Assembly: GCF_014931565.1 (NCBI RefSeq)
Contig: NZ_CP063353.1
Location: 1,426,001-1,490,000 of the forward strand
Direction: 5' to 3'
Origin: Clostridium sp. 'deep sea'
GTDB taxonomy: Bacteria; Bacillota; UBA994; PWPR01
DNA length: 64,000 bases
Every line of letters starts with the position of its first letter. The stretch's first letter is position 1. The notes beneath the pieces were generated by a model. It ran no database searches, had not been told where the DNA came from, and saw only the letters and a list, made by a program, of their open reading frames with translations. Positions 1 through 64,000 of this stretch are shown one piece after another. The position numbers were made by a program, and so were the translations under genes.

Positions 1-589
1 AGTTAGCTGGAACAGATACAGTTTTCGAAGCATTTTTTTCATATTTTACAATAGGAACCTCTACCCTATCATTACAATCAACAATACCTTTAGAGTGACA
101 TAGGCGTGTTGTTAATCTATATAAAACAGGGGTATCATATTGCTCACTAACTTTATAAGCCTCTTTAATCATTTCTTTAGCTTCTTGACTTGTTGCAGGC
201 TCAAACATGGGAATTTTAGCAAACTTTGCATAATTACGATTATCTTGCTCATTTTGAGAAGAGTGCATTCCAGGTTCATCTGCACTTACTAAAACAAAAC
301 CACCATTCACCCCAATATAAGATAAAGTAAATAATGGGTCAGCAGCAACATTTACACCAACGTGTTTCATAGAAGCAATAGATCTAGCTCCAGCAAATGC
401 TGCTCCAATTGCAGACTCTAAAGCTACCTTTTCGTTTGGTGCCCATTCTGCGTAAATGTCGTTTTTGTAGTTTAAAATGTTCTCTAAAATTTCAGTACTT
501 GGGGTACCTGGGTAAGCTGCAGCATAACGTACTCCAGCTTCATAAGCACCTCTAGCAACTGCTTCGTTACCGGTCATTAACTTCTTCAT
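1..589 (-). CDS. iorA: Indolepyruvate:ferredoxin oxidoreductase, alpha subunit (3' part outside window)
   Basis: The gene runs off the left edge; only the first ~196 residues are seen. The start is the ATG at 589, preceded by a GGAGGT ribosome binding site. The N-terminus reads GNEAVARGAYEAGV (residues 7-20) then YPGTPSTEI (26-34) and EWAPNEKVALE, typical of the IorA/2-oxoacid oxidoreductase alpha family. Known role: with IorB it oxidatively decarboxylates aryl- or other 2-oxoacids from amino-acid transamination to acyl-CoA, reducing ferredoxin in the cytoplasm. The thiamine-diphosphate and ferredoxin-like domains should lie beyond the edge. It follows ptb on the same strand with an ~80-base gap, so a shared amino-acid fermentation operon is likely. 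A related 2-ketoisovalerate-type enzyme is the main alternative. Confidence 0.85.
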   Translation of the reverse strand, partial: MKKLMTGNEAVARGAYEAGVRYAAAYPGTPSTEILENILNYKNDIYAEWAPNEKVALESAIGAAFAGARSIASMKHVGVNVAADPLFTLSYIGVNGGFVLVSADEPGMHSSQNEQDNRNYAKFAKIPMFEPATSQEAKEMIKEAYKVSEQYDTPVLYRLTTRLCHSKGIVDCNDRVEVPIVKYEKNASKTVSVPAN

Positions 590-669
590 TTAGCAACCTC
601 CTACAAATTTTTCATATATTTATTTGCTTAATATATTAATGCTAGTTGGTACTAGCATATTTTATGTTA

Positions 670-1569
670 TTAACTTACTGCAACAGCCAACACAATTGAT
701 AAATACTTTTCTTCTACAGTGGCACCACGAGATGTTAAAATAATAGGCACTTTAGCACCTACTATTAAACCAGCCATTTTTGCTTTTGCAGAGTAAATTA
801 ATGACTTACCTAAAATATTACCAACGGTTATGTTCGGTACTAAAAATATATCTACTTCACCTGTTACTTCGCTATGGTAGTTTTTAATTTCTGCAGACTC
901 TTTGTTCAAACTTAAATCATAAGAAATTGGACCTTCAACTATACAGTTTTTAATGATACCTTCTTGATTCAATCTTTTTAACTCTGCCGCATCAACTGTT
1001 TCAGGCATTTTAGGATTAACCTTCTCTACTGCAGCTAAAACTGCTACATTAGGTTTTTCATAACCTAATTTATTAAAAACTTTAACTGCATTTTCAAGTA
1101 CTGCTCGTTTTTGCTCTAGGTTAGGATACATTACCATACCACCATCGGTAGTAACTAAAAGCTTGTGGTAGTTTGGCACCTCATTAAACGCCATATGAGA
1201 CATAACACTACCTGTTCCTAAACCATGTTCTTTATTCACAACTGCTTTAAGCAGATTTTTAGTTTGGATTAAACCCTTCATAATAAAGTCGGCTTGATTA
1301 TTTTTTACTAAGTCAACTGCCTTTTGAGCTGCCAAAGGTTCATCTGTTTCATTAATAATAGTAACAAGGTTTAAATTCACAGCAAAGCTATTTAGTATCT
1401 CTTCAATTTTTGATTTATTACCAATAAGTATAGGAGTAACTAAGCCCTCTTTCATGGCCTTAATTACAGCCTCTAAAGTATGTTCTTCATGAGCACAAAC
1501 AACCGCAATACGTGCGGTTTTTACATTACTCTTTAAAGAACGCTCTAAATCAGCAAAAGATTTAATCAT
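670..1569 (-). CDS. ptb: Phosphate butyryltransferase (phosphate acetyl/butyryltransferase family)
   Basis: A 299-residue cytoplasmic enzyme, the usual length for Ptb. Family features include AVVCAHEEHTLEAV near the N-terminus, the central GLGTGSVMSHMAF and TTDGGMVMYPNLEQK stretches, and LVPNITVGNILGKSL near the C-terminus. Known role: interconverts butyryl-CoA (or branched acyl-CoA) plus phosphate with the acyl-phosphate and CoA, feeding substrate-level ATP formation by butyrate kinase. No kinase gene is visible in the window. It precedes the iorA-type gene on the same strand, which suggests that acyl-CoA made by 2-oxoacid oxidoreductase is converted to acyl phosphate here. The true substrate chain length cannot be read from sequence. 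Confidence 0.88.
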   Translation of the reverse strand: MIKSFADLERSLKSNVKTARIAVVCAHEEHTLEAVIKAMKEGLVTPILIGNKSKIEEILNSFAVNLNLVTIINETDEPLAAQKAVDLVKNNQADFIMKGLIQTKNLLKAVVNKEHGLGTGSVMSHMAFNEVPNYHKLLVTTDGGMVMYPNLEQKRAVLENAVKVFNKLGYEKPNVAVLAAVEKVNPKMPETVDAAELKRLNQEGIIKNCIVEGPISYDLSLNKESAEIKNYHSEVTGEVDIFLVPNITVGNILGKSLIYSAKAKMAGLIVGAKVPIILTSRGATVEEKYLSIVLAVAVS

Positions 1570-1789
1570 ATAACGCTCTCCTTTTATGCTTATTAATTTT
1601 CACTTTATCTAAAATAAAATTTAATAGTACATTACTATTCTAAACTATACAGTAACTGGAGAGTCAAGAATTTTTACATTTTTTTCATATAAAAAATCTA
1701 ATTTAGGCTATTAGGCTATTATCAGTATTAAAAGAAAATGCTAAAATGATATTTACAAGTATTAACAATTTAAATTACAGGAGATAATA

Positions 1790-2440
1790 ATGGACAATAA
1801 AAATCAAAATAACAAGCAATTAAAAGTAAATAGAGAAAAATCAAAAAAAAGAAATAAAAAATTAATGATAATAGTGGCTGTTGCCATTTTTATTATTTAT
1901 GTTATGTATACAAACTTAGAGGCCATTACACTTAAAGTTCAAGGAGACAGCCCTGCAATCTTTGAGATTATAGATAATAAAGCTTACATTAATGGGGTTA
2001 TTAGTAAAAATACAGCTCGAGATTTTGAGGCAGTAATTGCTAACTATCCAGAGCTTACAACAGTTGTTTTTGACTTTGTTCCAAGTTCGATAAATGATGA
2101 TGCCACCTTAAAAGTTTGTGAAATGATTAATTCAGCCAAGCTAAACACCCTTGTTCCATACAATGGTTTAGTAGCTGGGAATGCCGTAGATATATTTTTA
2201 GCTGGAGTTTCCCGAACAATAGAGTCTGGAGCTAAAATTGGTGTTCGTGCCCGTACCATAAATAAAACCGTTGTAAACAATTTAGCTAAAAGTAACAATA
2301 GTCATCAGAGATTTTTAGAGCTGTATAAAAAGATTGGGGTCTGTGAGGAATTTTATTGGTTCACAGTTAATGCTCCTGTTGATAAAATAAAGTGGCTGAC
2401 TGATGAAGAAATAAAGCAATACAATTTATCTACAAAATAA
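1790..2440 (+). CDS. Membrane-anchored ClpP/crotonase-fold protein, probably non-catalytic
   Basis: 216 residues. A Lys-rich N-terminus is followed by one membrane segment (about residues 24-42), then an outside domain. The order YINGVISKNTARDF, TVVFDF, NAVDIFLAGVSRTIESGAKIGVRA resembles COG3904-type ClpP-like periplasmic proteins, which carry a GPI...SPGG...ASAC...FLAG.R...GVH pattern. Here the SPGG turn is VPSSIND and the position of the catalytic Ser is Gly/Asn, so serine protease activity is doubtful. The start has AGGAG eight bases upstream. Single-gene unit between ptb (opposite strand) and a TetR gene. The family assignment is by pattern and moderate. Confidence 0.55.
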   Translation: MDNKNQNNKQLKVNREKSKKRNKKLMIIVAVAIFIIYVMYTNLEAITLKVQGDSPAIFEIIDNKAYINGVISKNTARDFEAVIANYPELTTVVFDFVPSSINDDATLKVCEMINSAKLNTLVPYNGLVAGNAVDIFLAGVSRTIESGAKIGVRARTINKTVVNNLAKSNNSHQRFLELYKKIGVCEEFYWFTVNAPVDKIKWLTDEEIKQYNLSTK

Positions 2441-2603
2441 CATTAGAACTTTAACTAAGGGATATAACTTTTTAATAACTAATTCTCTAACACATAATTA
2501 AAACCTTTATATTAAATAGTCTTAAACTAATTTTAACCCCCATCTTTTTAATTTATGTTAGTATATTTAAAACAAAATGACATAATGATCTTATGGAGGA
2601 TTT

Positions 2604-3209
2604 ATGAACAATACATTTTTTAAAATATCCCAAAGTAAACAACAAACAATAATTAATGTTGCGTTTAAACACTTTGTTAAACATGGCTATGAAAATACGT
2701 CTTCAAACTTAATTATTAAGGAGTTAGATATTTCAAATAGAAGCCTAATTAAGTACTTTTCAACTAAGTTAGAGCTTTATAGCTATCTGGTTGAAATTGC
2801 CTCTACCAAGCTCTTAAGCCATATTGAACAACACCAAATAACCGGTAAAAATTGGCGACAGCGTTTAATGAGTTATGCAGCTATAGAATTCGATTTTTTA
2901 ATAAAGAATCATTTAATGTACAAATTTTTTAATAAGGTAGGGAGTGAGCTACATCATCCTAACTTGGCTAGCTTAAAAGAAAAACTAAATTTGCAAGCTA
3001 ACTGTTATCTTAATGTTATTTGTAAAAGCATAAAATTACCAGCAAGTCCTAATAATATATTAAAAAAACACGTTGCTTTTATCTTAAAAGGCTACAATGA
3101 ATCTGTTATAAGTAAATTTAAAGTTAACTCAGTTACAGTTAAAGACAAACAAAATTATTTAAATGGCTTACAACAGCATTTAGAATTTATTTGCGAAAAT
3201 GTTAGTTAG
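2604..3209 (+). CDS. TetR family transcriptional regulator
   Basis: 201 residues. The first ~50 residues form a TetR-type helix-turn-helix (IINVAFKHFVKHGYENTSSNLIIKELDISNRSLIKYFSTKLELYSYL, cited here in outline); the rest is an all-helical ligand/dimer domain. The start follows GGAGG with good spacing. The HTH core has Asn-Arg-Ser where many members have Gly-x-x-Tyr-x-x-Phe, but the YFSTKLELY hinge is kept. It precedes dgt on the same strand with a 74-base gap, so it may be separate. The regulated gene is unknown; self-regulation is likely for the family. Confidence 0.8.
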   Translation: MNNTFFKISQSKQQTIINVAFKHFVKHGYENTSSNLIIKELDISNRSLIKYFSTKLELYSYLVEIASTKLLSHIEQHQITGKNWRQRLMSYAAIEFDFLIKNHLMYKFFNKVGSELHHPNLASLKEKLNLQANCYLNVICKSIKLPASPNNILKKHVAFILKGYNESVISKFKVNSVTVKDKQNYLNGLQQHLEFICENVS

Positions 3210-3283
3210 CTAAGTTTTAAAAATAAGCTTATTTTTTATTATTTAAACAGTTCATAAAATAATGTTTATACTGGAGGTAACTT

Positions 3284-4699
3284 ATGAAATGGGATAGCAG
3301 TTCTTTATTAAACAATACAAGACGTAGGCCTTCGAGATCTGGAAAGTTAGCTAATGATAATAGAAATGTATTTGAGAATGACTATGGCAGAATTATACTT
3401 AGCTCTGGTTTTAGAAGGCTACAAGATAAAGCACAGGTTTTTCCATTAGATACAAGTGATTTTATAAGAACTCGTTTAACCCATTCTATAGAGGTTGCAG
3501 CCATTGCTTCCTCTATGGGTACTAGTATAGAGAGATTTTTAATAAAAAATAAGCATATGTCGTTACAACACAAAGGAGAGCTAAAAGCTATTTTGTCATC
3601 TGTTGGTTTACTTCATGATATTGGCAACACGCCCTTTGGCCACTTTGGTGAATATGCTATTCAACAATACTTTAGAGAGTTTTTAAAGAGCAATACACAC
3701 ATTAATAAGCAGCTAACAGCATTACAAAAACAAGATTTACAGTATTTTGATGGCAATGCTCATAGCCTAAGATTAATAACTAAACTACAGTATGTACAAG
3801 ATATCTATGGACTTAACCTAACCTACGCAACCCTAGCAGCGTTAATTAAATACCCCTGTAATTCACTTGAAGGCAACAAAAAAAATAAAGGCGTTTGCCT
3901 TAAAAAGTTTGGTTATTTTCAGAGCGAACAAAACACGTTTACCGATATCGCTAAAAAAACAGGCTTAATTCAAAACAACGGTGTTGTGTGTAGGCATCCC
4001 TTAGTTTTTATTATGGAAGCGGCTGATGACATAGCTTATTCGGTAACAGACTTAGAAGATGGCATTAAAAAGAAGGTATTAAGCCTAAATCAAATTAAAA
4101 GATTCTTAGAAAAAAAGCTATATACAAATGAAGATGGTAGTGCTAGAGTTATGCTACCTCAAGAGCAAGAAATTTTAAATAAACTTAACCTTAAAATAGC
4201 AGATGACTACCCAGATAACGAGGCTCGTATTATTCAAATTTTAAGAGCTAAAATACAGGGATTTATGATTGAATCGGTAGTAGAAGAATTTGAAAATTCT
4301 TATAAAGACATTATAAACGGTAGCTATAACAAAGAGCTACTAAATCAAAGCAAAGCCAGTACCATCAGAAATGCCTTAAAAGAAATATCTTATATAATCT
4401 TTAATAATAAAGTAATAATAACTAAAGAACTAGCTGGTGAAAGCGTAATTACCAATTTACTAAACCTCTTTGTAAAAGGCTTAACTGCAACCGATGAAAA
4501 TAACAAGCTACTCTTTAAAAAAGCCAACACCAAAGAAAACAGACTCTACCGCATAATCTCCACTAACTATAGATATATCTATGAACAACACAGCAAACAA
4601 TCTGTATACGATAGATTATTATTAATAACTGACTTTATTTGCGGAATGACTGATTATTATGCAGTTGATTTGTTTAAAAAGCTAAGTGGAACTCTTTAA
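3284..4699 (+). CDS. dgt: dGTP triphosphohydrolase (HD domain)
   Basis: 471 residues, close to bacterial dGTPase. The N-terminus has the family motif RRPSRSGK and DYGRIILSSGFRRLQDKAQVFPL; the HD metal site is seen as His67 (RLTHSIEV), His111-Asp112 (LLHDIGNTPFGHFGE) and a later Asp in AADDIAYSVTDLEDG. Known role: cleaves dGTP to deoxyguanosine and triphosphate, adjusting dNTP pools. The start ATG has GGAGGT ahead. It is followed directly by a GC-richer hairpin repeat block. Gene and family are clear; the exact dNTP preference is not. Confidence 0.9.
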   Translation: MKWDSSSLLNNTRRRPSRSGKLANDNRNVFENDYGRIILSSGFRRLQDKAQVFPLDTSDFIRTRLTHSIEVAAIASSMGTSIERFLIKNKHMSLQHKGELKAILSSVGLLHDIGNTPFGHFGEYAIQQYFREFLKSNTHINKQLTALQKQDLQYFDGNAHSLRLITKLQYVQDIYGLNLTYATLAALIKYPCNSLEGNKKNKGVCLKKFGYFQSEQNTFTDIAKKTGLIQNNGVVCRHPLVFIMEAADDIAYSVTDLEDGIKKKVLSLNQIKRFLEKKLYTNEDGSARVMLPQEQEILNKLNLKIADDYPDNEARIIQILRAKIQGFMIESVVEEFENSYKDIINGSYNKELLNQSKASTIRNALKEISYIIFNNKVIITKELAGESVITNLLNLFVKGLTATDENNKLLFKKANTKENRLYRIISTNYRYIYEQHSKQSVYDRLLLITDFICGMTDYYAVDLFKKLSGTL

Positions 4700-4702
4700 C
4701 TT

Positions 4703-4840
4703 GGGGTGGGCTTAACCTTTGGTTTGTGCGGTTTGGGTATGCCTGTTGGCATACGGGGAGGACTCACTTCGTTCGTGGGGTGGGTTTGCTTAGGCAAACG
4801 GAGCTTTGACTCGCTATCGCATCGTTATCTAATATATTTT
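4703..4840 (+). repeat. Modular hairpin repeat block A
   Basis: A GC-richer stretch directly after dgt. It consists of short perfect palindromes with unlike stems (for example GTATGCC-tgtt-GGCATAC and TTTGC-ttag-GCAAA) separated by near-constant G-rich linkers of the type CGGGGTGGGTT. Similar blocks occur at 5285-5445, 45121-45510, 47612-47876 and 49741-49996. It lies between a gene and the start of the four-helix-bundle gene and is open in one frame by chance. Confidence 0.65.
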
Positions 4841-4864
4841 ATCGTTTTACAGAAAGGCATGACT

Positions 4865-5218
4865 ATGTTTACATTTCAAAACCTTGATATTTATAAATTA
4901 TCTAAAGAATTAGTAGTTGAAATATATAATATAACAAAACACTATCCTAATTCAGAACTTTATGGACTTGTATCACAAATGAATAGAGCAGTAATATCTA
5001 TACCTGCAAATATTGCAGAAGGTTATGGCAGAGCAAACCCCAAAGATAGAAATCACTTTATTAATATTGCTAAAGGATCTTTATTTGAACTAGTATGTCA
5101 CCTAGAGATTTCATGTGAATTAAATTTTATAACTAATAATACATATAATCAACAGTTAAATAAATGCAATAACTTATCTATAAGATTAACAAACTTCTCA
5201 AAATATTTAATTAAATAG
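4865..5218 (+). CDS. Four-helix bundle protein (23S rRNA intervening-sequence/S23 family)
   Basis: 117 residues if begun at the ATG at 4865, which sits seven bases after GAAAGG; an ATG six bases earlier is too close to that site. The sequence has the family pattern FQNLDIYKLSKELVVEIY, LVSQMNRAVISIPANIAEGYGR, FINIAKGSLFELVCHLEI. Members form small helical bundles and were first noted inside 23S rRNA intervening sequences, but most, like this one, are free-standing and of unknown role. It lies between two hairpin repeat blocks, which may reflect mobility of the segment. Confidence 0.85.
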   Translation: MFTFQNLDIYKLSKELVVEIYNITKHYPNSELYGLVSQMNRAVISIPANIAEGYGRANPKDRNHFINIAKGSLFELVCHLEISCELNFITNNTYNQQLNKCNNLSIRLTNFSKYLIK

Positions 5219-5284
5219 GATTACTAAAATGTACAACTCCATGTAAGACTTAAGAGTTCTATAGTTTTTTGCTTTTTATGCTAA

Positions 5285-5445
5285 AGGCATACCATGATGC
5301 GACAGCAAATAAACCCGCTTGCCAACAGCAAGCCCCCACCACGAGCCTTTTGGCGAGTCCAACCCGTATATACCCACTCCACCACAAACGAAGTTTGAGT
5401 CCTGCCCGTTGCCGTTTGCAGGCAACCCCCTACTCTTTTTGCACT
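5285..5445 (-). repeat. Modular hairpin repeat block B
   Basis: Same family as block A but in the opposite orientation (linkers read CCCACC). Palindromes seen include GCTTGC-caaca-GCAAGC, a stem around GAGCCTTTTGGCGAG and AAAC-gaa-GTTT. Its right end touches the last codons of the following minus-strand gene. A 62-codon open frame inside the block is a by-product of the repeat. Confidence 0.6.
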
Positions 5446-5969
5446 AACTCGTTATAAATTTTTAAACTCTCGCCGTTATCTACGTTATAAAATTTCACTG
5501 CTTTTCCGGCATAAATAAATCCTATTAAGATATTTGTTTTGGGTGTGTAAAATAGTATTGTGTTTGGGCCATTAAATATTATGTTATTTTGGCCTTCTTT
5601 TGTGGTAGATAATCTAAATTTTGCTTCTTGGTATTTTAGTTTGTTATCTATAAAAGTAACATGGTGATATTGGTGATTTTTTTTGGAGTCATATTTAGTG
5701 GTTATTTTTGCATAGTGGCATACTAAATGTTTTATATCCATAGTAAAATACTCTACAACATAAGTAATAATATATTTTAGCAAGTATAAACAAGCACAGC
5801 AAAATATTGCACCAAAAAATATCCTTGCAATTTTTTCTTTAAATCCTAAAATGGATAATGTACAAAGTGTTAATGATAAAAAAAATGCAAATAGCATTAT
5901 TTTTAATTCTTCTTTTATTAAGTTATAATAGTCTTTTTTGGTGTAATTAAATAAGTAATTATATAACAT
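5430..5969 (-). CDS. Small membrane protein, YcxB-like C-terminal domain possible
   Basis: 179 residues. Two membrane segments lie around residues 24-42 and 48-72, followed by a soluble domain of ~100 residues rich in beta strands (HHVTFIDNKLKY, NNIIFNGPNTILFYTPKTNILIGF). The overall plan, two helices then a PH-like strand domain, is that of YcxB-like proteins, whose role is unknown. The start ATG has AAGGA upstream. The C-terminal codons overlap the end of hairpin repeat block B, so the last few residues may come from repeat sequence. Confidence 0.6.
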   Translation of the reverse strand: MLYNYLFNYTKKDYYNLIKEELKIMLFAFFLSLTLCTLSILGFKEKIARIFFGAIFCCACLYLLKYIITYVVEYFTMDIKHLVCHYAKITTKYDSKKNHQYHHVTFIDNKLKYQEAKFRLSTTKEGQNNIIFNGPNTILFYTPKTNILIGFIYAGKAVKFYNVDNGESLKIYNELVQKE

Positions 5970-6110
5970 AGTAAAATCCTTATTTTTAATCTTGGCTTGT
6001 TGAAATGGTATAATAATTATAATTGATTTTATGTTAATAGTATTATGGTAGCAAAATGTTAAGTGTTACGCAAATTATTTAAAGTTACAGTTATTAGATT
6101 GGAGTTTATC

Positions 6111-6929
6111 ATGGAAAATAAGTATTCCATAGGTCAAATGGCAAAAATGTTTAACTTACCAGTTAAAACATTACGATATTATGATGAAATTAATCTTTTT
6201 AAACCCCAGTTTATTAATGAAAAAACTGGTTATAGGTATTACTCAGCAGACCAAATAGAGCATTTAGATACAGTTTTATTTTTAAAGATTTTAGGTATGC
6301 CTCTAAAAAAGATTAAAAAGCATTTAGATAACCCTGTTATAGACGATTTTTTGATGTTATTAAAAGAACAACAAAAACAAACCGAAAGAAAAATAGAAGA
6401 GCTTAAAGATATTCATAACAAGTTTCAAACCCGGATTGATGCTATAGAAGAAATAAAAAGAATTGAAGAATTTAATAAGGTTATAGAAAAACGAATATCT
6501 AAAAGGCGAATAGTATTATTAAAAGAGAGCTTTTACTTAAATACCAGCCTCGAACTTTTATTAAAAAAGCTAGAGCGTAAAATAAATATAATGTTACCAG
6601 TAATTATAGGTAATGTTATTTTACGTATGTCTAAAGATAATATGCAAAGTCATAAATTTTATGAGTATAGCTCAGTTGGTATGCTGTTAGAGTCTATTAA
6701 AATTAAACCTAACTTAGTAGAAGAAATACCTGAATCTGATTTTGTATGTATTTGGTTTAAAGGCACTCACGAGCAAGCTCACCTTTATTACAACACATTA
6801 CTAAACTATATCCAACAGCACAACTACACAATAATTGGCAATTCCATTGAGCGAACCATTAGTAATCAGTTTATTACTAAAAATACAGAGTATCATATAA
6901 CAGGTATTGAAATTCCCGTTAAAAAGTAA
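6111..6929 (+). CDS. MerR family transcriptional regulator with effector-binding domain
   Basis: 272 residues from the ATG at 6111, which has TTGGAG upstream; an in-frame start 16 codons earlier has no such site. The N-terminus is a MerR winged helix (YSIGQMAKMF, KTLRYYDEINLFKP, TGYRYYSADQIEHLD), followed by a long dimer coiled coil (about residues 75-125) and a C-terminal ligand domain resembling the GyrI/BltR type. Known role: activators that bind spaced promoters and respond to drugs. No transporter is adjacent; the convergent neighbour is a hydrolase. Target unknown. Confidence 0.85.
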   Translation: MENKYSIGQMAKMFNLPVKTLRYYDEINLFKPQFINEKTGYRYYSADQIEHLDTVLFLKILGMPLKKIKKHLDNPVIDDFLMLLKEQQKQTERKIEELKDIHNKFQTRIDAIEEIKRIEEFNKVIEKRISKRRIVLLKESFYLNTSLELLLKKLERKINIMLPVIIGNVILRMSKDNMQSHKFYEYSSVGMLLESIKIKPNLVEEIPESDFVCIWFKGTHEQAHLYYNTLLNYIQQHNYTIIGNSIERTISNQFITKNTEYHITGIEIPVKK

Positions 6930-6936
6930 TACTTCA

Positions 6937-7896
6937 TTATTTAGCAATTCTCCTTAAGTTATTTTTTATAAAATTATTAATTTCTGTTTCATATAACTTA
7001 TAATTTTTAAAAAAGGCTGTTACATGTTTAGTGTTTTTAAAAGTTACCATCTTTTTAGTACCTGAACCAATTGTTTCATAGAGTTGCTTACCCATATTAT
7101 AATCACAAACAGTATCTGTTTCACTATGCATTATTAGAGTAGGTATTGTTGTATTTTTAATAAACTTAGCTACATTAACCTCTTTATATGAAAATCCATT
7201 AATCAACTTATTAAACATGCTACCTATATTTAGAACTAAAGTTACTGGTAGTTTAAAGCCAAGCTTAGAGTGTATGCTATACTCTATCTCTTGATACATG
7301 TTATTAAATGGGCTCTCCATAATAGCAAAATCTATATTATTTTGAGCATGTTTACTTCCTATATAAAAACCTACAGTAGAGGCTCCCATAGATTGCCCTA
7401 ATACTCCCAATGGTACACCTTTAGATTTTGATTTAACAAAGTTTATTACATCTTGTAAATCATCTTTTTCATAATAACCAAAGGTAACTGTTTTAGCAGT
7501 GTTATCTCCATGGGCACGTTGATCGTATACTACAACGTTAAAATCCTGTTTAATAAACATCTCTGCTAAGGGCAACATAGTTGAATGATTTGTTTCATGC
7601 CAGTGTATTAGTACCATAGTAGGTTTAAAATAGTCACCATTTACGAAGTACTTAATGGGTATATCGTGGCCCCATTTACTGGATTTAATAGTGCTCTGTT
7701 TAAGAATTTTGGTATATGAGTCGTAAAATTCTTGTTTATTAAAACCCATATCCTCTAAAAACATCTTAGACACTTTTAAAGTATGTTCTTTACTCATTTG
7801 TAAAGGATAATAACCTATTGCAATGCCTGTAATCAGTGGTATTAAAAGGGCAATTATAGCTATGATTAGTAGAGCTTTTTTATTAATTAATTTCAT
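6937..7896 (-). CDS. Membrane-anchored alpha/beta hydrolase
   Basis: 319 residues. The N-terminus has one hydrophobic segment (residues 8-28) that could be a signal anchor. The hydrolase fold shows a nucleophile elbow GQSMGAST, an acid in HSETDTVCDYNMG and a final His in FKNTKHVTAF, so the catalytic Ser-Asp-His set is complete. YDQRAHGDN and IHWHETNHS near the start of the fold are typical of peptidase/esterase-like members (BAAT or YqkD-like). Probably acts at the outer face of the membrane. Substrate cannot be told. It converges with the MerR gene, ending eight bases from it. Confidence 0.8.
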   Translation of the reverse strand: MKLINKKALLIIAIIALLIPLITGIAIGYYPLQMSKEHTLKVSKMFLEDMGFNKQEFYDSYTKILKQSTIKSSKWGHDIPIKYFVNGDYFKPTMVLIHWHETNHSTMLPLAEMFIKQDFNVVVYDQRAHGDNTAKTVTFGYYEKDDLQDVINFVKSKSKGVPLGVLGQSMGASTVGFYIGSKHAQNNIDFAIMESPFNNMYQEIEYSIHSKLGFKLPVTLVLNIGSMFNKLINGFSYKEVNVAKFIKNTTIPTLIMHSETDTVCDYNMGKQLYETIGSGTKKMVTFKNTKHVTAFFKNYKLYETEINNFIKNNLRRIAK

Positions 7897-7979
7897 TTTT
7901 TCTTTACCTATACGTTTTATAAAGTTATTCTAGCATAAATATTACTTGAAAACTATCAAAATTTAGAGCTTAATAGTGT

Positions 7980-9431
7980 TTATTGGTAGATATTATTTTC
8001 ACTTCTACAATGGTCAACATACCATACTTGAGCTAAAAAATCATTCTGCTTAGCTTGTTGATCAAAGTTCCAGGGAGACTGTACACATTTACTACACCAA
8101 TGTCCTGCTTTTAAAACTAAATATGGGCTTGCTTTAAACTCATGTCCTTCCGAACATAACCATTTGAGCTTTGTGTGCAAATCACCTTTAACCATTGTTA
8201 AAGATAAACACTTTCCACCTCTATATTCTGCAGCTTTTTGCATATCTTCAATAACAAACTCTTGATCTTTTTTTGTTTCATCATACCCATGGTTAAGAGT
8301 TATATGGGGGGGGTCTATAATGTGGTTAAACGTGTGCCAATCACCAATACTATTCCAATCTTTAATTGATCCAAAATATGCTTTTATTTTAGTTTTATCA
8401 TTATGTTTTGCCCAGTAAAGAGGGGTATTTGCATTCTTTAAACTCTCCTTAATCATATGTTTTTTAACTATTTTTTTAGGTAGGTATTTGAGTAATTTTA
8501 TATAGAAAGGTAATTTATCTTTAATGCCCTGCATTATATCTTTTAAACCTTCACTTCTAAAGTTAAGATACTCATTTAATTTATCTGAATCTAAGTAAAA
8601 ATGTCCATGAAAATTTCTTAAGGCAAACATATTGGGATTATATATATCATGTAGGTTAATATTCATTAAGTTGAGTAGTTTTTGCATAAGTTGATATGCT
8701 GTTAATCTGTAACACTTTCCCCCTCCTATATTATATACTTTACGCCAAAAATGCTTAGGTAAATCTTTAAAACAGATATTGGCTAACAATCTGCCTGAGT
8801 CTTTAGCCGATACCCATTCAATATGATTATTTAAAGATTGATGAAAAGCAATTCCATCGTTAATGCTAAGAATTTTAGTATGCAAAATACCCGTTTGCCT
8901 TATAGAGACCCATTGTTTAAGACCAGACTCAATAACATACCGCTCTGCTGCAATTTTAGACAAAGCATAGTAATCATATACACTTGGCACTAAGGGGTCA
9001 CCTACTCGCCCCCAATGCACAGGAAAAGCTCTGTTACCTGTTTGGGCTACGGTACCAACATATACTAATTTGACTTGGCTATTATCTTTTCTCTGCAAAA
9101 TTGCATCTACAATATTTTTAGTTCCACCATAATTAACCTTCCAAGCAAGTTCAGGATTACGGTCAGCGAGTGGTGATACTAGTGCTCCAACATGAAGTAC
9201 TATATCTACACCCTTTATTGCTTTTTTAACATCGTTATAGTTTACTAAATCTCCCCAAATAATTTTTACATTGTTTTCTTTTTTATATTTAGCTAAAATT
9301 TTTTTATCTTTTTGGGTTGGTAATGAAAAAAGTATTAAGTTATGTTTATCTTTATGCTTTAATAACTCAGCTACCCCCGCTTGTCCCATAGTTCCACTAG
9401 CTCCTGTTAGCAATATGGTGATTTTTTTCAT
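7980..9431 (-). CDS. NAD(P)-dependent epimerase/dehydratase with C-terminal zinc ribbon
   Basis: 483 residues, longer than the usual ~330. The N-terminal two thirds form an extended short-chain dehydrogenase fold: TGASGTMG nucleotide loop (residues 9-16), VLHVGALVSP, and the catalytic Tyr155-x3-Lys159. The last ~100 residues contain Cys426-x5-10-His-type WLCSEGHEF and Cys446-x2-Cys449 (HWCSKC), a treble-clef/zinc-ribbon pattern known from phage and endonuclease-associated domains. The combination is unusual. A TetR gene is divergent from it 220 bases away and may control it. Substrate unknown. Confidence 0.75.
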   Translation of the reverse strand: MKKITILLTGASGTMGQAGVAELLKHKDKHNLILFSLPTQKDKKILAKYKKENNVKIIWGDLVNYNDVKKAIKGVDIVLHVGALVSPLADRNPELAWKVNYGGTKNIVDAILQRKDNSQVKLVYVGTVAQTGNRAFPVHWGRVGDPLVPSVYDYYALSKIAAERYVIESGLKQWVSIRQTGILHTKILSINDGIAFHQSLNNHIEWVSAKDSGRLLANICFKDLPKHFWRKVYNIGGGKCYRLTAYQLMQKLLNLMNINLHDIYNPNMFALRNFHGHFYLDSDKLNEYLNFRSEGLKDIMQGIKDKLPFYIKLLKYLPKKIVKKHMIKESLKNANTPLYWAKHNDKTKIKAYFGSIKDWNSIGDWHTFNHIIDPPHITLNHGYDETKKDQEFVIEDMQKAAEYRGGKCLSLTMVKGDLHTKLKWLCSEGHEFKASPYLVLKAGHWCSKCVQSPWNFDQQAKQNDFLAQVWYVDHCRSENNIYQ

Positions 9432-9651
9432 TTTTATGCCCCTTTAACACCATTAATATATACATAAATTATAATTAAAAGTTCTCGTTTAACACTTAAA
9501 AATCCTTTTACTTATTAAAGCACACTAACAACAAAGCTCTAAATTTAAATAAAACTAAGCTAAAAAATATGTATACAATACTGTAGTTACTTGACTAAAG
9601 CAATATAGTAAATTATAATAGTGTTATAATTTTTATAAGGGTGTTATAAAT

Positions 9652-10242
9652 ATGAATAAATCAGCAATTAGTAAACGACAGTTAAAGGCCCAAAGAGTTA
9701 AAGACCTGTTTATTGAAACAACAAAAAATATAATAATTGAACAGGGCATTAAAGAGGTTTCAGCACGTAAGGTTGCTGATGAAGCAGGCTATACCTTTGC
9801 AACTATCTACAATCATTTTAAAAATATGGATGAGCTTTTGTTTGCTACAAGGTCAAAGATTATAGCGGAGTTAATTAGTGTATTACAGATTACAGCTAAT
9901 AATTCGAAAAACGTTATTTATGATGTTTTTAGATGTTATATAGATTACCTAGTTAATAATACAAATATATTTGAGTTATTATTTTATGTAAAACTAAATA
10001 AACAACATACTAATTTTGAAAAGAATGTAGACTATGCTTTACTCAGTGAGATGTTTATAAATTCATTTAAACAACTTAATTATAGGGAGGAGCTACTTGA
10101 TGTCTGCAATACCATTTTTTTTAGTATTCATGGCATGTTAATGATATATATATCAGGTAATTTTAATATGCAAAAAGAAGAACTTTTTTTACACCTTAAT
10201 AAAACGCTAAAGCTATTTAAGTTGGAGGTAAATAATGCCTAA
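9652..10242 (+). CDS. TetR family transcriptional regulator
   Basis: 196 residues with a clear N-terminal TetR helix-turn-helix (IKEVSARKVADEAGYTFATIYNHFKNMDELL). The C-terminal domain is helical and unassigned. Its last codons overlap the following small membrane-protein gene by eight bases, and the ribosome binding site of that gene (GGAGG) lies inside it, so the two are translationally coupled. The start is in a promoter region with two GTGTTATAA copies (about 9622 and 9642), a possible operator. It is divergent to the dehydrogenase/zinc-ribbon gene. Confidence 0.85.
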   Translation: MNKSAISKRQLKAQRVKDLFIETTKNIIIEQGIKEVSARKVADEAGYTFATIYNHFKNMDELLFATRSKIIAELISVLQITANNSKNVIYDVFRCYIDYLVNNTNIFELLFYVKLNKQHTNFEKNVDYALLSEMFINSFKQLNYREELLDVCNTIFFSIHGMLMIYISGNFNMQKEELFLHLNKTLKLFKLEVNNA

Positions 10243-10609
10243 AGAAATTATTAACACTATTTTTGCTAAGCTAAGCTCTGTATTATTAATCTTTACTATA
10301 CTTTTATGGCTATTTAGAATTGTTGATAACAAGAAAAAAGGAAAAATTAATAACATATATAAAAAAACCAAAGGTTTTCATAAAATTGCTGGTAAACTAC
10401 TAATAATAACCTCACTAATACATGGATTATTAGCCCCTGTAAAGATACTATCTCTTAACTTTGGAACAGCAACATTTATTACTGTATTTATTATTGCTAT
10501 TAGCTGCGCTTTTCAAAACGATACTAATTTAAATAAATGGCTTATACCACATCGAATTTTGGCTCTATTAGCCTTTGCTTTTATGGTTTTACATTTAATA
10601 ACAAAATAG
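10235..10609 (+). CDS. Four-helix membrane protein, ferric-reductase/cytochrome-b-like
   Basis: 124 residues with four predicted membrane helices. Paired histidines occur in the second and fourth helices (FHKIAGKLLIITSLIHG and WLIPHRILALLAFAFMVLH), spaced as in heme-binding ferric reductase-like or cytochrome b561-like membrane proteins. This suggests, but does not prove, two b-type hemes and an electron-transfer role. It is co-transcribed with the TetR gene by overlap. No flavin/NADH-binding partner is adjacent. Confidence 0.6.
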   Translation: MPKEIINTIFAKLSSVLLIFTILLWLFRIVDNKKKGKINNIYKKTKGFHKIAGKLLIITSLIHGLLAPVKILSLNFGTATFITVFIIAISCAFQNDTNLNKWLIPHRILALLAFAFMVLHLITK

Positions 10610-10662
10610 TAGCAATGAAATTAAAATAAAATCATCCTATTTCACAGGATTAGGCACAAAAA

Positions 10663-10710
10663 CTAAAAAAATATCGCCCACAACAGAGAGAATTTGCTGT
10701 GGGCGATATT
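10663..10710 (-). terminator. Strong rho-independent terminator of the BCCT/betaine reductase operon
   Basis: A perfect 13-bp stem, AATATCGCCCACA (10670-10682) with TGTGGGCGATATT (10698-10710), followed on the minus strand by a run of seven T. It starts 17 bases after the BCCT stop codon. Confidence 0.9.
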
Positions 10711-10727
10711 ATATAAATAATTGCTAT

Positions 10728-12224
10728 TTATACCTTTTCGGTTTTTAAAATTTTCACCAATGAAATCATGGCAAAAATCATAATAAAAGCAAATGGGAAA
10801 GCCGCTACAATTGAGGCTGTTTGCAACATTTGCAGACCATTTGCGGTAACTAATAGTAAAGATAAGGCAAGTCCAGACTGAATTACACCCCAAATTATTT
10901 TACGCTTAGTAGAGGGATTCATTTCGCCATTAGAGGATAACATGCCTAATACAAAAGTGGCTGAATCTGCCGATGTCACAAAAAAAGTACATAATAATAC
11001 AACAGCAATTAATGAGATAACTGTACCTAAAGGATACTGTTGCATAACTACAAAGAGTGAAGTTTCGGTAACTGCAGCAGCTTTGGTAGCAACATCAATT
11101 CCTGTATTAATACCAGTTGCACCAAATACAGCAAACCATAAAAATGATGCTAAAGTTGGTGCTAACAGTACTCCACCTACAAACTGCTTAATTGTACGGC
11201 CACGAGAAATACGGGCAATAAAGGTGCCTACAAATGGCGCCCAAGCAATCCACCAAGCCCAGTAAAATATAGTCCAACCGCCATACCAACTATTATCACC
11301 ATAAGGACCAATTCTAAAACTGTCTCTTATGAAATTACCAAAGTATGCCCCTAAGCCATCTGTGAAAGTATTTATGATTAATAAAGTAGGGCCAACAATA
11401 GCAGTGGCAATTAATAATATTCCTGCAACAGAAACATTTAAATTAGAAAGGAACTTTATACCCTTATCAAGACCAGTAACTGCTGAAATCATAAACAGAA
11501 TAGTTACAATAGCAACTATAGCTAATTTAACTAAGTTTGTTTCGGGTATACCAAATAAGAAGTTAAGACCACTATTGATTTGTAGTGTTCCCAAACCAAG
11601 TGAAGTAGCTACACCTGCAATTGTTGCAAAAATAGCCAAAATATCTATGAGTTTACCAATAGGACCATTTGCTCGTTCTTCACCTAATAGCGGTATAAAT
11701 ACACTACTAATTAGGCCAGGTTTACCTTTTCTAAATTGCATATATGCTAGTGCTAAAGCTAGTACACAATAGTTGGCCCAAGGGTGTAAACCCCAGTGAA
11801 AAAAAGATTTTTTTATAGCAAAATCGGCGGCAGCACCACTACCAGCAGCTGCTCCTAAAGGATTAATAAAGTGTTTTAACGGTTCTGCAACACCCCAAAA
11901 AACTAAACCAATTCCCATACCCGCTGAAAATAACATGGCAAACCAAGACATAAGACTATAAGCAGGTTTGCTATCATCGGGACCAAGTTTAATTTTGCCA
12001 TATTTACTAAATGCAATCCATATTGCAAATGCTACAAATGAAAACATAGTTAACACATAAAACCAGCCAAAGTTTGTATTTAAATAATTAAAAGCAGCCT
12101 TTGCTGCAGACTCAAACCCTTGCGGAATAAGCATTGCCCAAGCAACTATAGCCAAAGTAAATATAACAGATATATAAAATACAACATTATTTTTCTTTTT
12201 TATAGTAATTCCCTCCTTACACAT
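10728..12224 (-). CDS. BCCT family betaine/choline/carnitine transporter
   Basis: About 490 residues with twelve predicted membrane helices. The BCCT signature is clear: SAGMGIGLVFWGVAEPLKHF, FFHWGLHPWANYCVLAL, and the substrate-box region FYWAWWIAWAPFVGTFIARISRGRT. Known role: Na+- or H+-coupled uptake, or exchange, of trimethylammonium compounds. Lying after the betaine-reductase-type genes on the same strand, it probably brings in betaine (or exchanges it for product). The start is unclear: the ATG at 12224 has no ribosome binding site, while a strong AAGGAGGG just inside it points to an ATA codon at 12203. No ATG, GTG or TTG follows in frame near that site. Confidence 0.92.
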   Translation of the reverse strand: MCKEGITIKKKNNVVFYISVIFTLAIVAWAMLIPQGFESAAKAAFNYLNTNFGWFYVLTMFSFVAFAIWIAFSKYGKIKLGPDDSKPAYSLMSWFAMLFSAGMGIGLVFWGVAEPLKHFINPLGAAAGSGAAADFAIKKSFFHWGLHPWANYCVLALALAYMQFRKGKPGLISSVFIPLLGEERANGPIGKLIDILAIFATIAGVATSLGLGTLQINSGLNFLFGIPETNLVKLAIVAIVTILFMISAVTGLDKGIKFLSNLNVSVAGILLIATAIVGPTLLIINTFTDGLGAYFGNFIRDSFRIGPYGDNSWYGGWTIFYWAWWIAWAPFVGTFIARISRGRTIKQFVGGVLLAPTLASFLWFAVFGATGINTGIDVATKAAAVTETSLFVVMQQYPLGTVISLIAVVLLCTFFVTSADSATFVLGMLSSNGEMNPSTKRKIIWGVIQSGLALSLLLVTANGLQMLQTASIVAAFPFAFIMIFAMISLVKILKTEKV

Positions 12225-12227
12225 TTA

Positions 12228-12258
12228 TGAGGGATAATTATAGTGTCATTATCCCTCA
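12228..12258 (-). other. Perfect 11-bp hairpin between gamma-subunit and BCCT genes
   Basis: TGAGGGATAAT (12228-12238) pairs with ATTATCCCTCA (12248-12258) around a nine-base loop. There is no T-run on the minus strand, so it is more likely an mRNA processing/stability element or partial attenuator than a full terminator. It sits just before the BCCT ribosome binding site. Confidence 0.6.
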
Positions 12259-12271
12259 CAAATAAACTTAA

Positions 12272-13582
12272 TTAATATTTTACCTTAAATACAGTTTGCT
12301 CTTTAACATCAGCTGTTAAAGCATCTAGGGCTACCCCTACTCTATGATAGCGTAATTTCCATTGCTCTTCTTTACTGGTAGATGGATCACCTAATGGATA
12401 AGGTATAGAAATAGTTGGTACCATTTTGTTGGCGCCTACAGTTTTTGCAACTGGAATAAGGTTAGCCATTTGCACAACTGGAATACCTGCTTTTTCAATC
12501 TCTTTAACAATCGTTGCACCGCAACGTGTACAGGTTCCTCAAGTAGAAGATAGAACTACTGCGTCCACACCTTCATTTACAAAGTATTCAACCATTTCTT
12601 GACCCATACGAGCTGCCTCAGCCTGGGTTGTGCCAGTACCTACAGTAGAATAAAAATATTCATGTAGTTTGCCAATTTTGCCTTCTTTTTCATAGGCTCT
12701 TAAAGCATCTATAGGTACACATACATTTGGATTAGCATCTGCTGCAGCTGGGTCATAACCAGCGTGAATAGTTTTAAATACTCCACCCTCTAAACGATCC
12801 ATATCTTTTATGCTATAACGTCCCCATCTTGTTGCAGATGCAGATTGAATACGATCTGGATTAGCTACTGGCACAATACCACCAGAAGTAGCAAAAGCAA
12901 TAGTAGCTTTACTTAAATCTTTAATAGGTGCAGCAATTTCTACTTTATCTAGCGCAGGAATTGGCAATTCACTGACAAAATCTTCGCCTCTTAGCTTTTT
13001 AATTAACATACTAACAACGCGCTCAGAAGCAGGAACTTTATCCTCTCTCCAAACTTGGTGACGAATACCACGACCAAAGTATCCTTCGGTATCGGCATCA
13101 AATAACTCTTCGTTATTAAACATTTTGTTAGCGTAATCAGCAATAACCTTAATATTTTTACGCATTGCTGCAGCACTTCTGCCACCCTTAAAAATAATCA
13201 TGTCTTTTCTAAACATTTCTACGCCAGGGTTTTCTTCATGCATAGAAGTTAATACTGGTACATTAAATTTCTCTTGAACAGCTTTACAGATAACACCACA
13301 GGCATTACCATAACGTCCAGCCTGAAAAGCAGGACCAGCTAAAAATATATCAAATTCCTTATCAGCTAAAAAACCTAAAATTTGTTCTACTGCATCAGCT
13401 TCATTAGAACCCATATAGTTATCACCGCAAATTACGGTATGTGTTACCTCTGCATTGAGTTGTTTATTATACTCCATAGCAGGGCCAACTAAACCTTCTC
13501 TAATTACAGGTGCAAAATCAGCTTTATCTTCTCCACCAATTTGACCAAAGAATTGATTTAAATAAACAATTGCTTTTTTCAC
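12272..13582 (-). CDS. grdH: Betaine/glycine/sarcosine reductase component B gamma subunit, selenoprotein
   Basis: Read through the in-frame UGA at 12539-12541, the product is 436 residues, the standard length for GrdB/GrdF/GrdH. Selenocysteine is residue 348 in a U-G-T-C-T-R-C motif, matching the family's UxxCxxC active site. The reading frame continues 88 codons beyond the UGA with conserved GIPVVQMANLIPVAKTVGANKMVPT. Known role: with the pyruvoyl alpha/beta subunit it binds the substrate amine and transfers a carboxymethyl group to the selenol of protein A. The BCCT neighbour favours betaine (GrdH), but GrdB/GrdF cannot be excluded. The start is GTG after AGGGGGG. GrdA, GrdC and GrdD are not in the window. 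Confidence 0.9.
12512..12541 (-). promoter_or_regulatory. Candidate bacterial SECIS hairpin at the UGA codon
   Basis: Directly after the UGA (minus strand) a hairpin CGTTGC-ggt-GCAACG (12512-12526) begins 12 bases downstream, within the distance expected for a bacterial selenocysteine insertion element bound by SelB. The short apical loop contains the G-U pair often seen in such elements. Confidence 0.65.
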
Positions 13583-13595
13583 TTAGTATACCCCC

Positions 13596-14918
13596 CTAGT
13601 ATTCTTTTACTGTTTTTGTTGACCAGCCTACAACCTGATCTCCACAAAACATAGCATTATTTTCCATAATAATTGAGCCATCTTCTTTAACAGATGCACC
13701 TAAAATTTCATCATCTGCCCAACCACCAGATAAACCATCTCTGGCTAAAGCCTGTAGTTCACCAATAACACGTTCCATTGGTGGAAGTTTAATTAACTCA
13801 GATACATTACCACAAGAAACAATTGCATCTGCCTTTTCATCTAAAGTTACTAAAGGCTGAGAAGCACCGTCTCTACCAGTACACTCATTAGTTAAACCTA
13901 CTGTTTTAACTCCAGCATCTTCAAGAGCAACAATACAAGCAATAAAGTCAGCATCTGGGTTACCGTAACCCTCTTCTGCCACAATTGCTCCATCTGCACC
14001 TAAAGCATTTGCCATAGAGGCTACGACTAAAGCAGATCTTTGTTTTTGCTCTAAAGCTACGTTTAGGTTTGAAAGTATAACACCTAAGAAATTAAGGCTT
14101 TTACCATGTTCTTTATATAAACTTTTTATAGCAGGGAAGTTTTGAAAATCATAGGTAGACCATTTAGATGAACAAGGCATAAAAGAACCTGAAATAATTG
14201 CTCCATCTAAAATCTCATTAGGATGAACAAAAGTAGGAACCATTCTGTTGCAATCCCAACCGTAAAACAAATCGTTGTAACCCAATTCTTCCATTTGAGA
14301 TTGAGGCTGTAACACCATAACTACATTTGGTAAGTCATTAGTATTTTTTTGCTTTGTAACTGGTTCAAGCTCATAAGTTTCTAACTCTTCTGGCTCAAGA
14401 TCTTTAACACAACTACCAATATACTCAGCTAATCGCATACCAGCCCAGCGTAAAGCACGGTTTTTCTTTTGTTGCTCTCGCTGCTCAAATACCTCATCAC
14501 TATCTGCTACTAATACAATATTTTTTAATTGAGAGTAGTAAGTGTACTTAGCACCTTCACCTGCCATATCAATTAAACCATCTTGGAATCCACCCCAGTG
14601 TCTACCAACTACTAACACACTACAGCCTTTTAAGGCATGAGTTCTGCCAGAGCCAGCTCTTACTAAGTCCCCAGTTGTTCCTGGGAATAATGGAGAGCCA
14701 TCTAATTTAATGCGAGGCTCAATTGCCTCTTTAACAGGTACTAAACGAACATTATCTCCTGGTTTTACTATCTCGATATCAGCTTCTGTAATATGCTCAT
14801 CTTCTCTAACTACAGCTAAAGCTTCTTGTTTATTTACAGTAAGAATACCATTAGCATAAGATGTAACGTCACCAAAAACTATATCTTTAACAAAGAAGTT
14901 GCCTAATTCTAGTTTCAT
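13596..14918 (-). CDS. grdI: Betaine/glycine/sarcosine reductase component B alpha/beta proprotein
   Basis: 440 residues, the normal length of GrdE/GrdG/GrdI proproteins. Conserved stretches include VGRHWGGFQDGLIDM, FYGWDCNRMVPTFVHPNEILDGA, and GVKTVGLTNECTGRDGASQPLVTLDEKADAIVS (cited in part). Known role: the proprotein cleaves itself to give a pyruvoyl-bearing subunit that forms a Schiff base with the substrate. The segment SGSFMPCSSK with Cys249 is near the known cleavage region; from memory GrdE has Asn-Cys there, so the exact site here is uncertain. It precedes the selenoprotein gamma gene by 13 bases on the same strand and is divergent from a TetR gene. Confidence 0.88.
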   Translation of the reverse strand: MKLELGNFFVKDIVFGDVTSYANGILTVNKQEALAVVREDEHITEADIEIVKPGDNVRLVPVKEAIEPRIKLDGSPLFPGTTGDLVRAGSGRTHALKGCSVLVVGRHWGGFQDGLIDMAGEGAKYTYYSQLKNIVLVADSDEVFEQREQQKKNRALRWAGMRLAEYIGSCVKDLEPEELETYELEPVTKQKNTNDLPNVVMVLQPQSQMEELGYNDLFYGWDCNRMVPTFVHPNEILDGAIISGSFMPCSSKWSTYDFQNFPAIKSLYKEHGKSLNFLGVILSNLNVALEQKQRSALVVASMANALGADGAIVAEEGYGNPDADFIACIVALEDAGVKTVGLTNECTGRDGASQPLVTLDEKADAIVSCGNVSELIKLPPMERVIGELQALARDGLSGGWADDEILGASVKEDGSIIMENNAMFCGDQVVGWSTKTVKEY

Positions 14919-15114
14919 ATTGTTCTCCTTTCAGCACAATATTAAAACACAATTTATTTAAACGTGTTTATTTTTTATATTTTGATTATATTATAAACCT
15001 ATTTAACTTGGCAATAGAAAATTACAATATATTTTAATAATCTCTAATTCCTTTACAGTGTTTACGGTCTTATGCTAATATATACTATCAATAACATGTA
15101 AATGGTGGGGTTTT

Positions 15115-15789
15115 ATGGACAACAAAATACTTAAAAAGAATAGAATGCTTCGATATTTTATTGATGCAGCAAGTGAAATTATTGAAAAACAAGGTGTAGA
15201 GGCAATTACAGTACGTAAAGTTGCTGATTTGGCAGGTTATAATAGTGCAACTCTTTATAATTACTTTGAGAATTTAGATCATTTAATATCTATGGCTTCA
15301 TTAAAATTTATGCGAGCCTATACAGAGGATTTGCCAAATTATTTAAAAGATTGTCCAAACACTATATGTAGAGTTTTAAAAGTATGGGAGTGTTTTTGTT
15401 ACTACTCATATTCATCGCCTAAAATATACTCATATATCTTTGGCAAAAATGTGTTTAAACCTTACCCAAACAATATTAGAGAGTTCTATAATGTTTACCC
15501 AGAGCATTTAAGTGCTTTGCCAGCAGATATACTAGAGATGTTAACCCAAGATGATATCTACTTTAGGGCTTTAATACTCTTAAAAAGATGTGTTAACGAA
15601 AAGTATTTAAGAGAAGAAGATATTAATGATATCAATGAAATGACCTTGTTTATATATCAAGGTATATTATCGGAGGTGTTAACAGGTAGATTTAAAGGCT
15701 CTGTAGAGGATGCTGTAAACAAAACATTAAGGTACTTACGTAAAATCTTTGACATGCATTTGGTTAAAGATTGTGATTTATCTTATTAA
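15115..15789 (+). CDS. TetR family regulator, probable regulator of the betaine reductase operon
   Basis: 224 residues with a canonical TetR helix-turn-helix (VEAITVRKVADLAGYNSATLYNYFENLDHL). It is transcribed away from the grd-type operon across a 196-base shared upstream region, the usual place for a local repressor, so it may sense betaine or a metabolite. This is inference from position only. The start has GGTGGGG upstream. It resembles the TetR at 9652 more than those at 2604 and 16454 in the HTH region, suggesting related regulators. A bidirectional terminator follows. Confidence 0.85.
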   Translation: MDNKILKKNRMLRYFIDAASEIIEKQGVEAITVRKVADLAGYNSATLYNYFENLDHLISMASLKFMRAYTEDLPNYLKDCPNTICRVLKVWECFCYYSYSSPKIYSYIFGKNVFKPYPNNIREFYNVYPEHLSALPADILEMLTQDDIYFRALILLKRCVNEKYLREEDINDINEMTLFIYQGILSEVLTGRFKGSVEDAVNKTLRYLRKIFDMHLVKDCDLSY

Positions 15790-15848
15790 ATAATTTAAAT
15801 AAACATCATGCTAAAACGATTCATTTTTCGTAAATTCACAATACCTAA

Positions 15849-15878
15849 AAACAAGTGGTAAATACCACTTGTTTTTTT
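15849..15878. terminator. Bidirectional terminator between TetR gene and small minus-strand gene
   Basis: A perfect 12-bp stem AAACAAGTGGTA (15849-15860) with TACCACTTGTTT (15863-15874), flanked by A-run on the left and T-run on the right. It serves the TetR gene from the left and the 54-codon gene from the right. Confidence 0.85.
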
Positions 15879-15892
15879 AACAGCTAACATAC

Positions 15893-16057
15893 TTAAAGAA
15901 ATTTTCTAAATGTAGCCCTATGTTCATCTTGAAAGTTAACTAAAAACTCGTAGCCATTTTTTTGCATTTCTAATATATGCTTATTTTTTTCATCAATACT
16001 GCCATAAACATAAGAAGTATAATGCACCTTTTCAATTTTATTTGTAACATTTCTCAT
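15893..16057 (-). CDS. Small hypothetical protein, 54 residues
   Basis: A short open frame, MRNVTNKIEKVHYTSYVYG to EHRATFRKFL. It has AGGTG five bases before the ATG and ends just before a shared terminator. The product is soluble, charged and aromatic-rich with no signal or membrane segment. I do not recognise the family. Codon use is like the neighbours (AAA, TTT, TTA), and the good ribosome binding site plus terminator support a real gene. Confidence 0.55.
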   Translation of the reverse strand: MRNVTNKIEKVHYTSYVYGSIDEKNKHILEMQKNGYEFLVNFQDEHRATFRKFL

Positions 16058-16453
16058 ATTTTCACCTATCCTTATTTACTTATTATATATTATGTTCAAA
16101 ATAGCAAATAAAATTGCGTGCTGTGTTTAACTATAATACTTTAAACTCATTACCCATTAATAAAAAATTCCAAATTGTTTGCATAACACAGTTATTTAAT
16201 AAAGTTAAAAAATGTACTAAAAGAAACAGTTAGGATAGTTTGTATTTATGTAATAGCCAAGGAGCAAACCTCAAAACACTAACAAGCTAATACTACGTTT
16301 ACCCTAAACTAAAGAATTTATGGTTAGGGGTTACCCGCTTAGCTTTAACTTAAAATTCAGTTTACTTAGTACAGTCAATAATATTTAAAACAGTATACCG
16401 ATAGTGCAAAATTATAGCAAAAATTTTTCATTACAACTATGCTCATTACATTA
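16058..16453. other. Intergenic region without a recognised gene
   Basis: About 400 AT-rich bases. Both strands carry stop codons in all frames except for a chance 64-codon frame at the right edge, antisense to the TetR gene. A small GGTTA...TAACC-like pairing near 16320-16340 is seen but no known riboswitch or RNA motif is recognised. Confidence 0.5.
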
Positions 16454-17038
16454 CTATAAGTACTTACTAAAAACCGAATCTATCACCTTATCTACTAATA
16501 AATCTCTATCTTTTTCTTCTCTAAAATCAAGAGCTAAATCCGCTTTTGCTAAGTCTGTTCGTAAAAATAAACCCTGTAAAGCAAAAATCAAATTATAAGC
16601 AAGTATTTTAATATCTAATAAATCAGTGCCATTTGGGCAAACAGCTTTTACTATTGGTAAATACACACTTAAAGTTTGGTTAGTATTATCATTAAATGCC
16701 CCTTTTTGCATATCCGTTAAAATAGAGATACGTGCTATGTTTTCATTGTCAACCAAAAAAGTACAGGTTGACTTTATCATCATCCTTAACCTCTCAAGGG
16801 CAGTTTTATTTTTTAATAACAAACACATGTTGTTAAATTGCTGTATAACATCACCAATAATTTGCTGAACACAACACGCTATTAAATTCTCTTTACTTTT
16901 AAAATGATAGTTTATAAGTCCAGTACCTACCCCTGTTGCTTTGCAAATATCCCTAATGGTAATTTTACTAACATCGTCATTGGCATTTATTAAATTTATT
17001 GTTTCATTAATTATGCTTTGCTTAATATTCTTTTTCAC
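16454..17038 (-). CDS. TetR family transcriptional regulator
   Basis: 194 residues; N-terminal helix-turn-helix VSKITIRDICKATGVGTGLINYHFKSKENLI. The GTG start overlaps the TGA stop of the upstream membrane-protein gene (GTGA), so the pair is translationally coupled. A palindrome in the shared promoter (17420-17444) is the likely operator, giving autoregulation of the two-gene unit. The C-terminal domain is helical and its ligand unknown. Confidence 0.87.
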   Translation of the reverse strand: MKKNIKQSIINETINLINANDDVSKITIRDICKATGVGTGLINYHFKSKENLIACCVQQIIGDVIQQFNNMCLLLKNKTALERLRMMIKSTCTFLVDNENIARISILTDMQKGAFNDNTNQTLSVYLPIVKAVCPNGTDLLDIKILAYNLIFALQGLFLRTDLAKADLALDFREEKDRDLLVDKVIDSVFSKYL

Positions 17039-17397
17039 TTTACCAATACATCTCCAAACCTTGCTATTATGCCTTTAATAATAATACTAACAGCCAAAAT
17101 AAGCAAAGCGTTTTTAGGGTTTGCTATTATGGGCAAGTTAAGCTTAAAAAGCTGTGTTATAAAACAAGCTAAAGCAATAGTACCAACTACATAAGCCATA
17201 ATTGTAAAGCCGTGAAATGGAGCATTTGTAATAAACTTGCCTATACTAATTCCGCAAAAACACATACCTATTATACCCAAGGTAATAACAGCAGAACGAG
17301 CGCTATTAATAAACATAAACTGCTTATTTGTTAATCCTAAAATCACTATAAATATAACAAAAATAAGCTCTATAACTAAAATTGCAATATCTTTCAT
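17035..17397 (-). CDS. Four-helix small membrane protein
   Basis: 120 residues, four predicted membrane helices (about 5-22, 33-54, 64-85, 92-112). No recognised family. The start has GGGAGAG six bases upstream. It is first in a two-gene unit with a TetR regulator, the layout typical of a small drug-efflux or stress membrane protein under its own repressor, but the sequence lacks the Glu of SMR pumps, so I do not call it a transporter. Confidence 0.65.
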   Translation of the reverse strand: MKDIAILVIELIFVIFIVILGLTNKQFMFINSARSAVITLGIIGMCFCGISIGKFITNAPFHGFTIMAYVVGTIALACFITQLFKLNLPIIANPKNALLILAVSIIIKGIIARFGDVLVK

Positions 17398-17419
17398 TTT
17401 TACTCTCCCGTATAACTAT

Positions 17420-17444
17420 TGAACAATACATTGAACATTGTTCA
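17420..17444. promoter_or_regulatory. Palindromic operator, probable TetR site
   Basis: TGAACAAT (17420-17427) and ATTGTTCA (17437-17444) form an inverted repeat separated by nine bases, with a third TTGAACA half inside. It lies about 25 bases upstream of the membrane protein/TetR unit, in the promoter. Confidence 0.7.
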
Positions 17445-17678
17445 GTTTTAGTGTAGCACAATATTTAGTTCATGAAAAGGTTATTTTGTAAATTAGTTTG
17501 TCATAATAATTTAGGTAACTAGCTATGTTTATAAAATAATCAAAATGCTATTACTAAAATTAACTTGTTAACACTTATATACGTGTTTATATTAAGTACT
17601 TATCCTGTTTTAAAATATGTTATCTTGACAGTTATATAACCTCATGATAAACTAGTTTTTGTTAAATAAATTTAACGA

Positions 17679-17767
17679 GCCGAGATGGCGAAATTGGCAG
17701 ACGCACCAGACTCAAAATCTGGCGTGGTTTACCCCACGTGAGGGTTCGAGTCCCTCTCTCGGCACCA
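17679..17767 (+). tRNA. tRNA-Leu (anticodon CAA)
   Basis: An 89-base type II tRNA. The acceptor stem GCCGAGA pairs with TCTCGGC; the anticodon arm CCAGA-CTCAAAA-TCTGG gives CAA; a long variable arm (GTGG...CCAC) and TTCGAGTCC T-arm follow; CCA is encoded. Confidence 0.97.
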
Positions 17768-17771
17768 AACT

Positions 17772-17807
17772 AAAACAGCCTGTTAACTATAGTTAACAGG
17801 CTGTTTT
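17772..17807 (+). terminator. Terminator after tRNA-Leu(CAA)
   Basis: A perfect 18-bp inverted repeat AAAACAGCCTGTTAACTA / TAGTTAACAGGCTGTTTT just four bases after the tRNA CCA end. It would also stop transcription arriving from the minus-strand ABC operon side. Confidence 0.88.
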
Positions 17808-17897
17808 GTTTGTTTTAAACTAGATACTTTATTAGTATTTTTATTAACTCTATTTAAGCTTATTTAACCACCCACTACTACATAACCAGTAAAAAAT

Positions 17898-18542
17898 TTA
17901 CCTGATTTTAATCAGCTCTCCATTACTCATTTTACTTACTGTATCACATAACATTTCTACATCTTCGGGCATATGGGTTGCAATAAGTAAGGTTTTATTT
18001 TTCTTTTTCATGTTTAACAAAATATCTCTAAACTCTTTCATTGCTTTTTCGTCAAGGCCATTTAAGGGTTCGTCAAGAATAATTAAATCATTATTATCCA
18101 TTAACACTTGAGCTAATCCTAATCTTTGTTTCATTCCAGTAGAGTATTTACCAGCCTTTTTATGCATATGTTCTTTTAACCCTACCTGTTCCATTATTTT
18201 TGCTAAGTACTGTTTATCAGGTTTCTGAGTTAAATTTTGCAAGTATTTTAAATTATTCAAACCACTTTCTGCTGATAAAAAGCTTGGTGATTCAATAATA
18301 CAACTCATACTCTCAGGAAAATCACAGTCTTTTCCTAAAACCTTACCATTTACTACTATTTCACCACTTGTTACAGGTGTTAATCCACTAATAGTTTTTA
18401 GCAACATGCTTTTTCCAGAGCCGTTTCTACCCACTATGCCATGTGTTTTACCTTGTTCAAATGTAACATTTATATTTTTTAATATTTGTTGAGTTTTTAT
18501 TTTTTTATTTACATTAGTTATAGTTATATAAGCATTAGTCAT
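17898..18542 (-). CDS. ABC transporter ATP-binding protein
   Basis: About 214 residues from the ATG at 18542 (GAGGTG upstream, inside the end of the previous gene). Walker A GRNGSGKSMLLK, signature YSTGMKQRLGLAQ (a variant of LSGGQ common in antibiotic/peptide exporters), Walker B LIILDEPLNGLD and the switch His in ATHMPED are present. It drives the two permeases just upstream, whose last codons it overlaps. With the secreted protein and lipoprotein of the same strand it probably forms a peptide export or self-protection system; this is inference. Confidence 0.92.
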   Translation of the reverse strand: MTNAYITITNVNKKIKTQQILKNINVTFEQGKTHGIVGRNGSGKSMLLKTISGLTPVTSGEIVVNGKVLGKDCDFPESMSCIIESPSFLSAESGLNNLKYLQNLTQKPDKQYLAKIMEQVGLKEHMHKKAGKYSTGMKQRLGLAQVLMDNNDLIILDEPLNGLDEKAMKEFRDILLNMKKKNKTLLIATHMPEDVEMLCDTVSKMSNGELIKIR

Positions 18543-19428
18543 CAAAATCACCTCTAGTAAAATTTAGCACATCATTTTTTCTAATAAGCAAGTGCGAAAT
18601 AGTTATAAAAAGTAGGCTTAAAACAATTAAAATTAGCGCTGAGCTTTGGGCACTAGCCATTGATCCGTTTAAAACCGCTTGAAACTGATGCTCGCTATAA
18701 GTACCATGATACAAAGGGGAAAACCAAGATATGATATTAAAGGCTCTATCACCCGGCACAAACATTCTAATTAACCAGTTTACGGCATTGAGCATTAATA
18801 ATATAATAGGCGCAATTAAATAATTGCTATTTAAATTTATAAGTACTGTTAAAGTTCCAAAGAATATAAATAATAACATTTGTAATAAAAAGGTATAAAT
18901 AAATGCCTTTATCGGCAAGTCATTATATAAAATAAACTGTGGTACCGATGATGATACTGCCGAGTATCCTGTAGCTGTTTTGTTCATTGCTAGTAAATGT
19001 GCTGGAATACTCCATTCATTTTGAATATAAGAAAAAGGTAATGAAATTACAATATTAAATAAAGCTATGATGGAGCAAATTAAAAATGCGCAAAAAATAA
19101 TATATAGCCACTGGCTGAATAGCCATTTTTGCTTACTGCCCCGAATTAAAGATAACTCAAAACCTTGATGTCTAATAGGAACATCAGCTAAGATAAATAC
19201 TACAATAATGCTAATAAGCAAAGAACTGTGCATACTTGAAAACGAGGCAATATATGGCTCAAAAACATGCATAGGCATTTGTAAATTACTAACATTTTTT
19301 AAATAAGGGAAAACATACTTTAGTTGAATTACCGGAATTATTAATAACAACATAATTATTCTTAGAGATGTCTTCCATCTTAATAAGTTTAGTCTAAACA
19401 AATTTAAAATGTATCGCATATCACTCAC
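18535..19428 (-). CDS. ABC transporter permease (ABC-2 type)
   Basis: 297 residues with about six membrane helices: one near the N-terminus (residues 23-41), a large outside loop (about 42-64), then a cluster to residue 285. This topology is that of ABC-2 permeases with an extracytoplasmic loop. Its GTG start overlaps the upstream permease stop and its end overlaps the ATPase start, so it is one operon. No catalytic motif expected. Partner: the 264-residue permease. Confidence 0.8.
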   Translation of the reverse strand: MSDMRYILNLFRLNLLRWKTSLRIIMLLLIIPVIQLKYVFPYLKNVSNLQMPMHVFEPYIASFSSMHSSLLISIIVVFILADVPIRHQGFELSLIRGSKQKWLFSQWLYIIFCAFLICSIIALFNIVISLPFSYIQNEWSIPAHLLAMNKTATGYSAVSSSVPQFILYNDLPIKAFIYTFLLQMLLFIFFGTLTVLINLNSNYLIAPIILLMLNAVNWLIRMFVPGDRAFNIISWFSPLYHGTYSEHQFQAVLNGSMASAQSSALILIVLSLLFITISHLLIRKNDVLNFTRGDFDD

Positions 19429-20215
19429 CCACCTTATCTTCGCATTTAAGAGTAAATAACACAGTACACATATAAATGCCTAGCGTAAATATTGCAGCAC
19501 TAGTAAAAACTGATACACTTGTACTGTCATAAGTCATTAATAAATCCATGGGGGCAAAGGGTAAGTGAAAACTGCCCATTAAAAAGTCTGCACTAATAAA
19601 TAAAATTAATGGAGCAAGTACTGCTACATATCTGTTTTTAGCAAATGAGCTACATAACAAGCCAAAAACAGCCAGAGCCATTCCTCCAAAAAAGTATACA
19701 AAAGCAATTTTAATTACATAACCCCAGCCATTTAGTACTATAGCAATGGGGTCATTTAAAGCTCCAAATTGAGCAGTTGTTTGCATGGCAATACTATGGC
19801 TCGGGTAAATTACTCTTAACAGCAGTGCTGAAAATATAATTATGCTGGCTCCTGTTAAACCTCCAATAACAGCGCTTGCCAAGGCTTGTGCTTTGGCGTA
19901 TGTTTTTTTAGAGACTCTTGTCCATATAGCTCGATAAAAATTATGACTTGTATCTTCACAAAAAGCCAAACTACCACTAATTGTGCAAAGTGGTACAAAA
20001 ATAAAGGGAAAGATAGTATAAGACAAACTTACTTCTAACATAAAGGCAAACGAGTAGGTTTTAGAAATATTTTTACCTAAAATAAATTTATCTACGTAAT
20101 CAATCCATCGCTCACTTAATAGTAATAAAACACCAATTATAATGGCTATATAAAATCGAGGCTGTTTTATTAATCTTAAAAAAGAGCAATAAAATACCCT
20201 TAAACTATTTTTCAT
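19421..20215 (-). CDS. ABC transporter permease (ABC-2 type)
   Basis: 264 residues, six predicted membrane helices (for example 20-37, 52-75, 110-132, 160-182, 190-210, 236-256). LSYTIFPFIFVPLCTISGSLAFCEDTSHNFYRAIWTRVSKK looks like the cytoplasmic coupling region of an ABC-2 permease (cited as an outline). It overlaps its neighbours by four and eight bases. Likely forms a heterodimer with the downstream permease, energised by the ATPase. Confidence 0.8.
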   Translation of the reverse strand: MKNSLRVFYCSFLRLIKQPRFYIAIIIGVLLLLSERWIDYVDKFILGKNISKTYSFAFMLEVSLSYTIFPFIFVPLCTISGSLAFCEDTSHNFYRAIWTRVSKKTYAKAQALASAVIGGLTGASIIIFSALLLRVIYPSHSIAMQTTAQFGALNDPIAIVLNGWGYVIKIAFVYFFGGMALAVFGLLCSSFAKNRYVAVLAPLILFISADFLMGSFHLPFAPMDLLMTYDSTSVSVFTSAAIFTLGIYMCTVLFTLKCEDKVGE

Positions 20216-21290
20216 CTAATTATTTCTCCTGTAGTGGCATTAATGATCATTACAAACTCCAAGTTATTGCCTTCACGTTTACCAGATGATATAACCCATA
20301 CGGGTTTATAGGTAACATAAGCACCATTAATGCCTGCATAAGTACTGGCTAAATTTTCATCTTCAATTCTAAATGGATAATATTTTAATGAAATATCTTT
20401 AATATTAAATTCACTTTTTTTGCAAATTCCCTTAATATAATTTTCGGTATAGGCTTCAATAGTATCTACATAAATTCTAAGAGTATTTAAAACCTGTTCA
20501 AGGCTGATAATAGCTGTTGTTTTAACATGTTTAAAATCTCTAACTGTTAAGCTTGAAAAAACTACTTTGTTGTTTTGTATAAACACAACACCACCGTCTG
20601 GTTTAATAATTTGTTGATCAATAGTTTGGGGTGGATTATCAATTAAAATATTTATATTACTACGTTTATAATCTACAACCATAATACTTTGCTGATTTAA
20701 AGGTTGATATACTGTGTAATTATTAACCATTAAACGGTTTTCAGCTACATTATTAATAAACTTATTACTTAGTTGTAAAGCCTGGTTTACTTCTTTTTGC
20801 TGTGGATTAATAACAGCACATTCGTTTAAACTAACCTCTTGATATTCTTTATTAAAATACCTAAAAGTTGAGTCAGTAAGTAAATAGTAAACCTCGATAT
20901 CACTGTTTCTGTAGCCAAAAGTATTGTTAATTATTTGATCAGTTATTTCTTGCATTTTTAAGTGTTTAGCTTGCCAATTATCATAAAAATGTTCTAACTT
21001 TTGCTTTTTTCACCAAAAAAATATTTGAACCATTTATTATGGTTTACGGCTATGGGGCAAGCATTATAAATAGCATACTCTTTATTATCCACATTAACAT
21101 CAACATCAATATTTAGTTTAATGGTTTTACCAACAACTACTTCTTTAACATGGGCTATGTTTGTTTTATTATCTTTAATATAAGTAATTGTACCTTTACT
21201 AGGTTTTATTACTTGAGATGGTGCTTGTTTACAACCCGCTAAAACAACTAAAAACCCTACAACAATAAGTAAGATTTTTTTAGTCTTCAT
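20212..21290 (-). pseudogene. Lipoprotein interrupted by one-base frameshift (two open frames)
   Basis: Two frames, 20994-21290 (98 residues) and 20212-20955 (247 residues), read as one protein if one A is added in the A6 run at 21005-21010: the joined sequence runs FFGEKKQKLEHFYDNWQ then into the second frame, with no stop between. The whole would be 359 residues. The N-terminus is a lipoprotein signal with lipobox VLAGC (Cys19). The C-terminus (YVTYKPVWVIS, EFVMIINATTGEIIR) resembles PepSY/YycI-like domains outside the membrane. It is the gene before the ABC permeases and overlaps the first by four bases. A sequencing error, real decay, or -1 slippage are all possible. Confidence 0.65.
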
Positions 21291-21353
21291 TTATGTATCT
21301 CCTTAAAAAATTAAATATGAGGTTATTCATTTGTTAATTAATTATTGGCTATT

Positions 21354-21757
21354 TTATTTTTTACCCCAGAACTTACCTGCTACATACTTATAGCTAGTTC
21401 CTTCATTTGAATTGGCTCTAGCCAGTAGTTGCTCTTTATCAAGAGAATATCCATAATCTTCATAATTATAAGTATAATCACCAGTTTTATGCCAGTATGA
21501 TTGAGTTACATCAAATTTATTACCATTGTAATATCCTCTAACCTTCCAGTTAGCATTATGGTTACCAGCATAACTTGAAACAACATTACGTGCTTTTATA
21601 GGATTACTATATGTCTGTGTAGCTAAAAGATAATAATAATTTGAGTGTACATACTTAATTGAACCAGAATAAGATTGGTAAGCAGATGCTACATTAGCAG
21701 CAATTGCTATCAATAAAACTAAAACAAAAAAATAGATATTGCTTTTTTAGTTTTCAT
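21354..21757 (-). pseudogene. Small secreted Tyr-rich protein gene with frameshift in its signal peptide
   Basis: The ATG at 21757 has a GGAG site six bases upstream and starts MKTKKAISIF, but the T7 run (21726-21732) puts the frame into a stop. One extra T restores MKTKKAISIF-FVLVLLIAIAANVASA, a textbook signal peptide cleaved after ASA, then ~108 residues rich in Tyr, Ser and Asn (YSGSIKYVHSNYYYLL, WKVRGYYNGNKFDVTQSYW). Restored length 134. It resembles small secreted bacteriocin-like or adhesin-like proteins but I cannot assign a family. It is first in the locus with the lipoprotein and ABC exporter. Confidence 0.6.
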
Positions 21758-21779
21758 AATGACTCCTTTATTTTCAATT

Positions 21780-22088
21780 TAAATGCTATGTTACTTTAGT
21801 TAACAATTTTTTAACAACTGAAATAGTTAATAAACTCCTTAACAAAAGGAATTTATTTGTTACAAAGTAGCGTGTTATGTTATATATAAAATAACACTAT
21901 TGCCTTTGGTTTTCATTTAACTGCTTCTAAACCATTTGTGAATAACCTCATAAAATTATGAACATATAACCAGTTTGTTTTCTACATTATAACACAAACA
22001 TATACATTATATTACATTTTTATCATTTTAAAATATTTTTGATTTATGTATCCATTTTATCTTAATAATAGTGTTTATTTTGTTATAT
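21780..22088. promoter_or_regulatory. Non-coding upstream region of the secreted-protein/ABC locus
   Basis: About 310 very AT-rich bases with no open frame of note. It carries several GTTAACAA/TTGTTAAC-like fragments (about 21797-21850), which may be binding half-sites, and presumably the promoter for the minus-strand locus. No known RNA motif was recognised. Confidence 0.4.
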
Positions 22089-22121
22089 AAAAAAAAGACC
22101 AACAAAATTTGGTCTTTTTTT
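22089..22121. terminator. Terminator of the PadR/DUF2812 operon
   Basis: AAAAAAGACCAA and TTGGTCTTTTTT form a 12-bp stem with A-run and T-run on either side, 17 bases after the DUF2812 gene stop. It can act in both directions. Confidence 0.85.
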
Positions 22122-22137
22122 ACCTATTGATAAGTAT

Positions 22138-23349
22138 TTATTTTAAACTGTTGGCAACAATTTGTACCCACTCGTTTAACTGCATTGTATAATCATTAGA
22201 TGTTTGATAAAAGGTTGCTTTAATTACTTTAGTGCCTTTTTGAATAATTACAGTCGGAAATATATTTGCATATGCAACTGCATAATCTACATCTAAATCA
22301 GCTAAATTATATTCTGTATAGTTTTTAGACTTTTTTTCCTGTAATTTTAACTCTCTGGCAATTTCCCTTGCAAGGTTAGGTGCTATAGTTTCATAATAAT
22401 CTACCAGTAATCCACCCTGTAAATATTGATTATTTTTTAAAACAACTGAAGCTGTTTCATGATACTTTATTATTTTAGGTGCAAGCCAGTCGGATTTAGT
22501 TTCTATTGTATTAGCAAATTTTAAGTCATTTAATTTGTATACTCCATGGGGAGCAAAATCAGCGATGGTTGCAAAAGGAAGTTGATCAGTGTAATCTGCT
22601 AAAGATTGTACATTTTTATTCATAATTTCATTGCTCCAACCACTGAATAAACAAGCAAACCATGCGAAGATCATCAATAGAAAAATTATACCACCTATAT
22701 GATATTGTTTAACTTTTTGATTCCAATTTTTTTTATGGTTTAGCATTTCACCCATTGCTAATTTTTTTCGTATTTTACGTAGGTGTACTACTTTTAATAC
22801 AGAACGCACTAAGGCCCATAATACTAAAATAGCAGCCCACCCTATTAACCAAGATCCAATATTAACGGCTGTTAACACTGGTCTACCATACAGCATTACT
22901 ATAGGATAAACCAATAACCACATAAAAGTAGCAATAGTATTTGAGCGTTCACGCTTACGTACTATATCAAGCGCTAATGCTTGTACCCTAGGGTCTGTAT
23001 TTAACTCACGGGCATCGGGTGAAGTTGAACAATAAATAAAAAATTGACCCCTTGAGGCAATATATTGCCAGCCATATGATTCATTCAACTCTTTGGCTTC
23101 ATCGTCGGGTTCGCCGTTATTATCAGCAAATAAACTTATTTTAACGGGAGCAGCTTGCATACGATAACGTACATTTTTAGGCTCTTTTTTTTCAAAAACT
23201 GCAAATCCAGCGAAAAAACCATCTTTGCTTAAAAATAGGCCTTTTGCAGCCATATCCGCTAGCCAGCTTTCTGTTTTTTCAATCTCATAATTTGCGCAGG
23301 GTGGTAATCGGTAAACTTTTTTTGCTTTTATTTGTAATTTGTCGCTCAT
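22138..23349 (-). CDS. DUF2812 domain membrane protein
   Basis: 403 residues. The N-terminal domain (about 15-120) has CANYEIEKTESWLADMAAKGLFLSKDGFFAGFAVFEK, a clear DUF2812 pattern, followed by ESYGWQYIASRGQFFIYCS. Two membrane helix pairs (about 138-190 and 218-238) precede an outside C-terminal domain. DUF2812 genes usually follow a PadR repressor, as here (two bases apart), and the pair is thought to respond to envelope or antibiotic stress; the molecular role is unknown. Confidence 0.88.
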   Translation of the reverse strand: MSDKLQIKAKKVYRLPPCANYEIEKTESWLADMAAKGLFLSKDGFFAGFAVFEKKEPKNVRYRMQAAPVKISLFADNNGEPDDEAKELNESYGWQYIASRGQFFIYCSTSPDARELNTDPRVQALALDIVRKRERSNTIATFMWLLVYPIVMLYGRPVLTAVNIGSWLIGWAAILVLWALVRSVLKVVHLRKIRKKLAMGEMLNHKKNWNQKVKQYHIGGIIFLLMIFAWFACLFSGWSNEIMNKNVQSLADYTDQLPFATIADFAPHGVYKLNDLKFANTIETKSDWLAPKIIKYHETASVVLKNNQYLQGGLLVDYYETIAPNLAREIARELKLQEKKSKNYTEYNLADLDVDYAVAYANIFPTVIIQKGTKVIKATFYQTSNDYTMQLNEWVQIVANSLK

Positions 23350-23351
23350 AA

Positions 23352-23675
23352 CTATACCTCCCTTATGTAGCTTTCACTATCAGCGTCTGAAATACAACGA
23401 CGTAAACGAATTAACTCTGTTTTATAGGCTTCTCTACCTTTATTAGTAATGTTATAGGTTCGTTTACGTCCTGTAACCTCTGTTTCTGTAATATATTTTT
23501 CTTTTTCGAACTTCCCCAATATAGTATATAAAGTGGCTGGTCCTATTTGTAACTGGCCTTGAGTTTTACTATCAATAAATTTTGCTACGTCAATACCACA
23601 CATTGCTTGCCGGCAAAACGCCATCAACACATAAAACATTGTTTCCGTTAGCCCTTCCAATGCTTTTCTTGGCAT
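23352..23675 (-). CDS. PadR family transcriptional regulator
   Basis: 107 residues from the ATG at 23675 (AGGAGG seven bases upstream). PadR winged helix: GLTETMFYVLMAF, GQLQIGPATLYTILGKFEKEKYI, GRKRTYNITNKGREAY. Subgroup 2 (short, no long C-terminal domain). It is first in the operon with the DUF2812 gene. A perfect 32-bp palindrome 20 bases upstream of the start is the expected autorepression site. Confidence 0.92.
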   Translation of the reverse strand: MPRKALEGLTETMFYVLMAFCRQAMCGIDVAKFIDSKTQGQLQIGPATLYTILGKFEKEKYITETEVTGRKRTYNITNKGREAYKTELIRLRRCISDADSESYIREV

Positions 23676-23695
23676 CAATTTACCTCCTAATATGC

Positions 23696-23727
23696 AATAT
23701 CGTTAAATGATATCATTTAACGATATT
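23696..23727. promoter_or_regulatory. PadR operator: perfect 32-bp palindrome
   Basis: AATATCGTTAAATGAT (23696-23711) is followed directly by its exact reverse complement (23712-23727). It contains the ATATCATTTAACGATAT type core, and lies just before the PadR start codon, so it would overlap promoter or early transcript. Confidence 0.85.
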
Positions 23728-23896
23728 ATATAAAGCATCTATGATATTGTCAATATTAAATTTAAAATTATTAACTTAGCTTTATAAATAATAGAACAGA
23801 ACTGCACTAAGCAATTCTGTTTTATTTGATTTTATGTACTTACTACACACCAATTGATTTATAGATTTTAAAAAAACTTATACCTTAAATTTATTA

Positions 23897-24580
23897 CTAT
23901 TCATTGGTTATATTATGCTCTTTTATTTTAAACACACCATTTAAGATTCGTTCGCCTTTTTCTATTATATATTTTGGAGAATAAGTTTCTACTTCTTTTT
24001 GCTCCAAACAAATTTTAATATTTTTGTAGTTCGAGCAATTATACCAGCGCTCAATATTACCTTTTGAATATTTCATAAAAGGGTAAAACTCAAAATGAAC
24101 GCTATTGTTAGGAGGAACTATATACTCTTGTTTTTGAGATACTGAATAAACGTTAAACCAGTCTACACCTAAAACATTAATTAATGCTTTTCTTTGCTTT
24201 TTATTAAGTTTAACATCGAATAAACAAGCTTGACTGGCATTTAGCTTAAAGCTGTGTTTTACATGTTTAGATATTTTATTATAATAAACTTCGCTAGCTC
24301 TTTTAGCTAATTCTTTGTTAACTATTTGTAGAGAGTTTTGTAATTCATTATATGAATAAGAATCTTTTTTAACTCTAATTTTTTGATTCAAACTCGTTAA
24401 AAACGCTTTAGCATTTTCACCTTCATATACTATAACGGTATTATTTTCAATAACAGATATTTTTAAAACATCATTTATATTAATTGCCTTACCTCTAATT
24501 ATAGTAATAATATATATAGCTAATAATAACACCATAACAATTGCTATTATTATTTTTTTTAACCCAAATTTTTTGCTCAT
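23897..24580 (-). CDS. Hypothetical membrane-anchored protein
   Basis: 227 residues. A single N-terminal membrane helix (about residues 9-26), then an outside domain with many Lys and Tyr and no cysteine cluster. VDWFNVYSVSQKQEYIVPPNNSVHFEFYPFMKYSKG and the two ends are not recognised. It stands alone between the PadR operon and the Fur-box hydrolase, with AT-rich spacers. The protein could bind a ligand at the cell surface, but nothing in the sequence says so. Confidence 0.6.
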   Translation of the reverse strand: MSKKFGLKKIIIAIVMVLLLAIYIITIIRGKAININDVLKISVIENNTVIVYEGENAKAFLTSLNQKIRVKKDSYSYNELQNSLQIVNKELAKRASEVYYNKISKHVKHSFKLNASQACLFDVKLNKKQRKALINVLGVDWFNVYSVSQKQEYIVPPNNSVHFEFYPFMKYSKGNIERWYNCSNYKNIKICLEQKEVETYSPKYIIEKGERILNGVFKIKEHNITNE

Positions 24581-24647
24581 TATTATACTCTTTTCATAGT
24601 TTATCTTAACTTAAATATTATCATATATTTTGGGCTAATTACAGCAG

Positions 24648-25505
24648 CTAAAGTTTGTTTTCAAAAAATGAGTCGATTAAATTTATATATTTTGCAGATG
24701 ACTCAAGAATTCCCATATGCGATTCATTAACAAAATGTTGTTTGCTAGCATCTTTAAATATATTATTAAGAGCTAACTTCTGCTCAGCAGTGAAGGCTTT
24801 ATCTGCTTTAGAATCTATAATTAATACCTTGTTAGCATTATCAGCAAAGCTAAATTCATTAAAACAATAATTTTTTGCAAAGTCATTCATTAAGATAATT
24901 GGAGTAATTAACTGTTGTTTATTACATTGTTTTATTGACTGCTGAAATAAATTAGTCCAAAACTCAGTGTTTACAAATAAATGTTGTTCTATAGATTTTT
25001 TTATTTTATTTGTAACTGCTTGTTTAAGCACTAATTCAGGCACAGGCTCTAAGTCTTTTAGAGTTTTAGTATTTTCTTTTAGCTTATTAGCATATAGTTG
25101 CTGTAAATTTTTTGTAACTGTAGTTGTATGACACAAAACTAGCTTTTTAATTAGCTTAGGCTGTTTTAATAACATAACTTGGGCTATTATTCCACCCATT
25201 GATTGAGCACAAATATATAAATCCTTAACCTGTTCATTATTTATTATGCTAAAAATAATATCTACTAAACTATTAAGTGATTCACACTCAGGGTAGTTAA
25301 AACTAATTACTTTAAATCTCTTACTAAAAAACAAACAGTACTCAAAAAATGGCTCCGAAACTCCCGATCCACCGGTTAATAATAGCAATGTTTGTGTACT
25401 ATTATCACCTAAAGTATAATACTCTATTTCTTTATCTTTATGGTTAATAGTTTTGAAAACTGCTTTATTGATAAACTGCTCATATTTCTCTTTTAGATAG
25501 CTCAT
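24648..25505 (-). CDS. Alpha/beta hydrolase, possibly iron-regulated
   Basis: 285 residues from the ATG at 25505 (GGGAGTG upstream). Hydrolase fold: LLLTGGSGVSEPFFEYC oxyanion region, nucleophile AQSMGGIIAQ, acid in LIIDSKADKAFTAEQ and final His in NESHMGILES. No signal peptide, so cytoplasmic. Sixty-seven bases upstream is a perfect 15-base Fur-type box (25572-25586). Iron-regulated hydrolases of this fold often release iron from siderophores, but the sequence alone does not identify the substrate. Confidence 0.8.
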   Translation of the reverse strand: MSYLKEKYEQFINKAVFKTINHKDKEIEYYTLGDNSTQTLLLLTGGSGVSEPFFEYCLFFSKRFKVISFNYPECESLNSLVDIIFSIINNEQVKDLYICAQSMGGIIAQVMLLKQPKLIKKLVLCHTTTVTKNLQQLYANKLKENTKTLKDLEPVPELVLKQAVTNKIKKSIEQHLFVNTEFWTNLFQQSIKQCNKQQLITPIILMNDFAKNYCFNEFSFADNANKVLIIDSKADKAFTAEQKLALNNIFKDASKQHFVNESHMGILESSAKYINLIDSFFENKL

Positions 25506-25571
25506 AATGCCACTCCCTTTATAAATAATAATCATTAATATCAGTTTATATTAATTAGTATACTTTGTAAA

Positions 25572-25586
25572 TGATAATGATTATCA
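25572..25586. promoter_or_regulatory. Fur-type iron box (7-1-7 palindrome)
   Basis: TGATAATGATTATCA is the exact 7-1-7 Fur consensus (TGATAATNATTATCA). It lies in the divergent region between the hydrolase gene (left) and the BtrH-like gene (right, 153 bases away); spacing favours the hydrolase. A looser copy, AATAATAATCATTAATATC, sits at about 25525-25543. Confidence 0.75.
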
Positions 25587-25738
25587 TATAAAATTAAATT
25601 TAGCATAATAATACTTACAGTTTTTTTAATTATTACACATAGCATTGTTTGTTGATGAACAAAATAAGATTAACTGAACATGCTTACTTTAATTTAGTCG
25701 CTTAACTAATAACATTAAAGATATAAAGGAGTGTTACT

Positions 25739-26983
25739 ATGAGCTACAAATACATTAACGGATACTTTGCTGCTACAGCTTGTATACGAAGTATTTTATC
25801 AAATAAAAACTACTTTGTTCCCAAACAAAACAGCACCTACAGCGAAAATTTGCTTTTTGGTATAGCTGGTGGCATAGGTATTGGTTATATTCTATGGAAC
25901 TATAAATCTAAAAATCGCAAACAATTATCTTTACATTTTCATAATCATTGGGGCAAAGAAATAAGAACAATGACTGAGTTAAGCAAAAGAATTGGTTTAG
26001 ATATAAATATTACAGAAACAACAAGCTCACGTAAGGCCTATAATAACCTTAGGGTTACTTTAGATAAAGGCGAAAATATTATAGTGTGGGTGGATCGTAA
26101 CAAATTGCCTTATAATTTTGAGCCCCTAGATAAATACGAAAAAACACCGCATCCTATAGTTATTACAGACTTTAATAAAGAAACTAACATAGTAACAGTA
26201 GATGATTTAGCTAAGGGTGGTTTTGAGTTAACCATGGACGAACTTAAAATTGCTCGCAGAAATATACCATCACTAAAAAACTGCTCTATGCAAATTAAAG
26301 GTTATAAACCAATAGAACTATTATCTAAGGCAGTTGTGCAAGGTATTGACGATTTTATAGAAAAAATAAGTACCACCTCTCAGTCTTTTTCTTTACCAGC
26401 CTTAAAAAAATGGGCTAAGCTTTTAGCATCACCCGCCAATAAAAAAAGCTGGTCAATTGTATTTGCAGATAATACTGACTTATTTACAACCCTAGCAAAA
26501 GTATATGAAAATACAACTTTATATTGTAAAGATGGTCATGGATTAAGATATATGTATGCTGATTTTTTAGATGAAGCTAGCTTATTGTTAAATATAACTA
26601 TCTTAAAAGAGATAGCCACGGTTTACAGAAAAGCTGGAGACCTCTGGGCTAAGTTTGCCAATACCTCATTTCCAGATACCGTAGCTCAGTTTAAACAAAC
26701 AAAGCAATTATTAATACAAAAACATAAAGCCTTAAATGAACTAGGTGAGGCTTCACATACAACCCTTAAAACATCATCAAAACAAATACAAGAGTTATAC
26801 AAAGAGTGTGCTAATAAATTTCCTTTAACTCGTAAACAAAAAATGGATTTATTCAACGAAATGGCGGTGGGCTTAATGGAGATTTATCAAGTTGAACTAA
26901 ATGCTGCTAACTTATTATTTAATACAATTAACGAAACAACCGTACAAGCATTTAGAGCTGAGTCAGTAGTAGCTGGAGTGTAA
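25739..26983 (+). CDS. BtrH N-terminal domain / DUF4872 protein
   Basis: 414 residues. The first ~190 residues resemble the papain-like BtrH_N domain: ACIRSIL with Cys15, FGIAGGIGIGYI, later IIVWVDRNKLPYNFEPL and HPIVITDFNKETNIVTVDDLAKGG (the usual His and Asp region). Residues ~200-400 match the helical DUF4872 domain. In butirosin biosynthesis BtrH transfers an acyl group from a carrier protein; here no carrier gene is near, so the substrate is unknown. The start has AAGGAG upstream. A second protein with a related fold is fused to AraC at 54017-55531. Confidence 0.75.
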   Translation: MSYKYINGYFAATACIRSILSNKNYFVPKQNSTYSENLLFGIAGGIGIGYILWNYKSKNRKQLSLHFHNHWGKEIRTMTELSKRIGLDINITETTSSRKAYNNLRVTLDKGENIIVWVDRNKLPYNFEPLDKYEKTPHPIVITDFNKETNIVTVDDLAKGGFELTMDELKIARRNIPSLKNCSMQIKGYKPIELLSKAVVQGIDDFIEKISTTSQSFSLPALKKWAKLLASPANKKSWSIVFADNTDLFTTLAKVYENTTLYCKDGHGLRYMYADFLDEASLLLNITILKEIATVYRKAGDLWAKFANTSFPDTVAQFKQTKQLLIQKHKALNELGEASHTTLKTSSKQIQELYKECANKFPLTRKQKMDLFNEMAVGLMEIYQVELNAANLLFNTINETTVQAFRAESVVAGV

Positions 26984-27013
26984 ATGTAGGTTTGGATTTA
27001 TAGGATTAAGGTA

Positions 27014-27817
27014 GGGAATCACCTCTGTGTGATTCCACTGTGGATACTTAGTCAACTCGTTTTAATCATTGTAACTTCCTGTTTATTTTTGTTTTATTTA
27101 TTGCGCAGCAACTGAACGGCACAGAGGCGCGTTCACTACTTTTAAACCATAAACATCAAACACTCTATGCTAATTAGTAGGAAATCACCTCTGTGTGATT
27201 CCACTGTGGATACCTTAGCCAACGCGTGTTTTAATTATTGTTAATTTACTGTTTATTTTTGGTTTTTATTTAATGCCCAGCAACTGAACAGCACAGAGGC
27301 GCGTTCACTACTTTTAAACCATAAACATCAAACACTCAATGCTAATTAGTAGGGAATCACCTCTGTGTGATTCCACTGTGGATACCTTAGCCAACGTGTG
27401 TTTTAAGCATTGCTACTTACTGTTTATTTCTGGTCTTTATTTAATGCGCAGCAACTGAACAGCACAGAGGCGCGTTTACTACTTTTAAACCATAAACATC
27501 AAACACTCTATGTTAATTAGTAGGGAATCACCTCTGTGTGATTCCACTGTGGATACTTAGTCAACGTGTTTTAATCATTGTTACTTACTGTTTATTTCTG
27601 GTTTTTATCTATTGCCCAGCGACTGAACGGCACAGAGGCGCATTCACTACTTTTAAACCATAAACATCAAACACTCAATGCTAATTAGTAGGAAATCACC
27701 TCTGTGTGATTCCACTGTGGATACCTTAGCGCGTGTTTTAATCATTGTTACTTACTGTTTATTTTTGATCTTTATTTAATGCGCAGCAACTGAACGGCAC
27801 AGAGGTGCGTTCACTAC
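27014..27817. repeat. Five tandem ~170-bp repeats with nested complementary arms
   Basis: Units start at 27014, 27180, 27352, 27523 and 27691 (lengths 166, 172, 171, 168 and a partial of ~127). Each begins with a hairpin GGAATCAC-ctctgt-GTGATTCC, and ends with GAACGGCACAGAGGCGCGTTC. The arm CCTCTGTG at the start can pair with CACAGAGG ~100 bases later, so each unit can fold as one long hairpin. Units differ by scattered changes. There is no open frame of note. The last unit runs into the stop of the following gene. Confidence 0.9.
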
Positions 27818-28954
27818 CTAATCCCTAGGTGGTCTAGGTCCGTAAAACTGATAATAATCAACCTTAATTCTACCATTGTACAGCTTACGTTTACGGTCTG
27901 CGTTTTTATTTATTACTTTTTCTAAGGTTGGGTCTGCGGTTAATATATAAAAAGACCAAGTTTTATTGCTCCAAAATAGTCTTTTTAGGTGTTCATCTAT
28001 TAGTAACAAATCTTCATCCGAGCCAATTCTTTCGCCGTAAGGCGGATTTGTTATTAAAACACCATATTCATCTGTAAAGTCTAAATCTTTTATGTCTTTT
28101 ACTTCAAAACAAATATCGTCTTCAACACCAGCTTCTATAGCGTTTTCTTTGGCTAACATTATCATACGTTCATCAAAATCTGTTGCTCGTATATCTAGCT
28201 TTACATCATGTTTTATATTAGAGTATGCCTCTTTACGGGCTGATGCCCAAATTTCTTTATTTATTACACCCCAAGCTTCTGCTGCAAATTTTCTATCTAA
28301 ACCAGGGGCAATATTACGAGCTAACATAGCTGCTTCAATAACAATTGTACCAGAGCCACACATGGGGTCTACTAATAATCGATCTTTATTCCAATAGCTT
28401 AACATTAACATACCAGCACAAAGAGTCTCTTTTAGGGGCGCTTCACCTGCCACTAATCTGTAGCCACGTTTATGTAAGCCTGCTCCACTTGTATCTAAAG
28501 TTATGGTAGCAACATCTTTCTCTAACGCCACCTCTATTACATATTCCGGGCCATTCTCTGGAAAGTATGTTTCATTAAGAGTCTCTTTTAAACTCTCTAT
28601 AATAGCCTTTTTAACAATTGCTTGACAGCTAGGAACATTATGCAGCTTAGATTTTAACGATTTGCCTTTTACAATAAACTTACCATTAGCAACTAAATAT
28701 TTTTTCCACTGTACTGCTTTAGTGCCCTGAAATAAATCCTCAAATGTTTTGGCTTTAAATTGCTTACAAAGTATTGTAACCCTTTCAGCAGTTCTTAAGT
28801 TAATATTAGTTTTTGCAATATCTTCAACACCTGCCTCTATGGTTATTCTACCATTTTCGGTGTTTAAAACTTGGTAACCCATAGCTTTCAATTCGCGTTT
28901 AGCAATTGCCTCTATACCAAACTCTGTTTTAATTAACAGCTTTATCTTATTCAT
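27818..28954 (-). CDS. THUMP-domain class I RNA methyltransferase (RlmL/YpsC type)
   Basis: 378 residues, the normal size for the Firmicute YpsC-like 23S rRNA methyltransferase. The N-terminal ~160 residues form a THUMP-type RNA-binding domain (LKAMGYQVLNTENGRITIE); the Rossmann part has DPMCGSGTIVIEAAMLARN, and the catalytic TNPPYGERIG. Known role: N2-guanosine methylation in 23S rRNA, using S-adenosylmethionine. The start has GGAGCG upstream. Its stop codon abuts the tandem repeats. Confidence 0.93.
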   Translation of the reverse strand: MNKIKLLIKTEFGIEAIAKRELKAMGYQVLNTENGRITIEAGVEDIAKTNINLRTAERVTILCKQFKAKTFEDLFQGTKAVQWKKYLVANGKFIVKGKSLKSKLHNVPSCQAIVKKAIIESLKETLNETYFPENGPEYVIEVALEKDVATITLDTSGAGLHKRGYRLVAGEAPLKETLCAGMLMLSYWNKDRLLVDPMCGSGTIVIEAAMLARNIAPGLDRKFAAEAWGVINKEIWASARKEAYSNIKHDVKLDIRATDFDERMIMLAKENAIEAGVEDDICFEVKDIKDLDFTDEYGVLITNPPYGERIGSDEDLLLIDEHLKRLFWSNKTWSFYILTADPTLEKVINKNADRKRKLYNGRIKVDYYQFYGPRPPRD

Positions 28955-29223
28955 TATTTAATCGCTCCATTTATTTAACTTTATATTATAGTATTATTAA
29001 AAGCCAGCGTTTCTATTATGGCAAATATTTTGCTTAACTACAAGGGAATATTTTATTATTGTAACGTACTTATTTTATCTGTAACTGGTTTCACTATTTT
29101 TGTAAGGATAATAATTTTATCCCTCTAAATTTAAATAAGAATTGCTACTTAAAAATAGAAGAATCACCAAAAAAATAAGTGAACATAAAGTCCACCATCA
29201 TATAATTTATATCCACTATTATC

Positions 29224-29715
29224 TTATTGTATCTTATTCCACTGTTGTTTAGTGAGTATCATATAATCATTTTGGGGTTTAAATCCTAATTGCTTTAAGG
29301 GAGTAATTTGCTCTGTCCACTCTAGAGGATTTCTGGTTTCTACTGCTTCTACAGCTAATTCTTTAAAAGCATAAGTAATTATCTCCCTTAAAGCCTCAAC
29401 TGATTCATTATCTTGAATATATTTAGGAATGAAACCATGCCCTAAATCTACATGTTTATTTTCATCAATTTTATTAAAGCTAATAAAACCAATAAACTTA
29501 TTATCGTTTTTACGGCATATTGCATAATATTTTTCAGAACTAGTAAAGAATTTTACTACTTCAGTACAACCATTCAAATCGGTAGGCCATTTTTCCCAAG
29601 AGTCAAATCCTTTACCTGTTTTGTAAATGGCAAACTCTTGTATACCCTCTCCATCATTCTCGTTAAATCTTCTTATATTAAGTCTTTTTGTACTCAAACT
29701 AGCATTTTTAATCAT
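29224..29715 (-). CDS. GNAT family N-acetyltransferase
   Basis: 163 residues from the ATG at 29715, six bases after GGAGG. The N-terminus LSTKRLNIRRFNENDGEGI and NKFIGFISFNKIDENKHVDLGHGFIPKYIQDNESVEALREIITYAF are typical of RimJ/RimL-like acetyltransferases (outline). Uses acetyl-CoA to acetylate an amine; substrate unknown. The gene is flanked on both sides by short similar stretches (ATAAAGYCCACCA at about 29188 and 29868). Confidence 0.85.
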   Translation of the reverse strand: MIKNASLSTKRLNIRRFNENDGEGIQEFAIYKTGKGFDSWEKWPTDLNGCTEVVKFFTSSEKYYAICRKNDNKFIGFISFNKIDENKHVDLGHGFIPKYIQDNESVEALREIITYAFKELAVEAVETRNPLEWTEQITPLKQLGFKPQNDYMILTKQQWNKIQ

Positions 29716-29903
29716 AATATCCTCCATAATAACCTCAATGAAAACATACGTTCTCCACATCAATAATAGCATAGTATTAATATTAACTGCTAGTGTTTTC
29801 CAAATAAAGTTATTAAATTTTAAAGCCTGACCCCATTTTTTATTAAAAAATAAATGGCAGACATAAAGCCCACCACTTATAATATATTTAACTATTTTTA
29901 TTA

Positions 29904-31343
29904 CTACTCGTGTATTCCTACCTCTATATCTCGTAAACGTATTGGAGCTGCTCCGTGACCTACGTTAGCAATCTGTACTGGTTCACCTTTGGCACAGCTT
30001 GGTCTACCCCAGCAGTGCCACTCATCTGCATTACCGATGGCGTCGCAAGAGTTCCAAAAATGGGGAGTTAAATCGGTGTAGGCATTGTTTTTTAGCATTC
30101 CAACAATTTCACCGTCTTTAATTTTGTAGCCAATTTCACAACCAAAGTGAAAATTCATACGTTTATCATCTAAACTCCAGCTTTTGCTTACATCTAAAAA
30201 TACACCATCATTGGTATCTTTTATTATTTCATCAAGTGACCAGTCACTTGGCTCTATGCAAATATTGGTCATACGAATAAGTGGAATATGTGACCAACCA
30301 TCGGCTAACATTGCTCCATTACTATTTAATCCAAACCTTGGAGCTGTTTCGCGAGATGTTGTGTAATTATAAAAAATTCCATCTTTAATAATTGGGGTGT
30401 TTTGGGCTTTAATACCCTCATCATCATAACCATAAGTACCTAATCCACCTGCTACGGTGGCATCCATGTTTATGTTAACAATCTCCGAGCCATAACGAGT
30501 TTTGCGCCAATCTTCGGGGTTTAAAAAGCTGGTACCAGCAAAGGTTGCTTCACTTCCCAAAGCTCTATCGAGCTCTGTGGGGTGACCACACGACTCATGT
30601 AATTGTAAAGCTACCATAGAGCTTCCTAAAATAAGGCTGGTTTTTTCATGAGGACAAGACTCAGCACTTAGCAACTGTACTGCCTCATTACCCAATGTTT
30701 TGGCCTTTTCCTTAAAGTTCATTTGCTCTAGTAACTCCCAGCCACCTGTGCCATGATCTCGAAAGTGTCGTTTTTCAGCCTGACCGTCGGCTGTTGCCAC
30801 TACATCCATTCTGCCACCAGTTTGGTAATTAGTTTGGTAAATATAGGAGTTATCTGTACTGGCAAAATGCTTTTCATCTTTAAAAAATCTTAAAAAACCA
30901 CTATTAACTCTTATTGCAGGGTCTACTTTGGCCTCTGCTAAAGCATCTAGTAAAAACTCAGCTTTTTCTTCTGTTTTCATTAAAAAAGGGTCGATTTTTA
31001 CTGGTGTATGATACTCTGTATCTATAGATGGAGCCTCAGACCACATTATAGGATTTTTATTTACAGCATTACTAGCTTTGGCAATTGCTAATGCCTCGTT
31101 AATAGCTTTTGGTAAAATCTGCTCAATTTCACTCTCTTCACTTACGGGCAAACCAGCAAAACCCCAGCCGTTTTTATATAAAATACGCACACCTACACCT
31201 TGGTTGCTGCTGTTTACCATGCCTGTAATAGACTCATCCGAAACATTAATGCGCTCTAGGTTTCGGCGAGTAAAACGAATATCTGCATATGAGGCACCAA
31301 GTTGTTTAGCCAATTCAATACCCTGTTTTAGTTCTTGTTTCAT
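29904..31343 (-). CDS. tldD: TldD metalloprotease
   Basis: 479 residues, usual length. The zinc site HESCGHPTE (HExxxH) is seen in the middle of the protein, and the C-terminal Cys needed in E. coli TldD has a counterpart in WGRPSCAKGEPV. It follows tldE by 14 bases on the same strand. Known role: TldD and TldE form a heterodimer that cleaves unfolded or RiPP peptides; TldD carries the catalytic zinc. Possible clients in this window are small secreted peptides but no direct link is seen. Confidence 0.93.
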   Translation of the reverse strand: MKQELKQGIELAKQLGASYADIRFTRRNLERINVSDESITGMVNSSNQGVGVRILYKNGWGFAGLPVSEESEIEQILPKAINEALAIAKASNAVNKNPIMWSEAPSIDTEYHTPVKIDPFLMKTEEKAEFLLDALAEAKVDPAIRVNSGFLRFFKDEKHFASTDNSYIYQTNYQTGGRMDVVATADGQAEKRHFRDHGTGGWELLEQMNFKEKAKTLGNEAVQLLSAESCPHEKTSLILGSSMVALQLHESCGHPTELDRALGSEATFAGTSFLNPEDWRKTRYGSEIVNINMDATVAGGLGTYGYDDEGIKAQNTPIIKDGIFYNYTTSRETAPRFGLNSNGAMLADGWSHIPLIRMTNICIEPSDWSLDEIIKDTNDGVFLDVSKSWSLDDKRMNFHFGCEIGYKIKDGEIVGMLKNNAYTDLTPHFWNSCDAIGNADEWHCWGRPSCAKGEPVQIANVGHGAAPIRLRDIEVGIHE

Positions 31344-31357
31344 TATGTCACCCCCAC

Positions 31358-32689
31358 CTAAAATGTAGTTGTTCCTGATATATTAAAGTCCTTAACCAAT
31401 AATGATGGCAATAGCGAAATAAAACTACTCCACCAGTCTCGTACAGGTCGAGCATCGTTACCAATAGCTACTATATTATTTAAGGTATCTATAACACTTT
31501 GAGTAAATCTTACGTTATTAATACGTTGCTTTATTTTTCCATCTTCTATCCACATTGTACCGTCACGTGAGGTTCCAGTAGCTACTACACGATATGGCTC
31601 TGGGCAAGAGGTGTAATGGAATCTATTTATGATTATACCTCTCTCAATTTTTTTAATCATTTGAGATATGTTAGAAGTACCATTGTTCATTACCATAAAG
31701 GCAGGAGCACAGCCATATCCACCTGCATGACCAGTTAAAGGTTTATTGTATTGGTAGGCAGTAGCTGAATCATAAACAGCTCCTTTAGCTACCCCCTGCT
31801 CAATAAGAGGAACTACTTTTCGAATAACACCTTCGTTATCAAAAGGTAAATGAGGAGAGAACTCATGGTGTGCGTTATCTGTAATAGTGATTCTTGAATC
31901 TACAATTTGTTTATTCATGTTTTTGCTTAAATAGCTCCGCTTTTGCTCTACAGCTTGTCCGTTAAAAGCATGCATGGCCATAAATCTTAATAAATCTCCA
32001 ACAGCAATAGGCTCTAATAAAACTGTATATTTACCAGCCTCTATTTGTAGTGGATTATTACATACTAAAGACTTCGCTGCAGCCAATTCCGCCAACTGAA
32101 GTGGCGTAAAATTACTTATACTGGTAATTACTTGGTCAGCATAACCAGTACAGTTTCCGTTATTCATTATGTTTCTAAAAAAACCATGGGCATATGGAGT
32201 ATACTCGTTAAGTCCTAAAGAGTTCATAACTAGCATTTGCCCTGTATTAATAGAAAACGTACCAGAAGCCTCCAGGTTTTGACTTAAAGCATAATCTATA
32301 ACTTGTCCAATTACCTCTGCTCTTTTTTGAGCTGTAAAATTCACTAACTCATTGTCTAAATTTTTTTGTACACTCTGTTCTTCTTGTTTGGGAAAAGACA
32401 CAAAAGCCTTGTTGGGGGGTTGCATTTTAGCAATAGTTATCGCCTGATTAAGGGCATTTTCAACTTTATGCCACTTAGAAATATCGCTAACTGTAATACT
32501 ACCTATTTGTTTACCAATTGCTACTTTAATTTGGGCAGACACAGTATGACGAACTAAATTTTGATGTATATAGTTTTCATTAAATCTACTAAATGCCTCA
32601 TTATTTAGTTGAATATTAACTTGAGTTTGCTCTGCCTGTGAAGTTTTAATTATCTTTTTAGCTATCTGCTGTAAATCGTTGATATTCAA
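31358..32689 (-). CDS. pmbA: TldE/PmbA protease partner
   Basis: About 443 residues. PmbA/TldE family with LSKNMNKQIVDSRITITDNA, PFDNEGVIRKVVPLIEQGV and TGHAGGYG in the C-terminal half. No HExxxH zinc motif, as expected for the non-catalytic TldE partner. The start is most likely the TTG at 32689, six bases after GAGGTG; the alternative GTG at 32698 lies within that binding site. Forms a heterodimer with the following TldD. Confidence 0.88.
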   Translation of the reverse strand: MNINDLQQIAKKIIKTSQAEQTQVNIQLNNEAFSRFNENYIHQNLVRHTVSAQIKVAIGKQIGSITVSDISKWHKVENALNQAITIAKMQPPNKAFVSFPKQEEQSVQKNLDNELVNFTAQKRAEVIGQVIDYALSQNLEASGTFSINTGQMLVMNSLGLNEYTPYAHGFFRNIMNNGNCTGYADQVITSISNFTPLQLAELAAAKSLVCNNPLQIEAGKYTVLLEPIAVGDLLRFMAMHAFNGQAVEQKRSYLSKNMNKQIVDSRITITDNAHHEFSPHLPFDNEGVIRKVVPLIEQGVAKGAVYDSATAYQYNKPLTGHAGGYGCAPAFMVMNNGTSNISQMIKKIERGIIINRFHYTSCPEPYRVVATGTSRDGTMWIEDGKIKQRINNVRFTQSVIDTLNNIVAIGNDARPVRDWWSSFISLLPSLLVKDFNISGTTTF

Positions 32690-32773
32690 GCAACTCACCT
32701 CACTTTAGGTTATGAAATTAGTATTTCGTGGCGCGAAGCAATTTTCCTGCTTAAATTGTTGAGTTTATTTATA

Positions 32774-32810
32774 ATTCCAACCAATGGGGACTGTCCCCAT
32801 TGGCTGGAAT
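32774..32810. repeat. REP-like palindrome GGGGAC-tgt-CCCC
   Basis: ATTCCAACCAATGGGGACTG and its near mirror form a ~17-bp stem with one mismatch. Palindromes of this type (GGGGACNGTCCCC core) are often REP sequences linked to REP-associated tyrosine transposases. It lies between the TldE and small-protein genes. No transposase is near. Confidence 0.6.
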
Positions 32811-32857
32811 CAGGAACTTATAACAGTTATTATCGTCGAAATTAGGAGGTGATGCAT

Positions 32858-33124
32858 ATGAAAAATAAAATTTTAGTCTCTCTTATATTAGCGTTACTCT
32901 TTGTTGTGGTAGGTTTTACATATAACTGCAATACTAATTTTAATAATAACCAAGTAATTAAAAAGACTGATAGTATTATTAATAGTGTTACACAACAAGT
33001 GTTAACAATTGAGCAACAAGTTAACTATAAGTTTACCGGTTATTCTCCAGGTTATCTACTTTGGATTATACCTAGTGATATAAATGTAGAGCAACTGGTA
33101 GAGAAGGTTCGAATAGATGACTAA
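32858..33124 (+). CDS. Small secreted or membrane-anchored hypothetical protein
   Basis: 88 residues from the ATG at 32858, seven bases after AGGAGGT (three further ATGs nearby lack that spacing). A hydrophobic N-terminal segment (residues 4-22) could be a signal anchor; there is no lipobox, but Cys25 follows the segment. The rest is mixed (TDSIINSVTQQVLTIEQQVNYKFTGYSPGYLLWIIPSD). I do not recognise it. It is divergent from tldE/tldD. Confidence 0.6.
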   Translation: MKNKILVSLILALLFVVVGFTYNCNTNFNNNQVIKKTDSIINSVTQQVLTIEQQVNYKFTGYSPGYLLWIIPSDINVEQLVEKVRIDD

Positions 33125-33291
33125 GCATTTGGTAATGGTATCTTGTATTATATCTTCTTTTAATAATAGTTTCTAAAAACCTTAATGTATTATTTTTTAT
33201 CAATTTATATATTTTTTACAATTACTATTGACAACAGCAAACCATAAATATACATTTAAGGTAGTCAAAAAGCTAAATAGGAGTGGTTTAA

Positions 33292-33465
33292 ATGATTAAA
33301 AAGAAACTAGGGAGACCAACAAATAATCCAAAGCCTTATCGTATTGCTGTAAGACTCGATGAAGAAAGCAAACAAATATTAGACCAGTACTGCGAACAAG
33401 AGCAGGTTTATCAAATGGAGGCCGCAAGGCGAGGAATTAAAAAGTTAAAAGAGGATTTAAAATAA
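33292..33465 (+). CDS. Small ribbon-helix-helix-like protein (57 residues)
   Basis: MIKKKLGRPTNNPK then YRIAVRLDEESKQILDQYCEQ and MEAARRGIKKLKEDL: a beta strand followed by two helices, the plan of a ribbon-helix-helix DNA-binding protein. The N-terminal KLGRPTNNPK tail is common in such small mobile-element-linked proteins. AGGAG lies upstream. It sits just left of the IS110/CRISPR region and may belong to that mobile segment. Confidence 0.65.
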   Translation: MIKKKLGRPTNNPKPYRIAVRLDEESKQILDQYCEQEQVYQMEAARRGIKKLKEDLK

Positions 33466-33651
33466 TTAAAATGGTGATCTTGACAAGGTTCACACCTCTT
33501 CAATAACCCAAAAAAACTAAGTAGATAGAATTTTTTTAGTACATGGTGGTAATTCAAACAGGAAAACTAAGGGGAAAATTTACTACCTATATTATTAGAT
33601 TTTACATAAAACTATTGAGATTTACTAAGCAAAACGGTAACTATTTGTAGG

Positions 33652-33670
33652 GGCTGACCTCGTGTCAGCC
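33652..33670. repeat. Short REP-like hairpin GGCTGAC/GTCAGCC
   Basis: GGCTGAC-ctcgt-GTCAGCC, 7-bp perfect stem, within GTAGGGGCTGACCTCGTGTC. A common type of bacterial interspersed palindrome. Confidence 0.55.
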
Positions 33671-33713
33671 TATTTTATTTTAAACACGAAAAAAAGATTG
33701 CTTTTTTGGGGTT

Positions 33714-33746
33714 TTAATATGCGGTCGGGAGAACCCCGACCCTACA
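33714..33746. repeat. REP-like hairpin GGTCGGG/CCCGACC, copy 1
   Basis: GGTCGGG-agaac-CCCGACC with TTAATATGC before and CTAC after. An identical copy with the same flanks is at 38089-38120, outside the second IS110 copy. Confidence 0.75.
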
Positions 33747-33930
33747 GATATTTAGCTGTGATAATGTAGTTTAAGGTTTAAAAATTATACACTAAGCTAA
33801 AACATAAGTTTTTTTGGTTGACCACTAAGACTAACTATGTTAAGTCAAGTGTTAAATTAAAATAATTTTGAACACGCACTCAAATAAGAGTAGATTTCTA
33901 CTCTTATTTTTTATATAGTATTTTAGTTTC

Positions 33931-35110
33931 CTAACTAGCTTTAAATATTACATTATTTCTAAGCAAGTGATATATTACTCTAATTAATTTTCTTGCAACA
34001 TGAGATAGAGCAACGAAATAATGCTTACCCTCATTTAGTTTTTTATTGAGATAATCTTTAAACACTGAATCATACATAGCTACTGATCTAGCAGCACTAA
34101 TTAAAGCTGCTCTAAGATAAGTTGAACCTCGCTTAACCATCTTGCCATTACCTTTGAATTTTCCAGATTGCTTAGTTGAAGGATCTAAACCAGCATAGGC
34201 CAAAAGTTTAGAAGGTGAACTAAAGTTATGAATTGAGCCTATCTCAGATAATATGATAGAGCCATACACAATTGAGATCCCTGGTATTGAGAGTATTGGT
34301 GAATCAAGCTCTGTCATCATGACTTTAATTTCCTGCTCGATATTCTTTATTCTTTTCTGACATGCTTGTACTTCTTCTATGCTATATACTAAGTCCAGCT
34401 CATGCGACTTACAAACTACACCAATAGAGTTTTGAGCTAGTTTTTTTATTTTTATAGCTGTATCTTTGGTATATTTCCCATTAGAATTTTTTGTTAATAT
34501 ATTAGTTAACTTAGTGAGGTGTGCTTTTTTTAGAGACTCAGCAGATGGGTATTCCTTTAGTGCTTCATACATTGATTTTTGGTGTATTGAAGGGAAATTT
34601 TGCTTTAGTTCTGGAAAGGTACAGCTGAGGATTCTTGTAATAGATATTTTATGAGAACTGCATATTTTTACCCAACGAGTTCTTATTCTTGTTAGAGATT
34701 TAATCTCGTTTATATGGTATGATATTGGTGTAGGGCTTGTGGTCTTCAGTGTGCAATATTTTGGCAATCATTTTTGCGTCTATCTTATCTGTTTTTGTTT
34801 TGCGAAGGGTCTGAGCTTTTCGATATAGGTTAGTGCTGAGTGGGTTTAGTACTACTAAGTTAAAGCCCTTTTCATACAGGTAGTTACGTATATTATTGCT
34901 ATAATGCCCTGTAGACTCAAGTCCAATTTTTATCTTGCTCTTATTTACCTTTGGTATCTTGGATAATAGTTTTTCAAACCCAGCTTTATTATTGGCTATT
35001 GTAAATACTTCTTCTATTACTTCACCCTCAGAGTTAACAATAAAACAGTCATGTTTTGTACTCGCTACATCAATTCCTACATAGATCATTAATTGACCTT
35101 CTCCTTTCAT
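33931..35110 (-). pseudogene. IS110-family transposase, frameshifted (copy 1)
   Basis: The N-terminal half (MIYVGIDVASTKHDCFIV, RuvC-like DEDD domain with LESTGHYSNNIRNYL and KTDKIDAKMIAKIL) is in one frame and the C-terminal half (SIPGISIVYGSIILSEIG, KLLAYAGLDPSTKQSGKF, RGSTYLRAALISAARS; Transposase_20 domain with the catalytic Ser region) in another. Compared with copy 2, two G are missing near 34728 (ATTGGTG against ATTGGGGTG). Otherwise complete, about 392 residues. Likely inactive unless the frameshift is rescued. Confidence 0.85.
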
Positions 35111-35335
35111 TGATGCTGTTATTCCATCAGCTTTATGTTCTATATCCTTGCTAGAGATAAAACGTCTATGCGTTATCTAACTAATTAATAGTTGTAACAT
35201 AAAGCTGTGGTTATGGTCTTTGTGAAATAGTCTAAGCTATAGAACACAAGTAATAATCCACAGCATCTGTTACTTTGATTATACGCTATATTTCTAATAG
35301 CTTAACCACTCTTTTATTATACAAGAACGCTAAGG
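35111..35335 (-). ncRNA. Candidate IS110 bridge RNA region, copy 1
   Basis: The ~220-base non-coding left end upstream of the transposase is nearly identical in the two copies although it has no open frame. In the IS110 subgroup the bridge RNA that guides target choice is encoded here. Short foldable stretches are seen (for example AGATGCTGTGGATTATT with AATAATCCACAGCATCT nearby in loop-like order). A 9-base match TTAACCACT (35302-35310) is shared with the target flank TTAACC(A/G)CT. Prediction only. Confidence 0.4.
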
Positions 35336-35549
35336 ACACGAAGAGAAGATTGTTTTAATATGGTTTTGCTTTTTAAAATGTGAACTTAATATTGTAAGTA
35401 TATTTTTCGTGATTCTAAGCTTTGAGGTTTAAACATGAGAATTACAGGGTTAAAACATAAGTTTTTTGATTAACCGCTAAGAACGCTAAGAATACGAAGA
35501 TAAAGATTGGTTTATTTTGGGGTTTTTATATTTAAAATGTTGGTTAGTA
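35336..35549. repeat. Host dispersed repeat flanking the IS110 copies
   Basis: No gene. Contains AACGCTAAGGACACGAAGAGAAGATTG directly after copy 1 (in pieces of under 20 bases: AACGCTAAGGACACG, AAGAGAAGATTG) and, at about 35460-35510, an uninterrupted relative GATTAACCGCTAAGAACGC followed by TAAGAATACGAAG. Similar runs lie at 33660-33829, 36400-36536 and 38031-38060. The IS110 copies appear to have inserted into copies of this repeat. Confidence 0.6.
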
Positions 35550-35940
35550 GTTCAACTACTATCTAAAATGATACAGTCTGAGAGAATCACTATACCTCCC
35601 ATTTGTCGCGATAGATTTACCATCTAATATGACACAATACTAAAACAATGCGGCCTCGATCTTTTCCTTACCTAGTGTTCAATTACCATCTAAAATGACA
35701 CAATACTAAAACCTCCTGTTATCGTTGCGCCCGTTATTGCTTGTTCAATTACCATCTAAAATGACACAATACTAAAACAACGATGGCTGCTCAACTGATG
35801 ATGATTCGGTTCAATTACCATCTAAAATGACACAATACTAAAACTAACCACATGCCTTTACCATGCCACCCTAAGTTCAATTACCATCTAAAATGACACA
35901 ATACTAAAACAGAGCGAACCTGCAATTCGAGCGTGTATTC
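35550..35940 (-). CRISPR. Orphan type II CRISPR array (degenerate left end)
   Basis: Repeats of 36 bases in a 66-base register with 30-base spacers: R1 35611-35646, R2 35677-35712, R3 35743-35778, R4 35809-35844, R5 35875-35910. R2-R5 are identical, beginning GTTCAATTACC and ending ACAATACTAAAAC on the plus strand. R1 differs in its left quarter; a badly decayed R0 lies at 35550-35585. In crRNA sense (minus strand) the repeat starts GTTTTAGTATTGTG, the hallmark of type II repeats. The last spacer (35911-35940) is followed in register by the tracrRNA anti-repeat. Decay at the left marks the trailer end, fitting minus-strand transcription. No cas gene is present. Spacers are distinct and not assigned. 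Confidence 0.9.
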
Positions 35941-36054
35941 GTTCAATTACCATCTAAAATGACACAAAGTGTTAAAATAAAGGTTTACTTAATCGCCATT
36001 TTAATGGTCGCCCTATAGAGGGCTAAATCACAAAATTTATTTTGTGATTTTTTT
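35941..36054 (+). ncRNA. tracrRNA fused in register to the CRISPR array
   Basis: Plus strand. Bases 35941-35967 equal the first 27 bases of the array repeat, so they pair perfectly with 27 bases of crRNA repeat. Then AGTGT (35968-35972, bulge), TAAAAT (35973-35978) which pairs with crRNA GUUUUA as in SpCas9 guides, AAAGG, a CCATT-tt-AATGG hairpin (35996-36007), GCCCT-atag-AGGGC (36010-36023), and a terminator AAATCACAAAA/TTTTGTGATTT (36025-36050) with T-run. This is the standard anti-repeat, bulge, lower stem, nexus, hairpin, terminator order. There is no clear own promoter; upstream is array sequence. Confidence 0.8.
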
Positions 36055-36075
36055 ATGTACTTTTTTAGGCAAAAT

Positions 36076-36106
36076 AAAAAATTATGGTTTAATATTACCA
36101 TAATTT
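36076..36106 (-). terminator. Terminator of the 57-residue membrane protein gene
   Basis: AAATTATGGT (36078-36087) pairs with ACCATAATTT (36097-36106). On the minus strand the stem is followed by TTTTTATTTT, so it ends the small gene whose stop is 52 bases before. Confidence 0.7.
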
Positions 36107-36157
36107 TGTATATAACTCACATATAATTAATGTATTTAAGAACTATACTGCTTACTT

Positions 36158-36331
36158 TTAATACCTATCCTTAGTTTTATTAATATAATCCTCCATTATC
36201 ATACCTAAACCACCAATGCTTGTTAAAATTCCACCTACCACTAATGATATTGCTTCACTTGATACTTGCTCTGAAAAAGCTATTATTATTAAGCCTAAAA
36301 CAAAAAAGACTGTATATTTTACGTCATTCAA
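36158..36331 (-). CDS. Small two-helix membrane protein (57 residues)
   Basis: Start TTG at 36331, seven bases after GGGGGAG. Two predicted membrane helices: VFFVLGLIIIAFSEQ and AISLVVGGILTSIGGLGMIM, with a charged tail EDYINKTKDRY. No family recognised; size and plan resemble small holin- or toxin-like membrane proteins but that is only shape. It is the only intact gene between the two IS110 copies. Confidence 0.6.
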   Translation of the reverse strand: MNDVKYTVFFVLGLIIIAFSEQVSSEAISLVVGGILTSIGGLGMIMEDYINKTKDRY

Positions 36332-36536
36332 TATTTTACTCCCCCGTTTTTTAATTTAGTTAATTTTACCACAGGTAAATGTAAATATATATGGTGGAAT
36401 TTAAGGCATTAAGCCTAAGTTTTCTGATTAACCACAACGAATACCAAAAAAAGATTGGTTATATAGCTCTTGACTTTGAGGTTTAAACATGAAACATACA
36501 GATTTAAAACACCAGTTTTTTTGATTGACCACTAAG
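36332..36536. repeat. Host dispersed repeat before IS110 copy 2
   Basis: No gene. Carries TAAGTTTTCTGATTAACCAC, AAAAAGATTGGTTAT, TTGAGGTTTAAACATGA and ATTGACCACTAAG, in the same order as the segment around 35400-35510. Copy 2 begins directly after CCACTAAG. Confidence 0.6.
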
Positions 36537-36636
36537 ACTAACTATGTTAAGTCAAGTGTTAAATTAAAATAATTTTGAACACGCACTTAAATAAGAGTAG
36601 ATTTCTACTCTTATTTTTTATATAGTATTTTAGTTT

Positions 36637-37815
36637 CTAACTAGCTTTAAACATTACATTATTTCTAAGTAAGTGATATATTACTCTAATTAATTTTCTT
36701 GCAACATGAGATAGAGCAACGAAATAATGCTTACCCTCATTTAGTTTTTTATTGAGATAATCTTTAAACACTGAATCATACATAGCTACTGATCTAGCAG
36801 CACTAATTAAAGCTGCTCTAAGATAAGTTGAACCTCGCTTAACCATCTTGCCATTACCTTTGAATTTTCCAGATTGCTTAGTTGAAGGATCTAAACCAGC
36901 ATAGGCCAAAAGTTTAGAAGGTGAACTAAAGTTATGAATTGAGCCTATCTCAGATAATATGATAGAGCCATACACAATTGAGATCCCTGGTATTGAGAGT
37001 ATTGGTGAATCAAGCCCTGTCATCATGCCTTTAATTTCTTGCTCGATATTCTTGATTCTTTTCTGACATGCTTGTACTTCTTCTATGCTATATACTAAGT
37101 CCATCTCATGCGACTTACAAACTACACCAATAGAGTTTTGAGCTAGTTTTTATTTTTATAGCTGTATCTTTTGTATATTTCCCATTAGAATTTTTGGTTA
37201 ATATATTGGTTAACTTAGTGAGGTGTGCGTTTTTTAGAGACTCAGCAGATGGGTATTCCTTTAGTCTTCATACATTGATTTTTGATGTATTGAAGGGAAA
37301 TTTTGCTTTAGTTCTGGAAAGGTACAGCTTAGGATTCTTGTAATAGATATTTTATGAGAACTGCATATTTTTACCCAGCGAGTTCTTATTCTTGTTAGAG
37401 ATTTAATCTCGTTTATATGGTATGATATTGGGGTGTAGGGCTTGTGGTCTTCAGTGTGCAATATTTTGGCAATCATTTTTGCGTCTATCTTATCTGTTTT
37501 TGTTTTGCGAAGGGTCTGAGCTTTTCGATATAGGTTAGTGCTGAGTGGGTTTAGTACTACTAAGTTAAAGCCCTTTTCATACAGGTAGTTACGTATATTA
37601 TTGCTATAATGCCCTGTAGACTCAAGTCCAATTTTTATCTTGCTCTTATTTACCTTTGGTATCTTGGATAATAGTTTTTCAAACCCAGCTTTATTATTGG
37701 CTATTGTAAATACTTCTTCTATTACTTCACCCTCAGAGTTAACAATAAAACAGTCATGTTTTGTACTCGCTACATCAATTCCTACATAGATCATTAATTG
37801 ACCTTCTCCTTTCAT
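36637..37815 (-). pseudogene. IS110-family transposase, frameshifted (copy 2)
   Basis: The N-terminal frame (37261-37815, 184 residues) includes the DEDD domain and continues through the point where copy 1 is broken, then stops after a missing G near 37265 (TTTAGTCTTC against TTTAGTGCTTC in copy 1). A further two T are missing near 37147 (T5 against T7), which restores the frame, so the Transposase_20 part 36637-37104 is intact (155 residues). The ~40-residue stretch between is out of frame. Likely inactive. Copies 1 and 2 are broken at different sites. Confidence 0.85.
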
Positions 37816-38030
37816 TGATGCTGTTATTCCATCAGCTTTATGTTCTATATCCTTGCTAGAGATAAAACGTCTATGCGTTATCTAACTAATTAATAGTTGT
37901 AACATAAAGCTGTGGTTATGGTCTTTGTGAAATAGTCTAAGCTATAGAACACAAGTAATAATCCACAGCATCTGTTACTTTGATTATACGCTATATTTCT
38001 AATAGCTTAACCACTCTTTTATTATACAAG
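37816..38030 (-). ncRNA. Candidate IS110 bridge RNA region, copy 2
   Basis: Same as 35111-35335, with no visible change over most of its length. Conservation while the coding part decays is consistent with recent spread or with a functional RNA; it is short evidence. Confidence 0.35.
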
Positions 38031-38088
38031 TACACGAAGAAAAGATTGGTTTTTGTGGTTTTTGATTTTTTAAATGCTACTTAATGCT

Positions 38089-38120
38089 TTAATATGCGGT
38101 CGGGAGAACCCCGACCCTAC
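38089..38120. repeat. REP-like hairpin GGTCGGG/CCCGACC, copy 2
   Basis: Same sequence and orientation as 33714-33746: TTAATATGCGGTCGGG then AGAACCCCGACCCTAC. It lies just outside IS110 copy 2, as copy 1 of the hairpin lies just outside IS110 copy 1 on the other side. Confidence 0.75.
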
Positions 38121-38129
38121 GTTTTTTAC

Positions 38130-38702
38130 CTACTTTATCTCAGTAAGGGAATAGGCTTTTTTTATTAGCTTACTGTATAAATATACGTCATTTTTTAAAA
38201 AGTTATTTTCATTAATATATTCAACTGGTAGCCACTGTACTCCGCTGTTTTCATCTTTTTTAATTGTTAACTGTTCATTTTCATTGGCTATTAAGATATA
38301 GGCTACAGATAAATGCACATGACAGCTAATATACTTTTCTTTTTTAACATGCCCTCCAACTGGAAGAATATCTAGTGCTACTATTTTATTAGCTAAAGCT
38401 GTAACTGTTTTAATGCCTGTTTCTTCTTTGGCCTCTTTTATTGCTACCTTTAATAAGTCTGCCTCACCGTCGGCATGCCCACCTGTCCATGCCCAGTTAT
38501 TAATAATATGGTGGTTAACCATTAGTACTTTTGCCAGCTCTTTGTTCATTATAAAACCCGAGCTGGTAATGTGGGCAAACTCGTTATCTCTTAACAATAT
38601 GTTATGTGGAAACTGCTGTATGTATTTTAGTATTACCTTTTGATCTTGAGCTTCTTGGGCATTTATAGGTTGATAGTGTTTTATTTGATTTATATAGTTC
38701 AT
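38130..38702 (-). CDS. NUDIX hydrolase
   Basis: 190 residues. NUDIX box seen as GGHADGEADLLKVAIKEAKEETGI (outline), matching Gx5Ex7REUxEExGU with Lys in place of Arg before EE. Preceded by an N-terminal ~55 residues typical of ADP-ribose/Coenzyme A-like subgroups (HITSSGFIMNKELAKVLMVNH). Hydrolyses a nucleoside diphosphate linked to another moiety; substrate not known. The start has GAGGAT upstream. Confidence 0.88.
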   Translation of the reverse strand: MNYINQIKHYQPINAQEAQDQKVILKYIQQFPHNILLRDNEFAHITSSGFIMNKELAKVLMVNHHIINNWAWTGGHADGEADLLKVAIKEAKEETGIKTVTALANKIVALDILPVGGHVKKEKYISCHVHLSVAYILIANENEQLTIKKDENSGVQWLPVEYINENNFLKNDVYLYSKLIKKAYSLTEIK

Positions 38703-38857
38703 GGTTTATCCTCTTTATTATTTAGGTATTTTATATGTACCACTAGCCTGTACTTAATAACACTTTATATTATTTTACTACAATTTACGTTAACACTCAT
38801 TTTTATTTTTGATATAGGGTAACCTAATTGTAGCAGTTAATTATGGGGGTTATATTT

Positions 38858-40417
38858 GTGGTTGAGAATTTATCTTATTTACATAAATCACACTCACTAT
38901 GGCTGAGTGATATAGAGCGACCTAAGTTTCCTAAGCTTGTAGATAAACACAACGCCGATGTTGTGGTTATAGGTGGTGGAATTGTTGGTGTTACTACTGC
39001 CCTTTTGTTACAAGAACAGGGTTATAACACTATTTTATTAGAGGCCCGTAGCTTAGCAAGTGGTGCTAGTGGTCATACATCGGCAAAGATAACGTCTCAA
39101 CACCAAGTTAAGTATAGTGAAATTTTAAAAGAGGTAGGGTTAAAAAAAACACAGTTATATGTTAAAGCCTCTAACGCAGGAGCTAGCTTAATTAGGCAAT
39201 TAATTAATAAATATAAGATAGAGTGTGATTATCAAGAGCTACCTGCTTATGTTTATACAACTAATTCACAGCATTTAGCTAGCTTAAAACAAGAACAACA
39301 GGCGGCTAACAAGGCTGGTTTAAACTATGAGTTTGTAAAGAATATAGAATCATTGCCTTTTAAAATTGCAGGTGCTTTACAGCTAACAGGTCAAGCCCAG
39401 TTTAATCCAGTGAAATATATTTATGGATTGGCAAATGCGTTTATTAAGTTAGGCGGACACATTTATGAAAACTCACGGGTCTCTAAAATAAGCATTGCTA
39501 ACCCAGCTTGGGCTTTTACTCGAGATGGTTTAGTTGAAACAAATAAACTAGTAATAGCTACACATTTTCCAATATATGATTTTTATAATGGTTTCACAGC
39601 AAGGCTGCATGGCGAACGCTCTTATGTAATAGCCATAAAGCCTAACTCCCCACAACCCAAAGGTATTTTTATTACAGCAGATAGACCTATTTTATCATTA
39701 AGAACTATGATTTATAACGGTGAAGAGCTTTTATTAGTTGGGGGATGTGGACATAGTACTGGTCTTTACCAAAAAAGTGTTTCACCATACCGTATTTTGA
39801 TGGAGCGCATTAAAAAGTTTTACCCCCATGCTGAGCTAATAGCTACCTGGTCAGCTCAAGACTATATTAGTTTGGATAAACTGCCTTACATAGGCAGGTT
39901 AGTACCTTGGTATGGTGAGGCCTTGGTGGCAACTGGCTTTGCTAAATGGGGTATGACTATGGGCTCAGTTTCTGCATTAATTTTAGCCAATTTAGTTAAA
40001 AACAATGAACACCCTTTTAAAAAGGTTTTTTCACCTAGTAGGGCAGATATGTTGTATAAGTTTATGAATTTAATGCAAAATGGCTCCCGTTTTTTTAAAC
40101 ACCTGGTGATAAGCCGCATAAAACACCAAACTACTGAGCTTAGTAATATTGCTAAAGGAGACGGCGGCATTATTAATTACAACGGTAAAGCCGTTGGAGT
40201 TTATCGTGACTTTAACGGTAAACTACATGCAGTTAAACCCTACTGCTCTCATTTGGGTTGTATGCTTAGCTTTAATAAAGCAGAAAAAAGCTGGGACTGC
40301 CCCTGCCATGCCTCACGTTTTAATTACGATGGCAGTGTTATTGAGAGCCCTACTCGTATAAATTTAGAGACCATAGTACTGAAAGGATTTTATAATGGCA
40401 CTGACAAAAAAGATTAA
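38858..40417 (+). CDS. FAD-dependent oxidoreductase with C-terminal Rieske [2Fe-2S] domain
   Basis: 519 residues from the GTG at 38858, eight bases after GGGGG; the upstream ATG at 38843 has no site. The N-terminal DAO-type domain has GGGIVGVTTALLLQEQGY and LEARSLASGASGHTSAKI. The C-terminal ~90 residues form a Rieske centre: CSHLGC (Cys468, His470, Cys473 counting from 38843) and CPCH (Cys486, Cys488, His489), ligands plus the disulfide pair. Related to YhfW. Probably moves electrons from a substrate through FAD and the Fe-S cluster; the electron partner is unknown. The last 23 bases overlap the next gene. Confidence 0.92.
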   Translation: MVENLSYLHKSHSLWLSDIERPKFPKLVDKHNADVVVIGGGIVGVTTALLLQEQGYNTILLEARSLASGASGHTSAKITSQHQVKYSEILKEVGLKKTQLYVKASNAGASLIRQLINKYKIECDYQELPAYVYTTNSQHLASLKQEQQAANKAGLNYEFVKNIESLPFKIAGALQLTGQAQFNPVKYIYGLANAFIKLGGHIYENSRVSKISIANPAWAFTRDGLVETNKLVIATHFPIYDFYNGFTARLHGERSYVIAIKPNSPQPKGIFITADRPILSLRTMIYNGEELLLVGGCGHSTGLYQKSVSPYRILMERIKKFYPHAELIATWSAQDYISLDKLPYIGRLVPWYGEALVATGFAKWGMTMGSVSALILANLVKNNEHPFKKVFSPSRADMLYKFMNLMQNGSRFFKHLVISRIKHQTTELSNIAKGDGGIINYNGKAVGVYRDFNGKLHAVKPYCSHLGCMLSFNKAEKSWDCPCHASRFNYDGSVIESPTRINLETIVLKGFYNGTDKKD

Positions 40418-41321
40418 AAAAAACTGCAATTATTTTGAGGGCTGGTATTATCGTTTAATTAATCCTGTTAGTAAAAAGTCTTTGGCTTTTATACCTGGCA
40501 TATCCTTAGGTAAAGATAAACATGCTTTTATTCAATTGTTAACTAGCGATGGTTTAATAGACTACTATCGATTTCCTGTAAATCAGTTTAGTTACAAAAA
40601 ACCACTGACAATTAAGATTGCTGATAATTTTTTTAATAAAAAGGCTTTAGAGGTGAATTTAAATGGTGTTAATAAAATTAGTGGTTCTTTAAAGCTAACA
40701 GATATTCAGCCCCTAAGTTTTAATTTAATGGGCCCCTTTGCGCTTTTGCCTAATTTACCCTGTTACCACGGTGTTATTAGTATGCAACATAAGGTTAATG
40801 GCACCCTAAAAATAAATAATGAAGTAAGCCATTGGAATAACTTAGGGTATATTGAAACAGATAAAGGTCACTCGTTTCCTAATGGCCATATTTGGTTACA
40901 GTGTAATAGCTTTAGAAATTGTAAAAACCTAAGTTTATCATGTGCTATCTCCGAAATTACTATTGCTCGTAGGTCTATTCCAGTTTGTTATATTTTAATT
41001 CACCATAACAATAAACGGTATTATTTTACTACTTGGTTAGGTGCTAAAACTAAACATATTATTTATAAGAACAATAATTTAAATCTTATTATAAAACAAC
41101 GTAACCACGATCTAAAAATTAACATACTTATGCCCCAAAACTATTTAAAAGAAAAAAATTTATTAGTTTCCCCAAGTCAAGGATCTATGGTAAGCCATGT
41201 TAATGAGATTTTAAATGCTAATATTCATTTAACTTATTTACACAAAAATAGAACTATTATTGATGATAAAGGTACAATGTGTGCTGTTGAAATTAAAAAC
41301 ATTCACTATCTCTATCCCTAA
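40395..41321 (+). CDS. Tocopherol cyclase family protein
   Basis: 308 residues. FEGWYYRLINP near the N-terminus, LMGPFALLPNLPCYHGVISMQH, and GYIETDKGHSFPNGHIWLQCNSF are the hallmark stretches of the tocopherol cyclase-like family (a beta-rich lipocalin-type fold). Bacterial members in non-photosynthetic anaerobes have no known substrate and are unlikely to make tocopherol. It overlaps the Rieske/FAD gene, so the two are co-expressed, which suggests a shared redox or lipid-soluble substrate. The start has AAAGGA upstream. Confidence 0.8.
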   Translation: MALTKKIKKNCNYFEGWYYRLINPVSKKSLAFIPGISLGKDKHAFIQLLTSDGLIDYYRFPVNQFSYKKPLTIKIADNFFNKKALEVNLNGVNKISGSLKLTDIQPLSFNLMGPFALLPNLPCYHGVISMQHKVNGTLKINNEVSHWNNLGYIETDKGHSFPNGHIWLQCNSFRNCKNLSLSCAISEITIARRSIPVCYILIHHNNKRYYFTTWLGAKTKHIIYKNNNLNLIIKQRNHDLKINILMPQNYLKEKNLLVSPSQGSMVSHVNEILNANIHLTYLHKNRTIIDDKGTMCAVEIKNIHYLYP

Positions 41322-41453
41322 TTTTTTTTAACCCATTTCTAACCACTATTTACTTTTTATATAATAAAATAAAATAGTGATTTTTAATTTTATAAACTTA
41401 ATGCCTTGCTTAATAATTAATTTTATCCCCTATAAAAAATAAAATAATTAATA

Positions 41454-41482
41454 TTGACATTAATATATTTAATGTGTAATAT
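41454..41482 (+). promoter_or_regulatory. Promoter of the MFS transporter gene
   Basis: TTGACA (41454-41459), a 17-base spacer and TAATAT (41477-41482), followed by a purine start region. The spacer holds an AT inverted repeat TTAATATATTTAA, a possible operator. Confidence 0.65.
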
Positions 41483-41567
41483 AATATTATTAAGTTAAAT
41501 GTTAATAATAGTGGCGGTATTGCTTAATAATAAAATTAACAATTGTTTTCATTAGGGGGTAGATAAG

Positions 41568-42818
41568 GTGAACAAAAAAAAACTATTTAATAAAAATTTT
41601 GTGTTGCTTTGGTTAGGGCAAACTGTTTCACAGATAGGCAATACAGCTGGCTCTATTGCTTTAATATGGTGGATTACTACCGAGAGGTCGGTTGAGGCTT
41701 TAGGTATTATGGCAATGGTATCTGGCTTAGTTGCTGTAATTGCAGGCTCTTTTGCAGGGGCTTTAGTAGATAAGCTTAATAAAAAATATATTATTGTTAT
41801 ATGTGATTTACTACAGTTTATTATTTACGCAATTTTAGGGTATTGTGCCTTAAAAGCTAAATTAACTTTACCAGTATTATATACTTGCAGTGGTTTTTCT
41901 ACTTTAGTAACAGTTATGTTTGGACCTGCAATTAGTGCATCTGTTCCCTTAATTGTTGATAAAGAGGACTTAGTTAAAGCTAATTCCTTAACTAAGTCTT
42001 CGGAGAGTTCTGTAAAAATAATTGGTTTTGTAGTGGGCGGAATTGGATTAAGCCTATTTGGAGTACCAATGTTTTTAGTCCTTGATAGCATTACCTATTT
42101 GATTTCAGCTATTTCCGAAATGTTTATTCTTATTCCTTATAAGGTAAAGAATAAGGTGAAAATAAAGTTTAAAGCTATTGTTTGTGATATAAAACTGGGT
42201 TATAACTATGTAAAAACAGACAAGGGTTTGTTTACAATTATGATTTTTGCCATGTTAGTTAATGTTTTATTTATTCCTATATTTTTATTACTACCTATGT
42301 ATGTTAAATATACCTTAGGTTTTGATAGTAATGTGTATGGCTTTTTTTCAGCAGCCATGTTAACAGGCTTTTTATTAGGCTCACTAATTCTTTCTACTGT
42401 AGATGTTGCTAAAAAATTTCCCCAATTATTAAAGTGGTGTATGTTAATTATAGGTTTATGTTTATTACCTTTGTCATTACTACCACAACATTTATGGTAC
42501 TTAAACTTAATAACCTTTGTTATATGTGGATTAGTTAACTCTATATTTAATATAAGCCTTATGACAAGCATTCAAAAAACTACTAAGCAGGAACACATGG
42601 GTAAAGTTTTTGGTTTTATGAATACAGTTTCTATGGGTTTACAACCAGCAGCCCAAGGTTTAACAGGTTATATAGCTAAGTTTGTTGCTATAACAACTAT
42701 TTATTTAGTATGTAGTGTGTCAATAATAATATCTGGAATACAATTTGCCTTTAATAAGCTCATGGTAGCTAGAGTTACAGGCCATAATACTGAAACTCAA
42801 CCTGCTATTGCGGATTAA
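41568..42818 (+). CDS. MFS transporter (drug:H+ antiporter-3 / macrolide efflux-like)
   Basis: 416 residues with twelve predicted membrane helices, beginning LWLGQTVSQIGNTAGSIALIWWI, the typical start of the MFS subgroup around MefA-like exporters; SGLVAVIAGSFAGALVDKLNKKYII holds the loop 2/3 motif in a GxLVDRxxRR-like form. GTG start with GGGGGTAGATAAG upstream. Probably a proton-driven exporter; substrate unknown. Confidence 0.88.
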   Translation: MNKKKLFNKNFVLLWLGQTVSQIGNTAGSIALIWWITTERSVEALGIMAMVSGLVAVIAGSFAGALVDKLNKKYIIVICDLLQFIIYAILGYCALKAKLTLPVLYTCSGFSTLVTVMFGPAISASVPLIVDKEDLVKANSLTKSSESSVKIIGFVVGGIGLSLFGVPMFLVLDSITYLISAISEMFILIPYKVKNKVKIKFKAIVCDIKLGYNYVKTDKGLFTIMIFAMLVNVLFIPIFLLLPMYVKYTLGFDSNVYGFFSAAMLTGFLLGSLILSTVDVAKKFPQLLKWCMLIIGLCLLPLSLLPQHLWYLNLITFVICGLVNSIFNISLMTSIQKTTKQEHMGKVFGFMNTVSMGLQPAAQGLTGYIAKFVAITTIYLVCSVSIIISGIQFAFNKLMVARVTGHNTETQPAIAD

Positions 42819-42873
42819 AAGATATGTTACAAAACAAATAACATCTATTAAAGTCACATTAATAAAATAACTC

Positions 42874-42909
42874 AAAAAAGTAATTGCTTTTGGTAGCAAT
42901 TGCTTTTTT
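42874..42909 (+). terminator. Terminator after the MFS gene
   Basis: AAAAAAGTAATTGCT paired with AGCAATTGCTTTTTT, 13 of 15 pairs, T-run on the right. About 56 bases after the stop codon. Confidence 0.8.
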
Positions 42910-43039
42910 ATTATTGCTCTAAGAACTCATAGCAAAGTGTTTAGCAGTAAATAATATTGATATATTCGTTTACTTAGAGTTACTATTACACTACAATAGT
43001 AGCTATAGTAAAAAAACCAAACTATTTGGGAGTGTGAAT

Positions 43040-43855
43040 ATGGAGATACGCAAAATGAGCTTTATAAAAAGGCTAAAAGCAGCTGTAGCTAATTTTAATT
43101 TTGCTAATATTATTATTAAAGAAAGAACCCGTACAGCAGTTAAGTATTTTGCAATTTTAGCCTTTTGTATTAGTTTAGTAATTGGTGTTACCAGTTACCT
43201 AGTGTTAAAACCTGTTTTTGTAAGCATTGCAACACAGTTGGAAAATGAAGTACCAGATTTTAATATTACAAACGGCATTTTAACCGTAGATGGACCTCAA
43301 CCTTATTATAATGATGACTCAGAAACTCTTTTGGTTGTGGATTCAACTGGTAACCTTAAAATAGAGGATTTAAAAGCTCAAACTACTACAAAGGATATTC
43401 TATTTTTTAGTAAGGATAAGGTGTATTATTATTCACCTAAAAACAGTAGTTTAAAACAAGAATTTAGTTATAGTTTACTAAAGGTTGATTTTAGCAAACA
43501 ATCTATTTTAAATGCCTTACAAACCCATAATATTGCTTTTTTCTTAGCTTTATATGTTTCTGTAGTTGCATTTGTTGCTAAGTTTATTGGAACCATACTT
43601 GCCTGGATCTTAGCTTTAGCCACTGCCTCAATTAAAAGGGTAAAGTTAACTGGAGGTCAAAAATACTCTTTAGCTTTATATGCCCTAACTATTCCATCGT
43701 TGTTTAATGTAATGTTTAATTTATCTAGGTTTAGATTTTTTTATTACTTGATAATTGTTATTTATTTAGCTAAGTATATGGATGCTATAAAAAGAGATAA
43801 AAATAAAAATACTCACATTAATAATGATTCTTTTAGCATCAATAACCAAATCTAA
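43040..43855 (+). CDS. DUF1189 membrane protein
   Basis: 271 residues from the ATG at 43040 (GGGAG upstream). One helix near residues 33-55, an outside domain of ~110 residues (DFNITNGILTVDGPQPYY, LLVVDSTGNLKI), then three to four helices. This is the DUF1189 plan. Such proteins are common in Firmicutes and their role is not known. A hairpin terminator follows. Confidence 0.85.
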   Translation: MEIRKMSFIKRLKAAVANFNFANIIIKERTRTAVKYFAILAFCISLVIGVTSYLVLKPVFVSIATQLENEVPDFNITNGILTVDGPQPYYNDDSETLLVVDSTGNLKIEDLKAQTTTKDILFFSKDKVYYYSPKNSSLKQEFSYSLLKVDFSKQSILNALQTHNIAFFLALYVSVVAFVAKFIGTILAWILALATASIKRVKLTGGQKYSLALYALTIPSLFNVMFNLSRFRFFYYLIIVIYLAKYMDAIKRDKNKNTHINNDSFSINNQI

Positions 43856-43896
43856 ATATATTAACTCACTTACTAAACATAAATTAATTAAGCTTG

Positions 43897-43919
43897 TAAG
43901 TCGTTTAAATAACGGCTTA
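43897..43919 (+). terminator. Terminator after the DUF1189 gene
   Basis: TAAGTCGTT-taaat-AACGGCTTA, nine pairs with one G-T, followed by TTTTATTTT. Confidence 0.65.
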
Positions 43920-44018
43920 TTTTATTTTAAACACTTATGTCTTTACACATTTTCCATATCATGATAATATTATTATATGGACATAGTAATACTATAGTAA
44001 GATTAGGAGGTCGTTAAC

Positions 44019-44453
44019 ATGAATAATAATAATCAAGAGAAAATTACGTTTAATATTAATGTTATGGATTTAGCGAAAATTGACTATTTAGTTAATAATG
44101 GATTTTACAGCAATAGAAGTGATTTTTTACGAACTGCCCTGCGTAATCAAATGAATGTGCATCAAGCAATTGTTTCGGACATGGTTTTAAAAGATAAAAT
44201 TGAAGAAGTTAAAATTGACTGTGAGGAAAAGATAACTACCTCTAGATGTTTAGGTATTATGGTTTTAGAAAAAAAGAACTTATTAGATCATCTTAGTGAA
44301 CACAAAAAATATGATATTTTGGTATTTGGTTCTTTAATAATAGATAGAGATATTGAGGTAGATTTAATTAAACAAACAGTAAAAAAGCTAAAAGTTTATG
44401 GCTCTATAAAAGGCTCTAATGAAGTAGTAAAGTATATTAAAAATAATTATTGA
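44019..44453 (+). CDS. CopG/ribbon-helix-helix family regulator with C-terminal domain
   Basis: 144 residues. Residues 8-45 form a ribbon-helix-helix: KITFNINVMDLAKIDYLVNNGFYSNRSDFLRTALRNQ (outline). The C-terminal ~90 residues have a repeating strand pattern (LVFGSLIIDRDIEVDLIKQTVKKLKVYGSIKGS), bactofilin-like in style. AGGAGG lies upstream. Probably a DNA-binding regulator; target unknown. Confidence 0.8.
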   Translation: MNNNNQEKITFNINVMDLAKIDYLVNNGFYSNRSDFLRTALRNQMNVHQAIVSDMVLKDKIEEVKIDCEEKITTSRCLGIMVLEKKNLLDHLSEHKKYDILVFGSLIIDRDIEVDLIKQTVKKLKVYGSIKGSNEVVKYIKNNY

Positions 44454-44544
44454 TAAAATATTAGTTTTATGTAGCTGGTTTGTGGTTTTTTATTAAAGTG
44501 GAGGTCATATGTAGTACACAAAGAACCTCCGCTTTCTTTACTTT

Positions 44545-45036
44545 TTATAAAACTCTATTTTTTGCTTCTAAACATAGTTGATAGGCTATACTACCTTTCC
44601 GTAGGTTTTGCTCAGCAGTAGTTAAGGGAAACCAACTAATATCATCTACTTCACTGCTAATATTAAACTCGCCCTTATTTACATGGGCTATAAAACCAAG
44701 CATTAACATAGATTTTTTTTCATAATAATAACTTTTAACATACAGCATTTTAGTTACTGATAAACCAGTTTCTTCATTAACCTCTTGTAATACTGTTTGC
44801 TCAGCCGAATCTCCTTTTTTGATGTAGCCAGCAATTAATACCCAATTATTAGTTGTTACGTAACTTTGTTTAATGAGAGCAATGTTGTTATCATTAATAA
44901 CTGCTACTATTACACAGGTATTAAATACACTAGGAAATGCCTTACAACAATTATTACAATAAGGCAATAAACCCTCATCACCTATCTCTTTTAAAACTAG
45001 CTCTTTGCCACAGTTATTACAATATTTTATCTCCAT
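44545..45036 (-). CDS. NUDIX hydrolase with N-terminal zinc ribbon (NudC-like)
   Basis: 163 residues. Cys6-Cys9 (KYCNNCG) and CNNCCKAF form a zinc ribbon; the NUDIX box is GYIKKGDSAEQTVLQEVNEETGL. The order zinc ribbon then NUDIX is that of NADH pyrophosphatase-like enzymes, but the protein is short of the N-terminal domain and the SQPWPFPxS motif of NudC, so the substrate is unclear. GGGAG upstream. Confidence 0.88.
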   Translation of the reverse strand: MEIKYCNNCGKELVLKEIGDEGLLPYCNNCCKAFPSVFNTCVIVAVINDNNIALIKQSYVTTNNWVLIAGYIKKGDSAEQTVLQEVNEETGLSVTKMLYVKSYYYEKKSMLMLGFIAHVNKGEFNISSEVDDISWFPLTTAEQNLRKGSIAYQLCLEAKNRVL

Positions 45037-45120
45037 AATTTCTCCCAGTATCTTTTTTATTTATTTTAACATCATATGCCTCTACAAGTAAGTTTCATTT
45101 TTAAAACTACACTTATTTTT

Positions 45121-45510
45121 AAACCCGCGCCAGCCAAACCGTAGCGAAGCTACCCACCCCGAATAGCCAACAGGTAATCCCAACACTATTAAGACAAATC
45201 TATTATAAACCTACAATGATAAATAAACCCGCGTCAGCCCCCACCATAACCCACAGGGTTATTCACTCCGTGTTTCCAACAACAGAAACACCCACCCCGC
45301 GATGTTTGCACAAACGAGCCCACCCCAAAGCAAGCATGAAAACCTGCCACTACAACTATTAAGATAAATCTCATTATAAACCTACAATGATAAATAAACC
45401 CGCGTCAGCCCAAACCGTAGCGAAGCTACCCACCCCGAATACCCAACAGGTATTCCCACCCCGCGACGTTTGCAAAACGAGCCCACTACACGATGTTTTA
45501 AGGAACGAGT
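45121..45510 (-). repeat. Modular hairpin repeat block C (two tandem halves)
   Basis: A ~390-base non-coding block. Two near copies of the order AAACCCGCG(C/T)CAGCC, GTAGC-gaa-GCTAC, CCACCCCG, AATA(C/G)CC-aacaggta are ~240 bases apart (about 45121-45200 and 45398-45480). Between them is CTATTAAGA(C/T)AAATCTMATT with ACCTACAATGATAAATAAA. Hairpins with unlike stems are joined by CCCACCCCG linkers. No gene is seen in 45037-45680 apart from this and an AT-rich upstream region. Confidence 0.7.
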
Positions 45511-45680
45511 CAATTATTACATCTTTTTATCATTTATAGCTCTCTTCTAGCTCTACACCTAAACCATCTGCTATGCTATTCTATATAAGTTAAAGTGAGT
45601 TCTTTATGTGTATTTACAGTCAATAAAGTAAAAACTGATTATAGGAATAAGTATATTTATAATTTTAAGGAGGAACTTAC

Positions 45681-46484
45681 ATGACAATAAAAATATTATT
45701 ATATAGTTTTTGTGTTGTTTTAATAATATCATTGTTTTTAATTATTACAATAAACCCTACCTATTCTACTGAGTTACCCCTGCTATCTATTGTAAGGGTT
45801 ATAGAAGGAGATTTAGAGAATAGGGTTTTAACATTAACCTCAAAAACACGCATTAGTGATGTAGCACAGGATAATGAAGCGGGCATATTTATTTATAAAC
45901 AAATTGCTGGCACAGAAAGTTACATTGCTAACTCTCTTGGAATAACAGGTGATTTAGATCTCTCTGTTTTAAACCAGCAATTTAGCTACTCTACAACTAC
46001 AACTGAATTACCCTATACTACAAAACGAGTTTACGATTACGATAATTTAACTTGGGGTGAGGCTAAAACAACAAAGGGAGTAAAAGGCTTAAGCATAGAG
46101 TTATGGGAAAATGACCCCTATAATAATAAACAATTGGTTTTAGAAAAAGTTGTTGTTGAACCAGTAGATAATATTACTAAAATAGGTCGTAAAAAAATTT
46201 ATATAAATATTGATAAAAGTAAATATACAAAAATGAATGTAGAGGCTACTGCCTATATCGATAACCAAACAGCAACAGGTATTAAACCTTATAAAGGAGT
46301 TATTGCAGTAGACCCTAAGGTTATTCCTTTATATAGTAAAGTTTATATACCAGGCTACGGCATGGCTACTGCCCTTGATACAGGTGGGGCTATAAAAGGT
46401 AATAAAATTGATTTATTTTTTGAAGATAAAAAAGAAGTATATTTATTTGGCAGAAGAAATCTTACTATTTATGTTTTAAAATAA
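45681..46484 (+). CDS. G5 and 3D domain protein (cell-wall lytic transglycosylase-like)
   Basis: 267 residues. N-terminal membrane anchor or signal (residues 4-25). A G5-like domain spans ~112-170 (ELPYTTKRVYDYDNLTWGEAKTTKGVKG). The C-terminal 3D domain has GVIAVDPKVIPLYSKVYIPGYGMATALDTGGAIKGNKIDLFF (the three Asp of the name are in AVDP, ALDTGG and KIDLFF). Family members act on peptidoglycan outside the cell. AAGGAGG upstream. The gene stands between a repeat block and the dipeptidase gene. Confidence 0.88.
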   Translation: MTIKILLYSFCVVLIISLFLIITINPTYSTELPLLSIVRVIEGDLENRVLTLTSKTRISDVAQDNEAGIFIYKQIAGTESYIANSLGITGDLDLSVLNQQFSYSTTTTELPYTTKRVYDYDNLTWGEAKTTKGVKGLSIELWENDPYNNKQLVLEKVVVEPVDNITKIGRKKIYINIDKSKYTKMNVEATAYIDNQTATGIKPYKGVIAVDPKVIPLYSKVYIPGYGMATALDTGGAIKGNKIDLFFEDKKEVYLFGRRNLTIYVLK

Positions 46485-46549
46485 TTCGTATGCAGGAATA
46501 TTTAATTATGTACCGAATGTTTGTATAGCTAAGGTGAGGAGGACTTAAA

Positions 46550-47566
46550 ATGAATATATCAGAACGTGCACGCAACCTACATTTCAACTCTTTTGTGATA
46601 GATACCCATTGTGATACTCTAATGAAGGTATGCAACTCATGGAATGCTAGGACAAGAAAGATGAATAATTTAGATGCTCCATACGATTTAAGTAAAGATT
46701 ATGACTCACTACATTTAAATATACCTAAAATGAAAACGGGTGGTCATAATTTACAGTTTTTTGCAGTATACTTAGAGCCCCAGTATAAACCCTTCGGTTC
46801 ATTAAAGCGTACCTTACAGGGTTTTGATGCTTTTTATGAAATGATAGAAAATAATCCCGAGGTTATGCTTGTAAAATCTTATGAGGATGCCCTAAAAGCT
46901 CAAAAAGCTAATTCTTTGGCTGGCTTATTGTCTATAGAAGGTGGAGAAGCTTTAGAGGGTGACTTAAGCGTTTTAAGAATGTTATATAAGCTTGGCTTAA
47001 GATGTATTGGTTTAACTTGGAACCAACGCAATAGAATTGCTGAAGGTGTTGGTGACTGCGTAAGTGGTGGTGGATTAACTGTATTTGGTAGAGAGCTCAT
47101 TAAAGAAATGAATAGGCTTGGGGTAATAGTAGATGTTTCTCATTTATCTGAACCAGGTTTTTGGGATGTTATTAAATACAGCTCTAAATCCATAATCGCC
47201 TCTCACTCTAATGCCAAAGCAGTATGTGACCATGCCCGTAACCTAACAGATGAGCAAATTAAAGCTTTAGCTAAAAATGGTGGCGTTATGGGAATGAACT
47301 TCTGCCGAGCATTTGTGAAAAGTGGTGATACAGTAACTATAGAACATATGTTAGATCACATAGATCACATTATTAACTTAGTAGGACCCAACCATATTGG
47401 CATTGGCTCCGATTTTGACGGCATAGCTGCTGCTCCAGACGGATTAGAAAATGTTACTAAATTCCCTAACTTAACAGAGGGTTTAATAAGAAGAGGCCAC
47501 AGTGATGAAACAATTAAAAAGCTGTTGGGCGAAAATTATTTAAGAGTTATGAAGAATACTTTGTAA
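46550..47566 (+). CDS. Membrane dipeptidase (peptidase M19)
   Basis: 338 residues. Zinc-site motifs: IDTHCDTL near the N-terminus, SIEGGEALEGD, DVSHLSEPGFWDV, ASHSNAKAVCDHARNLTD and GIGSDFDG. This is the M19 (renal dipeptidase) set. Cytoplasmic here, no signal peptide. Splits dipeptides with broad specificity. GTGAGGAGG lies upstream. A terminator follows at 47575. Confidence 0.93.
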   Translation: MNISERARNLHFNSFVIDTHCDTLMKVCNSWNARTRKMNNLDAPYDLSKDYDSLHLNIPKMKTGGHNLQFFAVYLEPQYKPFGSLKRTLQGFDAFYEMIENNPEVMLVKSYEDALKAQKANSLAGLLSIEGGEALEGDLSVLRMLYKLGLRCIGLTWNQRNRIAEGVGDCVSGGGLTVFGRELIKEMNRLGVIVDVSHLSEPGFWDVIKYSSKSIIASHSNAKAVCDHARNLTDEQIKALAKNGGVMGMNFCRAFVKSGDTVTIEHMLDHIDHIINLVGPNHIGIGSDFDGIAAAPDGLENVTKFPNLTEGLIRRGHSDETIKKLLGENYLRVMKNTL

Positions 47567-47574
47567 TATAAAAC

Positions 47575-47607
47575 AAAAAAAGATTGCTTAATTGCAATCT
47601 TTTTTTT
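47575..47607 (+). terminator. Terminator of the dipeptidase gene
   Basis: AAAAAAAGATTGC-ttaatt-GCAATCTTTTTTT, perfect 13-bp stem, nine bases after the stop codon. Confidence 0.9.
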
Positions 47608-47611
47608 GTAG

Positions 47612-47876
47612 TGGGCTCGATTCTTAGAATCTCGCGGTTTGGGTGTTCCTAAAAGGAACACGGGGTGGGTTCGCCTTCGGCTTCACGGGGTGGATTTGCT
47701 ACACAAATGGTAATGTTCACATCACATTAGCGGAGCGCAATGTAAAGTAACCGATACCAAAGGTATCCCAGACCACGAAATGAAATGAAGTCCAAACCGT
47801 AGATACGCAGTATCTACCCACCCCACAAAGTTCCGAAGGAACAAGTCCACCCCGTAGCTCCTAAGGAGCTATCAAA
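47612..47876 (+). repeat. Modular hairpin repeat block D (inverted copy of block E)
   Basis: About 265 bases. Order: TGGGCTCGATTCTTAGAATC, TCGCGGTTTGGGTGTTCC-taaaa-GGAACACGGGGTGGG, TTCGCCTTCGGCTTCACGG, GGTGGATTTGCT, then CACATTAGCGGAGCGCAATG, CGATACCAAAGGTATC, ACGAAATGAAATGAAGTCC. The same order reappears reversed at 49741-49996. Right of this, ACCGTAGATACGCAGTATCT, CCACCCCACAAAGTTCCGAAGGAAC, GTAGCTCCTAAGGAGCTA are stems only in this copy. Non-coding. Confidence 0.75.
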
Positions 47877-47987
47877 AATTAATTTGTAATTATTTTGCCA
47901 CTATTCATTAGTACAATAAAGTGATAAACTGTACATACTAAGGATACAAAATAGCGTAAGCTCATATGATAAACTGAGGTGATTATT

Positions 47988-48776
47988 TTGTGTAGTTCAT
48001 GTAATGCACCTATAGGTATTTTTGATTCTGGTGTAGGTGGAATTAGTGTACTTTGCACAGCAACTAAGCTTATGCCTAATGAAGATTTTATTTACTATGC
48101 CGACAACGCTTTTGCACCTTATGGTACGCAAACTGTGCAGGCTGTTAAAGATCATTCTTTTAGGGTAGCTAATTGGCTTCTTAACAAGGGTGTTAAAGCT
48201 ATTGTGGTAGCTTGTAATACTGCTACTAGTGCTGCTATAAAGGATTTACGTGATTCTTTTACTATTCCTATCATTGGTATGGAACCAGCACTTAAACCTG
48301 CTATAGAGAAACATGGCAGTAAAAAAATAATTGTTTTGGCAACACCCATGACTCTGGCAAATAAAAAATTTAATTTGCTTATGAATAGGTATGGAAAAAA
48401 CAAAGATATTGTTTCGTTACCAGCCCCAAAGCTTGTGGAAATGATTGAAAGTGGCAATTTTAACAATACTGTTATGCAAAATTACTTAAAGCATAAGTTT
48501 AATGATTATTTAAATTTGACATCTGCTATTGTTTTAGGTTGTACTCATTTTTTATATATTGCAAATATGTTACAAAAGCTTGTAGGCAAAAATGTTGTTT
48601 TAGTTGATGGAAATATTGGCACAATACGCCAACTAGCTAACACCCTGGCAAGAAACAATCTTTTAAATAAGCATGGTGGAAATATTAAAATTTGGTCATC
48701 TGGTGATGATTTAACTCTTAAGTTATGTAATAAGCTCTATGAGTATGGTAAAAATAATTTAAGATTTTATGAATAA
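47988..48776 (+). CDS. murI: Glutamate racemase
   Basis: 262 residues from the TTG at 47988 (GAGGTG six bases upstream; the GTG at 47979 lies inside that site). Catalytic pair: VVACNTATSA and VLGCTHFLYI, with the N-terminal IGIFDSGVGGISVL. Converts L- to D-glutamate for peptidoglycan. The gene is bracketed with its downstream neighbour by repeat blocks D and E, in opposite orientation to each other. Confidence 0.95.
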   Translation: MCSSCNAPIGIFDSGVGGISVLCTATKLMPNEDFIYYADNAFAPYGTQTVQAVKDHSFRVANWLLNKGVKAIVVACNTATSAAIKDLRDSFTIPIIGMEPALKPAIEKHGSKKIIVLATPMTLANKKFNLLMNRYGKNKDIVSLPAPKLVEMIESGNFNNTVMQNYLKHKFNDYLNLTSAIVLGCTHFLYIANMLQKLVGKNVVLVDGNIGTIRQLANTLARNNLLNKHGGNIKIWSSGDDLTLKLCNKLYEYGKNNLRFYE

Positions 48777-48851
48777 CCACTAATTGATATTGCTATATTT
48801 TAAGATTTTAGATATTATTTTTTTAGATTAAATACTATTGGAGGTGAAAGA

Positions 48852-49688
48852 ATGCGATTTAAAACTGCTGTTATAGTTTTAATTGCAACTCTCTTGCTAT
48901 TTACTGCATGTAAGCCAGAAGCTGTGCCCAAACACCAAATTGTTATTGAAACAATTCCGAGTCACCTTCTTGATATGATAGATGTAATGCAAAGTAAAAG
49001 CGGAGTTTTTGTTTTTAATACTAGTTTGTTTGCAACAGGTAACGATACTTATATGGTAATTAGCCATGGTAATCAGGACAGTAAAATGGTTGATATAACA
49101 CATATGGAGTTTAACAAAGCTAAAAAGCTAGAGGTTCAGTTAACAGAAACTAATGCTTCTCAACCAAGGGCTTTTACGGTAGTAAAGTTTTTAGATTACA
49201 AGAAAGATGTAGCAGTTAAAAATTTAGATGGTAAGTGGCCAACTATTTCAACTGAGAATATGTCTTTCACCAGTAGAGGAAATATTGTTAAGTTAAAAAA
49301 CAATGAAATACAGGTTAAAATTGATGACGCTGTTTTAACCTTTAACTTAGCTACTGAGTTAGCTAATAAACTTAAAACAACAAGTTTATCTTTTAATGAA
49401 AATGATGATGTTGTAGTACACTATACATTTACTGATAATACTCTAACAGTAAATGATATCTTAAATGTCTCAAGTAGCGGAGTTGCAGAAGGCAAATTTA
49501 TAGGTTTTATTGACTCTCAATCAATTGAAGCTAAGGTAGAAGGCAAAGCCACTACCTACCGACTCTCTCACTCAGCTAAACAATGGTTAGATAAAAATGA
49601 TTTAAAATCTGACCAAGCAATTAAGTTTGATTATTATATATTGAATGAAGATTCCCCTTATATAACAAAGTTTTATGATAAAAACTAG
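48852..49688 (+). CDS. Lipoprotein, function unknown
   Basis: 278 residues. Lipobox LLFTACKPE gives a lipid-modified Cys at residue 20. The mature part has two similar strand-rich halves (about 30-140 and 150-275: VKFLDYKKDVAVKNLDGKWPTIS and GFIDSQSIEAKVEGKATTYRLS). No enzyme motif. GGAGGTG upstream; 75 bases after murI, so possibly a shared transcript. A terminator overlaps its stop. Confidence 0.7.
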   Translation: MRFKTAVIVLIATLLLFTACKPEAVPKHQIVIETIPSHLLDMIDVMQSKSGVFVFNTSLFATGNDTYMVISHGNQDSKMVDITHMEFNKAKKLEVQLTETNASQPRAFTVVKFLDYKKDVAVKNLDGKWPTISTENMSFTSRGNIVKLKNNEIQVKIDDAVLTFNLATELANKLKTTSLSFNENDDVVVHYTFTDNTLTVNDILNVSSSGVAEGKFIGFIDSQSIEAKVEGKATTYRLSHSAKQWLDKNDLKSDQAIKFDYYILNEDSPYITKFYDKN

Positions 49689-49707
49689 CTCTTGAGAGCT
49701 AGTTTTT
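49681..49707 (+). terminator. Terminator overlapping the lipoprotein stop codon
   Basis: AAAACTAGCTCT-TGA-GAGCTAGTTTT, perfect stem with T-run; the TAG stop (49686-49688) is inside the stem. Confidence 0.88.
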
Positions 49708-49740
49708 TGGTTTGGATTCAGTTTTAATATTACAGAGTAA

Positions 49741-49996
49741 TGCTCTGTAATATCTAAAATTTCATGGATTGGGTATTTCACCTTGTGAAATACGGTTTGG
49801 GCTTCATTTCATTTCGCGGCTTGGAATACCTTTGGTATCGATTAACTTACATTGCGCTTCGCTAATGTGATTTAGCGTAGCAGAACATTATACCATTTGA
49901 GCAGCAAATCCACTCCGTGAAGCCGAAGGCGAACCCATCCCGTGTTCCTCCAGGAACACCCCAACCGCGAGAATTTTATAATCGAGCCCACTCCCC
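49741..49996 (-). repeat. Modular hairpin repeat block E (inverted copy of block D)
   Basis: Read on the minus strand it repeats the order of block D: GTGGGCTCGATTATAAAATTC, TCGCGGTTGGGGTGTTCC-tgga-GGAACACGGGATGGG, TTCGCCTTCGGCTTCACGG, AGTGGATTTGCTG, AATCACATTAGCGAAGCGCA, CGATACCAAAGGTATT, GCGAAATGAAATGAAGCC. The hairpin stem of the second module is kept while its loop differs. The far end (TTTCATGG..., ATTTCACCTTGTGAAAT) is private. It is non-coding. Confidence 0.75.
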
Positions 49997-50004
49997 TATT
50001 AATT

Positions 50005-50496
50005 CTACCTATTAAGCCACCAAATTGCGGCATTTAATATTGCTGCAAAGCTTACCCATATTAAATATGGATATAGTAAATATGCGGCTGGTTTAGAGAC
50101 TGTTTTAAACGCTTTTATGGTGTACCAAATGCTGATAAGTAAAAGTAATATTATTAGTAATGCTAAAAACGGTGACTGTAAATAGAAAAAGGCAAAACTC
50201 CAAGCTAGGTTTAAAAATAGTTGTAAAAAAAATAGTTTTAAGGCCTGTCTAACATAGTAAATATCTGTATTTTGTCTCCATACTAAAAATAAGCTTATTC
50301 CCATTAAAATATAAATAAAAGTCCATACTGGCGCAAAAACGCTACTCGGGGGTGTAAAGCTGGGTTTATTAAGACTCATATACCAGTCATTAATGGAGGT
50401 AGCCGTAAATATGCTGCCTATATATCCTACTAACAGGGTTATTAACAATGATATCGCCAACAAAAATATATCGTTCTTTGTAAACTTTTTTTTCAT
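50005..50496 (-). CDS. tspO: TspO/MBR family membrane protein
   Basis: 163 residues, five membrane helices. WYMSLNKPSFTPPSSVFAPVWTFIYILMG and LNLAWSFAFFYLQSPFLAL are TspO marks (Trp-rich). Known to bind porphyrins and related ligands; role in Firmicutes unclear. AGGTG upstream of the start. Confidence 0.9.
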   Translation of the reverse strand: MKKKFTKNDIFLLAISLLITLLVGYIGSIFTATSINDWYMSLNKPSFTPPSSVFAPVWTFIYILMGISLFLVWRQNTDIYYVRQALKLFFLQLFLNLAWSFAFFYLQSPFLALLIILLLLISIWYTIKAFKTVSKPAAYLLYPYLIWVSFAAILNAAIWWLNR

Positions 50497-50619
50497 AAAA
50501 TCACCTAGTTTTTTTATTATATTAATTAATACTCTTAATAAATGTTTTTAATTACTTAATTTTCAATTTTCCCAAACTATATTTATCATGATATAATAGC
50601 TGTGATTGAGGTGATACAT

Positions 50620-51525
50620 ATGTTGAACAAACCGAAACTTGTTTTATGTGTAATTTTAATTGTGACTCTATTAACAATGTTTTCTGGATGTAAAAGAGAC
50701 AATACTGGCGTTTTACTGAATAGTCTAAAATCGCTTTATAGTAATGAAGCCAATAAATTTGATTTTGTTTCTTCTCACAATATTAAAATTAACAAAGAGT
50801 ATAAATCATCAACTGATTTAGAAAAAATTATTTTAGGTATTTTACCTGAGAATTTAAACGTAGACTTTGGTTTAACAATGTTTTATAATCTCTCTGAACT
50901 AAGGATTAGCGGTTATGCAGCAGGAACTCATGAAACAGCTTTGTTATTTAAAGAATGGCAGTTTGGTGTAGATATGGACTTTGATATTTATATAAATAAA
51001 GAAGAGGGTTTATATTTTAAAAGTGAAGATGGCTTTAATTTAATTAAAAATAAATATCCAGCTTTAGGTGATAAATTAACTAAAGACAATTGGCTTAAAG
51101 TTGGTTCAAAAGAAGAGGCATCATTAATTTTTACCGCCTTACAAAAGCTACGTAACCCAGAAGAGTTTGATAGTATTTTAAATAATAATCTAAAACAAGT
51201 TAAAACAGAAAAAAAAGATGACAATACTAAAATTGAGGCAGAGCTAAATATTTTTGAAATCTATAAAAATTTATTTAATAACTACAACACTAGCGAATTA
51301 AACTTAATAAAAAAACTTAACAACATTATAGAAAGTATTAACTTAACTACAACTTACACTATTAATAAAAATAACAAATTAACTGATACAACCTATTTAC
51401 CTAGCAATAATGTTGCTGAAACAGAGTTTAATAAGGTTGTAAAAAGTTTTGGAGGCATAATCTACCGCTTTAATTATGAATCTTCAAATGAAAAATCTTT
51501 AAAACCAGATGGTGAGTATAAATGA
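50620..51525 (+). CDS. Lipoprotein, function unknown
   Basis: 301 residues from the ATG at 50620 (GAGGTG upstream). Lipobox LTMFSGCKRD gives Cys24. The mature domain has a repeating helix-strand character and no catalytic motif. Its last codons overlap the glycosyltransferase start by four bases (ATGA), so the two are co-translated; it may present or assist the glycolipid product. Unrelated to the lipoprotein at 48852 as far as I can see. Confidence 0.7.
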   Translation: MLNKPKLVLCVILIVTLLTMFSGCKRDNTGVLLNSLKSLYSNEANKFDFVSSHNIKINKEYKSSTDLEKIILGILPENLNVDFGLTMFYNLSELRISGYAAGTHETALLFKEWQFGVDMDFDIYINKEEGLYFKSEDGFNLIKNKYPALGDKLTKDNWLKVGSKEEASLIFTALQKLRNPEEFDSILNNNLKQVKTEKKDDNTKIEAELNIFEIYKNLFNNYNTSELNLIKKLNNIIESINLTTTYTINKNNKLTDTTYLPSNNVAETEFNKVVKSFGGIIYRFNYESSNEKSLKPDGEYK

Positions 51526-52658
51526 GAGTAATGATTTTTACAGCGGGTGTAGGCAGCGGCCACAATCAGGTTGCCAAAACACTTCGTGATCAATTATTAG
51601 ACAATCCCAACAACACCGTAGAGACTTTAGATGTTATTAAAACTATCAGCCCTTTTTTTAGCAAAGTGGTTTTAGATAGTTATTTAGCAATGTTAAAACA
51701 TATGCCCAGCATGTGGGGACTTTTGCACGATCAGTTTGATCAATCTAGGGTTAAAGAAGAACCCTTTACTTTAATGAATAGCTTTTTAGCACGCGAACTT
51801 AACACTTGTATTGCGAATTTTGTGCCCGATATTATTGTAAACACCCACCCCTTTGCCAGTAACTTAATGGGTACATTAAGGCAACGAGGAAAAGTCAATT
51901 GCCCAGTTGTAACTTTAGTTACAGACTATAACGTTCATACTGCTTGGTTACATAGCTATATAGATAAATTCTATGTAGCTGCCCCCTTACTAAAATCTTT
52001 TGTAACTATGCTCAATATTCCTGAAACTCGAATAGTTAGCAAAGGACTGCCTGTTCGTAAACAATTTTTACAGGTACAACAACACCCTGTTGAAGAAATA
52101 AGAGCTAAACTAAGTTTAAACAGCATACCCACTCTCTTATTTATGGGTGGTGGTTTAGGTTTAGGAGATATTACTGAGGTTTTATCTTATACAGATAAAA
52201 CAATTTCAGGTTGTCAAATTTTAGTTGTTTGTGGCAGTAATGATACATTATATAATGCTTTAGCAGCAAAGCAGTGGAATAATAGAGTTATATTATATAG
52301 GTTTATAGAAAACGTTGCTGAGCTAATGTATACGGCTGATTTGGTAATTACAAAACCTGGTGGTGTAACCTGCACTGAGGCCCTATGTTTAGGAAAACCT
52401 TTGGGGCTTATATCACCTATTCCGGGTCAAGAAACCCGTAACCAGCATTTCTTTTTAAATAATGGGGTTGCTATTAGTATTCCGAGTAACCGCTATGCGG
52501 GTTACATTATTGCGGATTTGTTAAAAAATAAAAAGAGAAGATTTGTTATGGGTCAGCTGGCAAAAGACCTTACAAATGTACATGCTGATATTGATATTAT
52601 TAATGATTGGAATAGCCTATTTCAAAAATCAACTCTTGACACTTTAGGCTATAAATGA
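51522..52658 (+). CDS. UgtP/MGDG synthase-like glycosyltransferase
   Basis: 378 residues. N-terminal MGDG_synth domain: FTAGVGSGHNQVAKTLRDQL, HPFASNLMGTLRQRGKVNCPVVTLVTDYNVHTAWLH. C-terminal GT28 domain: LFMGGGLGLGDITEVLSYT, TADLVITKPGGVTCTEALCLGKPL. Known family role: transfers glucose or galactose from UDP-sugar to diacylglycerol on the inner face of the membrane. Linked by overlap to a lipoprotein. Confidence 0.9.
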   Translation: MRVMIFTAGVGSGHNQVAKTLRDQLLDNPNNTVETLDVIKTISPFFSKVVLDSYLAMLKHMPSMWGLLHDQFDQSRVKEEPFTLMNSFLARELNTCIANFVPDIIVNTHPFASNLMGTLRQRGKVNCPVVTLVTDYNVHTAWLHSYIDKFYVAAPLLKSFVTMLNIPETRIVSKGLPVRKQFLQVQQHPVEEIRAKLSLNSIPTLLFMGGGLGLGDITEVLSYTDKTISGCQILVVCGSNDTLYNALAAKQWNNRVILYRFIENVAELMYTADLVITKPGGVTCTEALCLGKPLGLISPIPGQETRNQHFFLNNGVAISIPSNRYAGYIIADLLKNKKRRFVMGQLAKDLTNVHADIDIINDWNSLFQKSTLDTLGYK

Positions 52659-52675
52659 TAGTATTTTTAATGCTT

Positions 52676-52762
52676 GCGGATGTGGCGAAACTGGCAGACG
52701 CGCTATCTTGAGGGGGTAGTGGGTGTATACCCTTGTGAGTTCGAGTCTCACCATCCGCACCA
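52676..52762 (+). tRNA. tRNA-Leu (anticodon GAG)
   Basis: 87 bases. Acceptor GCGGATG / CATCCGC; anticodon arm CTATC-TTGAGGG-GGTAG gives GAG; a long variable arm GGGTGTATACCC; T-arm GTTCGAGTCTC; CCA encoded. Confidence 0.96.
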
Positions 52763-52764
52763 TC

Positions 52765-52800
52765 AAAAAGAGTTAACTTGAATGAGTTAACTCTTTTTTT
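52765..52800 (+). terminator. Terminator after tRNA-Leu(GAG)
   Basis: AAAAAGAGTTAACT-tgaatg-AGTTAACTCTTTTT, perfect 14-bp stem and T-run three bases after the tRNA. Confidence 0.9.
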
Positions 52801-53039
52801 GTTTACCCTATATTTTTATATTTTTTTTGGGCAATTTTATGTTATTACTCTAAATAATGTTATAATAATTTTTTTCTACTTTATAATACAAAATTATTAA
52901 TTTATATTAAAATAAGCTCACATTACAACCGTATTTCATTGCTATTAGTAATTATTTAGGTACTTTTAGGTACTTTATGATTTATAACTATTAATTCTTT
53001 TAGCACTATGCTAAAATTAATTTAATGCGAGGTGGTAGT

Positions 53040-53735
53040 GTGAAAAAGACTTTGTTATTATGTGCAATGCCCGAGGAACTGGAAATTATAAAAAACTCTT
53101 TGAAATTTGAGCCTGTAGAACAGTATAATTTTTTACCTTGGCCAGTATATAAACATCCTAAACTAAATATTTATGCAGGGGTAACCGGTATTAGTAAGGT
53201 TAATGCTGCTGCATGTGCGAGCGTATTACTTAATTTATTAAAGCCTGAACAACTCATTGGCATAGGGGTAGCTGGTGCAGTAGATCCCAAGCTAAAAATA
53301 GGTGACATAATTATTAGTAATAGCGCTATTCAGTATGACGTGGATGCTAGAACCTTTGGTTATCAATTGGGTGAGGTTCCTGGAATGGGCACAATAGATT
53401 ATAAAGCGGATGACAATCTTTATACAACTGCCTTAAAAGTATCACAAACAATGGATTTAGATAGTAATATATTTATTGGGCAAATTATGTCTGGAGACTG
53501 TTTTGTTTCTGGAACTAAGGGCTCTGAAATTTATAGTACATTTAAGGGTCAATGTGTAGATATGGAGAGTGCCGCTTGGGCTCAAGTAGCTCATGTTTAT
53601 AAGGTTCCCTGGCTTATTTTAAGAAGTATGTCCGATCAAGCAGATGGTACCGCACCAGATGACTTTGATGCGTTTTTACCTCAGGCAGTAAATAATTTAT
53701 CTCATTTAGTGGAAGAATTATTAAAGAACGTTTAA
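53040..53735 (+). CDS. mtnN: 5'-methylthioadenosine/S-adenosylhomocysteine nucleosidase
   Basis: 231 residues from the GTG at 53040 (GAGGTGG upstream). Family signs: GIGVAGAVDPKLKIGDIII, the CVDMESAAWAQVAHV segment with the catalytic Glu in MESAA, and SMSDQADG. Known role: splits adenine from MTA or S-adenosylhomocysteine in methyl recycling. A close futalosine hydrolase-like member cannot be excluded. Followed by a DUF896 gene 25 bases away. Confidence 0.9.
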   Translation: MKKTLLLCAMPEELEIIKNSLKFEPVEQYNFLPWPVYKHPKLNIYAGVTGISKVNAAACASVLLNLLKPEQLIGIGVAGAVDPKLKIGDIIISNSAIQYDVDARTFGYQLGEVPGMGTIDYKADDNLYTTALKVSQTMDLDSNIFIGQIMSGDCFVSGTKGSEIYSTFKGQCVDMESAAWAQVAHVYKVPWLILRSMSDQADGTAPDDFDAFLPQAVNNLSHLVEELLKNV

Positions 53736-53759
53736 CATACTGAATAAAGGAGAGTTAAT

Positions 53760-53939
53760 ATGAAGCAAGATAGAATAAAAAAATTACATTTACTTGCCAA
53801 AACTAAAAACGATAGAGCGTTTTCCCCAGAAGAACATGCTGAGTACGAAGAGCTAAAAAAAGAGTATGTTGAAAGTATTAAGGATAATCTACACAGTCAA
53901 CTTAAAAATGCTGGAGTACCTAAAAAAACTAAAGAATAA
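53760..53939 (+). CDS. DUF896 family protein (YnzC-like)
   Basis: 59 residues, too short for most tracks. DRIKKLHLLAKTKNDRAFSP then EEHAEYEELKKEYVESIK and NLHSQLKNAG match the two-helix DUF896 pattern (RINxLxKKxK...LTxxExxExxxLRxxYL). AGGAG lies upstream. Downstream of mtnN on the same strand. The role is unknown; some members are under SOS control. Confidence 0.9.
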   Translation: MKQDRIKKLHLLAKTKNDRAFSPEEHAEYEELKKEYVESIKDNLHSQLKNAGVPKKTKE

Positions 53940-54016
53940 CTCTAACTTAAATAATATAAATAGGAGCCAACTTACTAGCTTAAACTCTAGTAGTTGAGCT
54001 CCTTTATTAAACTATG

Positions 54017-55531
54017 TTACAGCTTACTGTATATGGCCTGCATTAAACCACAAGCCTTATGCTCATGCTCTTTAGCCTGCTGAATTAACTCAGCGGTTTT
54101 AGCCCTAATTTTAGGTTGACAAAAGCTCTTTAAGGTCTTTTCATTTTGCTCAAAACCACCTCTAATTTTGCACATTTCCATAGATATTTCGAGTATTTTT
54201 CTAAGGTATTTTGCAGCCTCATTACAATCATTTTGAACGTGCTTATTAGTATTACCTATCCATTCCATAAAGTACGCTGCATAAGCTCTTCCTTCACCTA
54301 TCATAGTTTGAGCATCATTTTGACACATTAACCTCTCTATTAGCAGTGGTACTATAGTATTTTTAGAAAACTCTGCTTCATTAGTTATTGCTCGTGCCCA
54401 TAACTCATAAGCTAACTGACCACCTGCGTAAGTTTGCATAGAGCGATTACCAGTATTAACTTTAATTGTATTTGTATTCATTATATTTAGGGCATTTTCG
54501 ATTATTTCTTTTTGGCTTATATTTGCTTTTATTTCATCACCTATTGCTATTAACGCAATAGTATCCGGGTTTTGCCACCAATTGTTAGTAATATAATAAC
54601 CACATTCATCTATTCCAGTATTCTTGTTAAATTCTTTGCAGTCTTGAAAACAGTTCCAACCAAGTAGTGTTTCGCCATTATTGCGATAGCCAGTTATTAA
54701 ACCAGCTTCACACGGACCAATTATGCCCAATGAAATTACTGGCTTGCCACTGTTGATTTCTTTTTTAATAAACTCCATAAAATCTTGTTTGCTAGAGTTT
54801 GCTCTTTTTAGGATTTTACATTCCCGTTTAATTGCTTTAAATGCTCGTTTAAATGGCTCATAAGCATCTTGGTATATATTCATAATATCTACATTTCCGC
54901 CATCCCAATAACTTTTATTCCACCTTAATCTAAACGATGCCCCTGTTACTGCCATAATGTAGGTATAATTAATCCTGTGACCTAAGTATGCTAAACAAGA
55001 TTTTAAAGAAACGACAAAGGGAGTACACTCTTTAAACGTATAAGCTACTTTTGGTACCCCATATAATATGCAACTACTATTTGTTTTAACTGTTTCTTTA
55101 GGTATAATATGTTTGTTTATGGAGGTATCATAGTATTCAATATCGTCGTCTTTTTTAAATATTACTGGTGCATACATGCCCATTAATATTCTTTTTCTGC
55201 CTACTTTGCTGTCTTTTTTTTTAAACTGGGATGGTGATACATCTGTTATTCTTTTAAATGACCTTGTAAAAGTATCATAACTATTAAATTTATATTCAAA
55301 AGCTATATCTGTTAATTTTTTATCACTTATACTGATATCAAAAGCAGCGTTAGCAATTTTTCTTTCTAGTATGTACTTAGATAGTGATTTCCCGGTATTT
55401 TCTTTAAAAATTTCTCGAATATGACGATAAGAAAAGCCTGTAGTTTTCTCCATGTGTTCATAATCTATTGTGCTTTTAACCCGAGCCTCTATGTATGTAG
55501 CCACAGACCAAATTGTAAGTGCATAATCCAT
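54017..55531 (-). CDS. AraC family regulator fused to a papain-like/BtrH-like domain
   Basis: 504 residues. N-terminal AraC double HTH (residues ~5-105: HMEKTTGFSYRHIREIFKENTGKSLSKYILERKIANAA, LTDIAFEYKFNSYDTFTRSFKRITDVSPSQFKKK). The middle domain (about 165-345) has YGVPKVAYTFKECTPFVVSLKSCLAYLG and EINSGKPVISLGI...GPCEAGLITGYRNNGETLLGWN, the C39/BtrH_N-like order of catalytic Cys, then strand turn with His-type position. The last 130 residues are helical, like DUF4872. A regulator that contains an enzyme- or sensor-like domain. Confidence 0.75.
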   Translation of the reverse strand: MDYALTIWSVATYIEARVKSTIDYEHMEKTTGFSYRHIREIFKENTGKSLSKYILERKIANAAFDISISDKKLTDIAFEYKFNSYDTFTRSFKRITDVSPSQFKKKDSKVGRKRILMGMYAPVIFKKDDDIEYYDTSINKHIIPKETVKTNSSCILYGVPKVAYTFKECTPFVVSLKSCLAYLGHRINYTYIMAVTGASFRLRWNKSYWDGGNVDIMNIYQDAYEPFKRAFKAIKRECKILKRANSSKQDFMEFIKKEINSGKPVISLGIIGPCEAGLITGYRNNGETLLGWNCFQDCKEFNKNTGIDECGYYITNNWWQNPDTIALIAIGDEIKANISQKEIIENALNIMNTNTIKVNTGNRSMQTYAGGQLAYELWARAITNEAEFSKNTIVPLLIERLMCQNDAQTMIGEGRAYAAYFMEWIGNTNKHVQNDCNEAAKYLRKILEISMEMCKIRGGFEQNEKTLKSFCQPKIRAKTAELIQQAKEHEHKACGLMQAIYSKL

Positions 55532-55709
55532 TATATAACCGCCTTAACTGTAGTTCTTCCGGAAGTAATTTAATTATATAGTATTAGCTAAAACAAAACT
55601 CGACAAATTTGACCTTTAAGAGAACGTTTCCAGTTAAAAAGTGTTAAAATTACACTATAAAGCTTGTCACACATGTTAAGCCAAATATTATCAATTTGCT
55701 ATATTTATA

Positions 55710-56204
55710 CTATAATACTAACGCCATATAGTATTCATCTACATATTGACCATTTACTATTAGAGATTTTTGTTTTATTCCTTCTATAACAAAGCCCATT
55801 TTTTTATATAGGCTTACACCAGCCGTATTATGCTTCATAACAGTTAATTCTAACCGGGTTATGTTATTGGATGTTGCCCAGCTTTTAAGCTGTGTGAATA
55901 GCTTTTTACCTAAACCCTGGCCTTGATAATCTGCAAGTATGCCCACTGTAATATAGGCACAGTGTTTGATTCTGTTAGCAAAACCACGCTCCGCAGTTAA
56001 GTAGCCTACTAGTATATTATTGTGTTCTAAAACTAACATTAACGAGCCCAGCTCTAAAACTCGTTTTATTTCATTTTTTGTGTCCTCAACAACTTTACTT
56101 CTTTCTCCTTCTTCGTACATCATAAATTGGGTTTGTGAATCGAGTTGGCTTAATAAATTTAAATACAGTTGAGCATCATTAATAGTTAATGTTCTAATAT
56201 TCAT
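55710..56204 (-). CDS. GNAT family N-acetyltransferase
   Basis: 164 residues from the ATG at 56204 (GTGAGGAAA upstream). Acetyl-CoA loop GILADYQGQGLGKKLFTQL (Q/RxxGxG/A), and the C-terminal NTAGVSLYKKMGFVIEG. RimI/YhhY-like. Substrate unknown. Confidence 0.92.
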   Translation of the reverse strand: MNIRTLTINDAQLYLNLLSQLDSQTQFMMYEEGERSKVVEDTKNEIKRVLELGSLMLVLEHNNILVGYLTAERGFANRIKHCAYITVGILADYQGQGLGKKLFTQLKSWATSNNITRLELTVMKHNTAGVSLYKKMGFVIEGIKQKSLIVNGQYVDEYYMALVL

Positions 56205-56416
56205 AGATTTCCTCACAGTAGTTTTAGTAGCTTATACTTTACCATATATGTTTATATAGTAAGCTATCTTAGTTAGTTCGGTTTTATTTATATCTTTTTA
56301 CCAAATCAATACCTTTAATACAACTCATAAACTAATATGTAACAAAAAATGGCACTAAGAAAGTACCATTTAAGTCTTTATTTACCTTTAAATGCTGTAA
56401 AACAAAGAGTAGTTTG

Positions 56417-57094
56417 TTATTTTATTATTGAAAGCACTTTGTTATATATTTCTTCATGTATATCTTCACGTGATCTCATTTTACCATTTATTGTACACTC
56501 AATTACTGTCCAATCTTCTAGTTGTGCTACCTCGCAGGCTGCTTGGTAAGCAGCTAAAAGATGTTCTTTATCTGCCTCATGGATATCTACTGCTGAGTTT
56601 GTTTTTTTGCTTCTATCTTCTATAAGTTTCATAAATACTTGCGGATCTACCCGTAAAAAGAAAACTATATTAGGCTGTGGTAAACCAATTTTAAAATACT
56701 CTAAATCTTTTAACCATTCTAAAAACGCTAACCGCTGCTCTTTATTTGCTATTTTAGCAGTTTGATGAACCATATTAGCAGTTGTATATCTATTAGCAAA
56801 AACAATTCCTCCATCTTGGTAAAAACTACGCCACTCCTTAGCATATGAGGCAAATCTATCTACAGCATAAAAGGTAGAAGCAGCATAAGCATTTACATCA
56901 TTAGCTCTTCTGCCAAGCTCTCCGCCTAAGTACATACGCACTGGTCCAGAAGACTCACTTTGGTAGTTTGGAAAATCTACTTTACGTATATTATAGTTTT
57001 CGTGTTTTAGTCTTTCGCAAAGTAATTGTGTTTGAGTTGCTTTGCCACTGCCATCTAAACCTTCCATAACAATTATTTTACCTTTTACAATCAT
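56417..57094 (-). CDS. tmk: Thymidylate kinase
   Basis: 225 residues. P-loop MEGLDGSGKATQTQLL; later NRYTTANMVHQTAKI and the lid-like RSKKTNSAVDIHEAD. Slightly longer than the usual ~210 and of the clostridial variant with Ala-Thr in the P-loop. Phosphorylates dTMP. GGAGG precedes the ATG. Its start overlaps the end of the HD-GYP gene by 17 bases. Confidence 0.9.
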   Translation of the reverse strand: MIVKGKIIVMEGLDGSGKATQTQLLCERLKHENYNIRKVDFPNYQSESSGPVRMYLGGELGRRANDVNAYAASTFYAVDRFASYAKEWRSFYQDGGIVFANRYTTANMVHQTAKIANKEQRLAFLEWLKDLEYFKIGLPQPNIVFFLRVDPQVFMKLIEDRSKKTNSAVDIHEADKEHLLAAYQAACEVAQLEDWTVIECTINGKMRSREDIHEEIYNKVLSIIK

Positions 57095-58016
57095 CTATAT
57101 CCTCCGACGGGCGGTATTCGCCTTCTTCAATTAAAATATCTACGAAGATATCATAGACCTGTTTATCAAACTTAGTTTCTGTTAATGCTGCTAGCTCTAC
57201 AATAGCTTCCTCTACTGCTTTTGCTTCTCTATAACTTCTGTTTGTAGTCATAGCGTCATAGGCATCTACTAAAGAAATAATTCTGGCCTCCAGAGAGATT
57301 TCTTCGCCTTTTAAACCGTATGGATAACCAGAGCCATCTAATCTCTCATGGTGCTGAACTATAATAGGGCCTATATAACGCAAAAAAGATTGCTCCACAA
57401 TCTCCTTACCAAAAATAGGGTGCATTTTAATCAGCTCCCATTCTTCAGCTGTAGGTTTACTATGTCCACCTACAATATTATCAGATAATTTAATTTTTCC
57501 TATATCGTGGAATAAAGCAGCATATAAAACTTTTTCTAATCTCTCGCCAGTTATTCCTAATTTTTGCGCTACTTTACCACTTATATCATGCACTCTTTTT
57601 CCATGGCTATGCGTATAATAATCTTTTTTTTCTACACTATTAACCATTTCCATTAAGTCTTTAATTTGTTTACTAATATAATGAAAAATTGGCTGAGTAG
57701 ATACATATAAGAGCTTTGTTTCAGACAGTGTTTTTAAATATTCTTTGCCTTTAAAATGATGGGTATAAAAATAATCTCCAGCTTGTAGTATTTCCTCTTC
57801 GCTATTTTTTAGCCAAGCCAAGCTACCATCAAGTACATAAAAAAACTCCATTACGCTACTACTCTCTTGTGATACAACTTGAATTACTTTATTTGCTTTA
57901 ATTTCTTGCATTAGTATTTCTGTACCGTCACCACGAGCAAGTAGCTCAAGGGTTGCGGAGTTTTGAGATACCTTCTCTAATGATCCTCCAGATTTCTCTA
58001 TAAAAAAGCCCTTCAT
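57078..58016 (-). CDS. HD-GYP phosphohydrolase with N-terminal cupin domain
   Basis: 312 residues from the ATG at 58016 (GGGGAGTG upstream). The first ~100 residues are a cupin (FFYVLDGSLAWL, ILQAGDYFY). HD-GYP signs: HSHGKRVHDISG, LFHDIGKIKLSD, HHERLDGSGYPYGLKGEE, all intact. HD-GYP enzymes usually degrade cyclic di-GMP. It precedes and overlaps tmk; the link is probably only transcriptional. Confidence 0.88.
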   Translation of the reverse strand: MKGFFIEKSGGSLEKVSQNSATLELLARGDGTEILMQEIKANKVIQVVSQESSSVMEFFYVLDGSLAWLKNSEEEILQAGDYFYTHHFKGKEYLKTLSETKLLYVSTQPIFHYISKQIKDLMEMVNSVEKKDYYTHSHGKRVHDISGKVAQKLGITGERLEKVLYAALFHDIGKIKLSDNIVGGHSKPTAEEWELIKMHPIFGKEIVEQSFLRYIGPIIVQHHERLDGSGYPYGLKGEEISLEARIISLVDAYDAMTTNRSYREAKAVEEAIVELAALTETKFDKQVYDIFVDILIEEGEYRPSEDIDDCKR

Positions 58017-58116
58017 AACGTTGTCACTCCCCAACAATTATCATCAGATATACCTTAATTATAGCAAAAATTATTATAAAAATAACATGAAAATATAATT
58101 AATATAATTTAATACT

Positions 58117-58149
58117 AAAAAAGCCTGCCATTATTAAGCAGACTTTTTC
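58117..58149 (-). terminator. Terminator after the small secreted protein gene
   Basis: AAAAAGCCTGC with GCAGACTTTTT, 10 of 11 pairs, between 58178 gene end and the HD-GYP start. Confidence 0.7.
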
Positions 58150-58177
58150 AAAAAATTGTCACATGTTAAAATATAAG

Positions 58178-58564
58178 TTAATCAGAAATTACAAATAGAG
58201 GATCAATATAGGCTTTTTGGCCACCTACCATATAGACTTTAATTTCACATTTTACTTCTACTCCAAGTCTTGCTGCTTTATTTATTGCAGCCTTAGCTTT
58301 AAGACCTGTTTCGAACTCAAGCACATCTATAATGGTTTTTATACTCATTCTAGATATAAAATTATCGCCAATTATGTATATAATTTTGTCAGCAATTTCT
58401 TGAGCAGTGGCTACATCTCTTTCGATAGCGGCATTTGTTTCTTCTACCATTTCTTTTACATATTCAAGTTTACTGTTACTAGTTACATCTGCAAACGCTA
58501 CTGAAGCAAATAAAGAGAGAACAAGGGTTATGGCCAGCACATTTGTAAATAATCTTTTCTTCAT
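58178..58564 (-). CDS. Small secreted protein, function unknown
   Basis: 128 residues. Signal peptide with a probable cut after FASVAFA (residue 25). The mature part is a long helical segment (SKLEYVKEMVEETNAAIERDV) then a strand-rich part (VKCEIKVYMVGGQKAYIDPLFV). No recognised motif and no Cys pair. GGGGGT-type site before the ATG. Confidence 0.65.
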   Translation of the reverse strand: MKKRLFTNVLAITLVLSLFASVAFADVTSNSKLEYVKEMVEETNAAIERDVATAQEIADKIIYIIGDNFISRMSIKTIIDVLEFETGLKAKAAINKAARLGVEVKCEIKVYMVGGQKAYIDPLFVISD

Positions 58565-58717
58565 AAGTTACCCCCTAATAGTAAGTCAGTAAGGAAATTA
58601 TAATATAATTTTTCCATATTTTCAACAAAAAAAACACTGCAATTAACTAACATTTAGTTTAATGTTACCTTAACTAACCTAATTTGTAATGAAATTAATA
58701 GTAGTGTTTTATAGAAT

Positions 58718-59743
58718 TTACTTATTATTAAGAATACGTTCGAGTATAGTTTTTATTTGTTGACCATAGGTTTGATTAGCTTTATATGCCTCATTTACGC
58801 TATTGTATTTTCTGGTATCGTAACCAGGATAAGCCCAGCCCGTATTATTAGTATTAAGAGCATTTGCCAAGTCTTCGAGTCTTGTTGCTGTGCCACGTGT
58901 AACTAAAGAAAAGCGAGCATCAACACATGTTTGACTCAATGGCTCTGTTGAAGCATAAGCTTTGAGGTGCTGAATTTGAGCCCGTATTCCTTCGCGGGCT
59001 GTATTATAGGAACTACCGGTAACTCCTTTTTGGGTTGAGCCCATGCCTGCAAAGTTATACTGGTCTGGCTTTACGTTTCCACCAAATTTAAAGTAGCCAG
59101 TTTCTTGAATACTCTGAGCAAAAGCAAAGTCTCCTCTTACTCCTTCTTTTTCGCCCTCTTCGAGGTATATTTGAGCTAATTCTAATGCTGTACAAGGAAT
59201 TTTTGGTTTAGAATTGTATTTTAGCAAAAATGTTGCCATTTGCTCTGCAGTGGCTTGGGATTTACCCATTATTGAGGTACTAGAGATATCAACCGCTTTG
59301 TCTTCATCACAGTTCTCTTCTTCTTGTGTGGTTGTAGATAATTTTATTGAATATGTTTTAGCATCCCAAGCTATCTCATAATTAAAGATATAGGCAATTA
59401 ACCTTACAGGAACCATAGAAATATTGTTTATATTTTCTATGGCGGCACTCTCTAAAACAATACGACCATTTTTGTATAAACCTTTACCATTTAATAAAAT
59501 CATCCAGGTATCTTCATTAAGTAAAACTGCAACGGCCGGCACATCTTCGCTCCATCTTACTTCTGCACCAAACAAATTACTAATCTCTCTTAAAGGTACA
59601 AACACTGTATCCTTAATGAGTGTTTGCTTTGTTTCTAAGTCTATCTTTTCTTCATTCAAATAAATATGATATGCATCAGCGCTACCAATTAAAGGTGTAA
59701 AAAGCACAATACATATCATTATTAAACTTATTATTTTTTTCAT
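58718..59743 (-). CDS. Glucosaminidase-domain protein with copper amine oxidase N-like domain
   Basis: 341 residues from the ATG at 59743 (GGAGG eight bases upstream). Signal peptide (LIGSADA). Residues ~28-145 form the amine-oxidase N-terminal-like domain (DTVFVPLREISNLFGAEVRW, ISMVPVRLIAYIFNYEIAWD). The C-terminal part is a LytG/FlgJ-like glucosaminidase with FAQSIQETGYFKFGG (catalytic Glu) and YNFAGMGSTQKGVTG. Acts on peptidoglycan outside the cell. Confidence 0.88.
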   Translation of the reverse strand: MKKIISLIMICIVLFTPLIGSADAYHIYLNEEKIDLETKQTLIKDTVFVPLREISNLFGAEVRWSEDVPAVAVLLNEDTWMILLNGKGLYKNGRIVLESAAIENINNISMVPVRLIAYIFNYEIAWDAKTYSIKLSTTTQEEENCDEDKAVDISSTSIMGKSQATAEQMATFLLKYNSKPKIPCTALELAQIYLEEGEKEGVRGDFAFAQSIQETGYFKFGGNVKPDQYNFAGMGSTQKGVTGSSYNTAREGIRAQIQHLKAYASTEPLSQTCVDARFSLVTRGTATRLEDLANALNTNNTGWAYPGYDTRKYNSVNEAYKANQTYGQQIKTILERILNNK

Positions 59744-59852
59744 ATATGTTGCCTCCATCTGCCCTACTATATAGTACAAGTATAGCTGGAGAACGTGTTT
59801 GCAACAACATTTGTAACATAATTGTAATATTACAAGCGCTTATTTTGTTGAA

Positions 59853-60950
59853 TTATTGGGAACCTCGGCTTTCAATGAACTCATTCAAGAGCTTTTTAAT
59901 AACAGCCATGGCAGGAACTCCCAAAAACATGCCTGCAATTCCATACAGTTTCCCACCAATTGTAATTGCCATTATAATCCATAAAGGGCTTAACCCTACA
60001 CTGCCACCTAGTATTCTTGGCCCCAAATACCAGCCATCGAACTGCTGAAGCAAGAAGATAAATAACACAGTAGCAATTGCCTGCCAAAAGCCAGCAAACA
60101 GGGTTATTATAAACGCCGGAATCATACCTATAAAGGGTCCAAAGTACGGAATCATATTAGTTATACCAACTACTAAACCTAAGACTATAGCGTAGGGTAT
60201 TTTCATGATAGCAAGGCCTACGTAACACATGATTCCAATGATTATAGAGTCTATTACTTTGCCAATAATATACTTAGAAAAAATATCATCAACATCTTGA
60301 CCAAATTTTAATACTTTATTTGCCATGTTACCTTTTTTAAAAACTGCCTTTACCAGTTTACGTGAGCTGTTTATGATAATTTCTTTTTCCTTTAGCATAT
60401 AAACTGATATTACTAACCCCATTAAAAAGGTTGCTACTAAGTTTGTGCCTCTTAACACCCCAGTTAATACTCCATTTAAGATTTGGGTTATAGTCTCTGT
60501 TAGTTTTGCTGCAATGCCACTAAAGGCAGTTTCTAGGTAGGCTACTAACCCAAAAGAGTCGTTTACTTTTATCTCAGCAATTTTTGCTGTTACCCATTTT
60601 TGGGCAATTTTATAATATCCGGGTATGGCCTCTGCTAAATCGGATATGTTACGAGTAAGGTTGGGAGATACTATTCTTATTACTAATACTATGCAGCCTA
60701 TTACTATTGCATAAAGGATAAATAGGGTTACCCATCTTCGTCCCTTAGTTTTTTTATCTATGATAACCATAAGGGGGTTTAAAAAGTACGCAATTAAAAA
60801 TGCCCATATAAAGTATGTAAATATAGAAACAAAAAAGCCTAATCCATTACTAAACATTTCTGAGCTATCTACCACTTTAAAAAGTATGATGCAGGTTAAA
60901 ATCAAAGGAAGTAATTTAAAGTAGCTTTGCCAGCTTCTTTTGTCATTCAT
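59853..60950 (-). CDS. AI-2E family transporter
   Basis: 365 residues from the ATG at 60950 (GGGGGAG upstream). Seven or eight helices; the late signature GLVVGITNMIPYFGPFIGMIPAFIITLFAG and GSVGLSPLWIIMAITIGGKLYGIAGMFLGVPAMAVIK are diagnostic (PF01594). Family members export small molecules such as autoinducer-2 or act as Na+/H+ antiporters; specific cargo unknown. Confidence 0.9.
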   Translation of the reverse strand: MNDKRSWQSYFKLLPLILTCIILFKVVDSSEMFSNGLGFFVSIFTYFIWAFLIAYFLNPLMVIIDKKTKGRRWVTLFILYAIVIGCIVLVIRIVSPNLTRNISDLAEAIPGYYKIAQKWVTAKIAEIKVNDSFGLVAYLETAFSGIAAKLTETITQILNGVLTGVLRGTNLVATFLMGLVISVYMLKEKEIIINSSRKLVKAVFKKGNMANKVLKFGQDVDDIFSKYIIGKVIDSIIIGIMCYVGLAIMKIPYAIVLGLVVGITNMIPYFGPFIGMIPAFIITLFAGFWQAIATVLFIFLLQQFDGWYLGPRILGGSVGLSPLWIIMAITIGGKLYGIAGMFLGVPAMAVIKKLLNEFIESRGSQ

Positions 60951-61197
60951 TACAACTCCCCCTTTCATATATTTATACTATCAATATCGGTTTTTTAAGC
61001 CTATTATTTAGCAGCATATTTACAGTATACCACTATTTACGAATACAAAACTCTTAACATTATCTTAATTATTTAAGGAATTACAGAACTGAAGACTTAC
61101 TCTCAGTCAGTGGCTAACATTTTTAGTTAAGCTGAGGTAAACTAATCAGTTAGAACTTATGCTAGTGAGCAACACTAACACTTAAACTCTTATGTGT

Positions 61198-61635
61198 TTA
61201 TAATTCTATGACCATAACCTCTTCGTGCCACATTATTTCTCCTGTTTTTTTAAACCCTATATTTTCATACAGCTTTTGAGCAATAAGATTTTTAGGCTCA
61301 ACGCTTAAGTAAAATTTTATATTTCCCAGTTTATTTTTCAAAAATTTTACCAAATGTATCATTGATAGCTTTCCATAGCCTTTTCTTTGATATTTTTTAT
61401 CAATCATAAATCTACTTAGTTCCCATCTACTAGTTTCTGGATCAAAATCATACATTAAAAAACCAATCATAGTTTCATTATCATAGATACCCAGAGGGTA
61501 TAATTTTTCACCAAATTTAGCTTGTAATATTGAATACCAGTTTAACGCTACAAACTTTTTTTGATCGTTACTAACTTCTAAATCGATACACTCTTCCCAA
61601 TTTTCTTTATTAATCTCTTTAAAAATAATATTCAT
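61198..61635 (-). CDS. GNAT family N-acetyltransferase (spermidine/PaiA-like)
   Basis: 145 residues. ELSRFMIDKKYQRKGYGKLSMIHLVKFLK holds the acetyl-CoA loop (QRKGYG), and NLIAQKLYENIGFKKTGEI the C-terminal mark. N-terminus NIIFKEINKENWEECIDLEV is the usual start for spermidine/spermine-type GNATs. GGAG upstream. Confidence 0.9.
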   Translation of the reverse strand: MNIIFKEINKENWEECIDLEVSNDQKKFVALNWYSILQAKFGEKLYPLGIYDNETMIGFLMYDFDPETSRWELSRFMIDKKYQRKGYGKLSMIHLVKFLKNKLGNIKFYLSVEPKNLIAQKLYENIGFKKTGEIMWHEEVMVIEL

Positions 61636-61760
61636 ATCTTTTCACTCCTTTTTATTATCTTATAAGCTGAAGAGTTTAAAACCCACTTCCTAATAGTGAG
61701 CATAAACATTTAGCAATAAGCTATGAGAGTAATGAATGATTAACGAGGTGTTACCCATTT

Positions 61761-62483
61761 CTAAACTGTATATACCGTACAATACGAAATACTATAGCCA
61801 GCTTTTAATGCTAAGTTTATGGAGGCTGTATTGGCAATAGAAACTGAGTAATGAGGTATTTTGCCTTTGTTAAGAATTGCTTCTGTGAGTTTACTAAGAG
61901 CTAACAAGCCTATATTTTTTCTACGCCATTTTGGTAAAACATTTATTCCTATACTGTATAATTCATGATGTAGTTGGGTAGCTGTGGCAATAGCTACAGG
62001 CTGGTGTTTATTCCATAAAATAAGGGTGAACTCATCTCTTTTATTTTCTTGATAACTTAAGGCGTTATCAAAACCCTCGTATTGAAATAAATCACTGTTA
62101 TTTGTGGTTTTAAGCTCAATTCTTAAACTATAATCGTTGCTTATTAAATCTTGTTTAGGCTTTAACTTATGTAATACTAAGTAAGGACCACTTAGCATTT
62201 TATCAAACTCTCTAACCAAGCTCTCTAATAAGCTTAAATTATTGGCCTCAAAAAAATCTAGTTTGTTGTATCCCTCATAAATATTTTTTAATTCTTGACA
62301 ATACACTGAATCTGCCTGAATAATGACTCCAGCACTTGTTGAAACTGCTAATAAACCTTGTTGGCCACACGCTGATTTGGTACTATCATTTTTTACACAA
62401 ACAACACTTACATTTTGTTTTTCAAACAGACTTTCAGCACAAGCGAGATAACTACTAAGACTCTTAATAAGCTGTTTATTCAC
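61761..62483 (-). CDS. GNAT family N-acetyltransferase-like protein
   Basis: About 240 residues from the GTG at 62483 (GAGGTG upstream). Only the C-terminal ~90 residues look like a GNAT: YSIGINVLPKWRRKNIGLLALSKLTEAIL and HYSVSIANTASINLALKAGYSIS. The N-terminal part is divergent. Paralogue-like arrangement with 61198. Confidence 0.75.
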   Translation of the reverse strand: MNKQLIKSLSSYLACAESLFEKQNVSVVCVKNDSTKSACGQQGLLAVSTSAGVIIQADSVYCQELKNIYEGYNKLDFFEANNLSLLESLVREFDKMLSGPYLVLHKLKPKQDLISNDYSLRIELKTTNNSDLFQYEGFDNALSYQENKRDEFTLILWNKHQPVAIATATQLHHELYSIGINVLPKWRRKNIGLLALSKLTEAILNKGKIPHYSVSIANTASINLALKAGYSISYCTVYTV

Positions 62484-62632
62484 AGCAAACACCTCTATAC
62501 ATTTAAATTAAACCACTTTTCTGTATCTTATCATACAAAGGTAAAAATTTAATTAAAATAATTAAAGGGTTTTTTGAACCAAGCCAGAACTAGTCTAGTT
62601 AGTTTACATATCTACTACAAGGGGTGTATAAA

Positions 62633-64000
62633 ATGAGAATAGCTATTGCGGAATTTGCCCATGAAACCTGTACTTTTTGTCCTGATAGAACAACATATAA
62701 TACGCTTAATCCTTACGCCTCACGAGGCAGTAATGTTATTTACAAAAACAAGGGTTTACCCAACTATATTAATGGATTTTTAAATGTACTAGAGCAACAC
62801 AATAGTGTTGAAATAGTACCTATTATTAGTGTGGGCATGGCTCCTGGACCCTATACAAGCTGGTTCACTGAGAACTGTTTTAATAAGTTTTGTACCGAAA
62901 TTCAAGACCGACTAGTTAATTCTTTAGAGTTAGATGGAGTTTTACTGGCCCTACATGGTGCTATGGCTGTAGAGGGTATCGCTAAACCCGAGGCAGAGAT
63001 TGTGCGCAGGGTAAGACAGGTTGTTGGTGATATACCTATTATGGTAACCCTCGATCTCCATGCTAATGAAGATGCTGAATTAACAGATGTTACAGATGCT
63101 GTTTTTGTACTTAAAACATATCCTCATCTTGATTCCCAAGAAATAGGTGAAACTGCTGCCCAGTGTATGTTAGATACCCTAGCAGGAAAGCTAAAACCTA
63201 CTCAAGCATTAGTAAAACCAAATATTGTTTCTGCTAGTATTTTTCAGGCATCAGACTACTACCCAATGAAAGAGTTATATGATTTATGCCGAGAATGGGA
63301 GAAACAACAAGAGGTAATTTGTGTAAGTGTGGCTCCTGGCTTCGCTTATGCTGATGTTCCTGATATTGGCATGTCAGTAATTGCCGTTACAAATAATAAC
63401 CAAGCTTTAGCTCAAAAAATAAGCCAAGAAATTGCAGCTAAGGCCTGGCAATTACGTGATGCTTTAAATCAAAAATTACCTAAAACAAAAGAGGCTGTAA
63501 ATCAAGTGATAGAGTTAGTTAAGCAAGGCAAAGGGCCTGTATTAATGGCCGATGGTGCAGACCGAACTGGTGATAGTACCCATGTTCTTAAAGAACTATT
63601 ACTACAAGGTGCTAAAAACTTTGCAATGCCAGGTATAGCTGACCCTGTTGCCACTGCTTATTTAGCAAAGAATCATAAAATTGGAGATACTGTAACTGTA
63701 AAAATAGGTGGCTGGGCAAGTGAGTTTTCGGGAGATCCAGTAGAAGTTACGGGAGAGATAATCTATATTGGCAGACCAGAATACCGCCTTATTGGACCTA
63801 TGGGTAAAGGCAGTTTAGTTAAAAGTTGTTTAATTGTTACCCTTAGTTTAGGAAACGGCAGTTATGTAGTTGTTTCGGAGAACATGAGAGGTGCCATAGA
63901 CAGCGGTGGTTTTACATCTGCTAAAATAGACTATAAAAAACTAGACATAGTAGTACTAAAAGACCGCGTACATCACCGTGCTTTTTGGGATAGCTACTGC
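62633..64000 (+). CDS. M81 family metallopeptidase (MlrC-like; 3' end outside window)
   Basis: At least 456 residues; open to the right edge. MRIAIAEFAHETCTF, ALHGAMAVEG, VTLDLHANEDAELTD and ADGADRTGDSTHVL match the M81 (microcystinase C-like) family. Metal ligands are suggested by DLHAN (Asp, His) and the HETCTF (His, Glu). Family members hydrolyse cyclic or linear peptides; usual partner genes are ABC oligopeptide importers, not visible here. Start ATG with AAGGGG upstream. Confidence 0.92.
   Translation, partial: MRIAIAEFAHETCTFCPDRTTYNTLNPYASRGSNVIYKNKGLPNYINGFLNVLEQHNSVEIVPIISVGMAPGPYTSWFTENCFNKFCTEIQDRLVNSLELDGVLLALHGAMAVEGIAKPEAEIVRRVRQVVGDIPIMVTLDLHANEDAELTDVTDAVFVLKTYPHLDSQEIGETAAQCMLDTLAGKLKPTQALVKPNIVSASIFQASDYYPMKELYDLCREWEKQQEVICVSVAPGFAYADVPDIGMSVIAVTNNNQALAQKISQEIAAKAWQLRDALNQKLPKTKEAVNQVIELVKQGKGPVLMADGADRTGDSTHVLKELLLQGAKNFAMPGIADPVATAYLAKNHKIGDTVTVKIGGWASEFSGDPVEVTGEIIYIGRPEYRLIGPMGKGSLVKSCLIVTLSLGNGSYVVVSENMRGAIDSGGFTSAKIDYKKLDIVVLKDRVHHRAFWDSYC

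Follow-up and report, generated by a model that had tools for sequence, protein, structure and literature searches.

Tandem inverted GTAG hairpins in Clostridium sp. 'deep sea', very probably an array of the BIME/REPIN kind

Introduction

In Clostridium sp. 'deep sea', where the stops of two convergent genes face each other, one hairpin-bearing sequence is repeated five times in tandem, which raises the question of what kind of element this is and how it came to be there. We studied it in a window of 64,000 nucleotides (contig NZ_CP063353.1, positions 1,426,001 to 1,490,000), the whole stretch of DNA that was analysed, and in the genome around it. A first-pass annotation of the window had described five tandem repeats of about 170 bp, built as nested hairpins that can fold locally or over a long range, and had suggested a genome search for other copies and a covariation test of the paired arms; it made no mention of GTAG tags, of the inverted relationship between the two hairpins of a unit, or of a genome-wide family. 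Our analysis leads us to regard the array, with high confidence, as a BIME/REPIN in tandem copies: a non-autonomous mobile element, amplified in place and probably moved by a RAYT-type Y1 HuH transposase.

Results

Anatomy of the array

At 27011-27817 Tandem Repeats Finder (TRF) reports a single array, with a score of 1304, a period of 168 bp repeated 4.8 times and 90% matches, in agreement with the five units of 166-172 bp, whose starts are 166, 172, 171 and 168 bp apart; the number and near-equal lengths of the repeats are thus as first described. The end at 27817 also stands, and the true start lies 3 bp before the 27014 given earlier. Each unit opens with a hairpin on the plus strand, R1 (n = 5), in which GTAG is followed by an 8-bp stem, GGAATCAC/GTGATTCC, and the six-base loop CTCTGT; the stem has one mismatch in two of the five copies. 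Each unit is closed by R2, which reads GTAG-first on the minus strand and continues as TGAACG(C)GC/GCCGTTCA, with one bulged base and the same loop as R1. A unit is therefore an inverted R1/R2 pair with its unpaired GTAG tags outermost; the gap from R1 to R2 is 76-82 bp and the linker from unit to unit is 37 bp. The features are as follows.

27011-27817, no strand: the complete array, in which five REP pairs, each an R1 followed by an inverted R2, stand in tandem; from copy spacing, TRF and hairpin listing
27011-27036, plus strand: R1 of unit 1 (GTAG and hairpin), 8 of 8 pairs
27113-27139, minus strand: R2 of unit 1 (GTAG and bulged hairpin), from hairpin listing
27140-27176, no strand: 37-bp linker between units 1 and 2, from unit comparison
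27177-27202, plus strand: R1 of unit 2, 7 of 8 pairs
27285-27311, minus strand: R2 of unit 2, from hairpin listing
27312-27348, no strand: 37-bp linker between units 2 and 3, from unit comparison
27349-27374, plus strand: R1 of unit 3, 8 of 8 pairs
27456-27482, minus strand: R2 of unit 3, from hairpin listing
27483-27519, no strand: 37-bp linker between units 3 and 4, from unit comparison
27520-27545, plus strand: R1 of unit 4, 8 of 8 pairs
27624-27650, minus strand: R2 of unit 4, from hairpin listing
27651-27687, no strand: 37-bp linker between units 4 and 5, from unit comparison
27688-27713, plus strand: R1 of unit 5, 7 of 8 pairs
27791-27817, minus strand: R2 of unit 5, its GTAG abutting the stop codon of the next gene, from hairpin listing
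25739-26983, plus strand: upstream convergent gene with BtrH_N and DUF4872 domains (context only), from ORF and domain matches
27818-28954, minus strand: convergent gene on the downstream side, for an RlmL-like THUMP methyltransferase (given for context), from ORF and domain matches

The last base of the array directly abuts the stop codon of the 27818-28954 gene, as had been noted, and no ORF of at least 80 aa lies inside the array, in keeping with its description as non-coding. Nothing points to a special role for either neighbouring gene. The short hairpin of the earlier description is real; the loop assigned to it, CCTCTGTG, takes in the closing C-G pair, and the loop proper is CTCTGT. The complementary CACAGAGG near the end of each unit is the loop of R2.

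A CRISPR array, which needs identical short repeats and unique spacers that hardly vary in length, was rejected, as it had been from the start: the stretches between the hairpins are themselves repeated copies, the R1-to-R2 spacers being 87% and the 37-bp linkers 97% identical within the array. Elsewhere in the window, at 35549-35976, seven 37-bp repeats, the outer ones degenerate, recur every 61-66 bp and are separated by dissimilar stretches of about 29 bp; from its sequence this looks like a small CRISPR array, and it lies between two IS110-family transposase genes that are each split over two ORFs.

A genome-wide hairpin family

A DNA search of the organism's own genome (3.83 Mb, one contig) found the sequence in 36 places, comprising other arrays and many single copies. 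We built a covariance model on 29 hairpins: one from locus L045 and, with a chance row excluded, 28 of the 50 in our listing. It gave 88 matches at E ≤ 10 in the same genome; the seven weakest were dropped. The 81 sites kept fall into 46 clusters under a 300-bp rule, and further arrays lie at about 775.4, 1498.8, 1536.5 and 3299.2 kb, so that the proposed search for other copies yields four arrays besides that of the window. Inverted R1/R2 pairs stand in tandem, as in BIMEs and REPINs, in the window array and at L021, L022, L023 and L033. An exact scan of named genomes, in whose scope the organism's own or very near genomes may not fall, returned no stretch with the hairpin. One window unit had no match in a phage or in a plasmid collection, and by that result a phage or plasmid origin was ruled out.

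Almost all copies lie between genes. Of the 81 hairpins, 79 are outside ATG-initiated ORFs of at least 100 aa, against a baseline in which 78% of window 26-mers overlap such an ORF. Both neighbours are defined for 42 clusters, of which convergent ORFs flank 17, co-directed ORFs 20 and divergent ORFs 5, and the four arrays for which this holds all sit between convergent ORFs. This siting, together with roles in supercoiling, termination and mRNA stabilisation that the available text of PMC3733652 records as proposed for REPs, would suit a family that the host has taken over as 3'-end, gyrase-binding or terminator sites and that is kept by selection and not by movement. We judge such a reading unlikely, since convergent intergenic sites are also where insertions do least harm and the family has 0 matches in a genome of the same genus (G001). 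A search for terminators found none in the array and one elsewhere in the scanned stretch, against 0.7 in shuffles.

Hairpin structure and covariation

Folded as single-stranded DNA, R1 has an energy of -6.5 kcal/mol (z -4.4), and none of 200 shuffles is as good. Eighty hairpins of the genome could be decomposed into their parts. GTAG stands directly at the foot in 79 of them, where a GTAG REP calls for an unpaired GTAG or GTGG no more than 2 nt away; 78 have an 8-bp stem and a loop of 5-6 nt, inside the limits for a short palindrome (stem of about 5-13 bp, loop of 2-20), and 78 form at least seven of the eight pairs, with 29 distinct stems among them. The share of paired stems and the constancy of the loop are biased upwards, because the search model favours pairing and a CTCTGT loop; the kinds of compensatory change are less affected.

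These changes are considerable. Both sides of the stem vary together at pairs 1, 5, 6 and 7, with (in 78 hairpins) GC 43 and TA 33 at pair 1, TA 45 and CG 30 at pair 5, CG 32, GC 31, AT 7 and TA 2 at pair 6, and AT 56 and GC 20 at pair 7. In the training alignment of 28 distinct rows, 39 cells are changed on both sides; shuffles average 14.8, none of the 500 reaches 39, and slid controls give at most 7 cells. The paired arms therefore pass the covariation test that the first-pass annotation had suggested, and as their stems covary so strongly the R1 and R2 hairpins present in every unit, its nested hairpins, are real structures.

The proposal of alternate folds fares differently. A structured RNA, or a regulatory element of the two neighbouring genes, might switch between the local and the long hairpin; window units can form both folds, and of the two whole units folded as single-stranded DNA one took the local form and one the long. 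CCTCTGTG can indeed pair with CACAGAGG, and it does so because R1 and R2 are inverted relatives, the pairing being an automatic product of two such hairpins. In 13 dimers from five arrays the eight-base core of this long-range pairing is complete in nine (three of them by way of a G-T pair); in the other four, from L022 and L023, where the R1 loop is CTCAGT and the R2 loop CTCTGT, it breaks to 7 of 8 with an A-A mismatch that nothing compensates. The two whole-unit folds (z -0.8 and -1.3) are no better than shuffles. A selected switch thus finds no backing in the core pairing, and the hairpin is common to 46 genome clusters, is absent from the orthologous locus of G001, has no Rfam match at the array and is accompanied by no terminator-like site within it. 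We consider an RNA switch very improbable. A riboswitch or other known RNA was rejected on the Rfam search: at gathering score the window has only tRNA and SECIS_4 matches and the array none. The SECIS_4 match lies at 12501-12538 on the minus strand, and a selenoprotein gene is therefore likely nearby.

Origin of the array

G001, the single same-genus genome compared, also has the BtrH-like and RlmL-like genes (the latter 66% identical) in convergent orientation; their frames overlap by a few bases and nothing lies between them, which constitutes an empty site. At E ≤ 0.01 the covariance model has no match in this genome or in another 13 from the same family or class; in a sample of 398 genomes of the phylum it has matches in 4, one of them the organism's own. 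Compared with three other arrays, the spacers and linkers of the window array score near shuffled values; given their likeness within the array, it most likely grew in place, as its sequence suggests, from one pair and 37 bp.

RAYT-type transposases

A Pfam Y1_Tnp search of the genome gave 13 matches at E ≤ 10, with several IS200-like Y1 proteins. Three intact small genes are of RAYT type: RAYT-A at 48150, RAYT-B at 3814194 and RAYT-C at 3232042, all with what we take to be the HuH and C-terminal tyrosine motifs. The three match the NCBIfam model REP_Tyr_transpos weakly (60.7-67 bits), and RAYT candidates as a whole score 60.7-73 bits, below its cut-off of 80. Each of the three has GTAG hairpins of its own family around or inside it: a tandem run of 102-bp units (10.2 copies), built of inverted GTAG pairs, comes after RAYT-B, and RAYT-A (gene 1501-2061 of locus L124) carries REP hairpins within its own open reading frame. 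The matches to RAYT-A at L131, L137 and L138 span only or mainly this REP-bearing middle of the protein and so, going by the aligned ranges, may be REP pairs instead of gene remnants. The genome also encodes five longer Y1 proteins (L042, L043, L044, L046 and L047; stop-to-stop frames of 271-319 aa), and the C-terminal part of the first has a DnaA-like match. Near these five genes no strong GTAG hairpins were found.

Relatives of RAYT-A occur in 22 of 398 genomes of the phylum, the organism's own included. At least two GTAG hairpins accompany 21 of the 25 RAYT loci scanned, where each of three block shuffles gives at most 0.7, some of these counts being one palindrome scored on both strands. 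At five of the 25 (L172, L178, L183, L188 and L192) the loops are close to CTCTGT, the loop having been no part of the query. One of them, L188 in genome G069, has its RAYT gene inside a tandem array with a period of 176-182 bp and about 16 periods over the locus. The R1 of this array is GTAGGGGTTGAC-CTCTGT-GTCAACCC, and of the last 22 bases of its inverted R2, 18 by eye match those of the window, bulge included. Whole units of the two arrays align with a score of 17.0 against a shuffle maximum of 6.5, an excess for which the hairpins alone account; the spacers are not homologous (-3.5 against -4.1 ± 3.5).

A RAYT flanked by hairpins of the same loop, the arrangement of a REPtron, is thus found in G069 and not in the organism's own genome, where the Pfam Y1_Tnp search, searches with the RAYT-A and G069 RAYT proteins and hairpin scans of the loci showed no CTCTGT-loop hairpin beside any RAYT-type gene. 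The family therefore seems to be an orphan here, and its mobiliser is inferred. Similar hairpins in G029 and G145 do not lie by the Y1 genes found there, and no RAYT with such flanks was found in these two genomes. We put forward as a tentative and somewhat doubtful idea that the hairpins form a REP class across distant Bacillota, whose RAYT would read the GTAG foot and the near-constant loop CTCNGT while leaving the stem free as long as it pairs, and that in this genome the class is an orphan served in trans by the RAYTs of other families.

Two Y1 genes lie nearest to the CTCTGT family. A plain IS200-type transposase adjoins the array at 1498.6 kb, and a Y1 ORF of 158 aa is separated from a single R2 by 844 bp and two ORFs. 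With the inverted ends on each unit, the former could suggest that the hairpins bound an element of IS200/IS605 or MITE-like type with no relation to RAYTs; the IS200-type gene lies beside only one of the 46 clusters, and the GTAG foot, the tandem inverted pairs and the single hairpins fit REPs, so that we give this origin scarcely any credence.

Other REP families stand beside IS110-type genes in the window, with GTAG hairpins at 33647 (plus strand), 33745 (minus) and 38120 (minus). At L113 (G000:C1:3606000-3618000) two near-identical transposase genes, presumably IS110-type and one of them split over two ORFs, are enclosed by REPs whose loop is CTCTGT or CTTGT; insertion of IS110-type elements in REPs has been described for ISPpu9.

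Discussion

The BIME/REPIN reading is drawn from the tag, the hairpins, their inverted pairing, dispersal and intergenic siting, the empty site in a relative and the likeness within the array, and from RAYT genes set in like arrays in this and other genomes. In the model that we propose, a pair of inverted GTAG-tagged REP hairpins would have inserted between two convergent genes and been amplified there together with 37 bp of linker. The family is probably moved by a RAYT-type transposase: a Y1 HuH enzyme of this type (TnpA-REP) would recognise the GTAG hairpin in single-stranded form, cut near it and move the pair as single-stranded DNA.

The array is otherwise ordinary for its kind, but it extends tandem REPIN arrays, along with several RAYT families, to a lineage of the Bacillota where little has been described. 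Its natural variants, with 29 stems, a near-constant foot and loop, and bulged and unbulged partners, could show what a RAYT reads in the hairpin, and with a numerous REP family that has no neighbouring transposase one can ask whether a RAYT also acts on the elements of another.

Our literature search, partial in coverage and confined to papers apart from their supplements, found none describing RAYT or GTAG REP arrays in Firmicutes, Clostridia or Bacillota. The genomes scanned in PMC12306157 include three Bacillota, and its available text contains one occurrence of GTAG and none of RAYT. The GTAG super-family was defined with 24 families by Di Nocera et al. 2013 (PMC3733652), in whose main text 'firmicutes' and 'clostridi' do not occur, so that this host group seems to be uncovered there. 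Quentin et al. 2018 (PMC6006769) distinguish, in the text available, five RAYT subclasses with flanking REPs, of which subclass 2.4 has REPs inside its genes; the REP inside RAYT-A's own gene corresponds to this mark of TnpA-Y1 subclass 2.4, and the 6-nt loop found here exceeds by one the 2-5 that the short-hairpin rule given there allows.

In the SBW25 strain of Pseudomonas fluorescens, the consulted text of PMC3116915 describes ordered clusters of near-identical tandem REPINs that include flanking sequence. Our array resembles these in its two inverted REPs with a spacer and in its tandem clustering with flanking sequence, and REPIN-type clusters adjoining RAYT genes are a further likeness; it differs in hairpin sequence, in its Bacillota host, in having fewer copies and in lacking a cognate RAYT beside the family here. 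With the BIMEs and TnpA-REP of E. coli, as presented in the accessible part of PMC8266576, it shares the GTAG foot, the inverted REP and iREP, the tandem copies and an irregularity of the stem; unlike them, it has a perfect R1 stem and, in R2, a one-base bulge in place of an AA/GC mismatch, and it is known from its sequence. The terminal unpaired GTAG, the 8-bp stem, the head-to-head dimers, the tandem groups with flanking DNA and the sub-families with compensatory stems are all features that the text of PMC3733652, as far as available, gives for the GTAG super-family, and compared with that description the CTCTGT hairpin family appears to be a new family within a kind of element already known.

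Follow-up and report, generated by a model that had tools for sequence, protein, structure and literature searches.

A CRISPR array joined in register to a tracrRNA, the likely scar of a type II-A cas operon deletion

An array that runs into a tracrRNA

We analyzed a 64-kb window (64,000 nucleotides) of the Clostridium sp. 'deep sea' chromosome. Positions 35611-35940 hold a short CRISPR array whose crRNAs run leftward (Table 1). Four of its 36-nt repeats, R2 to R5, are identical (GTTTTAGTATTGTGTCATTTTAGATGGTAATTGAAC in the crRNA sense) and are separated by 30-nt spacers at a period of 66 nt, bearing out the repeat identity and the 66-base register proposed in an earlier sequence-only reading of this locus. 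The terminal repeat of a CRISPR array is usually degenerate, and the left end of this array is formed by such a repeat, R1. A second degenerate half-repeat, R0, lies 61 nt further left, outside the 66-nt register, and its start sets the left limit of the feature at about 35549. Read in the crRNA sense, R0 has lost all but the 3′ part of the repeat and in this resembles an anti-repeat. A whole-genome search found the array repeat nowhere else in the genome.

At its right end the array continues into a tracrRNA. The next unit (35941-35967) stands in exact 66-nt register and shares all of its 27 nt with the repeat, after which the sequence changes to AAGTGTTAAAATAAAGG and proceeds rightward, opposite to the crRNAs, through two hairpins (CCAT/ATGG and GCCCT/AGGGC) and then a long hairpin and a T-run ending at 36054. 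Both the sequence and its folding agree with the earlier description of this unit as a repeat that turns into a rightward tracrRNA. Folding of the crRNA:tracrRNA pair had been proposed as a check: the joined molecules gave −64.8 kcal/mol (z −11.8), with a complete upper stem, a bulge and a lower stem rich in U and A, and the tail by itself gave −22.3 kcal/mol (z −4.1). The modeled pair has the fold expected for a type II dual RNA.

The match of this unit to the repeat is 27/27, the run of 27 identical bases reaches the exact end of the repeat, and a perfect repeat (36/36) follows 30 nt on. We compared the same region, repeat positions 10-36, in the anti-repeats of 14 intact type II-A loci. In these, 15-26 of 27 positions match the locus's own repeat (the comparison was ungapped, and small indels in L096 and L100 lead to underestimated identity there), identity at the repeat end never runs beyond 1 nt, and a repeat 30 nt further is missing. 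The complete identity and the perfect repeat 30 nt on point to a hybrid, whose array-facing side would come from an array repeat and whose tail-facing side would come from a tracrRNA. This combination of an array-type 3′ half and a tracrRNA-type 5′ half, in array register, is the one looked for in a scar.

Two IS110-family copies in the same orientation flank the locus (window 33931-35110 and 36637-37815). They are about 98% alike over the compared stretch, the reading frame is broken in both, and both are embedded in copies of a REP-like dispersed repeat (AACGCTAAG..ACACGAAGA). An IS110-mediated deletion was considered and rejected, as the IS110 ends, which fall in this dispersed repeat, are separated by a few hundred bases from the array and the tracrRNA, and the joint would be left unexplained. 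Just beyond the tracrRNA terminator, a stretch that may encode a small membrane protein (about 60 aa) was noted by eye on the minus strand (36160-36345). Elsewhere in the window, a SECIS_4 element (12501-12538) stands directly after the ORF of glycine/sarcosine/betaine reductase selenoprotein B (12539-13582, minus strand), and because of this position the ORF as listed probably ends at a selenocysteine UGA.

Table 1. Features of the array and the adjoining tracrRNA (window positions)
Feature	Position	Strand	Basis
R0, degenerate half-repeat, leader-distal side	35549..35575	-	89% over 27 nt
R1, degenerate terminal (oldest) CRISPR repeat	35611..35646	-	sequence
Spacer S1	35647..35676	-	29/30 to resident prophage, AGG on PAM side
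R2, CRISPR repeat, crRNA leftward, GTTTTAGTATTGTGTCATTTTAGATGGTAATTGAAC	35677..35712	-	sequence, repeat comparison
Spacer S2	35713..35742	-	target searches: none found
R3, CRISPR repeat	35743..35778	-	sequence
Spacer S3	35779..35808	-	target searches: none found
R4, CRISPR repeat	35809..35844	-	sequence
Spacer S4	35845..35874	-	viral contigs, 26/30 and 25/30; first in Tad2-like gene
R5, CRISPR repeat closest to the fusion	35875..35910	-	sequence
Spacer S5, last before the fusion	35911..35940	-	target searches: none found
Putative hybrid unit: tracrRNA anti-repeat upper stem, in register, equal to array repeat	35941..35967	+	repeat comparison
Predicted tracrRNA: bulge and lower-stem side, nexus, two hairpins, intrinsic terminator	35968..36054	+	folding, profile, alignment

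Type II-A kinship and the order of intact loci

In a comparison with 24 repeats from Cas9 loci, the best matches to the array repeat were those of L088 and L050 (28/36). Against the best II-A repeats identity was 27-28/36, against II-C repeats it was 12-16/36, and 2,000 shuffled repeats reached at most 22/36; on this comparison the array repeat is assigned to type II-A. For the tail, we aligned 14 II-A tracrRNAs from other genomes, excluding the locus's own, into a profile that is sequence-only, since RNAalifold on these tracrRNAs gave no consensus pair and the alignment is non-structural. Against the 64-kb window this profile had a single, nearly full-length match at 35962-36054 (E 4e-4, E-values of this search being rough). 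The best pairwise alignment of the tail was to L088, with 60 nt spanning the nexus and both hairpins, and the alignment score summed over the 14 II-A tracrRNAs was 5.2 sd above dinucleotide shuffles. Because of the profile match, the L088 alignment and the summed score, we classify the tail at 35968-36054 as a predicted II-A tracrRNA; the earlier reading had named a tail without tracrRNA homology as a finding against deletion, and the opposite was found. As the repeat is unique in the genome and the II-A profile matches the window only at the tail, the array and its joint are not a product of chance.

To place this arrangement among intact systems, arrays and anti-repeats were located by script in 39 stretches around Cas9 genes, with cas9 positions that the script missed taken from Cas9 model searches. 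Both elements were found in 28 loci, including four (L048, L089, L091 and L094) whose anti-repeats are based on short matches of 14-16 nt. In these loci the anti-repeat is close to the 5′ end of cas9 and the cas genes separate it from the array, by about 4.4-6.2 kb where measured. The anti-repeat is a direct repeat of the array in 26 of the 28 and inverted in L058 and L059, so the direct-repeat geometry assumed by the sequence-only reading holds for most of them. In none of the 28 does the anti-repeat adjoin the leader end of the array in register, and relatives with an anti-repeat directly after the array, which had been named as evidence against a deletion, were therefore not encountered. 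II-C loci also have direct repeats, but judging from the direction in which their arrays and tracrRNAs run, the same deletion would there remove the tracrRNA tail; only the II-A order would predict the fused tail seen here. When the anti-repeat and an array repeat of L088 were exchanged in silico, 6,158 bases were removed, including the cas9, cas1, cas2 and csn2 genes within the stretch, and the product had the same anatomy as the present locus and lined up with it through the joint.

The tracrRNA stands at the array's right end, where a leader is expected. The TTGAG leader end present in L049, L050 and L088 is absent here, and so is the inverted repeat core of several II-A leaders. In those leaders the inverted core copy lies about 27-52 nt upstream of the first repeat, with which it could pair (L049 12859-12875, L050 5545-5561, L096 5297-5318 and L097 6591-6608). 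The 14 intact II-A tracrRNAs have a TTGAC-like and TATAAT-like pair close before the anti-repeat, as read by eye. At the present locus, no sigma-70-like promoter was detected on the plus strand of 35300-36258 by a scan that yields no more sites than shuffles do and is weak alone. This supports the earlier claim that the tracrRNA has no promoter of its own.

Missing cas genes, spacer targets and a resident prophage

A single contig of 3.83 Mb makes up the genome, whose completeness is estimated at 97.6%. A Cas9 family search found no Cas9 above cut-off in it, as a deletion predicts, and a genome-wide search found no Cas1; the genome-wide absence covers these two Cas proteins. A real array thus stands in a genome without Cas9 or Cas1, which makes it an orphan (cas-less) type II array. 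The same Cas9 model gave matches above cut-off in 12 of 398 phylum genomes and in 30 of 391 genomes in the class of G081, so the search works; none was found among the 15 class genomes, genus sister included. The model's only match in the own genome is a sub-threshold, 60-position HNH stretch at 3608428-3608589. The 368-aa protein that contains it (L001 1258-2364) has an HNH_4 stretch and no other Pfam domain, and was rejected as a Cas9 candidate; it adjoins a 299-aa ORF without Pfam match.

The genus sister (G001) likewise has no match to the repeat or the tail. Searches with repeat and tail in the own genus, order and class (15 genomes) and in 398 phylum genomes, sampled at one genome per species, gave only chance matches outside the locus. 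L018 showed a 19-nt match near a masked stretch. Across 84,980 genomes the repeat-spacer-repeat pattern had six matches, all of them single and in unrelated organisms, and IMG/VR contained no match. The comparison with relatives that the sequence-only reading had suggested was therefore borne out in part: the geometry of distant intact loci was as proposed, but no undeleted copy of this locus was found among the 15 class and 398 phylum genomes.

Spacer S1, the oldest full spacer, beside R1, matches the genome's own chromosome at 2834881-2834910 (E 7e-7). The single mismatch lies 6 nt from the PAM side, and the AGG flank would suit an NGG PAM, if this is the PAM that the system used. The target is within a VapE-like helicase-primase gene of an apparently complete prophage of about 36.6 kb (own genome 2822129-2858711; L121 16130 to L122 13812), which has integrase, terminase, portal and capsid genes and, read by eye, tail and amidase genes. 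This prophage is bounded at both ends by a 14-nt att core (ATGTGTATGATGTC) and splits a type II/IV secretion (CpaF-like) ATPase gene, which excision might restore. Given the match of 29/30 and the AGG flank, an active Cas9 system would probably attack its own chromosome at this site.

Spacer S4 matches two viral contigs with 20 identical seed-side bases, and the first of these matches falls inside a Tad2-like anti-defence gene. The Tad2-like (Thoeris anti-defence) phage gene at L118 42-551 is the likely kind of S4 target. No target was found for S2, S3 or S5, and the phage and plasmid collections contained no spacer match. In view of the S1 and S4 matches, the spacers look like genuine anti-phage memory.

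Origin of the joint and comparison with known systems

Taken together, the anatomy, the absence of Cas9 and Cas1, the II-A kinship of repeat and tail, the geometry of relatives and the self-match lead us to accept that the locus is very probably the scar of a type II-A CRISPR-Cas9 locus. The ancestor would have had the order tracrRNA, cas9-cas1-cas2-csn2, leader, array, with the anti-repeat a direct repeat of the array. We infer that the anti-repeat and an array repeat underwent a short-homology exchange at a point somewhere within 35941-35967; such recombination had been proposed by the sequence-only reading, and anatomy, losses and relatives' geometry agree with it. The exchange would have taken out the cas operon together with the leader and the tracrRNA promoter, a stretch of about 6 kb in the closest relative, and the tracrRNA tail would thereby have come to adjoin the older, remaining part of the array. 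This remnant, an array and a tracrRNA without Cas9 and probably without promoters of their own, would be inert unless Cas9 and transcription came from elsewhere. Because S1 matches a prophage that is now resident, the loss may have been tolerated or perhaps selected; the prophage may have entered before the loss, selecting it, or after it.

Some observations count against this reading. The closest relative is only 28/36 identical in its repeat, and the ancestral state is reconstructed from distant loci because the genus sister has no Cas9 and no repeat or tail match. Neither the repeats nor the tail have decayed, as would equally be expected of a locus still in use. In addition, the route of the exchange is uncertain, since ordinary homologous recombination across 6 kb would usually need more than the 20-27 nt or so of homology available here.

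The joint might instead reflect how an unsampled type II lineage is naturally arranged, the cas genes having been lost separately. The position of the tracrRNA does differ among type II groups (PMC3936727), that of Campylobacter jejuni is found immediately past the array (PMC4607530), and the closest system that we found is still distant. We nevertheless consider this unlikely: the joint is seen in none of the intact loci having both elements, the Campylobacter tracrRNA has its own −10 box, like those ending each repeat (PMC4607530), and no promoter was found before the anti-repeat here. Furthermore, a natural anti-repeat is not expected to match at 27/27 to the exact repeat end with a perfect adjoining spacer unit. 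Less probable still is that the locus works, its array and tracrRNA serving a Cas9 from an unassembled plasmid or other element. R2-R5 and the tail are undamaged, and orphan type II arrays exist and can be reactivated, those of Enterococcus faecalis CRISPR2 working when given cas9 and tracrRNA (PMC5491264). Against this stand a single-contig genome without Cas9 or Cas1, the lack of a leader and of a recognisable promoter, and a spacer S1 that would target the resident prophage, even if the one mismatch could permit escape.

An array in register with the anti-repeat would equally be produced if spacer-acquisition proteins had inserted spacers at the tracrRNA anti-repeat, a reading to which we give hardly any credence. 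Spacer acquisition copies the repeat at the insertion site, and the 5′ half of the anti-repeat would be expected in every new unit; R2-R5 have the canonical GTTTTAGTATTGTG there, the TTGAG leader end of L049, L050 and L088 is missing, and the degenerate R1 at the far end is an old terminal repeat. An assembly artefact, in which reads were joined across identical 27-nt stretches, appears equally far-fetched: the joint does lie within repeated sequence, but the genome forms a single contig, and such an artefact would require that the entire assembly lack the cas operon.

If the deletion scar is accepted, its significance may extend beyond this genome. Most bacteria have no Cas9 though it can move between genomes, and the manner of its loss is usually invisible; this locus would offer a specific, readable scar of that loss. 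A tentative and rather doubtful extension is that repeat/anti-repeat exchange is a general loss route of II-A systems, favoured by self-targeted prophages, and that the remnant may penalise re-acquisition of Cas9. Were this true, the direct-repeat geometry of most loci would enable the exchange, the fused scar would be diagnostic, and a re-acquired Cas9 would be penalised because S1 would then cut the resident prophage. The direct repeats that the exchange needs occur in the 26 intact loci noted above, and the tracrRNA tail would be kept only with the II-A transcription order. Such a route lends itself to searches of genome collections and to laboratory measurement, and a coexisting self-targeted prophage is a plausible selective cause for loss.

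In the literature searched, subscription tracrRNA surveys excepted, we found no description of a repeat/anti-repeat fusion or deletion. The II-A loci L088 (G668), L050 (G319) and L049 (G081) of other Bacillota-type genomes resemble the present locus in their 36-nt repeats (27-28/36), 30-nt spacers and tracrRNA nexus and hairpins, and their anti-repeat is a direct repeat of the array. Unlike them, the present locus has no cas9, cas1, leader or tracrRNA promoter, and its anti-repeat is joined to the array. According to the excerpted text of PMC5491264, E. faecalis CRISPR2 is also a cas-less type II array with a degenerate terminal repeat, but it has CRISPR1 repeats and works with the CRISPR1 cas9 and tracrRNA; a fused tracrRNA is not described in that excerpt. 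The second CRISPR locus of Spiroplasma syrphidicola likewise combines an array and a predicted tracrRNA without cas genes, and is noted in the excerpted text of PMC6882279 without geometry, details or report of a fusion. In C. jejuni II-C (PMC3656092, PMC4607530) the tracrRNA adjoins the array as it does here, but it lies beyond the array with its own −10 box, cas9-cas1-cas2 are intact, and each repeat closes with a promoter motif that the present repeats lack. A C. jejuni repeat sequence had no match in plasmids. Orphan type II arrays are known, and the present locus is one that is fused to its tracrRNA.
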